Source of the DNA: Candidatus Obscuribacterales bacterium
Lineage (GTDB): Bacteria > Cyanobacteriota > Vampirovibrionia > Obscuribacterales > Obscuribacteraceae
NCBI GenBank assembly: GCA_019744775.1
Contig: JAIETZ010000004.1
Coordinates: forward strand, 62,001 to 126,000
Reading direction: 5' to 3'
Length of the DNA stretch: 64,000 bases
Made by a program: the position numbers and the translations under genes
Part shown: in pieces, positions 1 through 64,000 of the stretch
How the letters are laid out: each line of letters opens with the position of its first letter
Position numbering within the stretch: position 1 is the first letter of the stretch
Notes under the pieces: generated by a model
Told to the model about the DNA's origin: nothing
Database searches by the model: none
Seen by the model: only the letters and a program-made list of their open reading frames with translations

Positions 1-1
1 T

Positions 2-187
2 GTTGTTGCTCGCTTGCGCCACCGTTGCCTGCACTTTCGTACCTCTCAGAATAAGTCACAGATAAACCATAAATTGTATAAGAAATACGTGTTGCCAACT
101 AATGGAGAAGTTGCCAATATCTCTAATGTCAAGCAGTATCAAAGCGGAAATAGCTTGACCATTCGACTTGTCAATAACCAATACTAG
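2..187 (+). CDS. 3' end of a hypothetical protein (partial)
   Basis: A frame open from the left edge runs to a TAG stop at 185-187 and gives about 61 residues ending in a polar stretch rich in Asn and Gln (end VNNQY). The start lies outside the window. No domain is recognisable in this tail. It is on the same strand as the next gene, 33 bp upstream of it. The open frame and sensible composition of the last 30 residues support a real gene, but the first 20 residues are Arg/His-rich and less convincing, so it may be a chance reading frame. Confidence 0.5.
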   Translation, partial: VVARLRHRCLHFRTSQNKSQINHKLYKKYVLPTNGEVANISNVKQYQSGNSLTIRLVNNQY

Positions 188-220
188 AAAGAAATCATCT
201 TCGATTATTGAGGTTTACCG

Positions 221-958
221 ATGACCAAGTCACTTACTGCCGCTCTTGCTCTGTCTCTTCTTCTTGGAACATTTGCCTACGCAGAAGGTGAAACGCCTGA
301 CCCAACAGCAGAAGAAGCAACGACACCTGTTCAACAAACAGATGACATACGCAAGGGTGTCAACCCAAGTGACGCGCCGGACATCAAAGTCGGGGTCAAC
401 GTCTATGTCGTTTCGCTCGAGAATTTAAAAGAAATCGGCATGGCCATTCAAGAAGTCCGTGAAGCAGCAAGCGATCTCTGCGAGGAAGTTAGCAGACGCG
501 AAGTAACCCTCACATCGACTCCCAACGTAGTCGGCTACACAGTACTGAGCATGCCATCGGGATTTACCCAAGGCGCATATTTGCCACCACGCAAGAAGTG
601 GGTCGATGCATACATGCAAGACATGAGCAGAATCGTTAAACTTATGAAAGACGAATGTGACGACGTGCTGGCAGGTAAGGCACCACTAGTAGTGCCGGCA
701 CCTCAACAGGAAGAAGTGAAAGCCATGTTTGCGCAATGGGTAGGACTGGTAAATGACACTTTCAACAAAGTGGCCGAGCTGGAAAAAACCACTAGTCAAC
801 CAATGCTAAACAACGCATCCATAGCCAATGCCGCTCTAGCTATCAACAAGGACATGAAAAACCTCGAAGCCTTGCGCAAGAAGGTCTATAAGATCTACCA
901 AAAAGCCGGGCAACGAGCAGAAGAAACAGCAAGTCTAACCGGAGATCAAGTGAAGTAA
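221..958 (+). CDS. secreted hypothetical protein with helical C-terminal part
   Basis: 245 residues. A clear signal peptide (residues 1-21, hydrophobic run [14 protein letters not shown], cleavage near AYA/EG) predicts export. A Pro/Thr/Glu-rich linker follows, then a mostly helical, charged region (about 60-240) with two Cys near residues 87 and 146 that could pair in the periplasm. I do not recognise a family. The start is backed by GAGG seven bases upstream of ATG. The stop overlaps the ATG of msrA by one base (TAATG), so the two genes are probably translated together; this hints at an envelope role but shows nothing specific. Confidence 0.8.
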
Positions 959-1443
959 TGGAAAAAGCAACATTTGGAGCCGGCTGCTTCTGGGGAGTCG
1001 AAGAAACCTTTCGCCAAGTCACTGGTGTTAGTGAAACGGCTGTCGGCTACATGGGCGGCACTCTCAATAGTCCCACGTATGAAGATGTCTGCACCGACGA
1101 GACAGGTCATGCTGAAGTCGTGCAATTGACTTATGACCCCAGCAAAGTATCTTACGAACAACTGCTCAAGATATTTTGGGGATTGCATGATCCGACAACA
1201 CTAAATAGACAAGGCCCTGATATTGGATCGCAGTACCGCTCCGGTGTGTACTTCCATACTAAAGAACAAGAACAGGCAGCACGAAATCTCAAATCAAAAC
1301 TAGATACAAGCGGTCACTTCAAACGTCCAATCGTCACTGAAATTGAACCCGCCCAAACATTCTGGCGCGCTGAGGAATACCACCAGAAGTATTTCCAGCG
1401 CCGCGGATTACCCAGCTGCCACGTGCCGCAGCCTATAGAATAG
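958..1443 (+). CDS. msrA: peptide-methionine (S)-S-oxide reductase MsrA
   Basis: Reduces methionine-S-sulfoxide in oxidised proteins back to methionine, using thioredoxin as the usual electron donor. The family signature GAGCFWGVE is at residues 7-15 with the nucleophile Cys10. The middle holds the conserved HAEVVQ and GSQYRSG segments, and a resolving Cys lies near the C-terminus (PSCHVP). At 161 residues it is a full-length, single-domain MsrA without a fused MsrB and without a signal peptide, so it should be cytoplasmic. It overlaps the preceding secreted-protein gene by one base and is likely co-transcribed with it. Confidence 0.97.
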
Positions 1444-1460
1444 GCACCAAAGCTCTTGGC

Positions 1461-1500
1461 TTGCGTGACATTGGTGTCATACACTATGTATGACACCAAT
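1461..1500 (+). promoter_or_regulatory. perfect 14-bp inverted repeat within a probable promoter
   Basis: Arms ATTGGTGTCATACA (1470-1483) and TGTATGACACCAAT (1487-1500) are exact inverted copies separated by CTA. They lie between and over a plausible -35 TTGCGT (1461-1466) and -10 TATGTA (1485-1490, spacing 18), 11 bp before the start of the RHH-like gene at 1512. No T-tract follows, so a terminator for msrA is less likely. I infer an operator, probably for autoregulation by the downstream gene. Confidence 0.6.
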
Positions 1501-1511
1501 AGGTATAGTCA

Positions 1512-2012
1512 ATGCGGATCACGTTCAATTATCGTGACCTCAAGATTACTGAAGACGAATGTCTTCAAATACTCGATATCGCCAATGAATCCACAGAAGA
1601 ATTTGATATGAAAACTGCAACGAGCAAGCAACCAAAACGACCAGCACACATAAATAAAGCAATGAAAGACCTTCGCTCCTATGCGAGATCGGAAATGTCT
1701 AAAACTGAAATTGTACAATTCAGAGTCGACAAGTCGGATTTTGAAACATTAGTTGAAGCCGCCTCAAAGCTGCAAATGCCAATGGGAGCAATGGTGAGAC
1801 ATTGGGTTTTGGAAAAACTAGGGTCCTCTGCTGGGAAACAAGCCAAAAAAGAGGATTACCTATTTGTAGCCGAACGAACTTCTGAGTTATGGCAATCCTC
1901 AAAGCCGAAACAAAGTACCGGTGAACTCGCTGGAGATCTTTTGCGAGAGTTAGCCTCGCTGAAGAAGCGAATAGACAAACTTGAATCGAAAGCGCAAGAC
2001 AAATCAAAATAG
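1512..2012 (+). CDS. ribbon-helix-helix-like DNA-binding protein
   Basis: 166 residues. The central segment (about 60-100) reads as a ribbon-helix-helix fold: a beta strand with the VQFRVDK pattern, then two helices containing ETLVEAASKLQMPMGAMVR. RHH proteins are dimeric transcription repressors or antitoxins. An N-terminal part of about 55 residues and a Lys/Ser-rich helical tail (SLKKRIDKLESK) flank it. AGGT sits seven bases before the ATG. No toxin gene adjoins, so a plain autoregulated repressor is more likely than a toxin-antitoxin pair. The perfect palindrome immediately upstream is the natural candidate operator. A second protein with a similar core is encoded at 47681. Confidence 0.65.
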   Translation: MRITFNYRDLKITEDECLQILDIANESTEEFDMKTATSKQPKRPAHINKAMKDLRSYARSEMSKTEIVQFRVDKSDFETLVEAASKLQMPMGAMVRHWVLEKLGSSAGKQAKKEDYLFVAERTSELWQSSKPKQSTGELAGDLLRELASLKKRIDKLESKAQDKSK

Positions 2013-2095
2013 AGAAGCAACGCCCTCAGTCGAGATTCAGTGGTTTTCACAGTAATTCTGGTATAGATAGCAAATTTAAGCTACGATTGTAAGTT

Positions 2096-5000
2096 GTGAA
2101 CAAAGAAGACACGACTCCACTTTCGTGGGCGCACCCACTTGTCAGAGACTGGTTTGTCTCTAAATTTGGCACGGCGTCGGAGCCTCAGACTGAGGGGTGG
2201 CCGCATATTCTTGCCGGCAGACCGACGCTTATTTCGGCGCCTACCGGGTCGGGCAAGACATTGGCGGCGTTTTTGGCTTGTATCGATAGATTGGTCAGAC
2301 GAGCGGTTGATGGGAAGCTCGAAGACCACACTTATGTAGTTTATGTTTCACCGCTTAAAGCTTTGAGCAATGACATTCATAAAAATCTCGAGCAGCCTCT
2401 GGCGGAAATTGTTGAGTTAGCCAAAGAGCGCGGTATTGAAATGCAGCCTATTCGGGTTGCTGTGCGCACGGGCGATACACAGGCGCATGAGCGAAGGGCT
2501 ATGCTCAAGCGTCCGCCACATATTTTGGTTACGACGCCGGAGTCACTTTACATTCTCATTACGGCCGAGAAGAGTAGGGCGACTCTGAAACTTGTTGAGA
2601 CTCTGATTGTTGATGAAATTCACGCAGTTGCCGATGATAAGCGTGGCGCTCATCTTTGCCTTTCGCTGGAGAGACTACAGGCACTAACTCTCAAGCCGCC
2701 TTTACGTATTGGTCTTTCTGCCACCCAAAAGCCGATTGAGCAAATTGCTCAGTATTTGGTCGGCAATGGACGGGCTCAGCCTGTAATTGTGAATGCCGGA
2801 CACAAAAGAAAAATAGATTTGGCGATTGAAGTGCCGGGAGCACCTTTGGCTCCGGTGGCATCTGCCGAATTGTGGGAAGAGATTTATGATCGCATCGCGT
2901 CACTAGTCGAGAGCCATCAGTCGACTCTAGTATTTGTAAATACTCGCAAGTTAGCTGAGCGAATTGCCTTTCGTTTATCTGAAAGACTCGGCGAAGATGC
3001 AGTAGCCAGCCATCACGGAAGTTTGTCGCGCAAAATCAGATTGGTTGCCGAGCACAAGCTTAAAACAGGACAATTGAAGGTTCTTGTAGCCACTGCTTCG
3101 CTGGAACTTGGTATTGATGTCGGTGCTATTGATTTGGTCTGCCAAATAGGATCGCCTAGATCCATTGCAGTGGCTCTGCAAAGGATTGGTCGTTCAGGTC
3201 ACTTTAAAGGAGCAACACCTAAAGGTCGTGTGTTTGCAACAACACGGGACCAATTGGTTGAATGTGCGGCGCTCTGCCGGGCCATTAGTCATGGCGATCT
3301 GGACAAGATTATTATTCCGGAAGCACCCTTGGATATTTTGGCGCAACAAATAGTGGCTTCTTGCGCAACTAACGACTGGCAAGAAGATGAGCTGTTTGAG
3401 ATGGTCAGCCGTGCTTATCCATATCAGTCGTTAACTAGAGACCAGTTTGATGAGATTCTGGACATGCTCACAGAAGGCTTCTCCGGCAGGACAATTGCCA
3501 GAGGGTCTTACTTGTTGCGCGATCGCGTGAATAAAACAGTTCACGCCCGTCGCGGTAGTCGCATGTTAGCTATTACAAACGGTGGCGCAATTCCGGAGAC
3601 CGGCTTATTTAACATGGTCGTCGAGCCGGAAGAAACAATTGTCGGCACGCTTGATGAAGACTTTGCCGTTGAAAGCAATCGCGGCGATGTTATTTTGCTT
3701 GGCACAACGTCGTGGCAAGTTATACGAGTAGAGCAACGTACAGGTCGCGTCTTAGTCAAAGATGCTCACGGCTCTCCTCCGTCGGTTCCATTCTGGCGAG
3801 GAGAAGCTCCCGCTCGCACGGAAGAATTATCAGATCACATTGGCAGACTACGTCAAGAAATAAGCGACAAACTTTCCGACGCCTCCCGTAGGGGCGCATT
3901 GCATGCGCCCGACAACAGCGATATTGTCGAATGGTTAATGAACGAATGCCACCTAGACAAATCCGGCGCCGAGCAACTGGTTGAATACATCGTCGAGGGA
4001 CAAACAGTCCTGGGTCAAGTGCCGACGCAAAAGAGAATCATTGCTGAAAGATTCTTCGATGAAGGCGGCGGCATGCAGCTTGTTATTCACGCTCCTTTCG
4101 GTGGGCGAATAAATAAGGCCTGGGGACTAGCATTGCGCAAGCGCTTCTGCCGCAGTTTCAATTTCGAATTACAGGCAGCAGCTACAGATGACGGTCTGAA
4201 TATTTCACTTTTGGAACAACATAGTTTTCCATTGGCTGATGTCTTTCGCTTTCTAAGCAAAGAAACTCTGGCCGAAGTACTTACACAAGCAGCCTTACAA
4301 ACGCCGATTTTCAATACTCGTTTTCGTTGGGATGCAAATCGCGCACTATCCTTGCTACGCTATCAAGGTGGCAAGAAAGTACCGCCACAGATTCAACGCA
4401 TGCGCGCTGAGGATTTGTTAGCCACAGTGTTTCCCCAAGCAGCTGCTTGCCAGGACAACATCGACGGCGACATTGTTGTACCGGAACATCCTCTTATCAA
4501 TGAAGTGATGAAGGATGTATTGACTGAAGCAATGGACCTTGAAGGACTGACAAAACTAATTTCAGAAATTACCGCCGGCGAAATTGAATGTATTGCCATT
4601 GATACACCAACACCGTCTGCTTTTGCCGCCGAAATAGTCAATGCCAATCCATACGCATACTTAGATGATGCTCCACTGGAAGAAAGACGCGCCCGAGCGG
4701 TCGAAATGCGACGAGTCTTGCCGCAGTCCATTGTAGAAGAAGTCGGTCGATTAGATCCGGAAACCATCCAGCGCGTGCAGCAAGAAGCATGGCCGGATAT
4801 TCGTGACGCGCATGAGCTTTATGACTTAACGCAGACACTTATCATCATGCCGGAGTTGGCGGAGATTGACGATCAACTGTCTACAGTTCCTGACAGACAT
4901 ATTGAAAGATGGTCCGATCTATTTGCAGAACTTCTAAACAGCAAGAGAGTCGGCAAAGCAAAAGTCGGCAGTCGAAATTATTGGGTGACGGCCGAAAATG

Positions 5001-6412
5001 TCGAGACCTTCAAGTCAATTTTCCCTGATGCGGAATTTGTCGTTTTACCTGCGCAAATCCCTCAAGAATCAGCAGGCGGGGGCGATGGTATTCGCGCAGC
5101 GATAAAAGGATGGATGTTCCACTTAGGTCCAACTAATGCGCAAGAGCTTTCAGCAATTACAGGTCTTGCGCCGGCAGATGTTGAACAAGCACTGCTCTTT
5201 ATCGAGTCGCAAGGATTAGTTTTGCGCGGTCGCTTTACCAGTGCTAACACCGAAGAATGGTCCGAGCGTCGCTTGCTCTCACGCATTCACAATTTGACAG
5301 TCGGTACTTTACGCAAGCAGATCGAACCTGTAACTGCCGCACAATTCATGCAATGGCTTCTACGCTGGCAACATGTAACACCGGGCAGCCAGCTGACAGG
5401 TGAGCGCGGTACGCTTGAAGTGCTGAGCCAACTGCAAGGGTTTGAAATTCCAGCAAATGCTTGGGAGTCGTCAATTCTTACCAAGCGAATTAGGAAATAC
5501 GATCCTGATGTAGTTGACCACTTGTGTCTAACAGGAGCAATTGGCTGGGGACGATTGTCACCCCACCCAGCTAGTTTGGAAGGTATTGTTTTGCCTGATG
5601 AGAGTTCCGGTATTAAGCGTGTTGTTCCAACAAGCATTGCACCTGTGACATTTTTTGTTCGTCACGAGTCTGACTGGATGGCATCCAAGCATATCAAAGG
5701 CGATGAAGTGAAGTTTCTCTCGCAAGCGGCAGCCGATGTCTTTGAATTTTTGAAATTACATGGAGCGTCTTTCTTCAGCGATATAAGTCGTGGAGTCGGT
5801 CGACTAAAGGCTGAGGTGGAAACAGCGCTTTGGGAATTGGTTACGGCAGGCTTAGTGACAGCTGATGGTTTCGATAATTTACGGGCGTTAATTGATCCAA
5901 AGAGACGTGCCGGCGAAGGACGCGGGCGTTACTCTCGTCCACGCCACAGCACCGGACGCTGGTCACTTCTATATTCAGCGCACAGCCCGGCACGAACTGA
6001 AATTGCCAATGATCGCAATGAAATTGTTGAAGCAACCTGTTGGATGCTGCTTCGACGCTATGGTGTTGTCTTCCGAGATCTTCTTGCGCGCGAAAATGTA
6101 GTTCCAAAATGGCGCGAGCTATTAATGGCCTTCAGGCGTTTGGAAGACAGGGGAGAAGTGAGAGCGGGAAGATTCATAAGTGGATTTTTGGGCGAGCAGT
6201 TTGGCCTGCCAATAGCTGTTGAATCACTTAGAGCACTGCGCAAGCAACCGCCTAATGGTGAAACGGTAACAATTTCAGCGGCCGATCCTCTCAATCTGGT
6301 GGGCATCTTGGTGCCAGGTCAAAAAATTGCCAGTCACTTTAGCCAAATGATCACATATAAAGATGGCGTTCCAGTCGAACCACAGGTAAAATTTACTGGT
6401 TATCAGCATTAA
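2096..6412 (+). CDS. lhr: Lhr-type large ATP-dependent helicase
   Basis: 1438 residues, the length of full Lhr superfamily-2 helicases, which unwind DNA or RNA:DNA hybrids 3'-5' and act in repair. Visible motifs: Q31 upstream of Walker A (APTGSGKT, 48-55), DEIH at about 173-176, SAT near 207, and motif VI QRIGRSGH near 361. The long C-terminal part matches the Lhr core (winged-helix and beta-barrel, with the GGAIPETG segment) plus the extended C-terminal domain. The start is GTG with no strong ribosome site; no in-frame ATG is close upstream. Residues about 598-605 (RRGALHAP) are encoded by a copy of the dispersed GTAG palindrome, in a linker after the helicase core. Confidence 0.93.
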   Translation: MNKEDTTPLSWAHPLVRDWFVSKFGTASEPQTEGWPHILAGRPTLISAPTGSGKTLAAFLACIDRLVRRAVDGKLEDHTYVVYVSPLKALSNDIHKNLEQPLAEIVELAKERGIEMQPIRVAVRTGDTQAHERRAMLKRPPHILVTTPESLYILITAEKSRATLKLVETLIVDEIHAVADDKRGAHLCLSLERLQALTLKPPLRIGLSATQKPIEQIAQYLVGNGRAQPVIVNAGHKRKIDLAIEVPGAPLAPVASAELWEEIYDRIASLVESHQSTLVFVNTRKLAERIAFRLSERLGEDAVASHHGSLSRKIRLVAEHKLKTGQLKVLVATASLELGIDVGAIDLVCQIGSPRSIAVALQRIGRSGHFKGATPKGRVFATTRDQLVECAALCRAISHGDLDKIIIPEAPLDILAQQIVASCATNDWQEDELFEMVSRAYPYQSLTRDQFDEILDMLTEGFSGRTIARGSYLLRDRVNKTVHARRGSRMLAITNGGAIPETGLFNMVVEPEETIVGTLDEDFAVESNRGDVILLGTTSWQVIRVEQRTGRVLVKDAHGSPPSVPFWRGEAPARTEELSDHIGRLRQEISDKLSDASRRGALHAPDNSDIVEWLMNECHLDKSGAEQLVEYIVEGQTVLGQVPTQKRIIAERFFDEGGGMQLVIHAPFGGRINKAWGLALRKRFCRSFNFELQAAATDDGLNISLLEQHSFPLADVFRFLSKETLAEVLTQAALQTPIFNTRFRWDANRALSLLRYQGGKKVPPQIQRMRAEDLLATVFPQAAACQDNIDGDIVVPEHPLINEVMKDVLTEAMDLEGLTKLISEITAGEIECIAIDTPTPSAFAAEIVNANPYAYLDDAPLEERRARAVEMRRVLPQSIVEEVGRLDPETIQRVQQEAWPDIRDAHELYDLTQTLIIMPELAEIDDQLSTVPDRHIERWSDLFAELLNSKRVGKAKVGSRNYWVTAENVETFKSIFPDAEFVVLPAQIPQESAGGGDGIRAAIKGWMFHLGPTNAQELSAITGLAPADVEQALLFIESQGLVLRGRFTSANTEEWSERRLLSRIHNLTVGTLRKQIEPVTAAQFMQWLLRWQHVTPGSQLTGERGTLEVLSQLQGFEIPANAWESSILTKRIRKYDPDVVDHLCLTGAIGWGRLSPHPASLEGIVLPDESSGIKRVVPTSIAPVTFFVRHESDWMASKHIKGDEVKFLSQAAADVFEFLKLHGASFFSDISRGVGRLKAEVETALWELVTAGLVTADGFDNLRALIDPKRRAGEGRGRYSRPRHSTGRWSLLYSAHSPARTEIANDRNEIVEATCWMLLRRYGVVFRDLLARENVVPKWRELLMAFRRLEDRGEVRAGRFISGFLGEQFGLPIAVESLRALRKQPPNGETVTISAADPLNLVGILVPGQKIASHFSQMITYKDGVPVEPQVKFTGYQH
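3888..3910 (+). repeat. REP-like GTAG palindrome, copy 1 (inside lhr)
   Basis: GTAG head followed by the core GGGCGCATTGCATGCGCCC (3892-3910), identical to the intergenic copies at 16500 and 32365. It is read in frame within the helicase gene, contributing RRGALHAP. GGGCGCA and TGCGCCC pair as a hairpin. Confidence 0.8.
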
Positions 6413-6476
6413 TGCACCGTTGTCATGAAGCGATAATCCTGTCAGTGATATTTACTTTAGGTTGGGAGAAGCCGTT

Positions 6477-7142
6477 ATGAGAAGAGTTCTAGCATCTGTC
6501 CTGTGTGGTCTGGCAGCATCCAGTCTTGCACCGGTACTTGCTGAAGGCACGCTAGACAGCTCGCCTAACCCAATTTTCCTGGCAATGCCGGCACCGGCAT
6601 CGATGCCGACAATCATTGACTCGACTCAACCGGCTCCAGCTGAAGCAACTCCAGTTGCAGACACTCCTGTTGAAACCAAAAAGAAGAAGGAAAAGTCGAG
6701 TGTCAAAGTCCATTCAGTAAAACAACCAAAAGTAAAAGCGATTGCCCAAAACACCACGGGCGGCGATGCATCAACATCTACACCGGCACCGCAACCAACT
6801 GGCTCCTTTCCAAAGACAGGCATAGCCGGTCAATTTGAAAAAATCGGCAATTTCGGTAAATCATTACCAAAACGCCTGCCACCAACATTGATTTGCGCAG
6901 TAGGCGGCACACCAGTTGCTTTCGTTAAGCACACGATAATGGCCACCAAAGATGGCGTGAAGGACATTGTCGGCGAAAGCAAGTTTCCTTTGTTTGTAGC
7001 TCCGGCAGTTTGCGTATCTTTCCCCTATGGACTATGCGCCGGCGTCCTGTCCGGACCAGTAGTAGGACTAGCTAACGGCTGGAAGTACAGTGACGACAAA
7101 CCATTCAGCAAAGAGTCGTTTAGTCTCGGAAGTGACAAGTAA
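6477..7142 (+). CDS. secreted or membrane-associated hypothetical protein
   Basis: 221 residues from the ATG at 6477, preferred over the in-frame TTG at 6462 because GGGAGA lies at ideal spacing before it. The N-terminus (MRRVLASVLCGLAASSLAPVLA) is a signal peptide. A Pro/Ala/Thr-rich linker and a Lys-rich stretch (KKKKEKSSVKVHSVKQ) follow. The last 90 residues contain Gly-rich hydrophobic segments (CAVGGTPVAF, VCVSFPYGLCAGVLSGPVVGL) that could be one or two membrane hairpins. I do not recognise a family. It stands alone, 64 bp after lhr. Confidence 0.75.
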   Translation: MRRVLASVLCGLAASSLAPVLAEGTLDSSPNPIFLAMPAPASMPTIIDSTQPAPAEATPVADTPVETKKKKEKSSVKVHSVKQPKVKAIAQNTTGGDASTSTPAPQPTGSFPKTGIAGQFEKIGNFGKSLPKRLPPTLICAVGGTPVAFVKHTIMATKDGVKDIVGESKFPLFVAPAVCVSFPYGLCAGVLSGPVVGLANGWKYSDDKPFSKESFSLGSDK

Positions 7143-7363
7143 CTTCACAATCGTTACGGTATCATTCGGCAAACCATAGATATCCAGTCACTATCGATTG
7201 GATTGTTATTTCGATAATTGGATATTTGTATTGCACAGTCAGTGCTCTACAAGTCCACATATTCGCTTGATCAGAGCCCGACTCAACCTTAAATTTTTCC
7301 AGGGACAACTATCAACTCAATTTTCATAATTAGCAGACTTATTAAACCTAGAAAGACATTTTG

Positions 7364-7954
7364 ATGAGTCCACAATTAACAGCAGTTCGCGGAATAGAAG
7401 AAAGAGAAGTTGTCGCACCTTCGGTAGTCGACGAGTTCAACATGGCCAATTCGCGTTTGTCCCGTTCGCTTGAAATACGCGCTTCGTTTTACCAAACCTT
7501 TCTCTCCTACATTCAACAATTCACTCGTCCTGAGTTGAATGTAGAAGTTTCCCGCGCCTTCAAAGCAGAACTGGCATCATTATTTGAAAGTTTCGCCAAA
7601 GTTCTGCGCAATGAAGTATCTTCCAATTTGCAAGAGGATTCAGAACAAGATGATTTGCGCAAGCAATTGGTAGACGCAAAAGATCAAATCATTTCTCTTT
7701 TGACAGAACGCGCTTCCGATCAAGCACGAATAACCCAACTGGAAACAGAATTGAAATTCTTGCCGGACTTGCAAGCACAAGCAGATAGAGCAATGAAATT
7801 GGCAGATTCTGCAAGCAAGGTTCAAGACTCACTTCAAGATTTGCGTTTGCAACTGAATGACGCTCACCTATCCCGCATGCGTCACAAATTGCATCGCAAG
7901 CCACGTTCATGGTGGGGCAAGATTACTTCTCAATTTGCGCAGCACGCAGACTAA
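7364..7954 (+). CDS. coiled-coil hypothetical protein with basic aromatic tail
   Basis: 196 residues from ATG 7364 (AGAAAG eight bases upstream; the TTG at 7361 is less likely). No signal peptide. Residues about 85-165 are a long heptad-type coiled coil (KQLVDAKDQIISLLTERASDQ and onward). The C-terminus is basic and aromatic, KPRSWWGKI, a kind of tail often seen on short coiled-coil proteins. A protein of similar plan (coiled coil then SWLRHLKGK) is encoded at 31168, so the two may be distant relatives. Function unknown; it could be a structural or scaffolding protein. Confidence 0.75.
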   Translation: MSPQLTAVRGIEEREVVAPSVVDEFNMANSRLSRSLEIRASFYQTFLSYIQQFTRPELNVEVSRAFKAELASLFESFAKVLRNEVSSNLQEDSEQDDLRKQLVDAKDQIISLLTERASDQARITQLETELKFLPDLQAQADRAMKLADSASKVQDSLQDLRLQLNDAHLSRMRHKLHRKPRSWWGKITSQFAQHAD

Positions 7955-8487
7955 ACAAAGTTGACATAAGGTAAGAAAGGGCCTCTGCAGATGCGGTAGG
8001 GGTCCACATCTGCAATGGTCCGTTCTGGCGTTCGGGCAGTAATTTGGTTATTGGCAAGAAGGTGCAACACGCATCGGCAGGAAAGACTCACCAATACCAC
8101 AGGTGGTGCGCGTTTCAACTTCATCTATATTCCACGTTAAATCCACCAACCTCAAATGTCAAGAAAACGCAACTCATCTTGCCATTAGAAGTTTCCCACC
8201 AGCTCTTGCCTTACTGGAGCTAGGCATTTACAGATCAAGAAAAACATACCGCATAAGGGGCAGAATTATTGGCAAATATGGCTCAAATTAGGCTTCCGAA
8301 GGAACAATAGATAGGGTGGAAAGTTGTTGTTTTTGCGTACCTAATTTTAGATAAGCAGCAGTCCCTGGGCGTTAACAGCAGGTCTTGCGACTATGGGGCA
8401 ACGGCGCAGTACTCTCTTTATTGCTCATTGCCGTTCACACCGCCGGCAGCTGAATCGGTAGCTGCAGTACCATCTAGTACGCAATAA
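7955..8487. other. 533-bp gap without a recognised gene
   Basis: No convincing coding frame: the longest open frame (8103-8291, +) has no ribosome site and unusual composition. I compared it by eye with the consensus of tmRNA, RNase P RNA, SRP RNA and 6S RNA on both strands and saw no match. It may hold a decayed gene, an unrecognised RNA or the promoter region for the coiled-coil gene transcript end. Nothing firm can be assigned. Confidence 0.4.
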
Positions 8488-8940
8488 CTACTGCATTTCT
8501 ATGTTCATGGACTGCTCGGTTGAACCTAGATGAAACATGGCTTTATCATATCCAGCCGGTCCAAATTTCCCATGAGCGTTATTGGAAAAACCATACTGCA
8601 CTTTCGGGATACCAAATATGCCGGTTTCAAACTTGCCGCTATTGTCCTCATTATGAAACAACTTAATTGCATAATCACCGTACGGCAAATTAGTGAAAGC
8701 ACATTCGGCAGCATTGTTCTTAATCGGCAAAATCTCCTTGCGAAAAGCCGTCTCACCGGTAAATTTATCATTCGTATACGATGCATCAGAGTTGAACAGT
8801 GCAACACGTACAGAACCGTTGCTGTTTTTCAAACCACTGACGTGAATAATAAGAGTACCCTGGTCGGCTGCGTGCACAAAGCACCCGGCACTAAAAATCA
8901 TTGCGCTAACAAGAGATAACCATATTCGCTTTTTAAGCAT
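8488..8940 (-). CDS. secreted DUF2141 protein
   Basis: 150 residues with a signal peptide (1-24, cleavage after VHA). The rest fits DUF2141, a small beta-sandwich exported domain: the GTLIIHVSGLKNSNGSVRVAL opening, the LPYGDYAIKLFHNEDNSGKF core with its acidic, calcium-site-like loop, and the FGIPKVQYGFSNNA and GKFGPAGYDKAMF segments. It follows the carotenoid oxygenase gene by 12 bp on the same strand, so the two probably form one transcript. DUF2141 genes are known near carotenoid genes in other bacteria; a role in carotenoid handling in the envelope is inference. Confidence 0.88.
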   Translation of the reverse strand: MLKKRIWLSLVSAMIFSAGCFVHAADQGTLIIHVSGLKNSNGSVRVALFNSDASYTNDKFTGETAFRKEILPIKNNAAECAFTNLPYGDYAIKLFHNEDNSGKFETGIFGIPKVQYGFSNNAHGKFGPAGYDKAMFHLGSTEQSMNIEMQ

Positions 8941-8952
8941 TTACTTACTCCA

Positions 8953-10383
8953 TTAATTTCGAAAGAATTGACCATGGAAACCAAAAGGTACTAACAAAGG
9001 CAACTCCATACGTGCCATCTCATCCATTGAAGCAGCATCCAAAACAATCAAGAAAGATTTTTTTCGTGCGGCGTCCAATACCACGGACAAGACAACCCCA
9101 TCATCCTCATTGACTGCATCCGGTCGCGCTACAAACACCGGTTCGCCGGGATAACACTCATCTTGCCGCCAATCTTTCAGCTCATTTGTTTTCACATTGA
9201 ACTTTACCAGTCTATTTAAAAACTTCCCATCATCCTGACCGGGCGCATAGACGTAGTTATATGCCTTGCCATTCACCCGTTCATAGTAAATGCGCGGTAA
9301 TTCCAGTCCGGCTTCGCAGATATTTTCAGAAGACATCTTTTTTGACGCTAATGACAAACGCAACCTGCGCAACTTCGGTAGTGGCAAACTACAGTCCTCA
9401 TTTCTCAGGTTGGCCAAATAAGTACTCTGCACAATCTGAGCATCCGGATATGCAAGCAAGTCAATGACGACGTCGCCATTTTCTTCAAATGCATTGACAT
9501 GATGGAAACAGAAAAATGCATCTGTTTCAGCAAAGGCAACAAGCTCTCCGTGCTCCTTGCTGTAAACACTCACGCGAGTTGCATTGTTACCCTTCCATGA
9601 ATAACTCTCAACATATGTCTTGTTTCCCAGGATTACGTCCAAAGGATTTACAACGAATGGGCACTCAACCAAAATAATGTAATTAGCACTGACGGCAAAG
9701 CTGTGAAAATAGCACGGCGCTTTAGTTTTGATGACAGCGATTTCTTTTCTAGCAGTTGTTCCATGACCTACTTTATAAATGACATATGCACTTGTCGGAC
9801 CAAGTTTAATCAATAAATTGTATAGTTCGCGTCGTTCAAAATCGTAATGCGGGTGAGCTGTAGTGACTTGACCGGCGAGCTTGTCGTCGTAGGTAAACTT
9901 GCCGATTGTAGTCAGGTCACGACAATCAAATTCCACGGTATTGACTGTTTCAGTCAAGCCCAAATAATGCTCATTGAGATTAACCAAATTGACGTTGGCA
10001 TTATCGGTGAGCATGGGATTGAAGGGATTGGCAAGTTTTTCAATGAAGGAGCGACTGGGGTTGGTACCAAATTCAGCTAGTCCAATACGGTTATCTGCAG
10101 TTGCTATCCTATAGGCATCCGTCTCCAAAAATTTGCATGTAAGTTTTGCCTCACCAGCGGCAAAAGAGAATTTGTGCAGTTTTGCCAGCCCGTCAAACCA
10201 ATGACGATATTGCTGCAATCCCGCCTCAAATTTGGCAGGACCATTCCGGACAAGATGACCTTCCAGCCAATCGGGTACTTTGCCCTTAACAGGCAAACTC
10301 AGGTCGATACATTCGTGCAACTGGCTCTCAAAACCAGGGGCAAATGCCGATACGGTAGATGCAGATGAGTTTGGCGGGCTCAA
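8953..10383 (-). CDS. carotenoid cleavage oxygenase (RPE65/CCD family)
   Basis: 476 residues. Non-haem iron dioxygenases of this family cleave carotenoids or apocarotenoids into aldehydes such as retinal. The seven-bladed propeller family needs four iron-binding His, and all are visible: TAHPHYDF (H177), YFHSF (about 224), FCFHHVNAF (about 293) and FGFHGQF near the C-terminus (about 470). The N-terminal PDWLEGHLVRNGPAKF and HWFDGLAKLH segments are also typical. No signal peptide, so cytoplasmic. The start ATG lies just before the 207-bp divergent region shared with the signalling operon at 10592. Substrate cannot be told from sequence; it implies access to carotenoids, made or acquired. Confidence 0.93.
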   Translation of the reverse strand: MSPPNSSASTVSAFAPGFESQLHECIDLSLPVKGKVPDWLEGHLVRNGPAKFEAGLQQYRHWFDGLAKLHKFSFAAGEAKLTCKFLETDAYRIATADNRIGLAEFGTNPSRSFIEKLANPFNPMLTDNANVNLVNLNEHYLGLTETVNTVEFDCRDLTTIGKFTYDDKLAGQVTTAHPHYDFERRELYNLLIKLGPTSAYVIYKVGHGTTARKEIAVIKTKAPCYFHSFAVSANYIILVECPFVVNPLDVILGNKTYVESYSWKGNNATRVSVYSKEHGELVAFAETDAFFCFHHVNAFEENGDVVIDLLAYPDAQIVQSTYLANLRNEDCSLPLPKLRRLRLSLASKKMSSENICEAGLELPRIYYERVNGKAYNYVYAPGQDDGKFLNRLVKFNVKTNELKDWRQDECYPGEPVFVARPDAVNEDDGVVLSVVLDAARKKSFLIVLDAASMDEMARMELPLLVPFGFHGQFFRN

Positions 10384-10591
10384 GATATGTCCTTTGCGGC
10401 CCCTCGTAAGGGTTAGCCTATGGGCGTTTAGGGCTTTTTAAGATTTGGAAGAATTTGTTAAATTATAGCCTAAATGGGGCACTTATTAGATGGAACTGGC
10501 ATCACAGACGCTCAAAGCACGCCGCAATCAACGGCTTGCCCACGACAGGTAAGACCTGCCGTTTATGCCCCAATTTCAGGAGGCGCGAAGC

Positions 10592-12079
10592 ATGGAAGCA
10601 TTCGACGCACGCCAGTTTCAAAAATGGCTCCACAACACGACAGACCGCAACCTAAAGGATGCGATTTACTATGTCTTAGCTGCCAACAAGAAGCTTACCG
10701 AAAACGACCCGGACCGCGACGAAAGACTTATCGACAAGAAGTTATTGGAATCGAATGAATTGGGATTAGATGATCCCCAAATGCAAATTATCCACAAGGT
10801 GATTGCAACTAATGACACAACACCACCAGGAATTCTAGATTTCCTCGGCAGTGTTGCCGACGAATCAGTTCGCCTACGTGTGGCGGAAAACAAGAACAGT
10901 CCGGCAGACACATTAAACAAGCTCGCTCAAGATGAATGTGTAGAAGTTCGCGTAGCTGTCGCCGAGAATTGTAGTACAACCGCCGAAATCATGAGCATAT
11001 TGAGCAACGACGAATGCGCCGATGTCCGCTACGCTGTTGCTGAAAATCCGGAAACCCCTCAAGAGATACTAATAAACCTTGAAGAGGATGACAATCCATA
11101 TGTAGCCCATCGCGCACAACAGACAATACAAAAGACAGAACCAATTAGAAATCCGGCTCGATTAATGAAAGTCTCTACTGTTTTAATTGTGGACGATGAT
11201 CACTTCATAAGAGCCCTACTTAAAGAACAAATCTGTTCAGATCCGACATTCACTGTCATAGGTGAAGCAAGTAATGGTCTTGATGGATTGGATCAGGTTT
11301 TGCATTTGAAACCGGACATTGTTCTCATGGATATTGGACTGCCGATGCTCAATGGTGTAGCCAGCACGCAACACATTAAGGCGGAAATACCCAAAGTTAA
11401 AGTACTAATGGTTACGAGTCGCGATGACGATGCCGATATCATCGGCGCGATAGAGGCCGGAGCTGACGGCTATCTTCTAAAGTCCGGCTCTTCAGACAAT
11501 TTATTGACCGCCCTTCACCAGCTGGCTTCCAACAACAGTTGGATCGATCCTGGAGTAGCAAGTACAGTCTTACGCCAGTGCATTCGTCAGCCGAATGTTA
11601 AATCGGCACCATTGCAGCTCCCAGCAACAGCCCCACAGCCAGTGAATGCAGCAATTACAGTTGTCTTTGATATGGCATCGAAAGCAACCAAAGAAGGCAA
11701 ATGGGACGTTGCTCGCACACTTTGCCAGGCAGCTTTGCAAATTGCGGAAGCCGCTAAGGATGTGGCGCCTCAAGAAATATCACAGCTACTCTCGAAATTA
11801 GCCGACACCTGTTACACTCACGAGGATTACAAAGCATCGGAATCGTTGTATCTAAAAGCACTGGAAGTACGCCAGACGCAACTAGATGAAACTGATCCAA
11901 AGCTAGACAATTACGTAACATTCCTAGCGAAACTGTACGAATCTGCAGGCAACAATCAACAAGCAGAGCTTTATTACTCCTGGTCACTGAGAATTCGTGA
12001 ACAATCAGGAGATCAGGGATTAATAACGGAAGCACAGGAACGACTAGAGAATGTGATGACACCACACAAAGAAGGCTAG
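10592..12079 (+). CDS. LRV repeat - receiver - TPR response regulator
   Basis: 495 residues from ATG 10592, chosen because AGGAGG (10578-10583) is eight bases upstream; an ATG at 10565 lacks such a site. Order: an N-terminal helical part (1-50); about four leucine-rich-variant-like repeats of 24 residues (60-170, pattern DECVEVRVAVAEN); a NarL-type receiver (about 193-310) with VDDD, phosphoacceptor D247 (LMDIGLP), and the Lys of LLKSG; then tetratricopeptide-like helices (350-490). No DNA-binding domain, so output is probably by protein-protein contact. Nine bases separate it from the hybrid kinase at 12089, its likely phosphodonor through that protein's Hpt domain. The combination LRV-REC-TPR is unfamiliar to me. 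Confidence 0.85.
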   Translation: MEAFDARQFQKWLHNTTDRNLKDAIYYVLAANKKLTENDPDRDERLIDKKLLESNELGLDDPQMQIIHKVIATNDTTPPGILDFLGSVADESVRLRVAENKNSPADTLNKLAQDECVEVRVAVAENCSTTAEIMSILSNDECADVRYAVAENPETPQEILINLEEDDNPYVAHRAQQTIQKTEPIRNPARLMKVSTVLIVDDDHFIRALLKEQICSDPTFTVIGEASNGLDGLDQVLHLKPDIVLMDIGLPMLNGVASTQHIKAEIPKVKVLMVTSRDDDADIIGAIEAGADGYLLKSGSSDNLLTALHQLASNNSWIDPGVASTVLRQCIRQPNVKSAPLQLPATAPQPVNAAITVVFDMASKATKEGKWDVARTLCQAALQIAEAAKDVAPQEISQLLSKLADTCYTHEDYKASESLYLKALEVRQTQLDETDPKLDNYVTFLAKLYESAGNNQQAELYYSWSLRIREQSGDQGLITEAQERLENVMTPHKEG

Positions 12080-12088
12080 GGAAAAACA

Positions 12089-14137
12089 ATGCCGGAGTTC
12101 CTCAAGCACATATTCAGTCATGATTTCATGCCCCATGGATACTGTCTGCAATGGAATTCAGGACTCGTGCCGATATTGATCACAGCAAACATAGCCATTG
12201 CTGTTGCTTACTATGCAATTCCAGCAGCGTTATTTTTCTTTGTGCGCAACAGGAGAGACCTGGCGTTTTCCTGGATATTTGCTTTATTTGGAGCATTTAT
12301 TCTTGCTTGCGGCACAACGCACTTAGTCTTTGTTTTAAATATCTTCAAGGGCTATTATTGGTTAGAAGCTCTCGTCGATAGCTTTACGGCAGTTATTTCC
12401 ATAATTACAGCCATAGTACTCTGGCCGTTGATACCGAAAGCCTTGTCATTGCCAAGCCCAAAAGAGTTAAAGGAAACCAATGAAGAGTTGATACTTCTCA
12501 ATACTCGCTATATGAATCTGAACGCCGAACTTTCGGAAGTCAACAAACAACTAACAAGCGCGCGCGACCAGGCAATTGAGTCTTCAAAATTAAAGAGCTG
12601 GTTTTTGGCCAATATAAGTCACGAATTACGCACACCGCTAAGTGCAGCACTGGGCATGAACGAGCTCTTGTTACATACGGGACTAACGACAGATCAAAAG
12701 TCCTTTGCCGAAAGCGTCCAGTCTTCAGGGCAGGCACTGTTGTCGCTTGTAAATGATTTATTGGATTTATCGAAGATCGAAGCTGGAAAAGTTACCATCG
12801 AATCGGTTCCTGTTGATATTGATGATTTATCACGCGAGTGCTTGGGACTCTTTGAAGTTCCAGCGAAAAACAAACGCCTCAAACTCAAATGCTACGTCGA
12901 CCCGCGTGTGCCTCGTCGTCTCTTTGGAGATCCTGCACGTATCAAACAGGTGCTTGTAAATCTGGTCGGCAATGCCGTGAAATTCACAGACAAAGGTGAA
13001 GTCACATTGCAAGTCGTCATCCGCGCTGATCATTCAGACTATATGGATGTAGAATTCACAATCATCGATACAGGCATTGGTCTGTCGACTGAAGAACGTG
13101 ATCAAATCTTCAAACCTTTTGCGCAAGTTGATCAGTCAACATCGCGCAGATATGGTGGAGCCGGATTGGGCTTGACGATAAGCAAACACTTAGTTGAACT
13201 TATGGGCGGCAGCATTGGTGTCAGCAGCAGCAAACAACGTGGATCTTCTTTCTGGTTTACCGTGCCTATGCACTTGGCTCCCGAGTCTGCCGTCATGGGC
13301 GGACCAGACGACAAAATGGCAGTCTTAGCCGGCAAACTCTTAGGCAATGTCCTTGTTGTAGAAGACGATTCGCTGTTGCAGCAGCTTACGGTAACGCAAT
13401 TAAGTCATCTTGGTTTAAAGAGGCATGTCGTAGATGACGGACTGGAAGCACTTGCCGAAATTAAGCGCAATAAGTACGACCTTATCCTTATGGATTGCCA
13501 CTTACCTTTAATGGATGGTTATGAGGCAACACAACGAATTCGCGAAATGGAAAAACAAACCGGAGAACACATAACGATTGTCGCTATGACTGCCGGAGCC
13601 ATGCCTGGAGACTATGAACGCTGCCAACAATCCGGAATGGACGATTATCTAAGCAAGCCTTATACCCTAAAACAACTGAGAGAAAAGCTAGCAAAATACT
13701 TGCCGACTTCAGATGTAGAATCTGCCCGCGAATCCAAAGTTATGAGTGGTGAGTCGAAAGAACGCGCTGATGCGTCGGCTTCAGCAGGTGGTCTGGAGTC
13801 TAAGGAACTCCTTAACTTCTTGCGCATAAAACAAATCGCGCCGCCGGACAAAGTACCAATGCTCTTGTCACTATACATAAGTTCAGTGAAAACATCTTTA
13901 CTAACGATAGAAAAATGTGTCGCTGAAAAAGACAGCAAAGAAATAGCCGCACAAGCTCACAAGATACTTGGTAGTTCAAGAACAATTGATGCCTATGAAA
14001 TGGTTGAAATTACAACGCAACTCTATTCAGCAGCCAAAGCAGATGACTGGAATGAAATACCCCGTCTTGTGAACGCGCTGCAAAAAGCACTCGACTCTGT
14101 GTCCGTCGAAATTGAAAACGCGATGCGCTCTTGCTAG
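12089..14137 (+). CDS. hybrid histidine kinase with ethylene-receptor-type sensor domain
   Basis: 682 residues. Residues 25-118 form three membrane helices of the ETR1/bacterial ethylene-binding type: AVAYYAIP (Y41, P45) and FILACGTTHL (C74, H78, the copper ligands in plant ETR1). The Asp before helix 1 in ETR1 (Asp25) aligns with N34. A coiled linker leads to HisKA with phospho-acceptor H178 (SHELRTP), an ATPase domain with N box (NLVGNAVKF), DTGIGL and GGAGLGL, a receiver (about 415-535, D469 in LMDCHLP) and an Hpt domain with H624 (AHKILGSS). This is a complete phosphorelay ending in Hpt, with the receiver of the upstream gene as the obvious target. Ligand is inferred from family only. Confidence 0.92.
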   Translation: MPEFLKHIFSHDFMPHGYCLQWNSGLVPILITANIAIAVAYYAIPAALFFFVRNRRDLAFSWIFALFGAFILACGTTHLVFVLNIFKGYYWLEALVDSFTAVISIITAIVLWPLIPKALSLPSPKELKETNEELILLNTRYMNLNAELSEVNKQLTSARDQAIESSKLKSWFLANISHELRTPLSAALGMNELLLHTGLTTDQKSFAESVQSSGQALLSLVNDLLDLSKIEAGKVTIESVPVDIDDLSRECLGLFEVPAKNKRLKLKCYVDPRVPRRLFGDPARIKQVLVNLVGNAVKFTDKGEVTLQVVIRADHSDYMDVEFTIIDTGIGLSTEERDQIFKPFAQVDQSTSRRYGGAGLGLTISKHLVELMGGSIGVSSSKQRGSSFWFTVPMHLAPESAVMGGPDDKMAVLAGKLLGNVLVVEDDSLLQQLTVTQLSHLGLKRHVVDDGLEALAEIKRNKYDLILMDCHLPLMDGYEATQRIREMEKQTGEHITIVAMTAGAMPGDYERCQQSGMDDYLSKPYTLKQLREKLAKYLPTSDVESARESKVMSGESKERADASASAGGLESKELLNFLRIKQIAPPDKVPMLLSLYISSVKTSLLTIEKCVAEKDSKEIAAQAHKILGSSRTIDAYEMVEITTQLYSAAKADDWNEIPRLVNALQKALDSVSVEIENAMRSC

Positions 14138-14153
14138 CGAGTCCTGTACCTAA

Positions 14154-15011
14154 TTAAGGAATAGTGTTTGTCGCTACAGCGGCTGGTGCTACAGTCACCA
14201 TATTTTCGCTGGCTACACCCATATGCGTACCCAATTCACCTTCCAAAAGCCTTTTCACATCAGACAGGAAGCGAGCGGCAGGTGCGCCATCAATAGCGCG
14301 GTGATCGAAGTTCAAAGACAACGTCATGATCGGTCGAACAATAACTTCACCATTGCGTACAACGGCACGTTCTTCAACTGAACCAACACCAAAGATAGAT
14401 GTTGTAATGCATGGCGGAATAAGCGTCTTGATACCGTATTTGCCTAGACTGCTAACACCAAATGTTGCTCCCATGTACTTAAGACGAATACTCGGGAAAT
14501 GCATGCCGGTCCAAAGTATCATCCGTCTAAGCCAAAGCGGAAATTTAGAGAAGCGATTTTGCACTTCCAAGTCCGCCACTTCCTCCATAGATTTTGATCC
14601 GAATGCTTTCAGCTCATCACCAATCTGCTCTAACGATTTGGTGTGCGGATCGCGAATCGTACCAAGAAATACTCCCGGCACTCCATCAACGTATCTTTCA
14701 ACAGTAAATCCGGCGACAATTTCATTTAGGGTCATTGTTGAGCCCCAGGGCAACATAACTGTGCGGCTGAATGGGTGCTCGAGTTGAGCAAGACCAATTG
14801 CCTTAAGCACAATTGCCGTCATTGTAATTTTGCAACCGCGCTTTTCATATTCTTTGCGCAAATTCTCTGCCCAGGTCATATCCACATCAAGAAATAACGT
14901 AGCAGCCGGCACAGCACCGCTGGCAATATGGATAACATCCAATATGCCCCCGCGCGCGCGCGGCATGCCGGAGATGTGATAACGTCCAGAACTGGAAACT
15001 TTATTGTTCAT
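14154..15011 (-). CDS. stand-alone 2-oxoacid dehydrogenase E2-type acyltransferase domain
   Basis: 285 residues. Matches the catalytic (C-terminal) domain of dihydrolipoyl acyltransferases, which move an acyl group between lipoyl and CoA; the active-site motif is visible as FDHRAIDGAPAARF near residue 245. There is no lipoyl domain and no peripheral subunit-binding domain, whereas normal E2 proteins carry both and run to about 400-500 residues. No E1 or E3 gene adjoins. The conserved GATFGVSSLGKYG segment supports a chloramphenicol-acetyltransferase-like fold. It may acylate another carrier or CoA substrate. A run of alternating CG (14951-14962) falls in its N-terminal codons. It converges with the kinase gene. 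Confidence 0.85.
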   Translation of the reverse strand: MNNKVSSSGRYHISGMPRARGGILDVIHIASGAVPAATLFLDVDMTWAENLRKEYEKRGCKITMTAIVLKAIGLAQLEHPFSRTVMLPWGSTMTLNEIVAGFTVERYVDGVPGVFLGTIRDPHTKSLEQIGDELKAFGSKSMEEVADLEVQNRFSKFPLWLRRMILWTGMHFPSIRLKYMGATFGVSSLGKYGIKTLIPPCITTSIFGVGSVEERAVVRNGEVIVRPIMTLSLNFDHRAIDGAPAARFLSDVKRLLEGELGTHMGVASENMVTVAPAAVATNTIP

Positions 15012-15132
15012 TTGACCTCAGCCGCAAAAAAAACCTGTAACCGCCAAAAACATACAATGACAACTTATACTACCATTTTGAGTCCGTCGTCGCTCGCATC
15101 CCCTTCTCATATCTTACAGCCCACTAATAAAC

Positions 15133-15519
15133 ATGAGTGTAAACCAGAACGAATTGTTCCCGAATATTCCCCCACTGCTTATTAAGGGAATTGAAGAATT
15201 TAATAGCCAGAGCTATTTTGACTGTCACGAGACCCTGGAAACCCTTTGGGGCACTCAAAATGGGGCAGAAAAGCTCTTAAGTCAGGCAATTATCCAGTTT
15301 GCCGTTGCCTACTACCACTGGCGGCGCTTAAATTTTCAAGGAGCTGAGAGCCTATTTAAGCGTGGACTATCGAAAATTGAGCAAGCAAAAATCGACCAGA
15401 CGGCATCTTCTGCTTACCCGATTGATATTCAAGACCTAGTAGATCAAATAGTAAGCGATATGCCAATAGTGATTGCGGGGAAAACACTAACCAAATTCCC
15501 GGTGATAAGATTTCTGTAG
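15133..15519 (+). CDS. DUF309 family protein
   Basis: 128 residues, full length for DUF309, a small all-helical family. The signature is visible at about residues 17-35: IEEFNSQSYFDCHETLETLW, with the conserved His-Glu pair, followed by AIIQFAVAYYHWRR. The molecular function of DUF309 is not established; it resembles metal-binding or TPR-like helical bundles. The gene diverges from the acyltransferase gene and is followed after 22 bp by the receiver-GGDEF gene, so the two are probably one operon. Confidence 0.88.
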   Translation: MSVNQNELFPNIPPLLIKGIEEFNSQSYFDCHETLETLWGTQNGAEKLLSQAIIQFAVAYYHWRRLNFQGAESLFKRGLSKIEQAKIDQTASSAYPIDIQDLVDQIVSDMPIVIAGKTLTKFPVIRFL

Positions 15520-15541
15520 GCGTCACCTACATGAGTCATAA

Positions 15542-16456
15542 ATGAGTAAAGAACAACCACTAATACTAGTGGTCGATAGCGAATCCGAAAGTCTCGATCA
15601 TCTAACTGCGCTGCTAAAGCAATCCGGCTACAACACGATTACTGCGCCTGATGCGATTAAGGGTCTGGCATCATGCCGCCTTAGAGCCCCCGCAATAATA
15701 TTGCTTGCCCTGAATATGCCGCTAATGAACGGTAGAGAAATGCTCAATCGTCTAAAGGCTGATCTACGCACGGAAGATATTCCGGTAATTTTCCTTCTTA
15801 CAGAAGATGACACGCAAAGCCCTCACAGCTTATGGGTGATGGAAGACTACGAATTTCTAATCAAACCAGCTTCAGAAGCCGAACTTCTCGTGCGCGTGAA
15901 GGCAAATTTGAGAACCCGGCGCTTGAAAGAAGAACTACGACGCAAGGACAGTCAACTTAAAGAGTTGACACTTGTAGATTCAGTGACCATGCTCAAGAAT
16001 GCGCGGTATTTCCAGGAAATGGTCAAATCGCAGATAGTGCAGTCGCAGCGCTACAAATTGCCGCTTACGCTAATTCTTTTGCAAGTTGATCAACAAAAGG
16101 ACATTCAACGCACCAGAGGTCAAAACGGCACGGACTCCATGGCATCGCAAATTGCCGCACTCTTGTTGCGTCACAAACGCGAGTCCGACATTGCCGTACG
16201 TTTAAGCACCAATGAATTTGCGCTTCTCTTACCAAACACCGACAAAGCAGGGGCAGACGGACTGGCCGAACGTATTTTGCAAACTATAGACAAAAGCACA
16301 TTTACTATAGGCAGCGACTCATACGAATTGAGCATCAGCGCCGGAGTGTCAATTCTTTCCGAAGATGACGACGCAGACGGCAAACAGATTCTTAATCGCG
16401 CCCGCACAAACATGGAAATAGCCGGCGAACGCGGCAATAGCTTTATCTCCTCGTAG
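15542..16456 (+). CDS. degenerate receiver - degenerate GGDEF protein
   Basis: 304 residues. Residues 6-125 have the receiver fold (LILVVDSESE opening, FLLTEDD, FLIKPAS with the conserved Lys), but the phosphoacceptor Asp is replaced by Ala56 (LLALNMP, where ALNMP stands for the usual D-x-N-M-P). A helical linker leads to a GGDEF-like domain (145-300) in which the signature is STNEF instead of GG(D/E)EF, so diguanylate cyclase activity is unlikely. The protein looks like a binding or scaffold relic of a c-di-GMP regulator. Its TAG stop lies in a half copy of the GTAG palindrome (16453-16463). Confidence 0.85.
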   Translation: MSKEQPLILVVDSESESLDHLTALLKQSGYNTITAPDAIKGLASCRLRAPAIILLALNMPLMNGREMLNRLKADLRTEDIPVIFLLTEDDTQSPHSLWVMEDYEFLIKPASEAELLVRVKANLRTRRLKEELRRKDSQLKELTLVDSVTMLKNARYFQEMVKSQIVQSQRYKLPLTLILLQVDQQKDIQRTRGQNGTDSMASQIAALLLRHKRESDIAVRLSTNEFALLLPNTDKAGADGLAERILQTIDKSTFTIGSDSYELSISAGVSILSEDDDADGKQILNRARTNMEIAGERGNSFISS

Positions 16457-16463
16457 GGCGCAT
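16453..16463 (+). repeat. partial REP-like element
   Basis: GTAGGGCGCAT, the left half of the dispersed palindrome with one G missing, overlaps the stop codon of the receiver-GGDEF gene (TAG 16454-16456). A complete copy begins 33 bp downstream. Confidence 0.5.
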
Positions 16464-16495
16464 ACTCTCGCGTCGACGAAATCACCCTCGTCCTT

Positions 16496-16518
16496 GTAGG
16501 GGCGCATTGCATGCGCCC
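16496..16518 (+). repeat. REP-like GTAG palindrome, copy 2
   Basis: GTAG head (16496-16499) and the exact core GGGCGCATTGCATGCGCCC (16500-16518), in the 104-bp gap between two convergent genes. A hairpin of GGGCGCA with TGCGCCC is expected. Confidence 0.85.
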
Positions 16519-16560
16519 GCCGTGTTACCGAGCCCCGCGAAAAATCTCACGCGTTCAAAG

Positions 16561-17082
16561 CTAATCCGGAATCTTATCGTCCGTCTGCACATTCACCACA
16601 TTAACACCGCGCCCTTCAAGAAAATCAATTAAGTCATGGCCTTGATTTTCCATCGGCCACAAAGGCACTTCCATATCGGCGTAAGGCGCATGCAGAATGA
16701 CACTTGCCGAATCAGTAAATGGATAGTACTCGGCATATTTCACATCATCTAAAAGGACCATTTGTTGCGAGCGTTTATGATGCAGCGAATCTTCCACAGA
16801 AAGAACTGCTTCCGTGTCTGTTATTTCCAGTTCAAAATTACGAAAACTATCAAAATAAATCTTGCGCGACATCAGATACAACAGACAAGAAAAGGCAGCA
16901 GTCGATCCTCCTATCAATACGCTATATAACGGGCTATAAGGAAAAACCCAATAAGCCACAGAAGCCCATAGAGCAACGAAAACCCAGCTTAAGCCCAACA
17001 TGGCAACCATCGGCCACAATCCAGCCCTCCTAGCGTAGGGTCGTGAGATAAGAGTAATCTTACTAGTCACTGGATAAGCCAT
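16561..17082 (-). CDS. hypothetical membrane protein with two N-terminal TM helices
   Basis: 173 residues. Two hydrophobic helices are visible at about residues 24-45 (LWPMVAMLGLSWVFVALWASV) and 53-70 (LYSVLIGGSTAAFSCLLYLM). They are followed by a soluble, beta-rich region of about 95 residues (IYFDSFRNFELEITDTEAVLS and onward), reminiscent of bacterial PH-like domains that follow paired helices, though I cannot confirm the family. It sits alone between convergent and divergent neighbours. Function unknown; inner membrane location is the firm part. Confidence 0.75.
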   Translation of the reverse strand: MAYPVTSKITLISRPYARRAGLWPMVAMLGLSWVFVALWASVAYWVFPYSPLYSVLIGGSTAAFSCLLYLMSRKIYFDSFRNFELEITDTEAVLSVEDSLHHKRSQQMVLLDDVKYAEYYPFTDSASVILHAPYADMEVPLWPMENQGHDLIDFLEGRGVNVVNVQTDDKIPD

Positions 17083-17236
17083 TTTGTAAACCCCGGCTCT
17101 ATCTCCATTCTAGTACCAGCGAGGCAAAATTGGCTATTTGCTAAGGACCGTTAAAACTAGCTCTAATGCAAAGCCAGTCGTCAATCCATTATTATTTGCC
17201 CGGTAGATTTGCCTAATGTGAAGAGGCCAATGCTCA

Positions 17237-18334
17237 ATGTCCAGCGTTAATGATGGTTTCCAAAACCCAAATTCCGTAGGCTCCGGCAATTTACCGGCTG
17301 AAGCGTTACTGGAAGACGATCTGAGCACTTCAATTACGTTTACAGAGGCGCACAATGACCTGGCTCTGGAACTAGAAGCCGGACTTTTAGAAATTTCGCG
17401 CATCGAAAGCGATAACCCGGATCTCGCCAACATCGAATTTTCACCATCCGATGAAAGTCAGGCAAGAACAGCTATTGGGCGGGCCGCAGCAAAACTGACG
17501 AGCGAAGATCTACAACTGATCAATAACAATCGCGGTTTACTTGCTCTTCTCAAGAAAAAACGAATCAAAGTCAACGATGTCCTTGAGGCATTGCGCTATG
17601 AAGACGAATTAGTCAAACTGCAAGTAGAGCTAGTGCGTTTTCAAAGATGGGTGCAAGAGTCAGGCAGACGTGTAGCAATTCTATTTGAAGGCCGCGATGC
17701 AGCCGGTAAAGGTGGAACAATCAGGCGCTTTACCGAACACTTAAACCCACGTTCAATTCGCGTAGTAGCTCTTCCAAAACCAACCCTTGAAGAACAAGGA
17801 CAGTGGTATTTCCAGAGATACTCAAAACAATTGCCGAACAGAGGCGAAATTGTATTTTTCGACCGCAGTTGGTACAACCGTGCGGTAGTTGAACCTGTAA
17901 ACGGCTTCTGTACCGAAGGCGAGTACAAGCGTTTCATGCAGCAAGTCCCGGAATACGAGCACATGCTCTATGAAGATGGCATAACGATTATCAAATTCTG
18001 GTTCTCTATTTCCAAAGAAGAACAATTAAAGCGCATGGTCTCCCGTCAAACAAATCCATTGAAGCAATGGAAACTGAGCCCGGTTGACCAATCAGCTCAG
18101 GAAAAGTGGGATGTCTACACTCACTACAAAGAAGAGATGTTCAGCAAAACTCACACTTCATTTAGTCCATGGATTATCGTCAAAGCCAATAGCAAACGCC
18201 TGGCAAGACTGGAAAGCATCCGCTACGTACTCGATCATTTCCCTTATCCCGGCAAAGGCGACACGAATACACCAATTCATCCCGATCCAAACATCATCGG
18301 GCGCTTCCATAGAAATATCATCAAGATCGACTAA
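17237..18334 (+). CDS. ppk2: polyphosphate kinase 2 (class I type)
   Basis: 365 residues. PPK2 enzymes transfer phosphate between polyphosphate and nucleoside diphosphates. Walker A FEGRDAAGKGGTI lies near residue 148-160, followed by RRFTEHLNPR, and the lid/Walker B segment FFDRSWYNRAVVEPV. The downstream FWFSISKEEQLKRM and WKLSPVD blocks are standard for the one-domain class I group. An N-terminal extension of about 110 acidic residues precedes the catalytic domain and is not part of the usual core. Cytoplasmic. It is a single gene next to a CPBP protease on the other strand. Together with a polyphosphate-storing lifestyle known in Obscuribacter it would fit, but that link is inference. Confidence 0.95.
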   Translation: MSSVNDGFQNPNSVGSGNLPAEALLEDDLSTSITFTEAHNDLALELEAGLLEISRIESDNPDLANIEFSPSDESQARTAIGRAAAKLTSEDLQLINNNRGLLALLKKKRIKVNDVLEALRYEDELVKLQVELVRFQRWVQESGRRVAILFEGRDAAGKGGTIRRFTEHLNPRSIRVVALPKPTLEEQGQWYFQRYSKQLPNRGEIVFFDRSWYNRAVVEPVNGFCTEGEYKRFMQQVPEYEHMLYEDGITIIKFWFSISKEEQLKRMVSRQTNPLKQWKLSPVDQSAQEKWDVYTHYKEEMFSKTHTSFSPWIIVKANSKRLARLESIRYVLDHFPYPGKGDTNTPIHPDPNIIGRFHRNIIKID

Positions 18335-18341
18335 GTGTCAG

Positions 18342-19886
18342 CTACCAGCTACTAGCTAAAAGCGATATCGTAAAATTCATGCCATTCCAAAGCCCGTGAG
18401 TGATCATCGACGGTACAAGACTGCCTGTCTTTTCAAAAACAATCGCAAGCACTAGTCCAAGTGCAAACAAAGGACCAAGCCCGCCTGGGTCCAGATGCAA
18501 AATTGCAAACAAGAAGGCCGAAAACACAGCTGCCCCGACAACACCTATTTTCGAGCGCACGCTCTGGTAGACCAACCCACGGAATAAGGGTTCTTCACAC
18601 ACTGGAGCCAGAACAGACAAAGACAAATAGAAAAGCGCAATTGCCGGCAAGTTGTTGGAGCGCGCCACTTGAAAGAGAATTGATAAGACCGGATTTTGAG
18701 ATCCATGCGCTCCGAAAAACTTTGTAGAAATTGCAAAGGCTATAAGTACAATCGGCACAGCCGCCATCCAGGCAATAAATCCAAAAAATACGGATGCAGC
18801 TATTCCTTTGTCCGTCTTTATCTTCAAGCCGGACAGCAGTGGAATTTTCTTGCGGCGGAAGGCAAACCAATAGATGTAGAACCAAACCGGACCATTGGAA
18901 ACCAAATATGTAACTGCCAAAAACGCCGACATCATAGTTGCGGGCACACCGGACATTTTGATATCAAGGCTGGCCATTACTGAGCTGACGATCACTTCGT
19001 TGGCCATCCAAGCAATCATAACCGTGACAACTGAGCGTACATCACCTATTCCGGCAACCGGCAAAAGTTTTTGCTCGCCTGGACCTTTGGCTGCAATCAA
19101 ACACATCTGAATAAACAAAATCCCCAAGCCACCAAGAATGATCAGAGGCAGTCCGATTATTATTAGGGCCATTTTGTTGATCCAATCAACAGCTTTCTGC
19201 TCAGACAATTGCACGTATTTGTTGTAATTCTCACTGTCGCCTGTGACTTTGTATAAACGCAAAAGCGCGGTATCTCTGTACCAACTTAATGGCATGAGTT
19301 TTTCAATTGTCGCTTCATAACTAGGCTCGTACGTTTTAGTTACCGTTTCAAAATAAATCTTGTGGATGATTCCGGCAAATTCAGAAACACGCGGGTCTTC
19401 GTTTTTCTGCAAATTAGTAAGCAGCTTTTCAATTTCCGGCTTGTTCTTTTTCAAATCAGCTTCAGCTAACACAAGAGCCAGACGAATCTGCAAATAGGGG
19501 CTATTTGGATTTTCCTTTAGCGATGAACGCAAAGTACTCTCGGCTTGAGAAATGAAGTCATCGGTAAAGCTTGTCGGATTATCTCCCATGACAGGTTTCA
19601 GTCTACCGAATACTTCAGGCAGATTTGCCTTGATGAAGTCAAAAGCCATATAGCTTCGCAGCATCAAGTTCGCTCCTTCACCAGCAACTACTAATGAAGT
19701 GGTATTCACCCTATCACGACGTTCGATAGTTGTATAAGCAGCCTGGGCAATAAAAAGAGTTATGCCGATGAGGACAATTTTCTGCTGCAGGGGTTGCGAA
19801 TCATCCCGATGGTAATAAACCAGCGCCGTTAACAAGACGACCCCAATTAGGGGCATCACAAGTGGCATCAAATTTTCCAAATTCAC
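18342..19886 (-). CDS. CPBP family intramembrane metalloprotease
   Basis: 514 residues. The C-terminal 200 residues carry the CPBP (CAAX protease/Abi) motifs: EEPLFRG (EExxxR), FAILHLD, and HGLWNGM, all within membrane helices. These are glutamate-dependent intramembrane proteases. The N-terminal half is unusual: two helices near residues 8-45, then a soluble region of about 180 residues (50-225) with helical TPR-like content (LQIRLALVLAEADLKKNKPEIEKLL), then a further series of membrane helices from about 235. So it appears to be a multi-pass protease with a large loop on one side of the membrane. Substrate unknown. It converges with ppk2. Confidence 0.88.
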   Translation of the reverse strand: MNLENLMPLVMPLIGVVLLTALVYYHRDDSQPLQQKIVLIGITLFIAQAAYTTIERRDRVNTTSLVVAGEGANLMLRSYMAFDFIKANLPEVFGRLKPVMGDNPTSFTDDFISQAESTLRSSLKENPNSPYLQIRLALVLAEADLKKNKPEIEKLLTNLQKNEDPRVSEFAGIIHKIYFETVTKTYEPSYEATIEKLMPLSWYRDTALLRLYKVTGDSENYNKYVQLSEQKAVDWINKMALIIIGLPLIILGGLGILFIQMCLIAAKGPGEQKLLPVAGIGDVRSVVTVMIAWMANEVIVSSVMASLDIKMSGVPATMMSAFLAVTYLVSNGPVWFYIYWFAFRRKKIPLLSGLKIKTDKGIAASVFFGFIAWMAAVPIVLIAFAISTKFFGAHGSQNPVLSILFQVARSNNLPAIALFYLSLSVLAPVCEEPLFRGLVYQSVRSKIGVVGAAVFSAFLFAILHLDPGGLGPLFALGLVLAIVFEKTGSLVPSMITHGLWNGMNFTISLLASSW

Positions 19887-19912
19887 CAGAGACCTGTCTT
19901 TCGTGCGCTGGT

Positions 19913-20191
19913 CTAGAACTCGCCCATTTCCCCAAAGCCGGTGAACTCACCGTAGTCACCAAAGCCTTGCAGGTGTCCAAAGGCAGCATTTGTATTGTGC
20001 AAGAAGTCGCGGTCGTTATCAGGGAAATAACCTGGATCTGCCTTGGTAGCCTGATCAGGATAATAGCCCCAAGGGAATCCCCGTGCCAACTTCCTCTGGC
20101 GCAAAAAGCCGGGTAATTTTACATATCCCAGTCCCAAGACAATGGACAAGGCAAAGATAATCTCTGCTATCCAGATATTGCCCCATTGCAT
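19913..20191 (-). CDS. small hypothetical membrane protein
   Basis: 92 residues. One N-terminal hydrophobic helix (IAEIIFALSIVLGLGYV, about 8-24), then a basic stretch (LRQRKLARG) and an acidic, Phe/Gly/Asp-rich tail ending in repeated short units (GFGDYGEFTGFGEMGEF). The topology suggests a membrane anchor with a cytoplasmic tail. It lies 26 bp upstream of the CPBP protease gene on the same strand, so co-transcription is likely. I know no family for it. Confidence 0.65.
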   Translation of the reverse strand: MQWGNIWIAEIIFALSIVLGLGYVKLPGFLRQRKLARGFPWGYYPDQATKADPGYFPDNDRDFLHNTNAAFGHLQGFGDYGEFTGFGEMGEF

Positions 20192-20287
20192 AATTACAGC
20201 ATCCTAATTAATGACGCTTGGAAAGCTCCAGGCACCCATATATTAGGGCTGCCCGAGAGGCAAGTCAAGAACAGGGGTATGGGAAAA

Positions 20288-20494
20288 CTACTCAGCGTCG
20301 GTTAAAAGAGCGACTTTCTGGGCTCCAACGTTGCTCACGGACATACGTGGACCTTGGGTGCGCCTGAAGTTTTCAATATAGCGGCGCATGGCTTCGCGAA
20401 TCAAATCCGAACGGGTACGGTGTTCAACACCAGCAACAAAATCAATTTGCTCGAGTAATCCTTGGGGAAGAGCTACTAATACTTTTTTCGGCAT
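20288..20494 (-). CDS. ribbon-helix-helix (CopG-like) DNA-binding protein
   Basis: 68 residues. The N-terminal 45 residues match the CopG/Arc fold: the strand KKVLVALPQGLLEQIDFVA, then two helices with TRSDLIREAMRRYIENF, which is a standard RHH dimer core. The C-terminal tail (RMSVSNVGAQKVALLTDAE) is probably disordered or ligand-contacting. AGGTG precedes the ATG at suitable spacing. No toxin-like gene is next to it, so a small transcription regulator is the simplest reading. It diverges from selD, but nothing in the sequence shows that it regulates it. Confidence 0.88.
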   Translation of the reverse strand: MPKKVLVALPQGLLEQIDFVAGVEHRTRSDLIREAMRRYIENFRRTQGPRMSVSNVGAQKVALLTDAE

Positions 20495-20765
20495 TGGACA
20501 CCTTGTTTAAAAAGAAAGGAGGCAAACTTTGAAAACGCCCGTAGTCAATAGACGCGTTCTTTCGCCTTTGCTTTACGGTCATCACGAGGAGTACAATCTA
20601 CACTCTTCCGGAAACTTTTTAAAGGGCTGAAAAGCCCATAACTGGCTAAACACAAAAAACTCAGATAAAAGGTTTTTTCAAAACAGACTATCGATTTTTT
20701 GCACTTACCCTATTGCATTCAGCTTCTCATCAGCATTTCGGAAGATTCAAACAAGGCCATTTTCA

Positions 20766-21851
20766 ATGAGCAATATTCAAGAAGAAAAGACAAAACAAGA
20801 AGCGTTAGATGACATTTGCCGACTGACGTCCAATGTAAAAGCAGGTGGATGCGCAGCAAAAATGAGTGCATCTCAACTAGCTGAAATAGTCTTTGGCATT
20901 CCAAAACTTGACTGCCCGCAATTGCTTACCGGCATAGACAATTTCGAAGATGCATCCGTCTACAAAATCTCAGATGATCTCGCAATAATTCAGAGTGTCG
21001 ATTTCTTTCCACCGGTTGTTGATGATCCATATTTGTTCGGCCAAATTGCAGCAGTAAATGCCTTATCCGACATTTACGCGATGGGCGGTAAGCCAATCAT
21101 GGCTCTTAACATTTTTAGTTTTCCCTCTTGCGATCTACCACTTTCCGCGGCCAAAGAAATTCTTCGCGGCGGAGCAAAAGCAATTAGCGATGCCGGAGCA
21201 GTATTGGCCGGCGGACATTCTATACAAGGAAAAGAAGTCTTATATGGATTGTCGGTAACAGGTCTTGTTCACCCCGACAAAATTTTGACTAATAACAAAG
21301 CTTTGGCCGGTGATCAAATTATTCTTTGCAAACCAATTGGAACAGGTGTTGCACTTTTAGCTCATAAAGGCGGCCTACTATCTGAACAAGTGCAATCAAT
21401 CCTTTTCCAAAATCTCACATACTTGAACAATCAAGTTTTAAAGCTTGCACTAAAGTACAACATACATGCAGCCACAGATGTCACAGGATTTGGTTTGGTG
21501 GGACACCTGCATGAAATGGCTTTAGCAAGCAGACTAAAGACACAAGTCATTTGCAAAGCTGTTCCTCTATTACCGCAAGTTAAAGACTTTGCCGATCAGG
21601 GATTTATTCCGGCAGCGGCTTATGCCAATCGACTGTCTTATGAAAAATACGTGCGGGGTCTTACAGATGATGCAATTGTCGATCTTCTTTTTGATCCGCA
21701 AACTGCCGGTGGTTTGATGTTCTCTTGCGATAAAGTTGAGACCGGCAAACTACTATCAGATCTAAAGAATGCCAAGATTGAGGCAGCTGTAATTGGTGAA
21801 TTTGTCGCCGGTGAAACCAGTGAAAATGGAATCGTGGAGTTAGTTATTTAA
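20766..21851 (+). CDS. selD: selenide, water dikinase SelD
   Basis: 361 residues. SelD makes selenophosphate from selenide and ATP, the selenium donor for selenocysteine and 2-selenouridine. The redox/catalytic pair Cys29 and Lys32 is visible in KAGGCAAKMS; Cys rather than Sec is used. The ATP-binding segment DDLAIIQSVDFFPPVVDDPY and the GGHSIQGKEVLYGLSV and DVTGFGLVGHL blocks are typical, and the length is normal. yedF starts one base after its stop, forming a selenium operon. No selA, selB or tRNA-Sec gene is in the window, so the use of selenophosphate cannot be decided here. Confidence 0.96.
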   Translation: MSNIQEEKTKQEALDDICRLTSNVKAGGCAAKMSASQLAEIVFGIPKLDCPQLLTGIDNFEDASVYKISDDLAIIQSVDFFPPVVDDPYLFGQIAAVNALSDIYAMGGKPIMALNIFSFPSCDLPLSAAKEILRGGAKAISDAGAVLAGGHSIQGKEVLYGLSVTGLVHPDKILTNNKALAGDQIILCKPIGTGVALLAHKGGLLSEQVQSILFQNLTYLNNQVLKLALKYNIHAATDVTGFGLVGHLHEMALASRLKTQVICKAVPLLPQVKDFADQGFIPAAAYANRLSYEKYVRGLTDDAIVDLLFDPQTAGGLMFSCDKVETGKLLSDLKNAKIEAAVIGEFVAGETSENGIVELVI

Positions 21852-21852
21852 T

Positions 21853-22467
21853 ATGCAACGCGTTGATCTAAGAAATCTCAGCTGTCCTGAACCTGTGCTT
21901 CGCACAAAAAAACTTTTCGACGATCCCAATGTCGAAGCAGCTGAAGTGCTTGTCGATGATGAGGTTTCCGTAAGAAATCTTGAACGACTTTCCAAATACT
22001 TGAAAGCATCGGTAAGCTCCAAGAAAACCGACAAAGGATTTCAAGTCACACTTAAAAGAACCCTTGATCCCAAAGTCATTCTGAGCGCGAGCGAAGAATC
22101 TCCAGTAAAGGATGGAAATCACGGAGCCAAAAGCACAACTGTTGTTTTTCTTTCAAAAGATACTTTTGGAGAAGGTGATGAGGAATTCAGCCGAACACTT
22201 TTAAATTTGTTCTTGCAAACTTTATTTGAAACTGGACAAAGGCCGCAAGCAATTTTGATGGCTAACTCCGGAGTTAAGTTAATGGCGAAAAGTTCTGCCG
22301 TTTTGAGAGTCCTTCAAGACTTTCAGAAAGAAGGTGTTGAAGTTGCAGCTTGTGGACTGTGCGTAGATTATTACGGACTAAAGGAAGACATACCAGTGCC
22401 GCAAATAACAAACATGTTTGCTATTTGCGAGTATTTAACTTCTGCCGAAAAGGTTCTCAGTCCCTGA
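21853..22467 (+). CDS. yedF: selenium metabolism protein YedF (TusA-DsrE fusion)
   Basis: 204 residues. The N-terminal 70 residues are a TusA/SirA-like sulfur-carrier domain with the CPxP motif (LSCPEPVLRTKK, Cys10). The C-terminal part (about 95-200) is DsrE-like, with VVFLSKDTFGEGDEEF and the Cys-containing ACGLCVDYYGL. This two-domain form is the YedF protein found beside selD in selenium-using bacteria, where it is thought to carry selenium or sulfur. It directly follows selD (one base gap), which supports this function. Cytoplasmic. Confidence 0.92.
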   Translation: MQRVDLRNLSCPEPVLRTKKLFDDPNVEAAEVLVDDEVSVRNLERLSKYLKASVSSKKTDKGFQVTLKRTLDPKVILSASEESPVKDGNHGAKSTTVVFLSKDTFGEGDEEFSRTLLNLFLQTLFETGQRPQAILMANSGVKLMAKSSAVLRVLQDFQKEGVEVAACGLCVDYYGLKEDIPVPQITNMFAICEYLTSAEKVLSP

Positions 22468-22597
22468 GATCAAGATCGTTTTTAAATATTTTGTAGAACA
22501 CGAATGCGGCGATGCATGTGCCAAGAATAATTAGAACAACCACCGAGTCGCACAGAAAGTGCAACAAGTTAGCCATTGGTTCGCTTAGACGTACCAT
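22457..22597 (-). CDS. small single-TM protein (46 aa)
   Basis: An ATG at 22597 lies two bases after the PfkB-kinase stop, with GGTGG ten bases upstream, and the frame runs 46 codons to TGA at 22457. The product has one hydrophobic helix (VVVLIILGTCIAAFVFY, about 19-35), a short basic step (KIFKND) and an acidic end, a usual plan for small membrane proteins. Its 3' end overlaps the last bases of yedF on the other strand. I know no family. It would be the last gene of the alcohol dehydrogenase-SCP2-kinase operon. Confidence 0.5.
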   Translation of the reverse strand: MVRLSEPMANLLHFLCDSVVVLIILGTCIAAFVFYKIFKNDLDLRD

Positions 22598-22599
22598 CT

Positions 22600-23598
22600 T
22601 TAACTAACCACCTTGTTAGCAGGCAGTGCCAAAAGAGCCAGCACTTCGTCCAACACAGGCAGACCATCTATTGCGCCAAGTCGCTCGCAAGCACGCGCAC
22701 CTACGGCATTGGCAAAGGCGCCAATTCTTTGCCAGTCACTAAGAGTTAACTCCGCCAATTTCTCCGGATTGCTCTTTTGCCCCAAACGCTGATCAATGGC
22801 ATACATGAGACCGGCCATAAACGCATCACCGGCGCCAACCTCATCAACTGAATAGACTTCATAGCCGGGACAAACAGCTATTCCTTTATCGCTAACCAAA
22901 ATGCAGCCATTACCGGCAAGAGTGGCAGCCAAGACAGTCGGTCTATAACGTTCAAACAAAACTTGCGCCATTTCTTTTGGAGACTTTAGAGACTCGGCAT
23001 CCGACCAGAACATAAGTTCCTGCAAATTTACTTTGACGATATGCGCACGAGTAAGACAAGCTGCTGCTAATGCTTTTGCCTTTTCATCTTCGCCTGTGGG
23101 AAATCCGGCGTCAAAGGAAATTACCAAACCCATTTGAGCTGCAAGACTCATTGCCTTTTCAATGGCCGAGCGTCTCGGTTCAGCAGTCATTGAAATTCCT
23201 GTTGCGTGCAGAAAGCGAGCACCGGCAAGAGCTTCCGGTTTAACATCTTTGGGTTTTAAATCCGAAGCAGCATTGGGATCGGGCCAGTTGTAGAAACTAT
23301 GACTGCCATGTGTGTCGGTGAACACGTAACATTGGGCAGTTGGATGTTTGTCATCGGCAATGAGAAAATCCAGCAAGACTCCTTCTTTGATGAGGGTTCT
23401 TCTTAGAAAATCGCCATGAAAATCAATGCCTATCTTGCCGATAAGCCTGGATGCTCCACCAAGTCTGCTAAATGCAATAGCAACATTGGCAGCATTGCCG
23501 CCTAAATGACGACTAAACTGCGTTGCATCCAAACGAGTCTTGCCGGCTTTAACGGACAACCAATCAACGACAATTTCCCCGATGGCTGCAACCGACAT
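22600..23598 (-). CDS. PfkB family carbohydrate kinase (fructokinase-like)
   Basis: 332 residues, the usual length of ribokinase/PfkB sugar kinases, which phosphorylate a sugar hydroxyl with ATP. The N-terminal signature HLGGNAANVAIAFSRLG (about 30-46) and the C-terminal catalytic signature VDEVGAGDAFMAGLMYA (about 245-261, with the catalytic Asp of GAGD) are clear. The substrate is probably fructose or another simple sugar, but this cannot be fixed from sequence. It follows the SCP2 gene by 13 bp in an operon with an iron-type alcohol dehydrogenase. Confidence 0.93.
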   Translation of the reverse strand: MSVAAIGEIVVDWLSVKAGKTRLDATQFSRHLGGNAANVAIAFSRLGGASRLIGKIGIDFHGDFLRRTLIKEGVLLDFLIADDKHPTAQCYVFTDTHGSHSFYNWPDPNAASDLKPKDVKPEALAGARFLHATGISMTAEPRRSAIEKAMSLAAQMGLVISFDAGFPTGEDEKAKALAAACLTRAHIVKVNLQELMFWSDAESLKSPKEMAQVLFERYRPTVLAATLAGNGCILVSDKGIAVCPGYEVYSVDEVGAGDAFMAGLMYAIDQRLGQKSNPEKLAELTLSDWQRIGAFANAVGARACERLGAIDGLPVLDEVLALLALPANKVVS

Positions 23599-23611
23599 TT
23601 AGACTTCCTGG

Positions 23612-24028
23612 TTAGCGCAACATCAAAGCTTGCTTGCCGGCTTCCTCAAGTACCTTTGGATAGAGGTCAAAAGCTGGACGAATAATCGGAAGCAGCGCTA
23701 ATGCTTTAGGTGTTGGTCCTTTAGAAGTAATCTTGCCGGTGAGAATTGCTACAGGCACGCTTATGCGACCCATCCAAAACTCGTGAGCAACATCACCCTT
23801 CATGGACATTTCAATAGTTGGCTTTATGTCACATGGTCCGATGATTATTTTCATGTCCTGACCATCGGAGCAGTCAATTGTCACTGTTCCATCCGGTTCC
23901 CGAAAACGAAATTGAGCACTCAATTTAGACTCAATCAGCGGCTTGGCAATTTGCGGGTTAGCCTTAACCCTATGCCACATGTCCGACATCACACTATGTA
24001 TTTCTTCTGAAGTTGCGAAAACCGGCAT
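23612..24028 (-). CDS. SCP2 sterol/lipid-binding domain protein
   Basis: 138 residues. The whole protein fits the SCP2 fold, a cavity domain that binds lipids or acyl chains: the DGTVTIDCSDGQDMKIIIGPCDIKPTIEM strands, the MKGDVAHEFWMGRISVPVAILTGKI block and the final helix. No signal peptide. Its ATG overlaps the stop of the alcohol dehydrogenase gene by one base (TGATG) and the PfkB kinase follows after 13 bp. SCP2 next to an alcohol dehydrogenase suggests handling of a hydrophobic alcohol or aldehyde, which is inference. Confidence 0.88.
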   Translation of the reverse strand: MPVFATSEEIHSVMSDMWHRVKANPQIAKPLIESKLSAQFRFREPDGTVTIDCSDGQDMKIIIGPCDIKPTIEMSMKGDVAHEFWMGRISVPVAILTGKITSKGPTPKALALLPIIRPAFDLYPKVLEEAGKQALMLR

Positions 24029-25221
24029 CAGTACGCCCTCTCGTATATACGAATAATATCTTCTAGAGAGGCCTCCTTCGGGTTAAACATTATTGCAGGA
24101 TCTGTCGAAGCAAGCAAAGCAATTTCTTCATAATCTCCGTTAACCGGTGCCGGAACACCCAAGTTCTGCAAGCGATCCGGCAATCCCAAGTCGGAGATTA
24201 TATTTCTCACGGATGAAATCAAAGCATCTGCCGCTTCAGCATCGCGACTTGAATCTGAGAATCCAAGATATCGTGAAGCATGAGCAAATCTGGAAACAGA
24301 GACATCCAAGTTGAATTCCATACCGTGCGGCAGGAAAACTGCATTGGTCATGCCGTGATGAGTTCCGTACTTGGCTCCTGTTGAATGAGCCAGCGCATGA
24401 ACAATACCGACACCGCTATTAGTAAAAGCTAAGCCGGCCATGGTGCTTGCCACAAGTGTTTGCCCGCGGGCTTCCAAATCCTTACCATCGGCTGTAGCAA
24501 GAGGAAGAAACTCGAACAGCAACTTCATGGACTCTAAAGCCAATGCATCAACAAAAGCCGACGGCGCAATTGGAGCTACAAGAGCTTCAATATCGTGCGT
24601 CAGCGCATCAAGTCCTGTGGCTGCCGTCAAACGCGGTGGCAATGAGAGCAAAAGAGTCGGATCCAAAATAGCCCTATCAGGAGCTAAAAATGGGCTGCCG
24701 AATAAAAGCTTTCTACCTTCATTGCGGTCCATAACCATGGCTACCAAAGAAACTTCCGAGCCTGTGCCTGCGGTTGTCGGAATGGCAATCAAAGGCAAAA
24801 GTTTTGTCGGCAGATTATTCAAGCCTTGATAATCAATCAGGTGACCTTCATAGTTGTCGCCCTGATAGGTCAAACAAATATTTGTTGCCTTAGCAGTGTC
24901 CATAACAGAACCACCACCAATGGCAATCAATGAATCACAGTCATTTTTCACGCCCAGTTCAACAGCGCTCATGACTGAGTCAACATCGGAGTCTTGGGGG
25001 ACCGAACTGAAAATTGCCGGATTTTCAAAACCACCTTCAGCAAGCGATTGCAAAATTGGCTCAACAACACCAGCTTTCAGCAAATTGCCGTCGGTGATAA
25101 TGAGCACTTTGGTTGCTCCCAGCTCTTTTAAAACATCAGCAACGCTTGAAGCAGCGCCTTCGCCGAAAGAAATTCTTGTACCTGAACAAAATTCGAATGC
25201 TTGCATTATGAAATCAACCAT
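24028..25221 (-). CDS. iron-containing alcohol dehydrogenase
   Basis: 397 residues, normal for group III (Fe-dependent) alcohol dehydrogenases, which interconvert alcohols and aldehydes with NAD(P). Visible are the dinucleotide-binding GGGSVMDTAKA (about 98-108), PTTAGTGSEVS (about 147-157), and the metal-ligand region with Asp/His residues in HALAHSTGAKYGTHHGMTNAVFLP (about 275-298). Start at 25221 or the ATG at 25206 (MQAFEF), which fits family alignments equally well. First gene of a tight operon with SCP2 and PfkB kinase genes on the minus strand. Substrate unknown. Confidence 0.94.
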   Translation of the reverse strand: MVDFIMQAFEFCSGTRISFGEGAASSVADVLKELGATKVLIITDGNLLKAGVVEPILQSLAEGGFENPAIFSSVPQDSDVDSVMSAVELGVKNDCDSLIAIGGGSVMDTAKATNICLTYQGDNYEGHLIDYQGLNNLPTKLLPLIAIPTTAGTGSEVSLVAMVMDRNEGRKLLFGSPFLAPDRAILDPTLLLSLPPRLTAATGLDALTHDIEALVAPIAPSAFVDALALESMKLLFEFLPLATADGKDLEARGQTLVASTMAGLAFTNSGVGIVHALAHSTGAKYGTHHGMTNAVFLPHGMEFNLDVSVSRFAHASRYLGFSDSSRDAEAADALISSVRNIISDLGLPDRLQNLGVPAPVNGDYEEIALLASTDPAIMFNPKEASLEDIIRIYERAY

Positions 25222-25374
25222 ACTGAGGTGACAACCAGTATATTTACTTTCTCAGATTATTGCGCTACTCCACAAGGACGGAGTGTAATACGGTGACAAA
25301 TTCTTTATATGGAGTAGCCAAGCACAAAGCATCTTCCCAAAAGCTAACTTGTTTTGGCACAAGCAAATCACCTA

Positions 25375-25405
25375 TTGACATCACCAATTGTACTTCACAT
25401 ATATT
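25375..25405 (+). promoter_or_regulatory. possible sigma-70 promoter for the lptD-like gene
   Basis: TTGACA at 25375-25380 is followed by TATATT at 25400-25405 (spacing 19) or CATATA at 25398 (spacing 17). It lies about 120 bp before the gene start in a 303-bp divergent region that otherwise shows no gene. Confidence 0.4.
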
Positions 25406-25524
25406 TTCTTGCCCCCTCTTGAAATATCGAGTAACATGGACCCATTGTTGACATCTGCAGTGCGGCAGAACCCACATCGTCAAAGGGTTCATACGCATCC
25501 GAGCCACTTTCCGAGGAAAACTGG

Positions 25525-27543
25525 ATGAACTCCAACCTAGTTCAACGAAAGCTTTTCGTCGCTCTTTCATCGGTCGTACTTCTTGCACAACCAGCCCTGG
25601 CTGCAACTCCTGTTGCGCAGCCGCCGGCAAAGCCTTTGCCGACAGGCACAATGCTCATGCCGATGCAGCCGAAGTTGGACACATACGAACCAGATGCACC
25701 TTCGCAATCTCCAGCGTCGAAAAATTCCGGAACAGGAAGCGCGCAACAACAACTCATCGAATCGGAAAACAACACTCAACCTTCAACTGTAGCTGAACAC
25801 GATCCTAGCGAACTTAAGCCGGCGCCGGAAAATGTCTCGGCAGAATCAGGTTTTGAAGATGACGACAGCGATTTAGGACTTCCTCTAGGAGCAAAACTGA
25901 AAGGAACAATTCAATTAATCGCCGACGATACTGAATTTGACCAGCAGACAAACACATTTTTGGGCACAGGCAATGCAATTGTGCTTATCGGCGGCGAAGA
26001 TTCAAAACTTGAAGCCGACACAATCCTCTACGATCAAAACAACCAGACAATTGACGCGCGCGGAGCTGTGCGCATTTACAGAAATGGTCAATTGACCACA
26101 GGTTCAGCCTTTAAATTCAAAGTCAATTCCGACGAGTACCTGATAACCAATCCCGACACCGAAATTCAAGGCGCCGACATTATCGCGCGTAAATCCATCG
26201 GTAACAGCCGCAACGTAGCATTCTCCGATGGTACGATGCAAATGCCCACGCCATTTTCATTCCAGCGTAATGCTGTCTTCGGTCCGTTGGGCTTCTTGGA
26301 AGAGACTGCTGAAAAACACATGCACCCGGATGCTTATGTGCCGGAAAAACCAAGCTGGAAATTTAAAGCACGCCGCATGGTTTATGAGCGCTATAAAGAA
26401 GTCGGCAACCTAACAATTCTTGGCGGCAGAGTCTGCTTTGGTAAGTTCTCTATTCCTGTAGGCAAAATTATGACTACGGTAGGTGGAACCAACCAGCGTT
26501 TGCAAATGCCCATTACGCCTCAAATCGGCAACAACTTGCAAATGGGCGGCATTTCGTTTGGACCTAGCTTTAACTACGGCGTAGGCACAAATGGCGTATT
26601 CCGCGTGATACCAATGATGCAAATTGGCGGCAGGAACTCAACTAGCGGTTCATCGCAAACAGGTCAAATTGGCGCCGGTGCAAGAATTTCCTACGAAGGA
26701 CAAAAACTAAGCACGCAAATTGCTTATGGTACCGTTTCCAACTTGGTTGTCGGTGACTTGCGTTACAACTTTACCCGTTCAACCAAATTCCAAATGGGCG
26801 TCAACAGATTCATCGAAGACGGTATTTTCGGTGCACGTCGTCCACGCTATATAGCTGAAGCAGTCAATTTAAGAGGTACAACAAAGGTCCCTTATCTCGC
26901 CTCAGTAACTTTCCGTACATCAGGTGGTTGGGCATCAGACGATCCAAACTTGCTCAACTTAACTCCTGAATACAAAAAATTGTTCAACATGCCATATACG
27001 GACAAAATAACCAAAGCGATGCGCTTTGAAGAACAAATAAATGCGTCAACATTGCCTCTATTTGCTTATGGTGACAACAAACTGGGAGCGAAGCTAGGAC
27101 TTAGTGCCGGCGCCGCATTGCGTGGTTACTCCACAGGAGATGCAATGTTGATGGCGCAAGTCGGTCCTGTTCTCAACTTATATCTCAAACGCCTGCGTGT
27201 TAACACCGGTTATTTCCAATCAGGTGTTAAGGGTCAATCGCCATTTGTATTCGACCAATTCATCAACGGTTCTCAATCTACTTACGTTCAAGGTGACCTC
27301 AAAATTTGTAAGTTCCTGACAGTTGGAACGTCGCTTGGTTACAACCTCAATGCCAAGCTTTTGACTAACCGCAGTATTTCCGCTGCCATCGGACCGGAAG
27401 ACATGAAGTTCATTTTCCTCTATGACACCATTAGAGGAATTAACCGTTATGGTTTCGACGTGCTGTTTGGACAGCCGATTCCATACAACAAACTTGTACT
27501 AAAGAACTCTCCTGATCAAGGACAATTGGGAAGCGGAATATGA
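25525..27543 (+). CDS. OstA/LptD-like outer membrane protein
   Basis: 672 residues. The signal peptide (about 1-27, ending ALAA) leads to a Pro/Ser-rich low-complexity stretch (30-115). Residues 125-225 form an OstA/LptA-type beta domain (LIADDTEFDQQTNTFLGTGNAIV, LEADTILYDQNNQTIDARGAVRIY). The remainder is rich in alternating strands with Gly and aromatic residues, as in a C-terminal barrel (resembling the cyanobacterial LptD-like DUF3769 type). LptD inserts lipopolysaccharide in the outer leaflet, so a similar role is probable. GAGGA precedes the ATG. The glucokinase ATG overlaps its stop. Confidence 0.85.
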   Translation: MNSNLVQRKLFVALSSVVLLAQPALAATPVAQPPAKPLPTGTMLMPMQPKLDTYEPDAPSQSPASKNSGTGSAQQQLIESENNTQPSTVAEHDPSELKPAPENVSAESGFEDDDSDLGLPLGAKLKGTIQLIADDTEFDQQTNTFLGTGNAIVLIGGEDSKLEADTILYDQNNQTIDARGAVRIYRNGQLTTGSAFKFKVNSDEYLITNPDTEIQGADIIARKSIGNSRNVAFSDGTMQMPTPFSFQRNAVFGPLGFLEETAEKHMHPDAYVPEKPSWKFKARRMVYERYKEVGNLTILGGRVCFGKFSIPVGKIMTTVGGTNQRLQMPITPQIGNNLQMGGISFGPSFNYGVGTNGVFRVIPMMQIGGRNSTSGSSQTGQIGAGARISYEGQKLSTQIAYGTVSNLVVGDLRYNFTRSTKFQMGVNRFIEDGIFGARRPRYIAEAVNLRGTTKVPYLASVTFRTSGGWASDDPNLLNLTPEYKKLFNMPYTDKITKAMRFEEQINASTLPLFAYGDNKLGAKLGLSAGAALRGYSTGDAMLMAQVGPVLNLYLKRLRVNTGYFQSGVKGQSPFVFDQFINGSQSTYVQGDLKICKFLTVGTSLGYNLNAKLLTNRSISAAIGPEDMKFIFLYDTIRGINRYGFDVLFGQPIPYNKLVLKNSPDQGQLGSGI

Positions 27544-28541
27544 TTATGCTAACGAAGGACGGCGACGCAACGCAGATGGACAGCGGCACAACCAGGCCCA
27601 AAATGAACGCACTGGGCATTGATTTAGGTGGAACAAAATTAGCTGCAGCAGTTGTATGCGACGGACAGTTGGTAACAGAAGTAAAAAAGGTGCCGACACC
27701 AAAGGGCGCCGACAAAATTGTAGAAAGTTTACTAGGACTAATCGCTGATTTTCAAAAAGATCATTTAATAGCCGGTGTCGGCATTGCCACAGCTGGTGTC
27801 GTAAATGTCGAAACAGGTGAAGTAATTGGTTCGACAGGCAACTTGCCAGGCTGGACCGGAACACAATTGAAAAAACTCGTCGAACAAAAGACGATGCTTC
27901 CAACGCATGCTGAAAACGACGCTAATGCCGCAGCTTATGCAGAAGTGCACGCAGCCGGACTTGCAGACAAGAAATGCATCGTTACAATTACCCTGGGCAC
28001 AGGCATCGGTGGTGGTCTTGTTATGAACGGCAAACTTTATCGCGGCCAACATTGGGCAGGCGGTGAAGTTGGACACCTGAAAATTTCAATGGACAACAAG
28101 CGCCTCTGCACATGCGGACGCTGGGATTGCTGGGAAGCATATGGTTCCGGCTCAGGATTCTTGCGCACGAGCAAAGAAATAATTGCCACCATCAAACCTG
28201 AGCAATCCGATTTAGCAGGCAAATTACCAAATCTTACTAACGAAATGGTCGGCGAAGCTGCCGACAAAGGCGACCCGGTCGCTCACAAAATAATCGATAT
28301 CTGGCACGAACATGTAGCAACCGGCTTAGTAAGCCTTGCTCATGCACTTGATCCATATTGCTTCTTCATTACAGGCGGCATGGAAAAATTCGTCAAATTT
28401 GAAATGCTGCGCGAATTGTTCATCGACGGAAGTCTGCCGTTGATTGGACAAAACGTAAAGATCCTACCGGCAACTCTCGGCACCTCCGCCGGCATGATCG
28501 GTGCTGCCAGCCTTGTAATCGATAACATGGTTGCGCGCTAA
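27540..28541 (+). CDS. ROK family glucokinase-type sugar kinase
   Basis: 333 residues. ROK enzymes phosphorylate glucose or other hexoses with ATP. Visible are the phosphate-binding GIDLGGTKLAAAVV (about 26-39), the ENDANAAAYAE block, the GTGIGGGLVMNGKLY loop, the H-x-zinc region with CTCGRWDCWEAYGSG (three of the zinc Cys), and ITGGMEKF. The stop of the upstream OstA-like gene overlaps this ATG (ATGA); the family core starts near residue 21 (MNALGIDLGG), so an inner ATG at 27600 is possible. Function with the outer-membrane gene is not evident. Confidence 0.94.
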   Translation: MIMLTKDGDATQMDSGTTRPKMNALGIDLGGTKLAAAVVCDGQLVTEVKKVPTPKGADKIVESLLGLIADFQKDHLIAGVGIATAGVVNVETGEVIGSTGNLPGWTGTQLKKLVEQKTMLPTHAENDANAAAYAEVHAAGLADKKCIVTITLGTGIGGGLVMNGKLYRGQHWAGGEVGHLKISMDNKRLCTCGRWDCWEAYGSGSGFLRTSKEIIATIKPEQSDLAGKLPNLTNEMVGEAADKGDPVAHKIIDIWHEHVATGLVSLAHALDPYCFFITGGMEKFVKFEMLRELFIDGSLPLIGQNVKILPATLGTSAGMIGAASLVIDNMVAR

Positions 28542-28544
28542 CAA

Positions 28545-29915
28545 CTACTTAATTGGAACGTACTTCCATTCAACCTTGACGTTGATGCGTCCGGGACAAA
28601 AGATGCTAATCGCAGGTAATTTATTGCGCACCTCAGGCGTCACTTGTGAAGCATATTCAGGATGGGCTTTTAGAGCCTCATCTATCATCTTAAGATAATC
28701 AGCTACTTCAAACTCAAATGTTTGAGATGGCTCACCATACCCTTTCGCCAAAGTCACACTACGCGGTCTGTTCAACGGTTTTATCCAACTGTGATCACCG
28801 TTGTACATCGCTTGCGTGCTAACGCGCTCATCTCCAGATACAGAAGCAGTTAAGGAAAATTTCTCTCCAACTCTTATAACTTCGGGCGGTTCCTGAAAGA
28901 CAAGCGTGGATGCAACTCTGGGATCGCCTTGAATGGACTGTGGACCCTCCCAAGTAATTGATGTCTTAGTTATATTAGCTGTCGGTGACTGGTCCCTATA
29001 GCAAGAGGGAATTTCCTGACTGACAAATGGTCCTGTTCTGTGAAAGACAAATTTAGATGGATTAACGGGAATCGACTGAGCCGGAGGTCGTCCAGTACAT
29101 GTCGGCGGCTTGGGCACCATAGTGATCACACCGCGCGTGACGCAACCCTGCTCGTTTCTTACTATTGTGCATGGACCATTGAGATTATTTGGAGTTCGGC
29201 AAATTTGCTGTCTAGGCGACTCAGCTAAAACCGGGCATCTATTGCCATTAATGGTCACATTGGATGTCGAAGATCTACCGTCACATTTACCTGGAATGCG
29301 AACCGATCCGCCACACGTGCCTTTATTCGGAATTACCAGCGGCGGGCAGCGCGGCGGTGTCGGATTGCAGGGCACTTGGCTGCTGCAAATAGTTTGTCCA
29401 CTATTACCGCGCAATATTATATCTATGTGCCGTCCGCCATTGGGAATGTGAAAGACACAAGGACCGAGCTTACCAGGAATAATTGGAATAGATGGCGGAT
29501 TACTGCAAATTAGAGGTGGGCAAACCCTGGGCTTATCCGGTGTTTGCGGTGTTTTGACAACAGGCGGCCTCGGTTTTGCAGGCGGTTCCTTAGGGGGCTC
29601 TTCCTGTACCTCCTGAGTTTCGGCAATTTCAACCACGTAGCCCCTTAACGTGTCCTCGTTCTGAGCTTTCTCTTCTTTAGTTTCCCCTTTCGGCTCTAGA
29701 AGCACGGTACCGGATATGGTGTCAGTTGCAGAAAGATCATCCGGCAAATTGACTTCGACAGTGCCTGTCAAAGTATCAAACTCTACTGTTTCAAGCCCAT
29801 CTTTCTTTTCGATTGACGAAGTGGCTTGCTGTCCATCTTGTCCATTGGACATATTAAATAAACCGGCAGCTGCAACAAACGACAAAGCCAAACCAACCGA
29901 CACAAGTCTTTTCAT
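28545..29915 (-). CDS. secreted Cys/Pro-rich protein, paralog of the 54025 protein
   Basis: 456 residues from the ATG at 29915, which has AGGCGG six bases upstream; the upstream frame (to 29975) has no such site. Signal peptide 1-22. Residues about 30-125 hold a very conserved block shared with the second copy (FDTLTGTVEVNLPDD, SATDTISG, EPKGETKEE, GYVVEIAETQEVQE). A Pro-rich linker then leads to a Cys-rich domain (GTCGGSVRIPGKCDGRS, LAESPRQQIC) and a C-terminal beta-rich domain. I do not know the family. The Cys-rich part suggests disulfides outside the cytoplasm. It is monocistronic between nagA and a glucokinase. Confidence 0.8.
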   Translation of the reverse strand: MKRLVSVGLALSFVAAAGLFNMSNGQDGQQATSSIEKKDGLETVEFDTLTGTVEVNLPDDLSATDTISGTVLLEPKGETKEEKAQNEDTLRGYVVEIAETQEVQEEPPKEPPAKPRPPVVKTPQTPDKPRVCPPLICSNPPSIPIIPGKLGPCVFHIPNGGRHIDIILRGNSGQTICSSQVPCNPTPPRCPPLVIPNKGTCGGSVRIPGKCDGRSSTSNVTINGNRCPVLAESPRQQICRTPNNLNGPCTIVRNEQGCVTRGVITMVPKPPTCTGRPPAQSIPVNPSKFVFHRTGPFVSQEIPSCYRDQSPTANITKTSITWEGPQSIQGDPRVASTLVFQEPPEVIRVGEKFSLTASVSGDERVSTQAMYNGDHSWIKPLNRPRSVTLAKGYGEPSQTFEFEVADYLKMIDEALKAHPEYASQVTPEVRNKLPAISIFCPGRINVKVEWKYVPIK

Positions 29916-30019
29916 GATCATCCGCCTATACCAACCCACAGTATGTTTTGCCCAGGAACAGCAAAAAACGATCACATTGTTGCTTTTTAAATCAAGGACG
30001 TAACTCTACTGGTTTAGAG

Positions 30020-31105
30020 TTAAAAGATAACCTGTCCTGACTTCACAACGTGTTTAACAGTTAATGTCTCGCGATCCCACAAAACAATGTCGGCAATTTT
30101 GCCTGGAGCAAGTTCACCAATTTCATCAAAACCCATTGCTCGCGCCGGATTGTAAGAAGCCATGGTAATCGCTTCGGCAAAACTTGCCACACCCCAGTCA
30201 ACTACATTTTTTACAGCTTGATCAAGCGTAATGGAAGAACCGACAAGTCCCCCGCCTGCTGTGCCTATGTGGGCAGCGTCACTGACAAGTATTATCTTGT
30301 CCACTCCCTTCACGCGCATAAGCAATTTCACCACAGGTGGATCTACATGCAGTCCGTCAGCAATTACGCAACAAGTGACACTATCGTTGAGCATTGCCGC
30401 AACTACAGCACCAGGTCCGCGATGTTTGACAGCAGGCAAAGCATTGAATGTGTGTGTCATCAATTTCACACCCGCATCAAATGCCTTTTGTGCTTCTTCA
30501 AATGTGGCATTTGAATGTCCCAATGCGACGCGTACTCCTTTGCCAATCAAAGTCTTAATTGATTCGCCGTTATTTTCCAGCTCCGGAGCCAGGGTCATTA
30601 AGCTGACTTTGCTGCCATTGACCAGGTTATTTGCGGCCGAAGCTGTCAGAGGCAAAAGATGCTTTGGAGGATGCACTCCTGGTTTTTCCGGAGAGAGAAA
30701 CGGCCCTTCCAGATGCAATCCCAACATTGAGGCTGCGTCGGCTTTTGCCTTGTCGACACCCAATCCATATTCTGATAATTGGCGCATGTTTTTCTTTAAG
30801 TGACCGACTTCGTCGGTTATTAAGGTCGGCAAATAGCTGGTAACGCCATGTTTAAGTAAATTACAGCCAAGCTTTCTAATGTCCTCATTAGAAGGGTCGG
30901 CCCATAGGTTGCAGTCAGGATCGCCGTTAACTTGAAGGTCAAATAGACCCGGGGTAATAATCATGCCGGAAGCGTCTAAAACCTGCCAGTCGCCCTCGCA
31001 ATGCCCTCTCAGGGCACTAATTCTGTCGCCTTTAACAAAGAGGTTGGTTCGCTCATGGGCGAGCAAGGTTAAGACCTCTCCACCCTTAATTGCCAAATCT
31101 GCCAT
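30020..31105 (-). CDS. nagA: N-acetylglucosamine-6-phosphate deacetylase NagA
   Basis: 361 residues. NagA removes acetate from GlcNAc-6-phosphate in amino-sugar use and cell-wall recycling. Amidohydrolase-type metal and active-site segments are visible: PGLFDLQVNG (about 54-63), HLEGPFLSPEKPG with the metal-binding Glu (about 131-143), GHSNA and HTFNA with metal His, and VSDAAH with the catalytic Asp (about 275). Length is normal. No nagB or transporter is next to it, so the pathway partners are elsewhere. Cytoplasmic. Confidence 0.95.
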   Translation of the reverse strand: MADLAIKGGEVLTLLAHERTNLFVKGDRISALRGHCEGDWQVLDASGMIITPGLFDLQVNGDPDCNLWADPSNEDIRKLGCNLLKHGVTSYLPTLITDEVGHLKKNMRQLSEYGLGVDKAKADAASMLGLHLEGPFLSPEKPGVHPPKHLLPLTASAANNLVNGSKVSLMTLAPELENNGESIKTLIGKGVRVALGHSNATFEEAQKAFDAGVKLMTHTFNALPAVKHRGPGAVVAAMLNDSVTCCVIADGLHVDPPVVKLLMRVKGVDKIILVSDAAHIGTAGGGLVGSSITLDQAVKNVVDWGVASFAEAITMASYNPARAMGFDEIGELAPGKIADIVLWDRETLTVKHVVKSGQVIF

Positions 31106-31167
31106 TAATTAACACTCGAATTGCTTATACTGCCGGTAGGCAGGGTCTCGATTGAGACGGGATATTG

Positions 31168-31719
31168 ATGGGAATATTAAAGCTACAGATGGCTGAGAAC
31201 AAGGCCTATTCGCCAATGGTTGAATCAAATCCTGCAATTAATCCTGTAACCGGCCATCAGTGGGACTCCTCTACACTGATGCAGAAACTTGTTCAGCTTC
31301 AAGAAGCTCTTCTGGCTGCCCAGGAGCGCAATATCACCTTGACCGCCCAGGCTCGCGAACTGGAAAGGGTAGCCCGGGACGCCGAGGATATCAAAGTCGA
31401 ATTAGCCAATCAGGGACAGCTACTGGCTGATAAAAGCAGGGAAAACAAGCACCTGCACCAGGAATTGTCGAAAATGGCCGGACAACTCGAAACTAAAAAC
31501 CATGAGATGGAAGAATTTAAGGCACTCCTCAACGATATCCAGCACCAGCTAAAAATTTGCCAGTCGGAACGTGATCAATTGGCAGTGATGCTTACCGATG
31601 CAGAAAACGCCAACAGAAAGAAGAGATCAAGCGCTCCCGAAGAAGACTATGGACAGTTTTCCAAGGAAAAAGGCTCGACATCTTCGCCGAGCTGGCTAAG
31701 ACATCTCAAGGGCAAATAA
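31168..31719 (+). CDS. coiled-coil hypothetical protein
   Basis: 183 residues from ATG 31168 (a TTG at 31165 is in frame but less likely). Residues about 35-140 are a continuous coiled coil (LMQKLVQLQEALLAAQERNI through LAVMLTDAENANRKKR). The end is basic and aromatic (SWLRHLKGK), like the tail of the coiled-coil protein encoded at 7364. No signal peptide. It diverges from nagA (62 bp) and abuts the next minus-strand gene. Function unknown; a cytoskeletal or scaffold role is possible but not shown. Confidence 0.72.
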   Translation: MGILKLQMAENKAYSPMVESNPAINPVTGHQWDSSTLMQKLVQLQEALLAAQERNITLTAQARELERVARDAEDIKVELANQGQLLADKSRENKHLHQELSKMAGQLETKNHEMEEFKALLNDIQHQLKICQSERDQLAVMLTDAENANRKKRSSAPEEDYGQFSKEKGSTSSPSWLRHLKGK

Positions 31720-32286
31720 CTAATAACCGACTCCGCCTTTTTGCAGCTCCAGCAATCTAGCGCCTGGAGTCTTTAAGTCGTGCTCCTGATTGGCCATGCT
31801 CGATGGCTTGTGCCTGGTGTAGGAATTCATTAGTTCATCGGAAGAAATCCCGGCAGGGGCATCAGAAAACGGCTCTTTGGTCTTCTCCATAATTAGGTCC
31901 TTAACCATGCCTACGGCGCCGGCAACGCCTGAGAGATCAACTTCTGTAGTCTTGCCGCCGAATGCACCCTTTTTCACTGTTACCGTGTCACCCAGAAGAC
32001 TTCCGCCCTCGCTCTTATCACCAAGGAGACTGTGGCTGCTCTTGTACTTATTTCCCAAGAGGTTGACTTCTTTGCTTCTGCCGCCAAACATTCCTTGTTT
32101 CTTTTCGTATTTATTGCCAAGGCGATCTTTAACAAGAACCTTCCGCTTGCCGAATAAACCTTTCTTGAAGGTAATTTCCTCGCCTGCTCCGTCTTTGATT
32201 GTCAAATTGCCCGGATCATACGCATAGGCGGAGACGGCAAATGCTGAAATTGAACAAAGAACTACAGCCAGCTTCAATTTACTCAT
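31720..32286 (-). CDS. secreted repeat-containing hypothetical protein
   Basis: 188 residues with a signal peptide (1-22, cleavage after AYA). Residues 40-130 contain at least four related units of about 20 residues, each opening with a G-x-FGG/LLGD-like turn (GLFGKRKVLVKDRLGNKYEK, GMFGGRSKEVNLLGNKYK, SLLGDKSEGGSLLGDT, GAFGGKTTEVDLSG). This looks like a beta-repeat built by internal duplication. The C-terminal part is polar. No known family. It ends next to the coiled-coil gene and starts 30 bp from the MeaB region, with the other strand. Confidence 0.72.
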   Translation of the reverse strand: MSKLKLAVVLCSISAFAVSAYAYDPGNLTIKDGAGEEITFKKGLFGKRKVLVKDRLGNKYEKKQGMFGGRSKEVNLLGNKYKSSHSLLGDKSEGGSLLGDTVTVKKGAFGGKTTEVDLSGVAGAVGMVKDLIMEKTKEPFSDAPAGISSDELMNSYTRHKPSSMANQEHDLKTPGARLLELQKGGVGY

Positions 32287-32360
32287 AACAACTCCTGTCG
32301 TTGGATATGTAGGCGATGACGAACGAGATTATTCTTTGTTTCCGCGCTCGCCTGTCCTGT

Positions 32361-32383
32361 GTAGGGGCGCATTGCATGCGCCC
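32361..32383 (+). repeat. REP-like GTAG palindrome, copy 3
   Basis: GTAG head (32361-32364) plus exact core GGGCGCATTGCATGCGCCC (32365-32383), 11 bp before the preferred meaB start and within the longer open frame that begins at 32316. Confidence 0.85.
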
Positions 32384-32393
32384 ATTTTATTGC

Positions 32394-33401
32394 ATGCTAA
32401 GATCGCTTGTCTCACTAAGCCACTGTAGCATTAACGAAATCTTGGATACAAATTTGGAAACGATAACCAAAGACCTTTTGTCAGGCAACCGCAGAGCGCT
32501 GGCACGCGCCTTGAGTATTGTCGAGGACGGCGGACCGCAAGCAACAGAACTCGTGCGCAGTCTCTTTTCGCACGCCGGTCGCGCGCATCTTATTGGTATT
32601 ACCGGTTCACCTGGCGTTGGAAAATCCACTCTGGTCGATGCATTGATTGCCGCCATTCGTCGCTCAGGACTTCGTGTAGGCGTCTTAGCAGTTGATCCAA
32701 GCTCACCTTTTACAGGTGGAGCAATTCTGGGCGATCGTATTCGCATGCAAGAACACACGATGGACAAAGATGTCTTCATCCGCTCGATGGCCAATAGAGG
32801 CCATGCCGGTGGAACAGCACTTGCAACATACGACGCAGTGCGCATGATGGAAGCATCGGGCTACGACGTAGTAATTATTGAAACAGTTGGTGTAGGTCAA
32901 TCTGAACTCGCCATTGCAGAAACAGCAGACACGACAATTCTTGTTTTGATGCCGTCTTCAGGTGATGACATTCAAGCCATTAAGTCAGGCATTATGGAAA
33001 TTGGCGATATTTTTGTCGTCAATAAAGCTGATTTGCCTGGGTCCGACAAAACCGCCAGCGAAATTATGGCGTCTCTCGAATTGAGTCACTTTAAAGACGA
33101 CTGGCGTCCGCCTGTGGTTTCAGCTGTAGCAGAAACAGGTCAGGGAATAGACAAGGTCTGGGAAGCAGTACAAAAACACAAGCTCTTCCTGGAATCCAGT
33201 GGACAACTGATGGACAGGCGCAAGCATAAAGTGCAAACTGAGCTTACTGAGTTAGTCGCTGCAATTGCCCGCGAAAATCTCAAACAATCACTTAAAGACA
33301 GCCCACGCGTGAATGACCTATTAAGTACGGTCTTGAATCACAAGCTTGACCCGCATTCAGCAGCAAACAAACTAATTGAAGAATTGTTCGGCAAAAAATA
33401 G
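32394..33401 (+). CDS. meaB: MeaB/ArgK-type GTPase
   Basis: 335 residues from ATG 32394. MeaB chaperones adenosylcobalamin-dependent methylmalonyl-CoA mutase, gating cofactor loading with GTP. Visible: the helical N-terminal segment (ALARALSIVEDGG), Walker A GSPGVGKSTL, the VDPSSPFTGGAILGDRIRM block with switch residues, the ETVGVGQSE Walker B region and NKAD. The frame is open back to 32316, but the upstream 26 codons would translate a GTAG repeat and resemble no MeaB start, so I prefer 32394; a ribosome site is not clear for either. No mutase gene is near. Confidence 0.92.
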   Translation: MLRSLVSLSHCSINEILDTNLETITKDLLSGNRRALARALSIVEDGGPQATELVRSLFSHAGRAHLIGITGSPGVGKSTLVDALIAAIRRSGLRVGVLAVDPSSPFTGGAILGDRIRMQEHTMDKDVFIRSMANRGHAGGTALATYDAVRMMEASGYDVVIIETVGVGQSELAIAETADTTILVLMPSSGDDIQAIKSGIMEIGDIFVVNKADLPGSDKTASEIMASLELSHFKDDWRPPVVSAVAETGQGIDKVWEAVQKHKLFLESSGQLMDRRKHKVQTELTELVAAIARENLKQSLKDSPRVNDLLSTVLNHKLDPHSAANKLIEELFGKK

Positions 33402-34730
33402 TTACTTTTGCGGATAGATGATTACCGCATCCCAAGCATCGAAGTTTTGTACGCCTGGGTAAATGGACTTCAATTCTGGCAATTTGGCCAATGACTTGGC
33501 TTTTGACATAGGCACTAATGTCGGCACTTTTACTTCATTGGTAATGTTATAGAGAGGATTGCTGTCACCCTCATTTTTCTCTTTTGGCAAGACTGAACTT
33601 ACCTTGAAGCCTTGAGAGCGCAACAATTGGCTGGCTCTGTCATGATCTCTTTGATCGACAGAAACTTGAGCATGCATCGAGCCTGTCCAGTATACAACCT
33701 TATTTTTCGGATTTTCATCCAAAACATGCGCAATGTGAGCAGCCATAGCTCTGTCGCGACCCGTCCCAAAAATCGCATTATAAACTCCCACATTGATACT
33801 GTCTGCGTCATCGACGGCAACAAGCTTAAGTCCAGCATCGACTGCTGAGTTCATCAAATCTCGCATATTTTCCCGTTCCAACAATGCGCGGGATGGAAAA
33901 TACTCATTAGTTCCTTTACTTTCCTCAAGCAAGGCAAAATCAACAACACCCGTTTCAGCAAAACGATCTAATACTTTTTGATGATTCGCCGGCAACTCAA
34001 CAGCCAGGTGAGTAGCACCGGCGGATTTCAAATCATCCATGAGGTCTTTGCCGAGCGCCAAATGTTTTTGGTCGCCTCTGTGATCTTCACCGATTGCAAG
34101 CACTCGGTTTTGCTTCATTGCCGAAACTAGCCAGTCAGTTGGATTCGTCCCATACGCCTTTATTTCTGAGCGAACCTTTCGTTCATTACGCGCAAACACT
34201 TTGTCAACCTGCGCCAGTTTTGAATTCTCGTCTTCAAGATTTACCCATTGCGAAAGAATTTTGTGACCTTCGTCATTCGAAAGCTGACCATATCTGCGGT
34301 CTTCAAGATCACTAATTGACTGCTGCAACAACTTTTCAGCTTCGGAAAATTTGTCTTGTGACATAAGGGCGCCAGCTAACTTTTGGCGACTCTGATTTAA
34401 CGCTTGCAGTTCGCATTCAGTGGGATTAGCTTTGTATCTAGCTGACTGCAATGTCAGATTTCTACGGTAAAGCTTTTCTGCTTGTCCGAACAGATGCGAG
34501 TCCGAAAATTTCTGTGCGCGGTCCGTGAGTTGGCGAGACTCCGGTCTATCCAACACACACTGCCCTAGATCTGCACAATTCATGCCGGGCAGATCAGAGC
34601 TTTTTGCTAACTCGAAAGGGGATTCGGACAAGGGATACCTGATTCGTGCAACGCCGACAACGAGAGTGTAAGCAAATTTGAGCCGCTCGCAAATGGTGAA
34701 TCCCGCATTGGCTGGGCCGAAATCGTACAA
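33402..34730 (-). CDS. ChaN/TraB-like (TIKI superfamily) protein with helical N-terminal part
   Basis: 442 residues. The last 250 residues fit the ChaN/erythromycin-esterase/TraB-type fold: LAIGEDHRGDQKH (GExH-like motif), THLAVELP, and VVYWTGSMHAQVSVD, with the spaced acidic and His residues these putative metallohydrolases share. The N-terminal 190 residues are helical with TPR-like content (RAQKFSDSHLFGQAEKLYRRN, AEKLLQQSISDLE). No signal peptide, so probably cytoplasmic. The start is uncertain: the frame opens with TTG at 34730, and an ATG at 34583 is an alternative. Substrate unknown. Confidence 0.72.
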   Translation of the reverse strand: MYDFGPANAGFTICERLKFAYTLVVGVARIRYPLSESPFELAKSSDLPGMNCADLGQCVLDRPESRQLTDRAQKFSDSHLFGQAEKLYRRNLTLQSARYKANPTECELQALNQSRQKLAGALMSQDKFSEAEKLLQQSISDLEDRRYGQLSNDEGHKILSQWVNLEDENSKLAQVDKVFARNERKVRSEIKAYGTNPTDWLVSAMKQNRVLAIGEDHRGDQKHLALGKDLMDDLKSAGATHLAVELPANHQKVLDRFAETGVVDFALLEESKGTNEYFPSRALLERENMRDLMNSAVDAGLKLVAVDDADSINVGVYNAIFGTGRDRAMAAHIAHVLDENPKNKVVYWTGSMHAQVSVDQRDHDRASQLLRSQGFKVSSVLPKEKNEGDSNPLYNITNEVKVPTLVPMSKAKSLAKLPELKSIYPGVQNFDAWDAVIIYPQK

Positions 34731-34876
34731 TCAGACCATTATTAACCCCAGTTAATCTAACTCATGTCCAGATTCCGCATACCCCGTGTAGACACTGAAT
34801 ACGCCTGGAAATCGTTAATTGGACGGCATTCCTGGGCACATTTAACGTAGCCACATTTACTATGAGGGATTGGGAA

Positions 34877-35413
34877 ATGGGTAGTGACAATGTAAATAAG
34901 ACGGCACCTGCAGAAAAACACGATGGACCAAGTAAGTCTCACACGGAGACAAATGCGGATGCTTGGGGTGCAAAATCTGGTAGCAGTGACATAAAGATCG
35001 CGGCAAATCCGAGCCAAGCTAAACCTGAAGAACACGGCTTTTTAAGCGTCGACTTTAAGGGAATGGGAGATGCCTTCAACCAAGCCATGCATAACACGCA
35101 AGAAATGATTTCCAATATAGGCAAACCGTCTCCTGAGCAAGTAGCTGCCGAAAAAGCTGACAAAGCTGCAGATGAGACAGCTAACAAAATCTACGATCGA
35201 CTTTTCAACAAACAACTTTCGTATGACAGTACAGTCGGAGACATCAACAAAGAATTGAAGGCGATGGATCCGGCAACTCGCAATGCCGTTCTTGAACACT
35301 TGAAGAAGAAGGAAGGCATGATGTCACCAATCCATGTTGATAAAAAAGATGGTGACTATGTCGTAACTTGGGGCGGTGGAATGGGAGCCAGCGGCGAACA
35401 CGTGTACCCCTAG
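34877..35413 (+). CDS. hypothetical polar protein
   Basis: 178 residues from ATG 34877 (GAGGG about nine bases upstream; an in-frame ATG at 34862 is possible). The N-terminal 50 residues are low-complexity, charged and probably disordered. The middle is helical and Ala/Lys/Glu-rich (EQVAAEKADKAADETANKIYDRL), then a short part with LSYDSTVGDINKELKAMDPATRNAVLEHL and a Gly-rich end (TWGGGMGASGEHVYP). No signal peptide or known domain. It stands alone between genes on the opposite and same strands. Confidence 0.65.
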   Translation: MGSDNVNKTAPAEKHDGPSKSHTETNADAWGAKSGSSDIKIAANPSQAKPEEHGFLSVDFKGMGDAFNQAMHNTQEMISNIGKPSPEQVAAEKADKAADETANKIYDRLFNKQLSYDSTVGDINKELKAMDPATRNAVLEHLKKKEGMMSPIHVDKKDGDYVVTWGGGMGASGEHVYP

Positions 35414-35493
35414 AGAAAAACAAGCCAACATACGTATTTAAATTAAGAGTACCGGGAATATTGTTGACGTAGTCAATTGATTAGGCGTCAGCA

Positions 35494-36177
35494 GTGGGAT
35501 TCTTTGAGCAAATAGGTTCATTAATTAGCTACGAGTGGGTGGTCTGGTTCCCTCTAAAGCTGTTCCTGGCTTTCTTTTTGGGCGCTCTGCTCGGTGCGGA
35601 GCGGACAACAAGACAGCCTGTGGCCGGTGTGCGTACGCACATGATTTTATCTGCCAGCTCGTGTCTGATATCAGCTTGCGGCGCGGATTTGATTCATGGC
35701 GCTGCAATTGGTTCAGGTGACGCCACGCGTCTTGCCGGTCAAATTCTTGCCGGTATTGGTTTCATTGGAGCCGGCGTAATCATCAGTCGCGGTGTCGGTG
35801 TGATGACGACAGCTGCGACAATATTTTTTGCAGCTGGTCTGGGCATTGCATGCGGACTTGGATTTTTTGGTTTTGCCATTATCTCAACGCTCACAATCAT
35901 CGTCGGTCTGCGAATTTCAGAACACATGTTTCCGCAGGAAGAATTACCCGGCAAAGACTTGAGAGTGTGCTGCCCCAATGACAAATTCGATACGGTAAAA
36001 CTTCTATTTCCTGCTAATGTCCGTCTTAATTCCGTCGTAAAACATACAGATCGCCTTGAGATGAATTTACACTTCAGTGACCTTAGTTGGGCTGAATTGG
36101 ACAAGTTGCTGAGATCTATCATCGACAATCCGGATGTGTTGTCGATTCAATTGCTTGGCGAAAAGAGTGGGCTTTAA
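35494..36177 (+). CDS. MgtC/SapB family membrane protein
   Basis: 227 residues with a GTG start. The first 150 residues have four to five membrane helices and the MgtC signature: FLGALLGAERTTRQPVAGVRTHMIL (about 31-55) and GQILAGIGFIGAGVII (about 82-97) with the charged residues typical of the family. A soluble C-terminal domain of about 75 residues follows (LRVCCPNDKFDTVKLL), as in longer MgtC proteins. MgtC-type proteins act in magnesium limitation and in some hosts in virulence. Its stop overlaps the convergent permease gene by four bases. Confidence 0.93.
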   Translation: MGFFEQIGSLISYEWVVWFPLKLFLAFFLGALLGAERTTRQPVAGVRTHMILSASSCLISACGADLIHGAAIGSGDATRLAGQILAGIGFIGAGVIISRGVGVMTTAATIFFAAGLGIACGLGFFGFAIISTLTIIVGLRISEHMFPQEELPGKDLRVCCPNDKFDTVKLLFPANVRLNSVVKHTDRLEMNLHFSDLSWAELDKLLRSIIDNPDVLSIQLLGEKSGL

Positions 36178-37658
36178 GCTGCTTTCTTCGAGCGTCCGTG
36201 CCAGAACCAATAAGCAGGAAGTCCGGAAAGAATTAGAAGCAGACCCGCACCTGTATATTGCGGCGACAAACAAATTTGTCCGACCATAATTGATACTGCA
36301 AGAACTACGTAGAGTATCGGAAGTGCAGGATACAGAGGTGTCTTATACGGACGATTGCGCCCTCCGTCTTTCGCACGCAGCACAATTACCGCTGCAACCG
36401 TGAGCACATAGAATGCCAACGCGGCAAATACAACGTAATCGAGCAGATTACCGTAAGTGCCAGATGTGGTCAGAATAGCTGCCCAGATGCCTTGCAGCAA
36501 TAGACCAAATACAGGCACATTGGATTTAGGACTTAGTTCGGCAACTTTCTTGAAGAACAGTCCATCGCGAGCCATTGCGTAATAAGCACGCGAGCCGGCA
36601 AGAATGAGTCCATTCAAACAACCGAATGTGGAGATCATAATGGCACCTGCCATAATCATCACGGCAGGCGATCCAAAAATCATGCTGGCAGCTGCGGTTC
36701 CTACACGGTCTTCTAATGCAAACTGAATGCCGCGACTTACGACATCAGTGCCATTTGGATCACCGTGCAAAGGCAACAAAAGCAAATAGACAACGTTTGT
36801 CAAAACATAAATTAGTGTGACAAGCAATGTTCCTAGCGCTAGAGACTTGGGCAAATTCTTTTCCGGGTCTTTTACTTCTTCACTGGCAAATGTGATGTTG
36901 TTCCACGCGTCACAGGAGAAAAGTGAACCGACCATCGCCACAGCCATCACGCCCAAGAAGTGAATGCCTGTTAGTTGATTACCTTTCAAATCAACTGCTT
37001 GCCAGAAATTAGCGAGATTAACTTCAAGTCCATGATAGTTATTGAATGCGAGCAAGCCTAAAGCAATAAGTCCGAACAATGCTCCAACTTTTGTGACTGT
37101 GAATACAGTCTGAATCATTTTGGCAGTATGAATACCGCGGCAATTGATAAATGTATGCAGAGCAATAACTAGAACACCTAGTGCTTGAGCGGTGGTGAAT
37201 TTCCAATTAGCGACTTGCAGAATTACGTTTGTGTTCGAAAAATATGGAATGAACACACCGGTAAATTTGGCGAAGGCAACAGCTACTGCAGCAATTGTGC
37301 CGCATTGAATTACGGCAAATAGTGTCCATCCATATAAGAATGCAGCCAATGGTCCATAGGCTTGACGCAAAAACACATATTGTCCGCCGGCTTTAGGAAA
37401 CATAGCAGCCAGCTCGCTGTAGCACAGTGCACCCATGATGGTTAGAACACCGGCAGCCAGCCAGCACATAAGAAGCCAGAAAGGCGAGCCCATTTGCCTG
37501 GCAATATCAGCCGACACAATGAAAATTCCTGAACCAATCATTGAACCAACAACAACAGCCGTGGAATCAACAAGACCCAATGCTCGCTTGAAGTGACCTT
37601 GACCGTCAGCTTCCGCCAGTAGGGCTTCCTCGCTTGTGAACTCCATTGCCATTTTCAT
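36174..37658 (-). CDS. APC family amino acid permease
   Basis: 494 residues from the ATG at 37658 (GAGG five bases upstream). The frame extends 29 codons upstream, but without a ribosome site. Twelve hydrophobic helices are expected; the family opening ALGLVDSTAVVVGSMIGSGIFIV (GSGIF motif in helix 1) and the YVFLRQAYGPLAAFLYGWT block (helix 3) are clear. It resembles LAT-type exchangers and amino-acid/polyamine permeases, so amino-acid uptake or exchange in the inner membrane is likely; the substrate is not determined. It diverges from the min operon across about 330 bp. Confidence 0.93.
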   Translation of the reverse strand: MKMAMEFTSEEALLAEADGQGHFKRALGLVDSTAVVVGSMIGSGIFIVSADIARQMGSPFWLLMCWLAAGVLTIMGALCYSELAAMFPKAGGQYVFLRQAYGPLAAFLYGWTLFAVIQCGTIAAVAVAFAKFTGVFIPYFSNTNVILQVANWKFTTAQALGVLVIALHTFINCRGIHTAKMIQTVFTVTKVGALFGLIALGLLAFNNYHGLEVNLANFWQAVDLKGNQLTGIHFLGVMAVAMVGSLFSCDAWNNITFASEEVKDPEKNLPKSLALGTLLVTLIYVLTNVVYLLLLPLHGDPNGTDVVSRGIQFALEDRVGTAAASMIFGSPAVMIMAGAIMISTFGCLNGLILAGSRAYYAMARDGLFFKKVAELSPKSNVPVFGLLLQGIWAAILTTSGTYGNLLDYVVFAALAFYVLTVAAVIVLRAKDGGRNRPYKTPLYPALPILYVVLAVSIMVGQICLSPQYTGAGLLLILSGLPAYWFWHGRSKKAA

Positions 37659-37989
37659 AACGTCCTCGATGTATATACTTTCGATATGCCGCTTCGCGAC
37701 ATCCATATAAGTGTAGGCGAGTAGGTCACGTACAGGCGTTGCCATGAGTCATTATGGAAGTTATCTAAGCTTTGACTTTATCCCTGTGAAATGGCACTAC
37801 GGCAAGGTTGTACCTATATCAAATAAAAAGTTTATGTCAACGTCATCGATTGTATGTAGACGTTATATTCTTTTTGCCTTGACGAAGTACTCGGCAGCAA
37901 ATACGATCAACAAGGAATTTTTCAATGAATGGCGGTTGCAAGACCGCTGCAAAAATACTTGTCGTATATACAGCCGAGCAGGAACCCGA
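37659..37989. promoter_or_regulatory. divergent region between permease and minC, with a probable min promoter
   Basis: 331 bp. On the plus strand TTGACG (37879-37884), 17 bp and TACGAT (37902-37907) look like a sigma-70 promoter for minC, leaving an 80-nt leader. A pair GCGGT/ACCGC near 37931-37946 could form a small hairpin in that leader. ACGTC/GACGT near 37839-37863 is a possible binding site. No gene is seen. Confidence 0.45.
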
Positions 37990-38814
37990 ATGTCGAAAAG
38001 TGCAATTATTAGCCAACCGGATCAAGGTGTTTTAGTTGATATCAGCGGCTGCGTGGATATCGAAGAGGCCAGAGAGCATTTGGTTTCTTCGCTTGAAGTA
38101 TCCAGCCAGTTGCCACCTGGTACAAAAATCGATCTCAAACTGGGCGCCATTCTTTTGAGCGAAGCAGATGTTGACCAAGTTGTTGGTCTAGCTCAACAAA
38201 ATGGTGTCACTTTCAACCAAGTGTATGCCACCAACAATGAAACAAAAGCCGCTCTGCAATCACGCAAGCTCAATGTTGCTAAAAGAGTTGCCGCAAGTCT
38301 AAGCGCACTCATTGCTGATGCTGCCCTAATGGAAGCTGCCGAAGCAGAAAAAGCAGCAGCTGAGACAACTACTGAACCAGTTGCAGAAACAAAAGCCGCA
38401 CCAGCTGAATCAAGTTACGCTGGTCCTGGTTGCGAGGAAACAGCTGCAACATCGACTGCTAAAGTTGAGGCTCCACAGATTCCACAAGTTCTCTACCTAA
38501 AGCAAAACTTGCGCTCCGGTCAGTCGGTTACACACAAAGGTCATTTAGTTATCTTTGGTGATGTAAATCCTGGCGCTGAAGTTGTTGCTGAAGGTGATAT
38601 CACCGTATGGGGTGCATTGCGTGGTATTGCTCATGCCGGATCGAACGGCAATGACAAAGCGGAAATTCGCGCCTTGCGTTTGCACCCGATTCAATTGCGT
38701 ATTGCCCATTCAATCGCCAGAAGTCCTGATAAACCAAAATCCGGCGCACTGGTTCCTGAAACAGCCAGAGTAGTGAATGGTCAAATCCGCATTCAAGCAA
38801 ATATTCCTGAGTAA
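37990..38814 (+). CDS. minC: septum site-determining protein MinC
   Basis: 274 residues from ATG 37990 (AGGAA just upstream); the frame is open 82 codons further up but that part is non-conserved. MinC blocks FtsZ assembly away from midcell. The C-terminal 105 residues (about 165-270) are the MinC_C beta helix: LRSGQSVTHKGHLVIFGDVNPGAEVVAEGDITVWG and the RALRLHPIQLRIA block. Residues 30-110 are the N-terminal domain, followed by an Ala/Glu-rich linker. It is the first gene of minC-minD-minE-rodA with 37 bp to minD. Confidence 0.95.
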   Translation: MSKSAIISQPDQGVLVDISGCVDIEEAREHLVSSLEVSSQLPPGTKIDLKLGAILLSEADVDQVVGLAQQNGVTFNQVYATNNETKAALQSRKLNVAKRVAASLSALIADAALMEAAEAEKAAAETTTEPVAETKAAPAESSYAGPGCEETAATSTAKVEAPQIPQVLYLKQNLRSGQSVTHKGHLVIFGDVNPGAEVVAEGDITVWGALRGIAHAGSNGNDKAEIRALRLHPIQLRIAHSIARSPDKPKSGALVPETARVVNGQIRIQANIPE

Positions 38815-38851
38815 CCACGTAAACAACCATCGATTGAGGTAACGGTAAACA

Positions 38852-39667
38852 ATGAGCGGCAAAGTAATAGTAATCACCTCAGGTAAGGGCGGTGTCGGCA
38901 AGACTACTGCCTCTGCAAACATCGGTACAGCTCTTGCGCAAACAGGCGCATCGGTTGTGTTGGTGGACATGGATATCGGGTTGCGCAACCTCGATATTCT
39001 CATGGGCCTGGAAAATCGCGTCGTCTACAACCTCGTCGATGTAATCGAAGAGCGTTGCAAACTGCGCCAAGCTTTTGTCAAAGACAAGCGTATGCCGAAT
39101 CTTTGCCTCTTGCCCGCTGCACAAACTCGCGATAAGTCTGCAGTCAATGCTGAACAAATGAAAGCTTTGACGACTGAACTTAAGAGCTTGTTTGATTTCG
39201 TTTTGATTGATTGTCCAGCTGGTATCGAAAGTGGTTTCCAAAACGCCATCGCCGGAGCCGAAGAAGCAATCATCATCACGACTCCTGAAATGTCGGCTGT
39301 CCGCGATGCTGACCGCGTAATAGGACTTCTCGAAGCACGCAAGGAAGAGATTAAAGAACATCGCCTCGTTATCAACCGCCTGCGTCCGTCAATGGTGAAG
39401 ACCAACGACATGATGAGCGTAGATGACGTTCTAGAAATCCTCTCCGTCAAACTCCTCGGGGTTATTCCGGAAGACGAAGAAATTATCGTCTCCACCAACC
39501 GTGGCGAACCAGTTGCCGGAACTGAAAACCAGCGTGCCGGATTGGCTTACAGAAATATCGCTCGCCGCCTCAAGGGCGAAGACGTGCCTATCATGGACCT
39601 CCAGTCTCTTGATGAAAACTGGATGAACAAGATAGTCAAGTTCTTCACACCTGCGGCTCGCGCTTAA
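38852..39667 (+). CDS. minD: septum site-determining ATPase MinD
   Basis: 271 residues. MinD is a membrane-binding ATPase that recruits MinC and oscillates or localises with MinE. The deviant Walker A SGKGGVGKTTASAN (about 11-24), switch DMDIGLRNLD, LIDCPAGIESGFQNAIAGA, and the C-terminal membrane-targeting amphipathic helix (NWMNKIVKFFTPAARA) are all present. Length is normal. minE follows after 16 bp with a GGAGGA site. Confidence 0.98.
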   Translation: MSGKVIVITSGKGGVGKTTASANIGTALAQTGASVVLVDMDIGLRNLDILMGLENRVVYNLVDVIEERCKLRQAFVKDKRMPNLCLLPAAQTRDKSAVNAEQMKALTTELKSLFDFVLIDCPAGIESGFQNAIAGAEEAIIITTPEMSAVRDADRVIGLLEARKEEIKEHRLVINRLRPSMVKTNDMMSVDDVLEILSVKLLGVIPEDEEIIVSTNRGEPVAGTENQRAGLAYRNIARRLKGEDVPIMDLQSLDENWMNKIVKFFTPAARA

Positions 39668-39683
39668 TTGGGAGGAGCAAACA

Positions 39684-39947
39684 ATGCAAGTTCTCAATTG
39701 GTTTTTCCGTAGTAAAAACGAACCAGCAACAGCCCGCACACGTGCAAAAGACCGCATGCGTCTCATGCTCATCCATGACCGCCTGGAGTTGCCCGCAGAT
39801 CGCTTGGCATCCCTGGAAGAGGAACTTATTGCCGTAGTTGGCCGTTATTTTGAAGTTGACCGTCAAACTACCCGCTTCGATCTGCAACAATATGAGCGGA
39901 GGGCAGCATTAATTGCTAACTTCCCTCTAGTTAGATCCAAGAGCTAG
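39684..39947 (+). CDS. minE: cell division topological specificity factor MinE
   Basis: 87 residues, the usual MinE length. The N-terminal membrane-targeting and anti-MinCD part has VLNWFFRSKNEP, then the RTRAKDRMRLMLIHDRLEL strand-helix typical of MinE, and the dimerisation domain ends with RYFEVDRQTTRFDLQQYERRAALIANFPLVRSKS. MinE stimulates MinD ATPase to set the division plane. GGAGGA sits seven bases before the ATG. It lies between minD and rodA. Confidence 0.95.
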   Translation: MQVLNWFFRSKNEPATARTRAKDRMRLMLIHDRLELPADRLASLEEELIAVVGRYFEVDRQTTRFDLQQYERRAALIANFPLVRSKS

Positions 39948-39961
39948 GTAGCAGGTACAAC

Positions 39962-41260
39962 TTGAACACGACTCAGCAGCAATACGATCCGTCCTTCATG
40001 TTGCGGAGTTTGTTCCGGCTCCTTTCCGAAATGGATTGGTGGCTACTATCTGTTACTGCGTTTCTGACGACTATCGGCTTAATGACGCTGGCTCATACCC
40101 AGTTAGCCATTAGCTTCTTTGATAAGCAAGTTGCCTTCGTCTGGGCCGGCTTGGTGTTTCTCATCATCTGCTGGCGAGTTCCATATTTTGTATGGACGCA
40201 GAAAGCTGTCGTACCTGTTTTGTACGGCATCAACTTAGGCCTTTTGCTCGCGGTTATGCTCAAGGGGCATACAGCACTAGGTGCACAGCGTTGGTTGGCG
40301 ATTGGTCCTATTACCTTGCAGCCATCGGAGTTAGCAAAGCCTGTCGTTATCTTCACGTTGGCAGCTTGGTTGGGTCGCCGGCCAATTCGCGGCTTCTTCG
40401 ATTGCTTCAAAGCACTCGCCTTGATCGTACCGCCGGCACTTCTCGTATTTAAGCAACCCGACTTAGGCACCTCGCTCACTTTCGGAGCCATCTATTTAGG
40501 AATGTGCTTCTGGGCAGGAGCTACTGCCACAGATATTTTGGTTCTGCTCAGTCCGCTGTTGAGTTTGATTTTCAATGCACTGAATGTTCAATGGTGGGTT
40601 GCCTATTTGGTTGTATTGGGAGCGATATTACTCTTCACCTGGAGACCCCGTAATTGGTCATGGCTCATTCGTATCGCCATGGTTCTCGTTGTCCTTGTAG
40701 CTAACGCCGGACTTGGAGAAGTACGACCACACCTATGGGGAATGTTGAAAGACTATCAACAGAAGCGACTAACCTCGTTCTTGAATCCATACGCAGATCC
40801 TCGCGGGTCCGGTTATCACATCCTGCAAAGTCTAATTGCAATAGGCTCCGGTGGAGTTGCCGGACAAGGCTTAGGCAAAGGAAATCAAAGCCAGGGTGCT
40901 TTCATTCCAGAGCGTCAAACTGACTTCATTTTCTCCGTAATAGGCGAGGAAATGGGCTTCAAAATTTCCGCATTGATCATTGCCGCATATGCCATCATCT
41001 GCTTGCGCGCGTTAAAAATCGCCTATCAATCACGAGAAGAACCAATTGGCAGTCTAATCGCGATTGGTATCATGTCGATGTTTCTATTCCACGTCTTCTT
41101 AAACATAGGTATGACGATGGGAATCATGCCTGTAGCCGGTGTGCCGCTGCCATTTCTCAGTTATGGGGGAACGGCTCTGCTAGTGGATTTGAGCGCGATA
41201 GGAATTCTTCAGTCAATTCGATTTTTAAATCCGCCACCACGACAAGATGTTTGGCGTTAA
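39962..41260 (+). CDS. rodA: SEDS family peptidoglycan polymerase RodA
   Basis: 432 residues, with a TTG start 15 bp after minE supported by GCAGG six bases upstream. The SEDS family (RodA/FtsW) polymerises glycan strands; ten hydrophobic helices are expected. Signature segments are GHTALGAQRWLAIGPITLQPSELAKP (about 100-125), FLNPYADPRGSGYHILQSLIAIGSGG and FIPERQTDFIFSVIGEE, with the conserved Asp. RodA acts in side-wall elongation and FtsW at the septum; the gene order minCDE-rodA and the lack of division genes favour RodA. Inner membrane. Confidence 0.93.
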   Translation: MNTTQQQYDPSFMLRSLFRLLSEMDWWLLSVTAFLTTIGLMTLAHTQLAISFFDKQVAFVWAGLVFLIICWRVPYFVWTQKAVVPVLYGINLGLLLAVMLKGHTALGAQRWLAIGPITLQPSELAKPVVIFTLAAWLGRRPIRGFFDCFKALALIVPPALLVFKQPDLGTSLTFGAIYLGMCFWAGATATDILVLLSPLLSLIFNALNVQWWVAYLVVLGAILLFTWRPRNWSWLIRIAMVLVVLVANAGLGEVRPHLWGMLKDYQQKRLTSFLNPYADPRGSGYHILQSLIAIGSGGVAGQGLGKGNQSQGAFIPERQTDFIFSVIGEEMGFKISALIIAAYAIICLRALKIAYQSREEPIGSLIAIGIMSMFLFHVFLNIGMTMGIMPVAGVPLPFLSYGGTALLVDLSAIGILQSIRFLNPPPRQDVWR

Positions 41261-41317
41261 CTGAAAAAAATCACTCTAATTCGTGACGGAAAATCACCTG
41301 AAAGAATTTGATGAAAA

Positions 41318-41352
41318 GATAAAGGTCCGCCGAGACACGACGGACCTTTATC
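41318..41352. terminator. bidirectional rho-independent terminator
   Basis: A perfect 12-bp stem, GATAAAGGTCCG (41318-41329) and CGGACCTTTATC (41341-41352), with an 11-base loop, lies between the convergent rodA and the 41379 gene. The run of T on the minus side (TTTTCATC) and its placement support termination in both directions. Confidence 0.75.
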
Positions 41353-41378
41353 AGATTTCTTGCGTTTACTTGTAGTTC

Positions 41379-41957
41379 TTATCTGTTATTCGGAATGAAC
41401 GACTCAGAAGCTTTTGTTGCACTGTCACGCATGCGTACAAGAGTCTCCGCTTCGCTATTTTCAAAAGCGGCAATTTCAGAATTAGAAATTGATGCACCAT
41501 TGAGCTTGCCACCCTGACCCAATTGCACCATGCGATCCATGATGGTGAATGTGTCTTCAATATAGCGAGCCAGAGCGCGTCCTTGCGGGACAACTTGCTC
41601 GACGGTTGCATCGAGGAAATAGTGAGACTCGACACCGGTAACACTGTTATCGCCTTCGTTGTTGCGCCACATCGATTGAAAACGAATTTTCAACGGTGCG
41701 CCCGGACGGCTGGATAATACTAAGTTACGTTCAAAACCTTGGCTATTGACGATGATTTCGCCCACGAGCTCATCAAAACTAGCTGGACCGCTAGGCAACA
41801 TACCCTGCATGCGTCCTGGTGCTGTTCCTAGCTCTTGAGCAAGCAATTCAACTAATTGTGCAAATGATGCAACGCCTTGGAGGTCGATTGTCTTGCCTGA
41901 ACCGGCAGCCGGTTTAGCAGAACTGTTTGCGGGGGTTTTGAAACCTTCGTTCGTCAT
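41379..41957 (-). CDS. hypothetical protein
   Basis: 192 residues, no signal peptide. After a Pro/Ala/Ser-rich 25-residue start, it reads as a compact alpha/beta protein (TIDLQGVASFAQLVELLAQEL, ERNLVLSSRPGAPLKIRFQSMWR, SHYFLDATVEQVVPQGRALARYIEDTFTIMDRMVQL). The last 60 residues are helical. I recognise no family or catalytic motif. The gene stands alone, convergent to rodA. Confidence 0.7.
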   Translation of the reverse strand: MTNEGFKTPANSSAKPAAGSGKTIDLQGVASFAQLVELLAQELGTAPGRMQGMLPSGPASFDELVGEIIVNSQGFERNLVLSSRPGAPLKIRFQSMWRNNEGDNSVTGVESHYFLDATVEQVVPQGRALARYIEDTFTIMDRMVQLGQGGKLNGASISNSEIAAFENSEAETLVRMRDSATKASESFIPNNR

Positions 41958-42149
41958 GACTTTTTCACCTTAGTTAGATACGGGTCTGATCTAAATCCTT
42001 CCCATTTATTCCGAATAATGTCAGCACTGGATATAAGTTTCAAGAATTTCGGGACAGATTTAAACACGTGACAACTGCGTTGTAGCGCATTGCAACACGA
42101 TTAGCACTTGCCAATGGAAGCTGAGAGCAAAGCATATATCATTTAACGC

Positions 42150-43064
42150 ATGCCTTCCTGCACCTCTTCAAGACCAGCAGTCAACCAATCCACGCCTAAA
42201 AAAGGCTGGTTCAATACGCTTGGCGAATGGGCGGAAATGATCAAGATCGAACACACAGTGTTCGCTCTACCCTTTGCGCTTTCCGGCATGGTGCTCGCTA
42301 AGACGCAATTGCCTGGTTGGCAAGTGGTATTTTTCATCATACTAGCTTTTGCCGGCGCGCGCTCAGCGGCAATGACCCTTAATCGAATAATCGATTCCAG
42401 AATTGACCTGCGTAATCCCCGAACAACATCGCGTGCCATACCAGCTGGTCGCATAAGCGTTACTCAAGCATGTGTTCTGACTATCGCCTCATTTGCCGTA
42501 ATGCTTTTTGCCGCCAGCAAATTGCCATCGATTTGCCTGCAACTTTCCCCTATAGCTATCTTTTGGCTGAGCTTTTACTCTTTCACCAAGCGCATTACCT
42601 GGGCATGCCATCTCGCTTTAGGTGTTGCCTTAGCAGGAGCTGCACTTGGTGGCTGGGTAGCCGCGGGCGGTCAACTGGACACTTTTGCGCCTTGGGTTCT
42701 CGCCACAGCGGTCGGTACTTGGGTTGCCGGCTTCGACATTATTTACGCTCTGCAGGACATTGAATTCGACAACAAGGAAAAGCTGCATAGCATCCCGGCA
42801 AGATTCGGGCTGTCCAAGGCACTGAATATCTCGTCAGGACTGCATGTGGTCACTGTCAGCGCCCTATCGCTTTTGGGCTGGGTATTGAGCCTCGGCGTCA
42901 TATATTGGATTGGAGTAGTCATGGTTGCCATGATGCTTGCCTACGAACATCATCTGGTTAAGCCAAATGACTTATCCAAGGTAAATGCGGCATTTTTCAA
43001 CATCAACGGCATCGTCAGTATTTTGACGTTTGCAATGATTCTTCTTGACAAGCTGTATTCTTGA
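42150..43064 (+). CDS. UbiA family prenyltransferase (MqnP-like)
   Basis: 304 residues. UbiA enzymes attach a polyprenyl chain to an aromatic ring. The N-terminal 30 residues are polar, then seven to nine membrane helices. The two Asp-rich motifs that hold prenyl diphosphate and Mg are visible: NRIIDSRIDLRNPRTTSR (about 78-95) and DIIYALQDIEFDNKEKLHSIPARFG (about 195-219). The EMIKIEHTVFALPFALSGM segment and the absence of ubiquinone genes nearby fit the futalosine-pathway menaquinone enzyme MqnP, or 4-hydroxybenzoate UbiA; which one cannot be settled here. Inner membrane. Confidence 0.9.
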   Translation: MPSCTSSRPAVNQSTPKKGWFNTLGEWAEMIKIEHTVFALPFALSGMVLAKTQLPGWQVVFFIILAFAGARSAAMTLNRIIDSRIDLRNPRTTSRAIPAGRISVTQACVLTIASFAVMLFAASKLPSICLQLSPIAIFWLSFYSFTKRITWACHLALGVALAGAALGGWVAAGGQLDTFAPWVLATAVGTWVAGFDIIYALQDIEFDNKEKLHSIPARFGLSKALNISSGLHVVTVSALSLLGWVLSLGVIYWIGVVMVAMMLAYEHHLVKPNDLSKVNAAFFNINGIVSILTFAMILLDKLYS

Positions 43065-43075
43065 CGCATAAGACA

Positions 43076-43098
43076 GGGCGCATGCAATGCGCCCCTAC
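43076..43098 (-). repeat. REP-like GTAG palindrome, copy 4 (reverse orientation)
   Basis: The core (43076-43094, reverse complement of the other copies) is followed by CTAC, so the GTAG head is on the minus strand. It is the left member of a head-to-head pair. Confidence 0.85.
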
Positions 43099-43111
43099 AG
43101 ATACATGGGTT

Positions 43112-43131
43112 GGGGTACATTGCATGCGCCC
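43112..43131 (+). repeat. REP-like palindrome, copy 5 (degenerate)
   Basis: GGGTACATTGCATGCGCCC (43113-43131) differs from the core by two bases (TA for CG) and its GTAG head is lost. With copy 4 it forms an inverted pair 13 bp apart, in the 158-bp gap before kdsD. Confidence 0.7.
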
Positions 43132-43222
43132 GATATCTGCTTGACAGCTAGATTAGTTTCTACAAAAGATCCCTAAGCTCGCGCCAAGTACACTTTACTG
43201 ACAACACTTCTCGAGAGCTGAA

Positions 43223-44239
43223 ATGACGTCGACGTCTTCTACGACACCATCTGTCGCCTTCAATGCGGAGCCAACTGTGTCCAATCTGGAATTGGGCAAG
43301 AAAGTGCTTACTATGGAGGCGCAAGCCATTTTGTCCATGGCAGATCGTTTGTCACCGGCATTTGAACAAGCAGTCGACCTCATCCTTAATTGCACAGGCA
43401 AAGTCGTTGTTACAGGAATAGGAAAATCAGGACACATCGGCAACAAGATTGCCGCAACTTTTGCCTCAACCGGTACACCGGCATTTTTTGTGCACCCGGC
43501 AGAATTGCGTCACGGGGACTTCGGCATGCTCGACGAGCGCGATTTGATAATTGCCTTGTCCGGCTCCGGCGAGACACAAGAAATTAAACTGATTCTCGAG
43601 CCAATCAAACGTCTTGGTTTGAAGATCGTTGCATTCACTGGCGGATTGAATTCCACTTTGGCGAAGTTTTCCGAATTGGTTATCGACGTGCAAGTAAGTC
43701 GCGAAGCTTGCCCGCTCAATCTAGCCCCCACATCATCGACCACAGCAACATTGGCTATGGGTGATGCTCTGGCAATGGCTGTGATGACCCGCAAAGGATT
43801 CGGCATAGACGATTTTGCTCGCTCGCATCCAGGAGGAGCACTTGGTCAACGCCTGTTACAAATCAAAGACATCATGCATACAGGTCGCTCGCTGCCGACA
43901 CTGAAAGCAGAGACAAAATACGCAGAAATTCTCAAAGAGATGAACGAGAAGAATTACGACTTTGCTGTTGTTGTTGATGCGCACAACAAGTTAAGTGGTG
44001 TCATCACTCATGGCGACATGCGTCGTGCGCAGGTCAAATTCGGCAATGGCATTTTTGAGAAATCAGCTAAGGATGTAATGTTTGCCAATCCAAAAACAAT
44101 TTCGGCAAACTCCTTAGCAGTTGAAGCTCTTAAGATGATGGACAAACATCACATAAGCGATTTGCCAATCGTTGATGAAAACGGCTGCCCATCAGGATTT
44201 ATAAACCTAAAAGATCTAGTCCACTCAGGCATCATTTAA
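43223..44239 (+). CDS. kdsD: arabinose-5-phosphate isomerase (KdsD/KpsF/GutQ)
   Basis: 338 residues. It converts ribulose-5-phosphate to arabinose-5-phosphate, the first step to Kdo for lipopolysaccharide. An N-terminal SIS domain (about 50-190) has GIGKSGHIGNKIAATFASTGTP, HPAELRHGDFGML and LSGSGETQEI; two CBS domains follow (about 215-335) with DIMHTGRSLPTL, GVITHGDMRRAQ and ISDLPIVDENG. Length is normal. It implies a Kdo-containing outer membrane. A secreted acid phosphatase gene follows after 22 bp. Confidence 0.95.
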   Translation: MTSTSSTTPSVAFNAEPTVSNLELGKKVLTMEAQAILSMADRLSPAFEQAVDLILNCTGKVVVTGIGKSGHIGNKIAATFASTGTPAFFVHPAELRHGDFGMLDERDLIIALSGSGETQEIKLILEPIKRLGLKIVAFTGGLNSTLAKFSELVIDVQVSREACPLNLAPTSSTTATLAMGDALAMAVMTRKGFGIDDFARSHPGGALGQRLLQIKDIMHTGRSLPTLKAETKYAEILKEMNEKNYDFAVVVDAHNKLSGVITHGDMRRAQVKFGNGIFEKSAKDVMFANPKTISANSLAVEALKMMDKHHISDLPIVDENGCPSGFINLKDLVHSGII

Positions 44240-44261
44240 TTCCAGATTTAAGAGGTGACCG

Positions 44262-51952: not shown

Positions 51953-53290
51953 CTACCAGCGCACAGGAATTGGCTCGTAATTCGGCCACTGAGGCAGCTT
52001 GCCGCTGCGCGGGCGAAAGAAGACTTCTAAGGTAAATGACCCTGGCTCAAAAATGACACTTTGAATAGTGTATGAGTTGTACAAATCGCCATCATACAAA
52101 GAGCCTGGATAATTTCCGTGATGCTCAGACATCACTTGTTTCATTCCCGTCGAGGTTATTGCCGGACCCGCCATCTTCAGTTGTTGTTGCATAGCCAACC
52201 AGCGCGGCGTGTTGATGTCACAACGTACAGGCTGTTTGCCCTGCTTCTGAGCACTTTTGACGCGATCCCAATCACTGGGATCCAAGTGATTGTCATCATT
52301 TTCTGCCAGGCAAAAACAATTGACTGTTCCTATTGCATCAGGAATTTGCCAGACTGCATTTGGGCGCATCGGAGAAGATGGAGTTCTCAATTCACGGCGT
52401 CTGGTTTCCTTGTAGCCGCTAATGTTATTTTCCAACACGGCTGCACGCACAGGATCGGCCAAGAAAATCACGTGGTTGAACGGATATTCTTTCTTCTCAT
52501 CGCTCATAAAATCCGCGACTTGTTCAATTGTTGTTGCCTGCTCAAGCGCCTGGCGTAAATCCATGGCATACGAACGCTTTTTGCCGGCAGAGTATTTACG
52601 ACCTGTCGGCGAATCCAGAATCGCTCCATAGACACCAGAGGCGTTGAAGGCAGTCACTGCTCCCATAAAACCAAGACAGGCAATATTCACAATTGATTGG
52701 CGGCCTTTGCGTATAGTGGTTACCGACTGTATTTGAGTTAGTTGATTGCCCTTTCCATCCGGCCAATCGAGATTACGACCACAAATTGTCTTACCAAAAG
52801 GTGTGCTGTTTCCGAAAGCAGCAGCAGCACTGCATTGATTCATGCGTGCTATATCAGCCATAAAGTTCAAAGTAAAAAGCTCGTCAGCTGAAAGCTTGCC
52901 GTCACCTTGCTTGTTGTCGTCACCACCGGAAAGCTTTGATGCAATACCTTCTATCTCTTCACGATATTGCGGCTCCAGTTGCTTGCGTATCTTCTTAACG
53001 CGACTAAGCATGACCTTATAAATTAGCCAACTGCCTTGAGTGCTTTCATTTATGTAAGAGTCAAAAATGGATTCAAATTGTGGGCAAGCAACTCGCAATG
53101 CTTCACCGTACTCTTCACCAATCTGACGCGGCGTCGCACCATGCTCATAATCTATCCACACATCGTAGTGCGTACCCGTGTCATAAATTCTCACATTGTT
53201 GCCCGCCCAGGCGGCATCGAATAAGCCGCTAATAAAGATCAGCAGTGTCACTGTCCAAATGAAATTAAAGACACGCCCAGACATACTCAC
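51953..53290 (-). CDS. exported C45/Ntn-hydrolase-type autoproteolytic acyltransferase or amidase
   Basis: 445 residues with a signal peptide (FIWTVTLLIFISGLFDAAWA). The likely nucleophile is Cys153 in MNQCSAAAAFG, where autocleavage would expose an N-terminal Cys; the downstream GRNLDWPDGKGNQL is typical of C45/choloylglycine-type Ntn hydrolases (as in penicillin acyltransferase and phospholipase-B-like families). The following ACLGFMGAVTAFNASGVYGAI supports it. Substrate is probably an amide of an acyl, bile-acid or amino group, but is unknown. It is the first gene before the DEAD helicase (nine-base gap). Tandem repeats precede it. Confidence 0.82.
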   Translation of the reverse strand: MSMSGRVFNFIWTVTLLIFISGLFDAAWAGNNVRIYDTGTHYDVWIDYEHGATPRQIGEEYGEALRVACPQFESIFDSYINESTQGSWLIYKVMLSRVKKIRKQLEPQYREEIEGIASKLSGGDDNKQGDGKLSADELFTLNFMADIARMNQCSAAAAFGNSTPFGKTICGRNLDWPDGKGNQLTQIQSVTTIRKGRQSIVNIACLGFMGAVTAFNASGVYGAILDSPTGRKYSAGKKRSYAMDLRQALEQATTIEQVADFMSDEKKEYPFNHVIFLADPVRAAVLENNISGYKETRRRELRTPSSPMRPNAVWQIPDAIGTVNCFCLAENDDNHLDPSDWDRVKSAQKQGKQPVRCDINTPRWLAMQQQLKMAGPAITSTGMKQVMSEHHGNYPGSLYDGDLYNSYTIQSVIFEPGSFTLEVFFRPRSGKLPQWPNYEPIPVRW

Positions 53291-53292
53291 AT

Positions 53293-53396
53293 TTTACCCC
53301 TCAATGTGGGGACGCACTTTGCCATTCATTGCAGGAACGTATTTACCCTCAATGTGGGGACCCACTTTGCCATTCATTGCAGGAACGCATTTACCC
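53293..53396 (+). repeat. 48-bp tandem repeat (two copies and a start)
   Basis: Two units begin at TTTACCC 53293 and 53342 and a third start at 53390; units differ at a few bases and the first has one extra C. Read on the minus strand the unit is 16 codons (for example VPAMNGK, PHIEG), giving an open frame of 39 residues (53294-53413) that begins in the adjacent palindrome and ends three bases before the C45 gene. Confidence 0.8.
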
Positions 53397-53401
53397 TTAT
53401 T

Positions 53402-53424
53402 GTACGGGCGCATTGCATGCGCCC
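53402..53424 (+). repeat. REP-like palindrome, copy 6 (GTAC head)
   Basis: Exact core GGGCGCATTGCATGCGCCC (53406-53424) preceded by GTAC in place of GTAG. It adjoins the 48-bp tandem repeat. Confidence 0.8.
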
Positions 53425-53509
53425 TAAAACCCCCACAAACGTAAAGGCCCGAATAGCCTTGGAGGCAATCCGGACCACTACGCGGTTGGCGGTTGGAAAA
53501 CTTTGTAAA

Positions 53510-53845
53510 TTAATGCGGCATATACATGAAGTAATAGCCACAGGCTCCGGCAAATACCATGAGAACGAAGAGCACACTTACAGCCGCGCCGGTTTTCTTA
53601 GCTGTAATTTGTTTGTTGGAAGCCTGAGTTATAGTTGCGCGCAGCATTTTTACTTTCTCTTGCTTTTGTTCAGAACCTTGTCTGGTCTTATTTACACGCT
53701 GGAAAAGTGCAGTGCCGCGGCAGCTGTCACAAAATGCTGTTCCTTCTAATACTGTGCCACCACACTTATAGCAAAGTTGTGTCGGCAACAGGGTAGGCGA
53801 CTCTTGGGCATACTGCCCCATTTCTTCAAAAGTCTGTTGAGTCAT
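53510..53845 (-). CDS. zinc-ribbon protein with one C-terminal TM helix
   Basis: 111 residues from ATG 53845 (GGAG upstream; the frame continues 18 codons further but without a site). Residues about 24-45 form a zinc ribbon: CYKCGG and CDSCRG. A basic segment (KTRQGSEQKQEKVKMLRATI) leads to a single TM helix near the end (GAAVSVLFVLMVFAGACGYYF). This is a tail-anchored zinc-ribbon plan, with the ribbon in the cytoplasm. Its partner is unknown. It lies alone between the repeats and the second Cys-rich protein gene. Confidence 0.72.
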   Translation of the reverse strand: MTQQTFEEMGQYAQESPTLLPTQLCYKCGGTVLEGTAFCDSCRGTALFQRVNKTRQGSEQKQEKVKMLRATITQASNKQITAKKTGAAVSVLFVLMVFAGACGYYFMYMPH

Positions 53846-54024
53846 AAATCCGTCTCCAGTAGATCCCCTGTGCTTTCGCCCTGAATGGATGGAGTGCAAG
53901 TCAAAGCCAACGACTTAGATAGTCGCTCGAAATAAATATGCAAGTGAGTTCCCGTAGTAAATGCCTCTTCCATCAGGCAGGAAGAGAATACGACGCGATT
54001 TAATGCTTGTCAAGCAGTTTTAAT

Positions 54025-55425
54025 CTAGCGTTCTTTTGGCGGCGCAGACGGCGCAAACGTCCAGCGCATGGTCGCTTGGGGGTGGTGGGGTCCTGTCAGC
54101 AATAATTCAATGACCATCGGATAGGTACTTGGGTCCGGGTATTTGGCCGCGTCTTGTGGATTTTGACGCCTGTAGTCATCCATTATCTTGTCCAAGTCGA
54201 CGACCTCATATGCCAAAGTCCCCGAACTGTGCCGCTCATCGAACATCCCCTCCGTCGGACTGTGCAATAGCTTGAACCAGGGACAATTTGGAGCGTAGAA
54301 GTTCGCAGAGCCCCAGAACAACTCACTGCCTGTGAGATTGCAATTGATGGTTATCCTATCTCCAGGTGAAACATATTCAGGCAATGGCGTGAAAGTAAAT
54401 GTGCTATTGCGCAGCGGACTGCCTGGCTTGTCTCTTACACTATGTCCGAACCACATTACATTGTCTGGGCGAATTTCCATAGTGTTTTCTTTGTACGAAC
54501 CACCGCCTTGTACGGTTGGTCCTGTGCAGCGGAAATATTTTTTAGCAGGAGCTGCCGCTGGTTGAGGAGCCGGCTTTGGTTTCGATGGTAATGTTCTCGC
54601 CACTTGAGTCTTTGCCGGCGCCAACATGCACACAGCTGTCGTCGTGCGCCCTCCTTCGGTCACTGAAATCGTGCACTTGCCCGGACAGTCTTTCGGCATC
54701 TTGCAAATTTGTTTACGCGGCGATTCAGCAAGCGTGTCACACCTCTTCCCATTGCAAGTCACCTTAGAAGTAAGACTGCGTCCGTCACATGGACCGACAA
54801 TTTTTAAAGGAGCGCCACAAGTACCAGCAGGCGGAATGACGCACTTGGTCGGTTTCGGTGGAGGCGTTGGGCTACATGAAAGCGGCTTACGCGCTACAAC
54901 GTGCCCATTCTTATCTTTGATACAGACGTTTATCTTCTTATGGCTTTTCGGGATGTAACAGCTAAAAGCATTACGGCGATGGGGGACCGTGCTTATTTCC
55001 GGCGGAGCCATTGCAATTGTCGGCTCGGCGCATTTTGGTTTTGATGGTTCAGAGATTTTTGGAGTCTCTTTGTGTTCTTCTTTTGACTCTTCCGGCTCTT
55101 GCACTTCCTGAGTCTCTTCGATTTCCACCACATATCCCTGCAAGTTGTCTTCGTTTTCGTGGAGCTCCTCTTTGGTTTCACCTTTAGGTTCGGCAATAAC
55201 AGAGCCAGAAATGGTATCAGTCGCGGACATATCATCCGGCAAGTCGACAGTCACTGTGCCCGACAGTGTATCGAACTCCACACTTTCCAAACCATCAGCT
55301 GCTTTTACAGTAGCGGATGCTTGCTCAGGAGCAGTATCTTGCGCTGTCGTGAACGTACTGCATGTCATCGTGACGACCAATGACAGACCCAATGCTAAAG
55401 CAACAGACTTTTTAGCCCTGTTCAT
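54025..55425 (-). CDS. secreted Cys/Pro-rich protein, paralog of the 28545 protein
   Basis: 466 residues with a signal peptide (ALALGLSLVVTMTCS). It shares with the 28545 protein the N-terminal block (EFDTLSGTVTVDLPDD, SATDTISGSV, EPKGETKEE, GYVVEIEETQEVQE) and the Cys-rich middle (GTCGAPLKIVGPCDGRS, LAESPRKQIC), in the same order; the Pro-rich linkers and the C-terminal beta-rich region differ more. The pair probably arose by duplication. Exported, probably disulfide-bonded; no known family. It is single on the minus strand, downstream of the PHP-like gene. Confidence 0.8.
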   Translation of the reverse strand: MNRAKKSVALALGLSLVVTMTCSTFTTAQDTAPEQASATVKAADGLESVEFDTLSGTVTVDLPDDMSATDTISGSVIAEPKGETKEELHENEDNLQGYVVEIEETQEVQEPEESKEEHKETPKISEPSKPKCAEPTIAMAPPEISTVPHRRNAFSCYIPKSHKKINVCIKDKNGHVVARKPLSCSPTPPPKPTKCVIPPAGTCGAPLKIVGPCDGRSLTSKVTCNGKRCDTLAESPRKQICKMPKDCPGKCTISVTEGGRTTTAVCMLAPAKTQVARTLPSKPKPAPQPAAAPAKKYFRCTGPTVQGGGSYKENTMEIRPDNVMWFGHSVRDKPGSPLRNSTFTFTPLPEYVSPGDRITINCNLTGSELFWGSANFYAPNCPWFKLLHSPTEGMFDERHSSGTLAYEVVDLDKIMDDYRRQNPQDAAKYPDPSTYPMVIELLLTGPHHPQATMRWTFAPSAPPKER

Positions 55426-55508
55426 AGCTTGCCTTACCTTTTTGCCAATGCCAGCCTAAGACCCAGACACCTCATGCCCTTGGGTTGGAAAGGCAAAACA
55501 AGGACAAG

Positions 55509-57080
55509 CTAATTGTGTCGATTAATTTCAATGCCTTTTGCCGGACTCGGTAGCCAACCTTCCGGCTGCACCCATATGGTAGTAGTCGCAGCGGCTGTAT
55601 CAACCTGCTTCTGTCCGTTTTGCCCAGGATAGGCGCGTTCTATTTGCATTACAAATGCGTTGGCATTTTCCCGCTTGTATTTAACGTCATCGAATAATAC
55701 TTCCTGGTTATTATTCAGAAGCTCATCGCCAGTCACTGATTTTTCTTCCACGACACTGGCTGTTTTCAAATCACCAACAGTTGTATCAGCCCAGAGTTTA
55801 ACGTTATACGTTGCCTTGCGATCCAATCTGCCACCAATTAAAACTTTGAAACGCAATTTGTCTATGTCAGCCGGATTAATAACACTACCCATCACGTACT
55901 TATCGTTTGCAATTGTCACTGCTTGGAGATTTTTGTAATCAGTTGAAGTAAAAGTCCGCCTCTGTGCCAGACACTCCATTACTTCTTCTTGGTCTTCTTT
56001 ATGCACCAACAATCCCATGCCGGCCGGACGACCGCCCATGTCTCCGTAATGCTGGTCACGCTCAAATACGAAGCCCAATTTGATTCCCGTATCTATATAA
56101 CCAAAAGCAGGGTCCAGCTTGAGACTACCTGGGCTCATATGCTCAACCGGCCCCCTTGTCAGACCTTGTCCCTGAATAACACCCTGAAAGGTGTAAATTT
56201 CTCCATAGTTCTTTGCCCATTCATATTGGTTGGGATAGCAGTTCATAAAGTAATGATTGGGGTTAACTCCTTTCGGAAAACCATTTACCGGCTGAGAGCG
56301 CGTGTCAGGATGGGCTAGTCCCGCTCTTTTAAATGCCTTCAGACGGCGAAGTTCTTCAATTAGTGCAAGACCATCAGTTACTTTGTAGTGAAAGACCTGC
56401 TGTTCACCATCAGGCGATGTTGGGCGCGCAGAGTCATGACCCATAAATCTGGTTACAGGATATTCGTGCTGATTGCCATCTAAATCGGCTATAAATAAAG
56501 TTGGGGTGTTGAGCAACACTACATGGTTGGTTTTGGAAATAGTGCCTAATTCCTGGCCATAGAGCGCTATAAACTTACCGTTGCTCTCGCGTGTAACGCG
56601 TGCGGTATCTTCTCTAAGTTGCTTGAAAGCCTGAGGATCATCAACAATATTCGGCTTTCCTTTCTCGTCTTCATAACGCGGATCGTCGGGTGGCACTCCA
56701 TTGCGACTTTCTTTGTGATTGTGGGGTGTATAGGACCCAAGCCTAACGCCGCCATCTATTGCGGTCTTAGCTAAACTATCAACCGTACCCATACCGTCAT
56801 CACGATCATAATGACCGTGAATTGAACAGCCTGGACTACCGAAGACGATGTATTCCTGGTCGCCCGCCTTGATTGAAGTTATTGGAGCATCAACGAAGTC
56901 GCCGTCTAGGCTACTGCGCTTGAAGTACTCTGGAAACTTTCGATGAATTGCATGATTACGACGCTTCTGGGTCCTAGTCCCGCTTGGAGCGCGCCAAGCA
57001 TCGCCACTTAAGTCAACCTGAGTTACGGCTTCCTGACAGTCAGCCGGCGATTCATTTTCCAGATTATCGATGTGACGCAT
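55509..57080 (-). CDS. PHP-like metal-dependent hydrolase family protein
   Basis: 523 residues from ATG 57080 (MRHIDNLENES; the frame extends 12 codons further). Features of the PHP metal-binding fold are seen in order: HGHYDRDDGMG (about 85-95), YTPHNHKESRNG (about 116-127), YGQELGT (Glu, about 172) and AHPDTRS (about 259). These give a trio or more of metal ligands as in PHP phosphoesterases. The C-terminal 170 residues (beta-rich, LRFKVLIGGRLDRKATYNVKLW) form a second domain. No signal peptide. Catalytic function and substrate unknown; only the family-level call is supported. Confidence 0.7.
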   Translation of the reverse strand: MRHIDNLENESPADCQEAVTQVDLSGDAWRAPSGTRTQKRRNHAIHRKFPEYFKRSSLDGDFVDAPITSIKAGDQEYIVFGSPGCSIHGHYDRDDGMGTVDSLAKTAIDGGVRLGSYTPHNHKESRNGVPPDDPRYEDEKGKPNIVDDPQAFKQLREDTARVTRESNGKFIALYGQELGTISKTNHVVLLNTPTLFIADLDGNQHEYPVTRFMGHDSARPTSPDGEQQVFHYKVTDGLALIEELRRLKAFKRAGLAHPDTRSQPVNGFPKGVNPNHYFMNCYPNQYEWAKNYGEIYTFQGVIQGQGLTRGPVEHMSPGSLKLDPAFGYIDTGIKLGFVFERDQHYGDMGGRPAGMGLLVHKEDQEEVMECLAQRRTFTSTDYKNLQAVTIANDKYVMGSVINPADIDKLRFKVLIGGRLDRKATYNVKLWADTTVGDLKTASVVEEKSVTGDELLNNNQEVLFDDVKYKRENANAFVMQIERAYPGQNGQKQVDTAAATTTIWVQPEGWLPSPAKGIEINRHN

Positions 57081-57155
57081 AGCTACCCACGATAGGTACA
57101 CAGATCGTAGGCACATTAAGGCTTTTGGGCACTGGGGAATCCACTAATGAACACC

Positions 57156-57182
57156 AAAAAAGCACAGTTGCGGGCTGTGCTT
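57156..57182 (-). terminator. rho-independent terminator on the minus strand, upstream of the PHP-like gene
   Basis: AAGCACAG (57160-57167), a seven-base loop and CTGTGCTT (57175-57182) form an eight-pair stem; on the minus strand it is followed by six U (AAAAAA 57156-57161). It lies 76 bp before the PHP-like start, in the 268-bp region between divergent genes, with no upstream gene to end, so an attenuator or a small RNA is possible. Confidence 0.65.
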
Positions 57183-57348
57183 CTTGGTTTGGGTCACACA
57201 CGGAGGACGTCTTTATTACTTTATCGGCCCCCAGTGGGGACAAGTAGACGCTTAGCCCTGAGGAATTTCTAGGGATTTCCCTGGTGTCTTACAAGGTTAA
57301 ATGTGCAAAGTTGTCCAAAACGGCGCCTACCGTGGATAAATATCATTA

Positions 57349-59748
57349 ATGGATATGACCCGAGAGAAATTGGAAGAGTGTCTGGGACTTGCGCGTTCGG
57401 CCGGCGAGCGTCGGCTGGCCGTTCAGGCACTGGTTCATCTTTCGGATTTGGACCAAGCTGAAGGGCACATGAGACAGGCAATCGAGCATCTCTTAAGCGC
57501 ATTGTCGGATTCGTTAGATACATCCGATAAGCAAGCTGTGGAATTTTGTTTCGGTAAGTTAGGATTGGTCTATTTGGCAGACGGGCAATATGAGAAGGCC
57601 GCACAATGTTTCCGGAATGCGCTGGATAACGGAATGGAAAGCCCAAATAAAATAGCTTGGACCGGCAGTCTTGGGCAGAGTCTTGCGGAGCTTGGTCAAT
57701 ATGACGAGGCGCTGGCCTGCTTCGTTGAAGTATTAGAAGGAGCGAAGCAAGAAGGTGACATAGTCTCGCAGTCTATTTGTTTGGGCAGCACCGGCAATTT
57801 ACATTACGAACAGAATCATTTGAGCGAGGCTGACAAAAATTACCAGCAGGCATTGGCTATGTCGGTGGAAGCTGGTGATGAAAGGCTGCAAGCGATTTGG
57901 CAAGGCAATATCGCTTCGACGAAAGCTAAGCTCGGAGATCCAGACGCGGCAATCGACGCTTGCAAGCAAGCTCTAAATTTTGCTCAAACTAGTGGCGACA
58001 AGACTCTGGAAGCGGCACATCTAGACACGATAGGTGATTGTTACATGATCAAAGGCGAAGCTGATACTGCTTCGCAATTCTACAAGCAAGCTCTGGAGTT
58101 GAGCCAAAGCATAGGCTGGAGTCCATTTGAAAGAGTCTATTTGGGCAATCTGGCTAGGGCACAATTTAGACTGGGCAATAACAATGCCGCCTTTGATCTA
58201 TTCTCGCAAGCTATCGATCAATTCGATGCGCAGCGAAGCAGTCTACGATCAGATTTTTTGAAAACAAGTTTCTCCACTCGCGGTCATGATTTGTATAAAG
58301 ACATGATTGAATTGTGTCTGAAAGACGGCAAACGAGTCGAAGCATTAGAATACATCAGCCGCTCAAAATCACGGGCAATGCTGGATCTTTTAGGCAATTC
58401 CCCAATAGATATTTCAGATTTATCCAATACCATTGATGAAAGCCTTGCCAAATTGATTGCTGAAGAAAAAGATTTGCGTGAGCAAATTCGTCATCTTGAA
58501 AGAGTATTCGGCGACGGCACCGGCAATGAATCGCGCGGAGGCGGCAGCTCCGGCCCAGATATGAATAAGCTCTATACGCAATGGCGCCAGACTATTGAGC
58601 AGTTAAAGAGTCGTCATCCCAACTATGCCAATATGGTCTCGGTCGATGCGCTTTCCTTTTCTGAAATGCAAACACTATGGCAAGGAAATCTTCTTGCCAG
58701 CGACGTTGCGATAATTGAATATTTCGTCACGGAAAAATATCTGCTGGCAATGGCCATCTGGAAGAATGCTTCTGAACCAACCTATTCCATATTAAGAGAT
58801 CCCAACGAACTACAATCGCTCAATAAGGACTTGAAGACATTTCTCGAGATGGTCTCGACCGAAGGTTGGCAGGTACCGGACACGTTATCGAAACGTCTTT
58901 ATGAAAAGCTTCTTGCACCTCTTGCTAAAGACATCCCAGAAAATATCAGTTCTTTGATTATTATCCCTCACGAGTCGCTTTATCATGTACCGTTTGCAGC
59001 ACTGCATGATGGCTGCGGTTATCTGGTGGAGAAATGGACAATTAGCCATTTGCCGAGTACCAGTCTCATTCCAATTTTGAAAAATAGAACAATCGACAAG
59101 GACAATTTGCGGTATTTGCTCTCAACCGTTAGTGACTATTCCGCCACACGCAATTCGGTACTTGTTCCTTATTCGGACTTGCGATCGGCGGCTGGATTCA
59201 ATGACCTCACTCATGCAAAGCAAGAAGCTAAGAATGTTCTTTCCATTACGAAAGAGGAACAAACAACTGTTATTTCCGACAAAGAAGTCGGCAAGCTATT
59301 ACCAAGGCTTTTCAATCAACATGAAGTTGTGCACTTTGCCGGTCACGCTGTTTTTCATCCCGACCAACCGTTAGCCTCAGGGCTTGTTATGTCTGACGGG
59401 CATGTCTTAACAGCAGCGTCCATATTAAACAGCGGAGCTTTGAGAACCAAAAACGGGAAGCTCATGGTCTTGTCTGCTTGTCAGACCGGACTGAATCAAG
59501 TCACTTCCGGAGGTGAAATTATTGGCTTAACGAGAGCGTTAATGTACGCAGGCATGCCAAATCTAATTTTGAGCCTCTGGGAAGTAGCCGATGAGTCAAC
59601 CGCTAAGTTAATGCAGGGCTTCTATCAAGCTTGGCAGGGAGGCGTAGTCTCTGTTGCCAAAGCCCTGCAAGAAGCACAAATAAAAGGGCTCAAAGAAGGT
59701 CTTGCGCCACATGCCTGGGCCCCATTTATTCACATTGGCATTGAATAA
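57349..59748 (+). CDS. TPR - CHAT domain protease
   Basis: 799 residues. The first 340 residues are a run of TPR repeats (about 8; for example AIEHLLSALSDSL, EKAAQCFRNALDNG, AIDACKQALNFAQ). A linker with an acidic coiled region (about 365-400) follows, then a CHAT domain (about 500-799), a caspase-like cysteine protease fold. The catalytic His666 (HFAGHA) and Cys711 (LSACQTG) are visible, with the trailing MYAGMPNLILSLWEVADESTA block. The first of two ATGs is used; no clear ribosome site. CHAT proteases act in bacterial defence and separase-like processing; here no defence genes adjoin. Confidence 0.92.
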   Translation: MDMTREKLEECLGLARSAGERRLAVQALVHLSDLDQAEGHMRQAIEHLLSALSDSLDTSDKQAVEFCFGKLGLVYLADGQYEKAAQCFRNALDNGMESPNKIAWTGSLGQSLAELGQYDEALACFVEVLEGAKQEGDIVSQSICLGSTGNLHYEQNHLSEADKNYQQALAMSVEAGDERLQAIWQGNIASTKAKLGDPDAAIDACKQALNFAQTSGDKTLEAAHLDTIGDCYMIKGEADTASQFYKQALELSQSIGWSPFERVYLGNLARAQFRLGNNNAAFDLFSQAIDQFDAQRSSLRSDFLKTSFSTRGHDLYKDMIELCLKDGKRVEALEYISRSKSRAMLDLLGNSPIDISDLSNTIDESLAKLIAEEKDLREQIRHLERVFGDGTGNESRGGGSSGPDMNKLYTQWRQTIEQLKSRHPNYANMVSVDALSFSEMQTLWQGNLLASDVAIIEYFVTEKYLLAMAIWKNASEPTYSILRDPNELQSLNKDLKTFLEMVSTEGWQVPDTLSKRLYEKLLAPLAKDIPENISSLIIIPHESLYHVPFAALHDGCGYLVEKWTISHLPSTSLIPILKNRTIDKDNLRYLLSTVSDYSATRNSVLVPYSDLRSAAGFNDLTHAKQEAKNVLSITKEEQTTVISDKEVGKLLPRLFNQHEVVHFAGHAVFHPDQPLASGLVMSDGHVLTAASILNSGALRTKNGKLMVLSACQTGLNQVTSGGEIIGLTRALMYAGMPNLILSLWEVADESTAKLMQGFYQAWQGGVVSVAKALQEAQIKGLKEGLAPHAWAPFIHIGIE

Positions 59749-59798
59749 AGTAATAAAGAGGTTATAGTGAATTAGAGCCTGCCGCCTGGAGGACTAAC

Positions 59799-60257
59799 AT
59801 GACCCGCTCGCGTTTAATATTGCCTGTTTTACTAGCTTTGCTCGCTGCACCGTCCATGGTGTCAGCTCAGACAACTTTTGAAGGTGGACAGCCCCAAAGA
59901 GATCCGTTGGCTGTCTACAAAGAAGTGGGCATCAACGCCGAACAAGAAGCGAAGATCAGGCAACTAAGCAAAGAGTTCGAAGACGCTTCCCGCGTGCGCG
60001 ATGAGCGCGTCAAAAACCTGATGGGTGAGGTATTTGAACTTTCGTTGCAGCCGGCTCCAGACGAAGCGACAGTGCTCGCCAAGCAAGATGAAATGAACAA
60101 AGTGCAAGCAGAGAAAGCCACCGAACGCGTCAAATTGCTTTTGGCAATTCGCAATGTACTTACAGCAGAACAAAAGCAACGATTAGTAACAATAATAGAA
60201 GAGCGAACCCGCACTCCTTCTGCGCTTAATCAGAGTGCTGGTCAGATACAGAAATAA
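59799..60257 (+). CDS. exported Spy/CpxP-like helical protein
   Basis: 152 residues with a signal peptide (1-24, cleavage after VSA) and GGAGGA before the ATG. The rest is a long helical hairpin, with the LTAEQKQRL segment near the end, an LTxxQ-type motif used by Spy/CpxP/ZraP periplasmic chaperones, which hold unfolded proteins or sense metals. Other LTxxQ copies are weak. It follows the TPR-CHAT gene by 50 bp and may or may not be co-transcribed. A role in envelope stress is inference. Confidence 0.78.
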   Translation: MTRSRLILPVLLALLAAPSMVSAQTTFEGGQPQRDPLAVYKEVGINAEQEAKIRQLSKEFEDASRVRDERVKNLMGEVFELSLQPAPDEATVLAKQDEMNKVQAEKATERVKLLLAIRNVLTAEQKQRLVTIIEERTRTPSALNQSAGQIQK

Positions 60258-60270
60258 TTCTGTTCAGGCT

Positions 60271-60567
60271 CTAGAGTCCAATACTTCTTAAAATGCGTAC
60301 TGCCGTATCAACTCCATCCCGACGATATCGGTACGGATACGGGTCAAGTACGTAACCAGGATATGGGCTAGCATACGGGCTAACGTAATACGGATTGTAA
60401 GGGTATGGATAGGCGGCGCCGTAATATGGATTACCGTATCTATAGCCGAAGCTACGGCCATGGCGGTAATAATGGCGCCAGTCATCAGCTAACGCAGGCA
60501 AGCCGGCAACAATGGTCATACCTATTGTTACAGCTACAAACGCGAGCTTTGATTTGAAACCAGTCAT
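60271..60567 (-). CDS. small exported Tyr/Pro-rich protein
   Basis: 98 residues from ATG 60567, with GGAGG eight bases upstream; upstream codons are not needed. A signal peptide (1-29, ending ALA) leads to a segment very rich in Tyr, Pro and Gly (YRYGNPYYGAAYPYPYNPYY), then a short charged end. Low-complexity Tyr/Pro proteins like this occur in envelopes of many bacteria; function is unknown. It is convergent to the Spy-like gene. Confidence 0.75.
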   Translation of the reverse strand: MTGFKSKLAFVAVTIGMTIVAGLPALADDWRHYYRHGRSFGYRYGNPYYGAAYPYPYNPYYVSPYASPYPGYVLDPYPYRYRRDGVDTAVRILRSIGL

Positions 60568-60797
60568 TACATTTTCCTCCTTCACTACCTCTGATATATA
60601 AGAAGCGCAAGAAGGCATGAATGTTTCAGCCTAAATGCCTGAAACAAGCTTATTTCGTTAAGATATCATTGATTCTTAATATGCATTATCGAAATACGGG
60701 AATGGACTGTTCAATAAATTCAACCGATAGGATGATACTTGCCGATTGTCTGTATGAAATGATTGAACTGGCAACTTTAGTGCTTTAGGCTATTTAC

Positions 60798-61331
60798 ATG
60801 CAAAAATCAATGCAACTAAATAAGAGCAACTGCCGGAAACAACAACAAGATTGCGCAGGAGTTGCAATTATCAGTATAGGCAATGTGCTTCGACAGGACG
60901 ACGGTATAGGCTTCGCCGTTCTAGATAGGCTTTGCGAAGAAATTACTTACCCATTTTGCCGTTTTGATTTAGATTGCTACAGCAACCACCTCATTGACTG
61001 CCTGAAAGGTCATAACCTGGCAATTATTGTTGATTCGACACTCAATCAAGGGAACCCCGGCAATGTCACACTCATCGACTTGAATGCGGCAATCAAACAT
61101 AGACAGACATTAAGGCTTAATTCCTGCCACACATTGTCACTACTTGACGAATTGCAACTAGCACAATGGCAAAGCCAATTGCCGGAAAAACTTTATTTCT
61201 TTGGAGTTGAAGCAAATAATACAGACTGGACCGAGGGCTTGACGCCGGTATTACAGAAGAAACTACCCTTAATTACCCAACAGCTAAAAGAGGCTCTAGA
61301 TATTTTGAGCACAAGTAACAGCCATGCATGA
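60798..61331 (+). CDS. NiFe hydrogenase maturation protease (HyaD/HoxW family)
   Basis: 177 residues. These endopeptidases clip the C-terminus of the hydrogenase large subunit after nickel insertion. Signature: IISIGNVLRQDDGIGFAVL (G-N-x-x-x-x-D-D-G-x-G, Asp metal ligand at about 33), IIVDSTLNQGNPG (second Asp), and SCHTLSLLDELQLA with the metal-ligand His. The ending has EANNTDWTEGLTPV, as in HoxW/HydD. Its stop overlaps hypA by eight bases. First gene of the hydrogenase operon in view; ATG 60798 or the inner ATG. Confidence 0.93.
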   Translation: MQKSMQLNKSNCRKQQQDCAGVAIISIGNVLRQDDGIGFAVLDRLCEEITYPFCRFDLDCYSNHLIDCLKGHNLAIIVDSTLNQGNPGNVTLIDLNAAIKHRQTLRLNSCHTLSLLDELQLAQWQSQLPEKLYFFGVEANNTDWTEGLTPVLQKKLPLITQQLKEALDILSTSNSHA

Positions 61332-61683
61332 AACCGCAATAGCCAAAGCCATATTGGATCGTATTACTGATCGTCTAGGTAACTTGCGTAGCACCTCAAA
61401 TGCAACATCAGTTCAGGTTCGTGTTGGCGAATTTCGCAACGTCGATCCTGAAAGCCTATCTTTTGCTTTTGACAGTCTCAAAAAAGAATATCCAACCTGT
61501 ATAGCATGTACTCTAAATCTAGAATTAATTGAGACAAGGGCTCTTTGCAAGGATGGTCGTCACGAGTACAAAGCATCTGCTGACAATGCCTATCGCTGTC
61601 CTAATTGCGGCAGCGCGATAGGCACGTTGGTATCCGGGGAAGAATTACACATAACAAAAATTGTCGTTTCTCAAAACAAGTAA
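61324..61683 (+). CDS. hypA: hydrogenase nickel incorporation protein HypA
   Basis: 119 residues. HypA delivers nickel with HypB. N-terminal MHETAIA (the invariant Met-His-Glu nickel site) and the overall length are typical. The zinc site is unusual: the second CxxC (CPNCGS) is present but the first reads CKDGRHEY, with only one Cys and a nearby His, so the zinc may use Cys-His in place of Cys-Cys or the site may be weak. It overlaps the protease gene by eight bases and is followed by hypB (20 bp). Confidence 0.93.
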   Translation: MHETAIAKAILDRITDRLGNLRSTSNATSVQVRVGEFRNVDPESLSFAFDSLKKEYPTCIACTLNLELIETRALCKDGRHEYKASADNAYRCPNCGSAIGTLVSGEELHITKIVVSQNK

Positions 61684-61703
61684 TAGAATTTTCTAGGAGA
61701 TAT

Positions 61704-62390
61704 ATGCACGGACCAACCGAATTACACATACTGGAAAGACTCTTGGAAGACAACGAACAGTTGGCTTCTCATAATCAAGAGCACTTCGACGAATTGGGTT
61801 TATTGGCTGTCAACTTGATGAGCGCTCCCGGTGCGGGCAAAACTTCACTGATCAAATCCACGGCCAAGCTGATGCCGATTGACTGCCCCATAGCGGTCAT
61901 TGAAGGAGATATGGTCGGCGAGCTGGATGTAGAACGTTTGCGTGAAGACAATATACCCGCCTATCAGATTTCGACTGGAAGAGCCTGCCATTTAGATGCC
62001 CAAATGGTAGCGCAACTTTTGCATACGACTAAATTGCCTGATTGCAAGATTTTATTTTTAGAAAACGTCGGCAATCTAGTTTGTCCAGCTGAATTTCCAT
62101 TAGGAGAACACTTGCGAATCGTGCTTCTCTCAATAACTGAAGGCGATGACAAACCAATTAAGTATCCGGTTATTTTCCACAACTGCGATGCGGTCATTTT
62201 CACCAAGTCTGATTTATTGCCATTTTGTAAGTTCTCACTTGAAAAAGCCAAGGAAGCAATAAGTAATCTCAATCCGGCAGTTGAATTTTTCGTTGTATCA
62301 ACTATTTCCGGCGACGGTTTGTTACAGTGGCGTGACTGGATAGTTGAAAAAGCAAGCAAGAAGATGTCTCACCTACAAATTGGGCTTTAA
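61704..62390 (+). CDS. hypB: hydrogenase nickel incorporation GTPase HypB
   Basis: 228 residues from ATG 61704 (AGGAGA upstream). The frame extends back to 61605 but the start with MHGPTELHILERLLEDNEQL matches short HypB forms. Walker A SAPGAGKTSLI, GDMVGELDVERL, ENVGNLVCPAEFPLGEH (with the nickel/zinc Cys and His) and TKSDLLPF are present. The His-rich and CxxCGC N-terminal regions of some HypBs are absent. It provides GTP-dependent nickel insertion for the hydrogenase. Confidence 0.95.
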   Translation: MHGPTELHILERLLEDNEQLASHNQEHFDELGLLAVNLMSAPGAGKTSLIKSTAKLMPIDCPIAVIEGDMVGELDVERLREDNIPAYQISTGRACHLDAQMVAQLLHTTKLPDCKILFLENVGNLVCPAEFPLGEHLRIVLLSITEGDDKPIKYPVIFHNCDAVIFTKSDLLPFCKFSLEKAKEAISNLNPAVEFFVVSTISGDGLLQWRDWIVEKASKKMSHLQIGL

Positions 62391-62392
62391 TC

Positions 62393-62617
62393 ATGTGCAT
62401 CACCATGCCCGCTAAAATTGTCTCAATCATCGGTCAAATAGCAACGGTCGAACAAAAGGGCATGGAACGAGAAGTATTATTGGCAGTACCCCAAGCATCT
62501 GTAGGCGACTTTGCTTTGGTTTATGGTAATGCTGTAATTGCCTTAATTAGTGAAGCAGAAGCAAGTGAGTCAACTGCGCTGATTACCCGATTAGAGGAGG
62601 CGGCCCGCCGGGCTTGA
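62393..62617 (+). CDS. hypC: hydrogenase assembly chaperone HypC
   Basis: 74 residues. Starts MCITMPAKIV, where Cys2 is the invariant residue that carries the iron ligand-group intermediate and contacts the large subunit. The remainder (EREVLLAVPQASVGDFALVYGNAVIALI) is the small OB-like barrel of HypC. It lies two bases after hypB and eight bases before the iron-sulfur subunit gene. Confidence 0.95.
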   Translation: MCITMPAKIVSIIGQIATVEQKGMEREVLLAVPQASVGDFALVYGNAVIALISEAEASESTALITRLEEAARRA

Positions 62618-62624
62618 TTTTTTG

Positions 62625-63686
62625 ATGGAACGATTTTATTGTTTTTCCAAAGACAAATTCCTTGATTTTTTCAAGGCTCTTGAATCATTCGGTACTGTGC
62701 AAGCACCGGTTAGGGTGACAGATCAATCCTTCGCATTTCGTGCAGTCAAAGAGCCCAAAGAAATCGCTTTTGAGGCACTTAGAACAATCCTGCCACCTAA
62801 AAAATTCTTTTATCCTGGACGCGAAACTCTGGTCAGCTGGCAAGGCAATGAAGTTAAGGATCATCAACCGGAAATTCAAAAGCAAGTTTTATTCGGTGTT
62901 CATCCCTGTGATCTTGCCGGACTTGGCATTATGGACACCATTTTTTCGGCTGAACCCCAAGACAATCATTACTTGTTGAGACGCGAGGCAACAATTGTTG
63001 TCGGACTGTCTTGCATGCCGGATAAACACTGCTTCTGCAAGTCCATGGGTACTGATACACCTGACAGCTCGGCGTATGACATATTTTTGACGGACATTGG
63101 CGAAGAATACTTTATTGAAATTAAAACGCCTAGAGCCTATGCATTGTTTGAAAATGATCAATTGCTTCTTAAACCTATTACAGAAGAGCATCGGGAAAAA
63201 TACAAAGACTTCTGGCTAAAACGTTCAGAAGCTTTTCAGATCGGATTTGCTTCCGATAATTTACGTGCCACCATGGACATGGAATGGGACAATCCCGTCT
63301 GGGAAGAGTTAGGTAATCGCTGTTTGAGTTGCGGCAATTGTGTACCTGTTTGTCCGACTTGCTATTGCTTCGACGTTATTGACGTCGCCAGTCTTCACGA
63401 AGACGGCGGTGAGCGTATTCGCGAATGGGATGCGTGCCAATTTACTGGTTTTGCCAAGGTTGCAGGGGATTTCAATTTCCGTCCGGGTCCTGTTGATCGC
63501 TTAAAATTCTGGTATCGTCACAAACTGCACGGATTTGAAGATCCGCATGGCATGCCGACTTGTGTTGGTTGCGGTCGCTGTACAGTATCCTGCCCTTCAG
63601 GTATCGACGATATCGTCGGCACTGTTTTGCGCTTGCAGGCAAAAGTGGAAGAAGAGCCAAAGAAGGGACCAGCAAATGATAAGTAG
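62625..63686 (+). CDS. hydrogenase/sulfhydrogenase beta-type 4Fe-4S subunit
   Basis: 353 residues from ATG 62625. Two ferredoxin-type 4Fe-4S motifs are near the end: CLSCGNCVPVCPTCYCF and CVGCGRCTVSCPSG (the last Cys of the first motif differs from a classic ferredoxin). The N-terminal 230 residues match the HydB/anaerobic sulfite reductase subunit A family, including the VLFGVHPCDLAGLGIMD segment. In group 3b NiFe hydrogenases (sulfhydrogenases) the beta subunit passes electrons to the gamma subunit. The gamma gene begins 11 bases before its stop. Confidence 0.92.
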   Translation: MERFYCFSKDKFLDFFKALESFGTVQAPVRVTDQSFAFRAVKEPKEIAFEALRTILPPKKFFYPGRETLVSWQGNEVKDHQPEIQKQVLFGVHPCDLAGLGIMDTIFSAEPQDNHYLLRREATIVVGLSCMPDKHCFCKSMGTDTPDSSAYDIFLTDIGEEYFIEIKTPRAYALFENDQLLLKPITEEHREKYKDFWLKRSEAFQIGFASDNLRATMDMEWDNPVWEELGNRCLSCGNCVPVCPTCYCFDVIDVASLHEDGGERIREWDACQFTGFAKVAGDFNFRPGPVDRLKFWYRHKLHGFEDPHGMPTCVGCGRCTVSCPSGIDDIVGTVLRLQAKVEEEPKKGPANDK

Positions 63687-64000
63687 CCCTTTTTTACCGA
63701 CAAAAGCAACTATCCGCTCGATGATCCCACTAGCTCCGGATAATTACTTGTTTCAACTGCAATTGTCTGATGCTTCGATGCGTAACTGCCGTCCGGGACA
63801 GTTCATTGAACTTTGGGTGCCTGGAGTTGGTGAGTGTCCAATTTCAGTATGTTCAGGAAGTGTAGACGGCATGATGGAGCTGTGCATCCGTCAAGTAGGC
63901 CGTGTCACTACTGCTCTTTTTCAAAAGCAGGAAGGAGACTGGATTGGACTGCGGGGTCCATACGGGGAAGGGTTTCCCTTAGATGAATATAAAGGCAAAG
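63676..64000 (+). CDS. hydrogenase/sulfhydrogenase gamma-type FAD/NAD(P) subunit (partial)
   Basis: 108 codons from ATG 63676, running off the right edge. Family features of the ferredoxin-NADP-reductase fold are seen: a beta barrel start (KATIRSMIPLAPDNYLFQL), the FAD-binding RPGQFIELWVPGVGECPISV (RPGQF and PIS patterns), and LRGPYGEGFPLDEYKGK near the cut. HydG/AsrB-type subunits carry FAD and exchange electrons with NAD(P). The large and small hydrogenase subunits are expected further right. Overlap with the beta gene (11 bp) supports one operon. Confidence 0.9.
   Translation, partial: MISSPFLPTKATIRSMIPLAPDNYLFQLQLSDASMRNCRPGQFIELWVPGVGECPISVCSGSVDGMMELCIRQVGRVTTALFQKQEGDWIGLRGPYGEGFPLDEYKGK

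Follow-up and report, generated by a model that had tools for sequence, protein, structure and literature searches.

A candidate phosphorelay in Candidatus Obscuribacterales pairs an ETR1-type kinase with a rewired sensor site and an LRV-REC-TPR regulator

Introduction

In ethylene receptors of the ETR1 type, the essential copper site consists of D25, C65, and H69 (PMC12643061). Mutation of D25 or C65 abolishes ethylene binding by ETR1, in which a contact between D25 and K91 has also been predicted (PMC11819568). According to those passages of PMC13012798 that cite Azhar 2023 and Aman 2025, ETR1 with Asn in place of this Asp is a functional receptor of approximately 100-fold lower affinity, and natural variants are known. 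There is as yet no settled account of how ethylene receptors convert ligand binding to a signal; a current model rests on the Asp25-Lys91 contact. Wang in 2006 is said to have found seven residues to be required, Y32, I35, P36, and I62 among them. Residue numbers follow an ETR1 reference sequence in which the positions agree with the known mutants C65Y, I62F, A31V, and A102T.

Among bacteria, SynEtr1 of Synechocystis and AzoEtr1 of Azospirillum brasilense are ETR1_N kinases encoded with or beside a response regulator (PMC6682694, PMC11819568), and the kinase described in this work resembles them in this respect. AzoEtr1 of A. brasilense Sp7 binds ethylene and is followed by a bare receiver of 135 aa (PMC11819568); D25 and K91 are both present in our alignment of it. 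SynEtr1 signals via the regulator slr1213 to CsiR1 transcription (PMC6682694). In the locus described here, on the other hand, the regulator precedes the kinase and is built with LRV and TPR repeats. Like Arabidopsis ETR1 and the canonical ethylene receptors, the kinase has an ETR1_N domain with Y32, I35, P36, I62, C65, and H69 followed by a histidine kinase, but it has Asn at D25 and Asp at K91, lacks a GAF domain, carries its own Hpt domain, and is accompanied by a bacterial regulator where the plant receptor uses CTR1-type signalling. The kind of ETR1-type phosphorelay is already known; what is unusual here is the scaffold regulator and, which is more interesting, a sensor site that is rewired family-wide. 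Candidatus Obscuribacterales is placed in Candidatus Melainabacteria by NCBI, and no paper joining 'ethylene receptor' with Melainabacteria was found in the literature search.

Results

The gene pair and the kinase

The window, i.e. the whole stretch of 64,000 nucleotides of Candidatus Obscuribacterales DNA that was analysed, contains the regulator gene and, nine bases behind it, the kinase gene (Table 1). The original prediction, made from the letters of the DNA, had described two genes at this spacing, the domain order of both proteins, and the positions of four phospho-acceptors. The open reading frames agree with the spacing, the Pfam search returned the same domain order with strong E-values, and H178, D469, H624, and D247 were found at these residues when checked letter by letter. 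Agreement of this kind far exceeds what chance would give. The regulator start at 10592, which has AGGAGG 8 bases upstream, is the best one; translation could also begin in the same frame at 10565. Promoter and terminator scans stayed near the shuffled level.

Table 1. Features of the regulator-kinase pair, in window positions, with E-values of the Pfam matches
Feature	Position	Strand	Basis
Regulator gene, LRV-REC-TPR, 495 aa	10592..12079	+	ORF, Pfam, dN/dS 0.045 for the region in common with G001
LRV-type repeats, approximately residues 62-186	10775..11149	+	Pfam LRV (1.5e-9), LRV_2 (5e-7); AlphaFold2 model
Regulator receiver, residues 197-308, NarL/LiaR/VraR-type	11180..11515	+	Pfam Response_reg (2.7e-25); nearest solved structures LiaR, VraR
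D247 codon, predicted phospho-acceptor	11330..11332	+	Checked letter by letter
TPR helices, residues 350-489	11639..12058	+	Pfam TPR_12 (3.3e-14); AlphaFold2 model
Gap between regulator and kinase genes, nine bases	12080..12088	+	ORF coordinates
Hybrid histidine kinase gene, ETR1_N-HisKA-HATPase-REC-Hpt, 682 aa	12089..14137	+	ORF, Pfam
ETR1_N membrane sensor, residues 27-121	12167..12451	+	Pfam (3.4e-31)
N34 codon, ETR1 D25 position	12188..12190	+	Alignments
D97 codon, ETR1 K91 position	12377..12379	+	Alignments
HisKA; H178 codon 12620-12622	12602..12787	+	Pfam (1.7e-19), motif check
HATPase_c	12926..13270	+	Pfam (7.1e-29), motif check
Kinase receiver; D469 codon 13493-13495	13349..13690	+	Pfam Response_reg (1.6e-24), motif check
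Hpt; H624 codon 13958-13960; H-box HKILG	13862..14098	+	Pfam (7.8e-8), motif check

The ETR1_N match of the kinase reaches 107.8 bits against a cut-off of 27, and this domain is the only one of its kind in the 4.1 Mb window genome. The kinase and receiver motifs are intact. The original prediction of a complete set of phosphotransfer residues is correct for the phospho-acceptors in HisKA, both receivers, and Hpt, but not for the Lys at His+3 of the Hpt domain, as its H-box, which is the same in G001, does not have the form HxLKG. This Lys is present in 17 of the 20 Hpts of the compared set, and the Hpts of the pair in G028 and G065 are canonical (HRLKG). Only three Hpts occur in the window genome. 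By comparing the window genome (G000) with G001, dN/dS was 0.016-0.07 by domain over both genes (0.035 for the membrane domain, 0.028 for Hpt), which indicates a working gene pair under purifying selection. The membrane domain is also the best conserved part of the kinase between genera, with 63.5% identity versus 25-59% for the other kinase domains, and it is 99% identical to that of the nearest named relative, the Candidatus Obscuribacterales MAG JAKFVJ010000477.1. As far as sequence can tell, a four-step relay from H178 via D469 and H624 to D247 is likely.

The regulator

The Pfam search of the regulator showed no DNA-binding family, as had been predicted, and no helix-turn-helix family; TPR_12 stands where the GerE helix-turn-helix would be. 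The residues D247, D202, T275, and K297 of the receiver active site are unchanged across 10 regulators. LiaR and VraR are nearest to the receiver both by sequence and by fold, the linker helix included, and kinesin light chains are the nearest solved TPRs to the TPR part; the matches of the fold search with the whole regulator all concern the receiver and say nothing on the LRV or TPR parts. In the AlphaFold2 model, built with 10 sequences (mean pLDDT 82, pTM 0.53), short repeating helices, the receiver, and TPR-like helices follow one another in this order, and the relative placement of the three parts is unreliable. Judged from its domains, the protein is a NarL-type receiver to which LRV repeats have been added on the N-terminal side and TPRs on the C-terminal side, the latter in the place of the helix-turn-helix. 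It thus has the receiver and the following linker helix in common with response regulators of the NarL/LiaR/VraR type and differs from them by the lack of a helix-turn-helix and by the repeats on both sides, so it provides an example of a NarL-type receiver used with repeat scaffolds instead of a DNA-binding domain.

The full-length LRV-REC-TPR regulator was found in 11 genomes of one family only, and a sample of 386 genomes of the phylum, to which the search was confined, gave no further copy. The unusual architecture, which had been noted as unfamiliar, is real. When the class was searched with the regulator, the 11 full-length copies were followed by REC-TPR proteins and then by ordinary regulators of 220-260 aa, which match it in the receiver and the linker behind. 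The REC-TPR proteins G028:C193 and G035:C641 of the same family have a receiver followed by TPR_12, as in the window regulator, but no LRV repeats. The same holds for G017:C540, which has a protein kinase domain in front; this Ser/Thr protein kinase-REC-TPR fusion lies at L068:1322-3310. Many small proteins with LRV repeats alone occur in the Obscuribacterales family of the window, and the window genome encodes at least five other LRV proteins (L225:3693-5600, which is G000:C4, and those on L208, L226, L227, and L228), one of which is a 635-aa array.

Conservation of the pair

The regulator gene lies directly upstream of the kinase gene in five genomes of two genera (G000, G001, and G002 in one, G028 and G065 in the other), with gaps of 7-35 bases in the four besides the window genome. 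The pair is thus conserved together in relatives, which had been set beforehand as a test. The kinase of G028 is split into two overlapping frames, perhaps by an assembly error, and that of G065 is whole. In two other genera (G009, G025, and G064), the same regulator has a stand-alone Hpt gene upstream of it on the same strand, approximately 315-390 bases off. Genomes such as these have 15-22 Hpt domains, so with an assumed number of approximately 7000 genes, an Hpt would adjoin the regulator by chance in the order of 0.5% of cases. The Hpt occurs beside the regulator in two forms, as a domain of the sensor kinase and as a separate gene, and with this low chance expectation it is the best evidence for transfer from Hpt to the regulator. 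The stand-alone neighbours, as separate support, suggest that the Hpt would communicate with the LRV-REC-TPR regulator. In the Hpt tree, the Hpts of the pair and the stand-alone Hpts were not clearly grouped and a one-group topology was not rejected (p-AU 0.136); because of this ambiguity, Hpt kinship was left out as evidence. Neither an Hpt nor a sensor kinase was found beside the regulator in G013, G030, and G035. Sensor kinases of the same layout also occur without this regulator (G008), and other sensors of the family are often beside simple receivers.

The sensor site

The original prediction of an ethylene-binding-type sensor is borne out by the ETR1_N domain and by the copper residues C65 and H69, which are kept as C74 and H78 in the alignment together with Y32, I35, P36, and I62, but not by D25 and K91, which are N34 and D97 in the window kinase. 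Owing to these two replacements, ethylene binding is not to be assumed and high affinity is unlikely. ETR1 with D25N is still functional, so ethylene sensing would be compatible with N34 taken by itself, although this residue argues against high affinity. For Asp at the K91 position, no precedent was found in the literature searched. A PDB search with the sensor gave no homologue.

We compared 137 distinct sensor domains, which were selected for their similarity to the window domain and do not amount to a full census, and found D25/K91 in 94, another residue with D25 in 9, N25/D91 in 26, another residue with N25 in 6, and a degenerate site in 2. N25 together with K91 did not occur in any of them (0/137), and K91 was missing in only 9 of the 103 D25 domains. 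All N25/D91 domains come from the family of the window, in which they are nearly fixed; D25 is the residue in other families of the class. When columns 25 and 91 were masked, the sensor tree placed most N-class sensors in a single clade. Within the family, the coupling therefore represents few events and mostly one inherited change, and there were too few independent pairs for a sign test. Outside the family, three N25 lineages are each without K91 (Bryobacterales N/L, Tildeniella N/H, and Kamptonema N/Q, the last also without the copper Cys), and they provide small but consistent independent support for a putative coupling of the two positions. At position 72 in helix 2, most D-class domains have an acidic residue and most N-class domains have Lys, with Phe in the genus of the window. 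The copper Cys is also lost in the ETR1_N-like domains L290, L292, L071, L073, and L207, and the His as well in L290, L292, and L071; some members of the ETR1_N family therefore cannot bind copper in the ETR1 way.

Discussion

We hypothesize that the two genes form one operon-like phosphorelay, in which the membrane kinase senses a small hydrophobic ligand and relays to D247, with protein-protein interaction as the output; we consider the chances of this reading to be even. The three-helix domain of the N25/D91 subclass would use a Cu(I) site to bind the ligand, for which ethylene or a related alkene is the likeliest candidate, and binding would alter the autophosphorylation of H178. The phosphoryl group would then pass to D469, to H624 of the kinase's own Hpt, and to D247 of the co-encoded regulator, a route proposed from the anatomy of the proteins and the gene neighbourhood. 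The phosphorylated NarL-type receiver may in turn alter the binding of partner proteins by the flanking LRV and TPR repeats rather than bind DNA. This reading draws on the domains and phospho-acceptors, the adjacency of the pair and of Hpt, the invariant receiver site, the kept copper residues, and purifying selection, and the protein-binding output on the TPR and LRV repeats and the absence of a DNA-binding family. Counted against the relay or against ethylene are Asn at D25, Asp at K91, the Hpt without Lys, the ambiguous Hpt tree, the regulators of G013, G030, and G035, and the kinase of G008. What had been observed in the letters is confirmed, and its interpretation is partly supported.

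For the sensor, we tentatively suggest, with somewhat less than even confidence, that the ETR1-type sensors of the Obscuribacterales family form a second class, where the Asp-Lys contact between helices 1 and 3 has become Asn-Asp, usually with Lys for the acid near H69 on helix 2. This class would have an altered ethylene affinity or a changed ligand, and in two genera it would drive a phosphorelay ending in a protein scaffold. It is doubtful, but possible, that the domain is no longer an ethylene receptor at all, and that its fold and Cys/His metal site were kept for another ligand, for example a larger hydrocarbon or the Cu(I) ion, with the relay unchanged. Such a change would fit the replacement of both D25 and K91 by a pair kept family-wide and the changed charge at position 72 in most of the family. 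It would also fit a FadL/TodX-type porin gene (PF03349), which follows the kinase by approximately 80-118 bases in G028 and G065 (L060:10570-11802, plus strand; L197:3166-4422, minus strand), is the sole copy found in each of these genomes, and was absent from eight other genomes searched. The porin hints at a hydrophobic ligand, but in one genus only. Moreover, nearly every N-class domain retains C65, H69, Y32, I62, and P36, and D25N alone does not abolish ethylene sensing by ETR1 in the cited passages of PMC13012798. From its sequence, the window sensor is probably a low-affinity ethylene or alkene sensor that feeds a protein-binding output. A family in which both residues are replaced and the copper Cys and His are kept is a natural experiment on the Asp25-Lys91 model, and it offers ready-made double-substituted domains to assay.

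The output could also be less dedicated than the proposed relay requires. The Hpt would then serve other receivers, and the LRV-REC-TPR protein would be a general adaptor or phosphate sink of several kinases, which would explain regulators with no adjacent kinase or Hpt in three genomes that encode many kinases and Hpts (G013, G030, and G035). We regard this as unlikely in view of the tight kinase adjacency in two genera, the Hpt adjacency in two more, and the small number of Hpts in the window genome. Decay of the pair, with the membrane domain as a mere anchor and an inactive Hpt, is very improbable: the loss of D25 and of the Hpt Lys would agree with it, but the membrane domain and Hpt have the low dN/dS values given above and C74 and H78 are kept.

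Neighbouring genes

Polyphosphate metabolism was considered as the output: G013 and G030 have a PPK1-like gene (judged by eye) after the regulator, and in the window a PPK2 gene is located 3.1 kb beyond the pair. This output was rejected because the adjacency is not common to the genomes. An RPE65-type carotenoid oxygenase gene lies divergent from the pair on the minus strand (window 8953-10383), and this neighbour is kept in G002. LRV repeats accompany ETR1-type sensors at two further loci. In G021, a sensor kinase is followed by an LRV-kinase-REC protein (L086:8205-10196), and in G018, an LRV protein is encoded beside a double kinase (L069:6301-7167). The contigs L107, L127, and L133 from MAGs titled Chloroflexi, Proteobacteria, and Actinobacteria match G002, G009, and G005, respectively, and have the same genes, so these titles look wrong.
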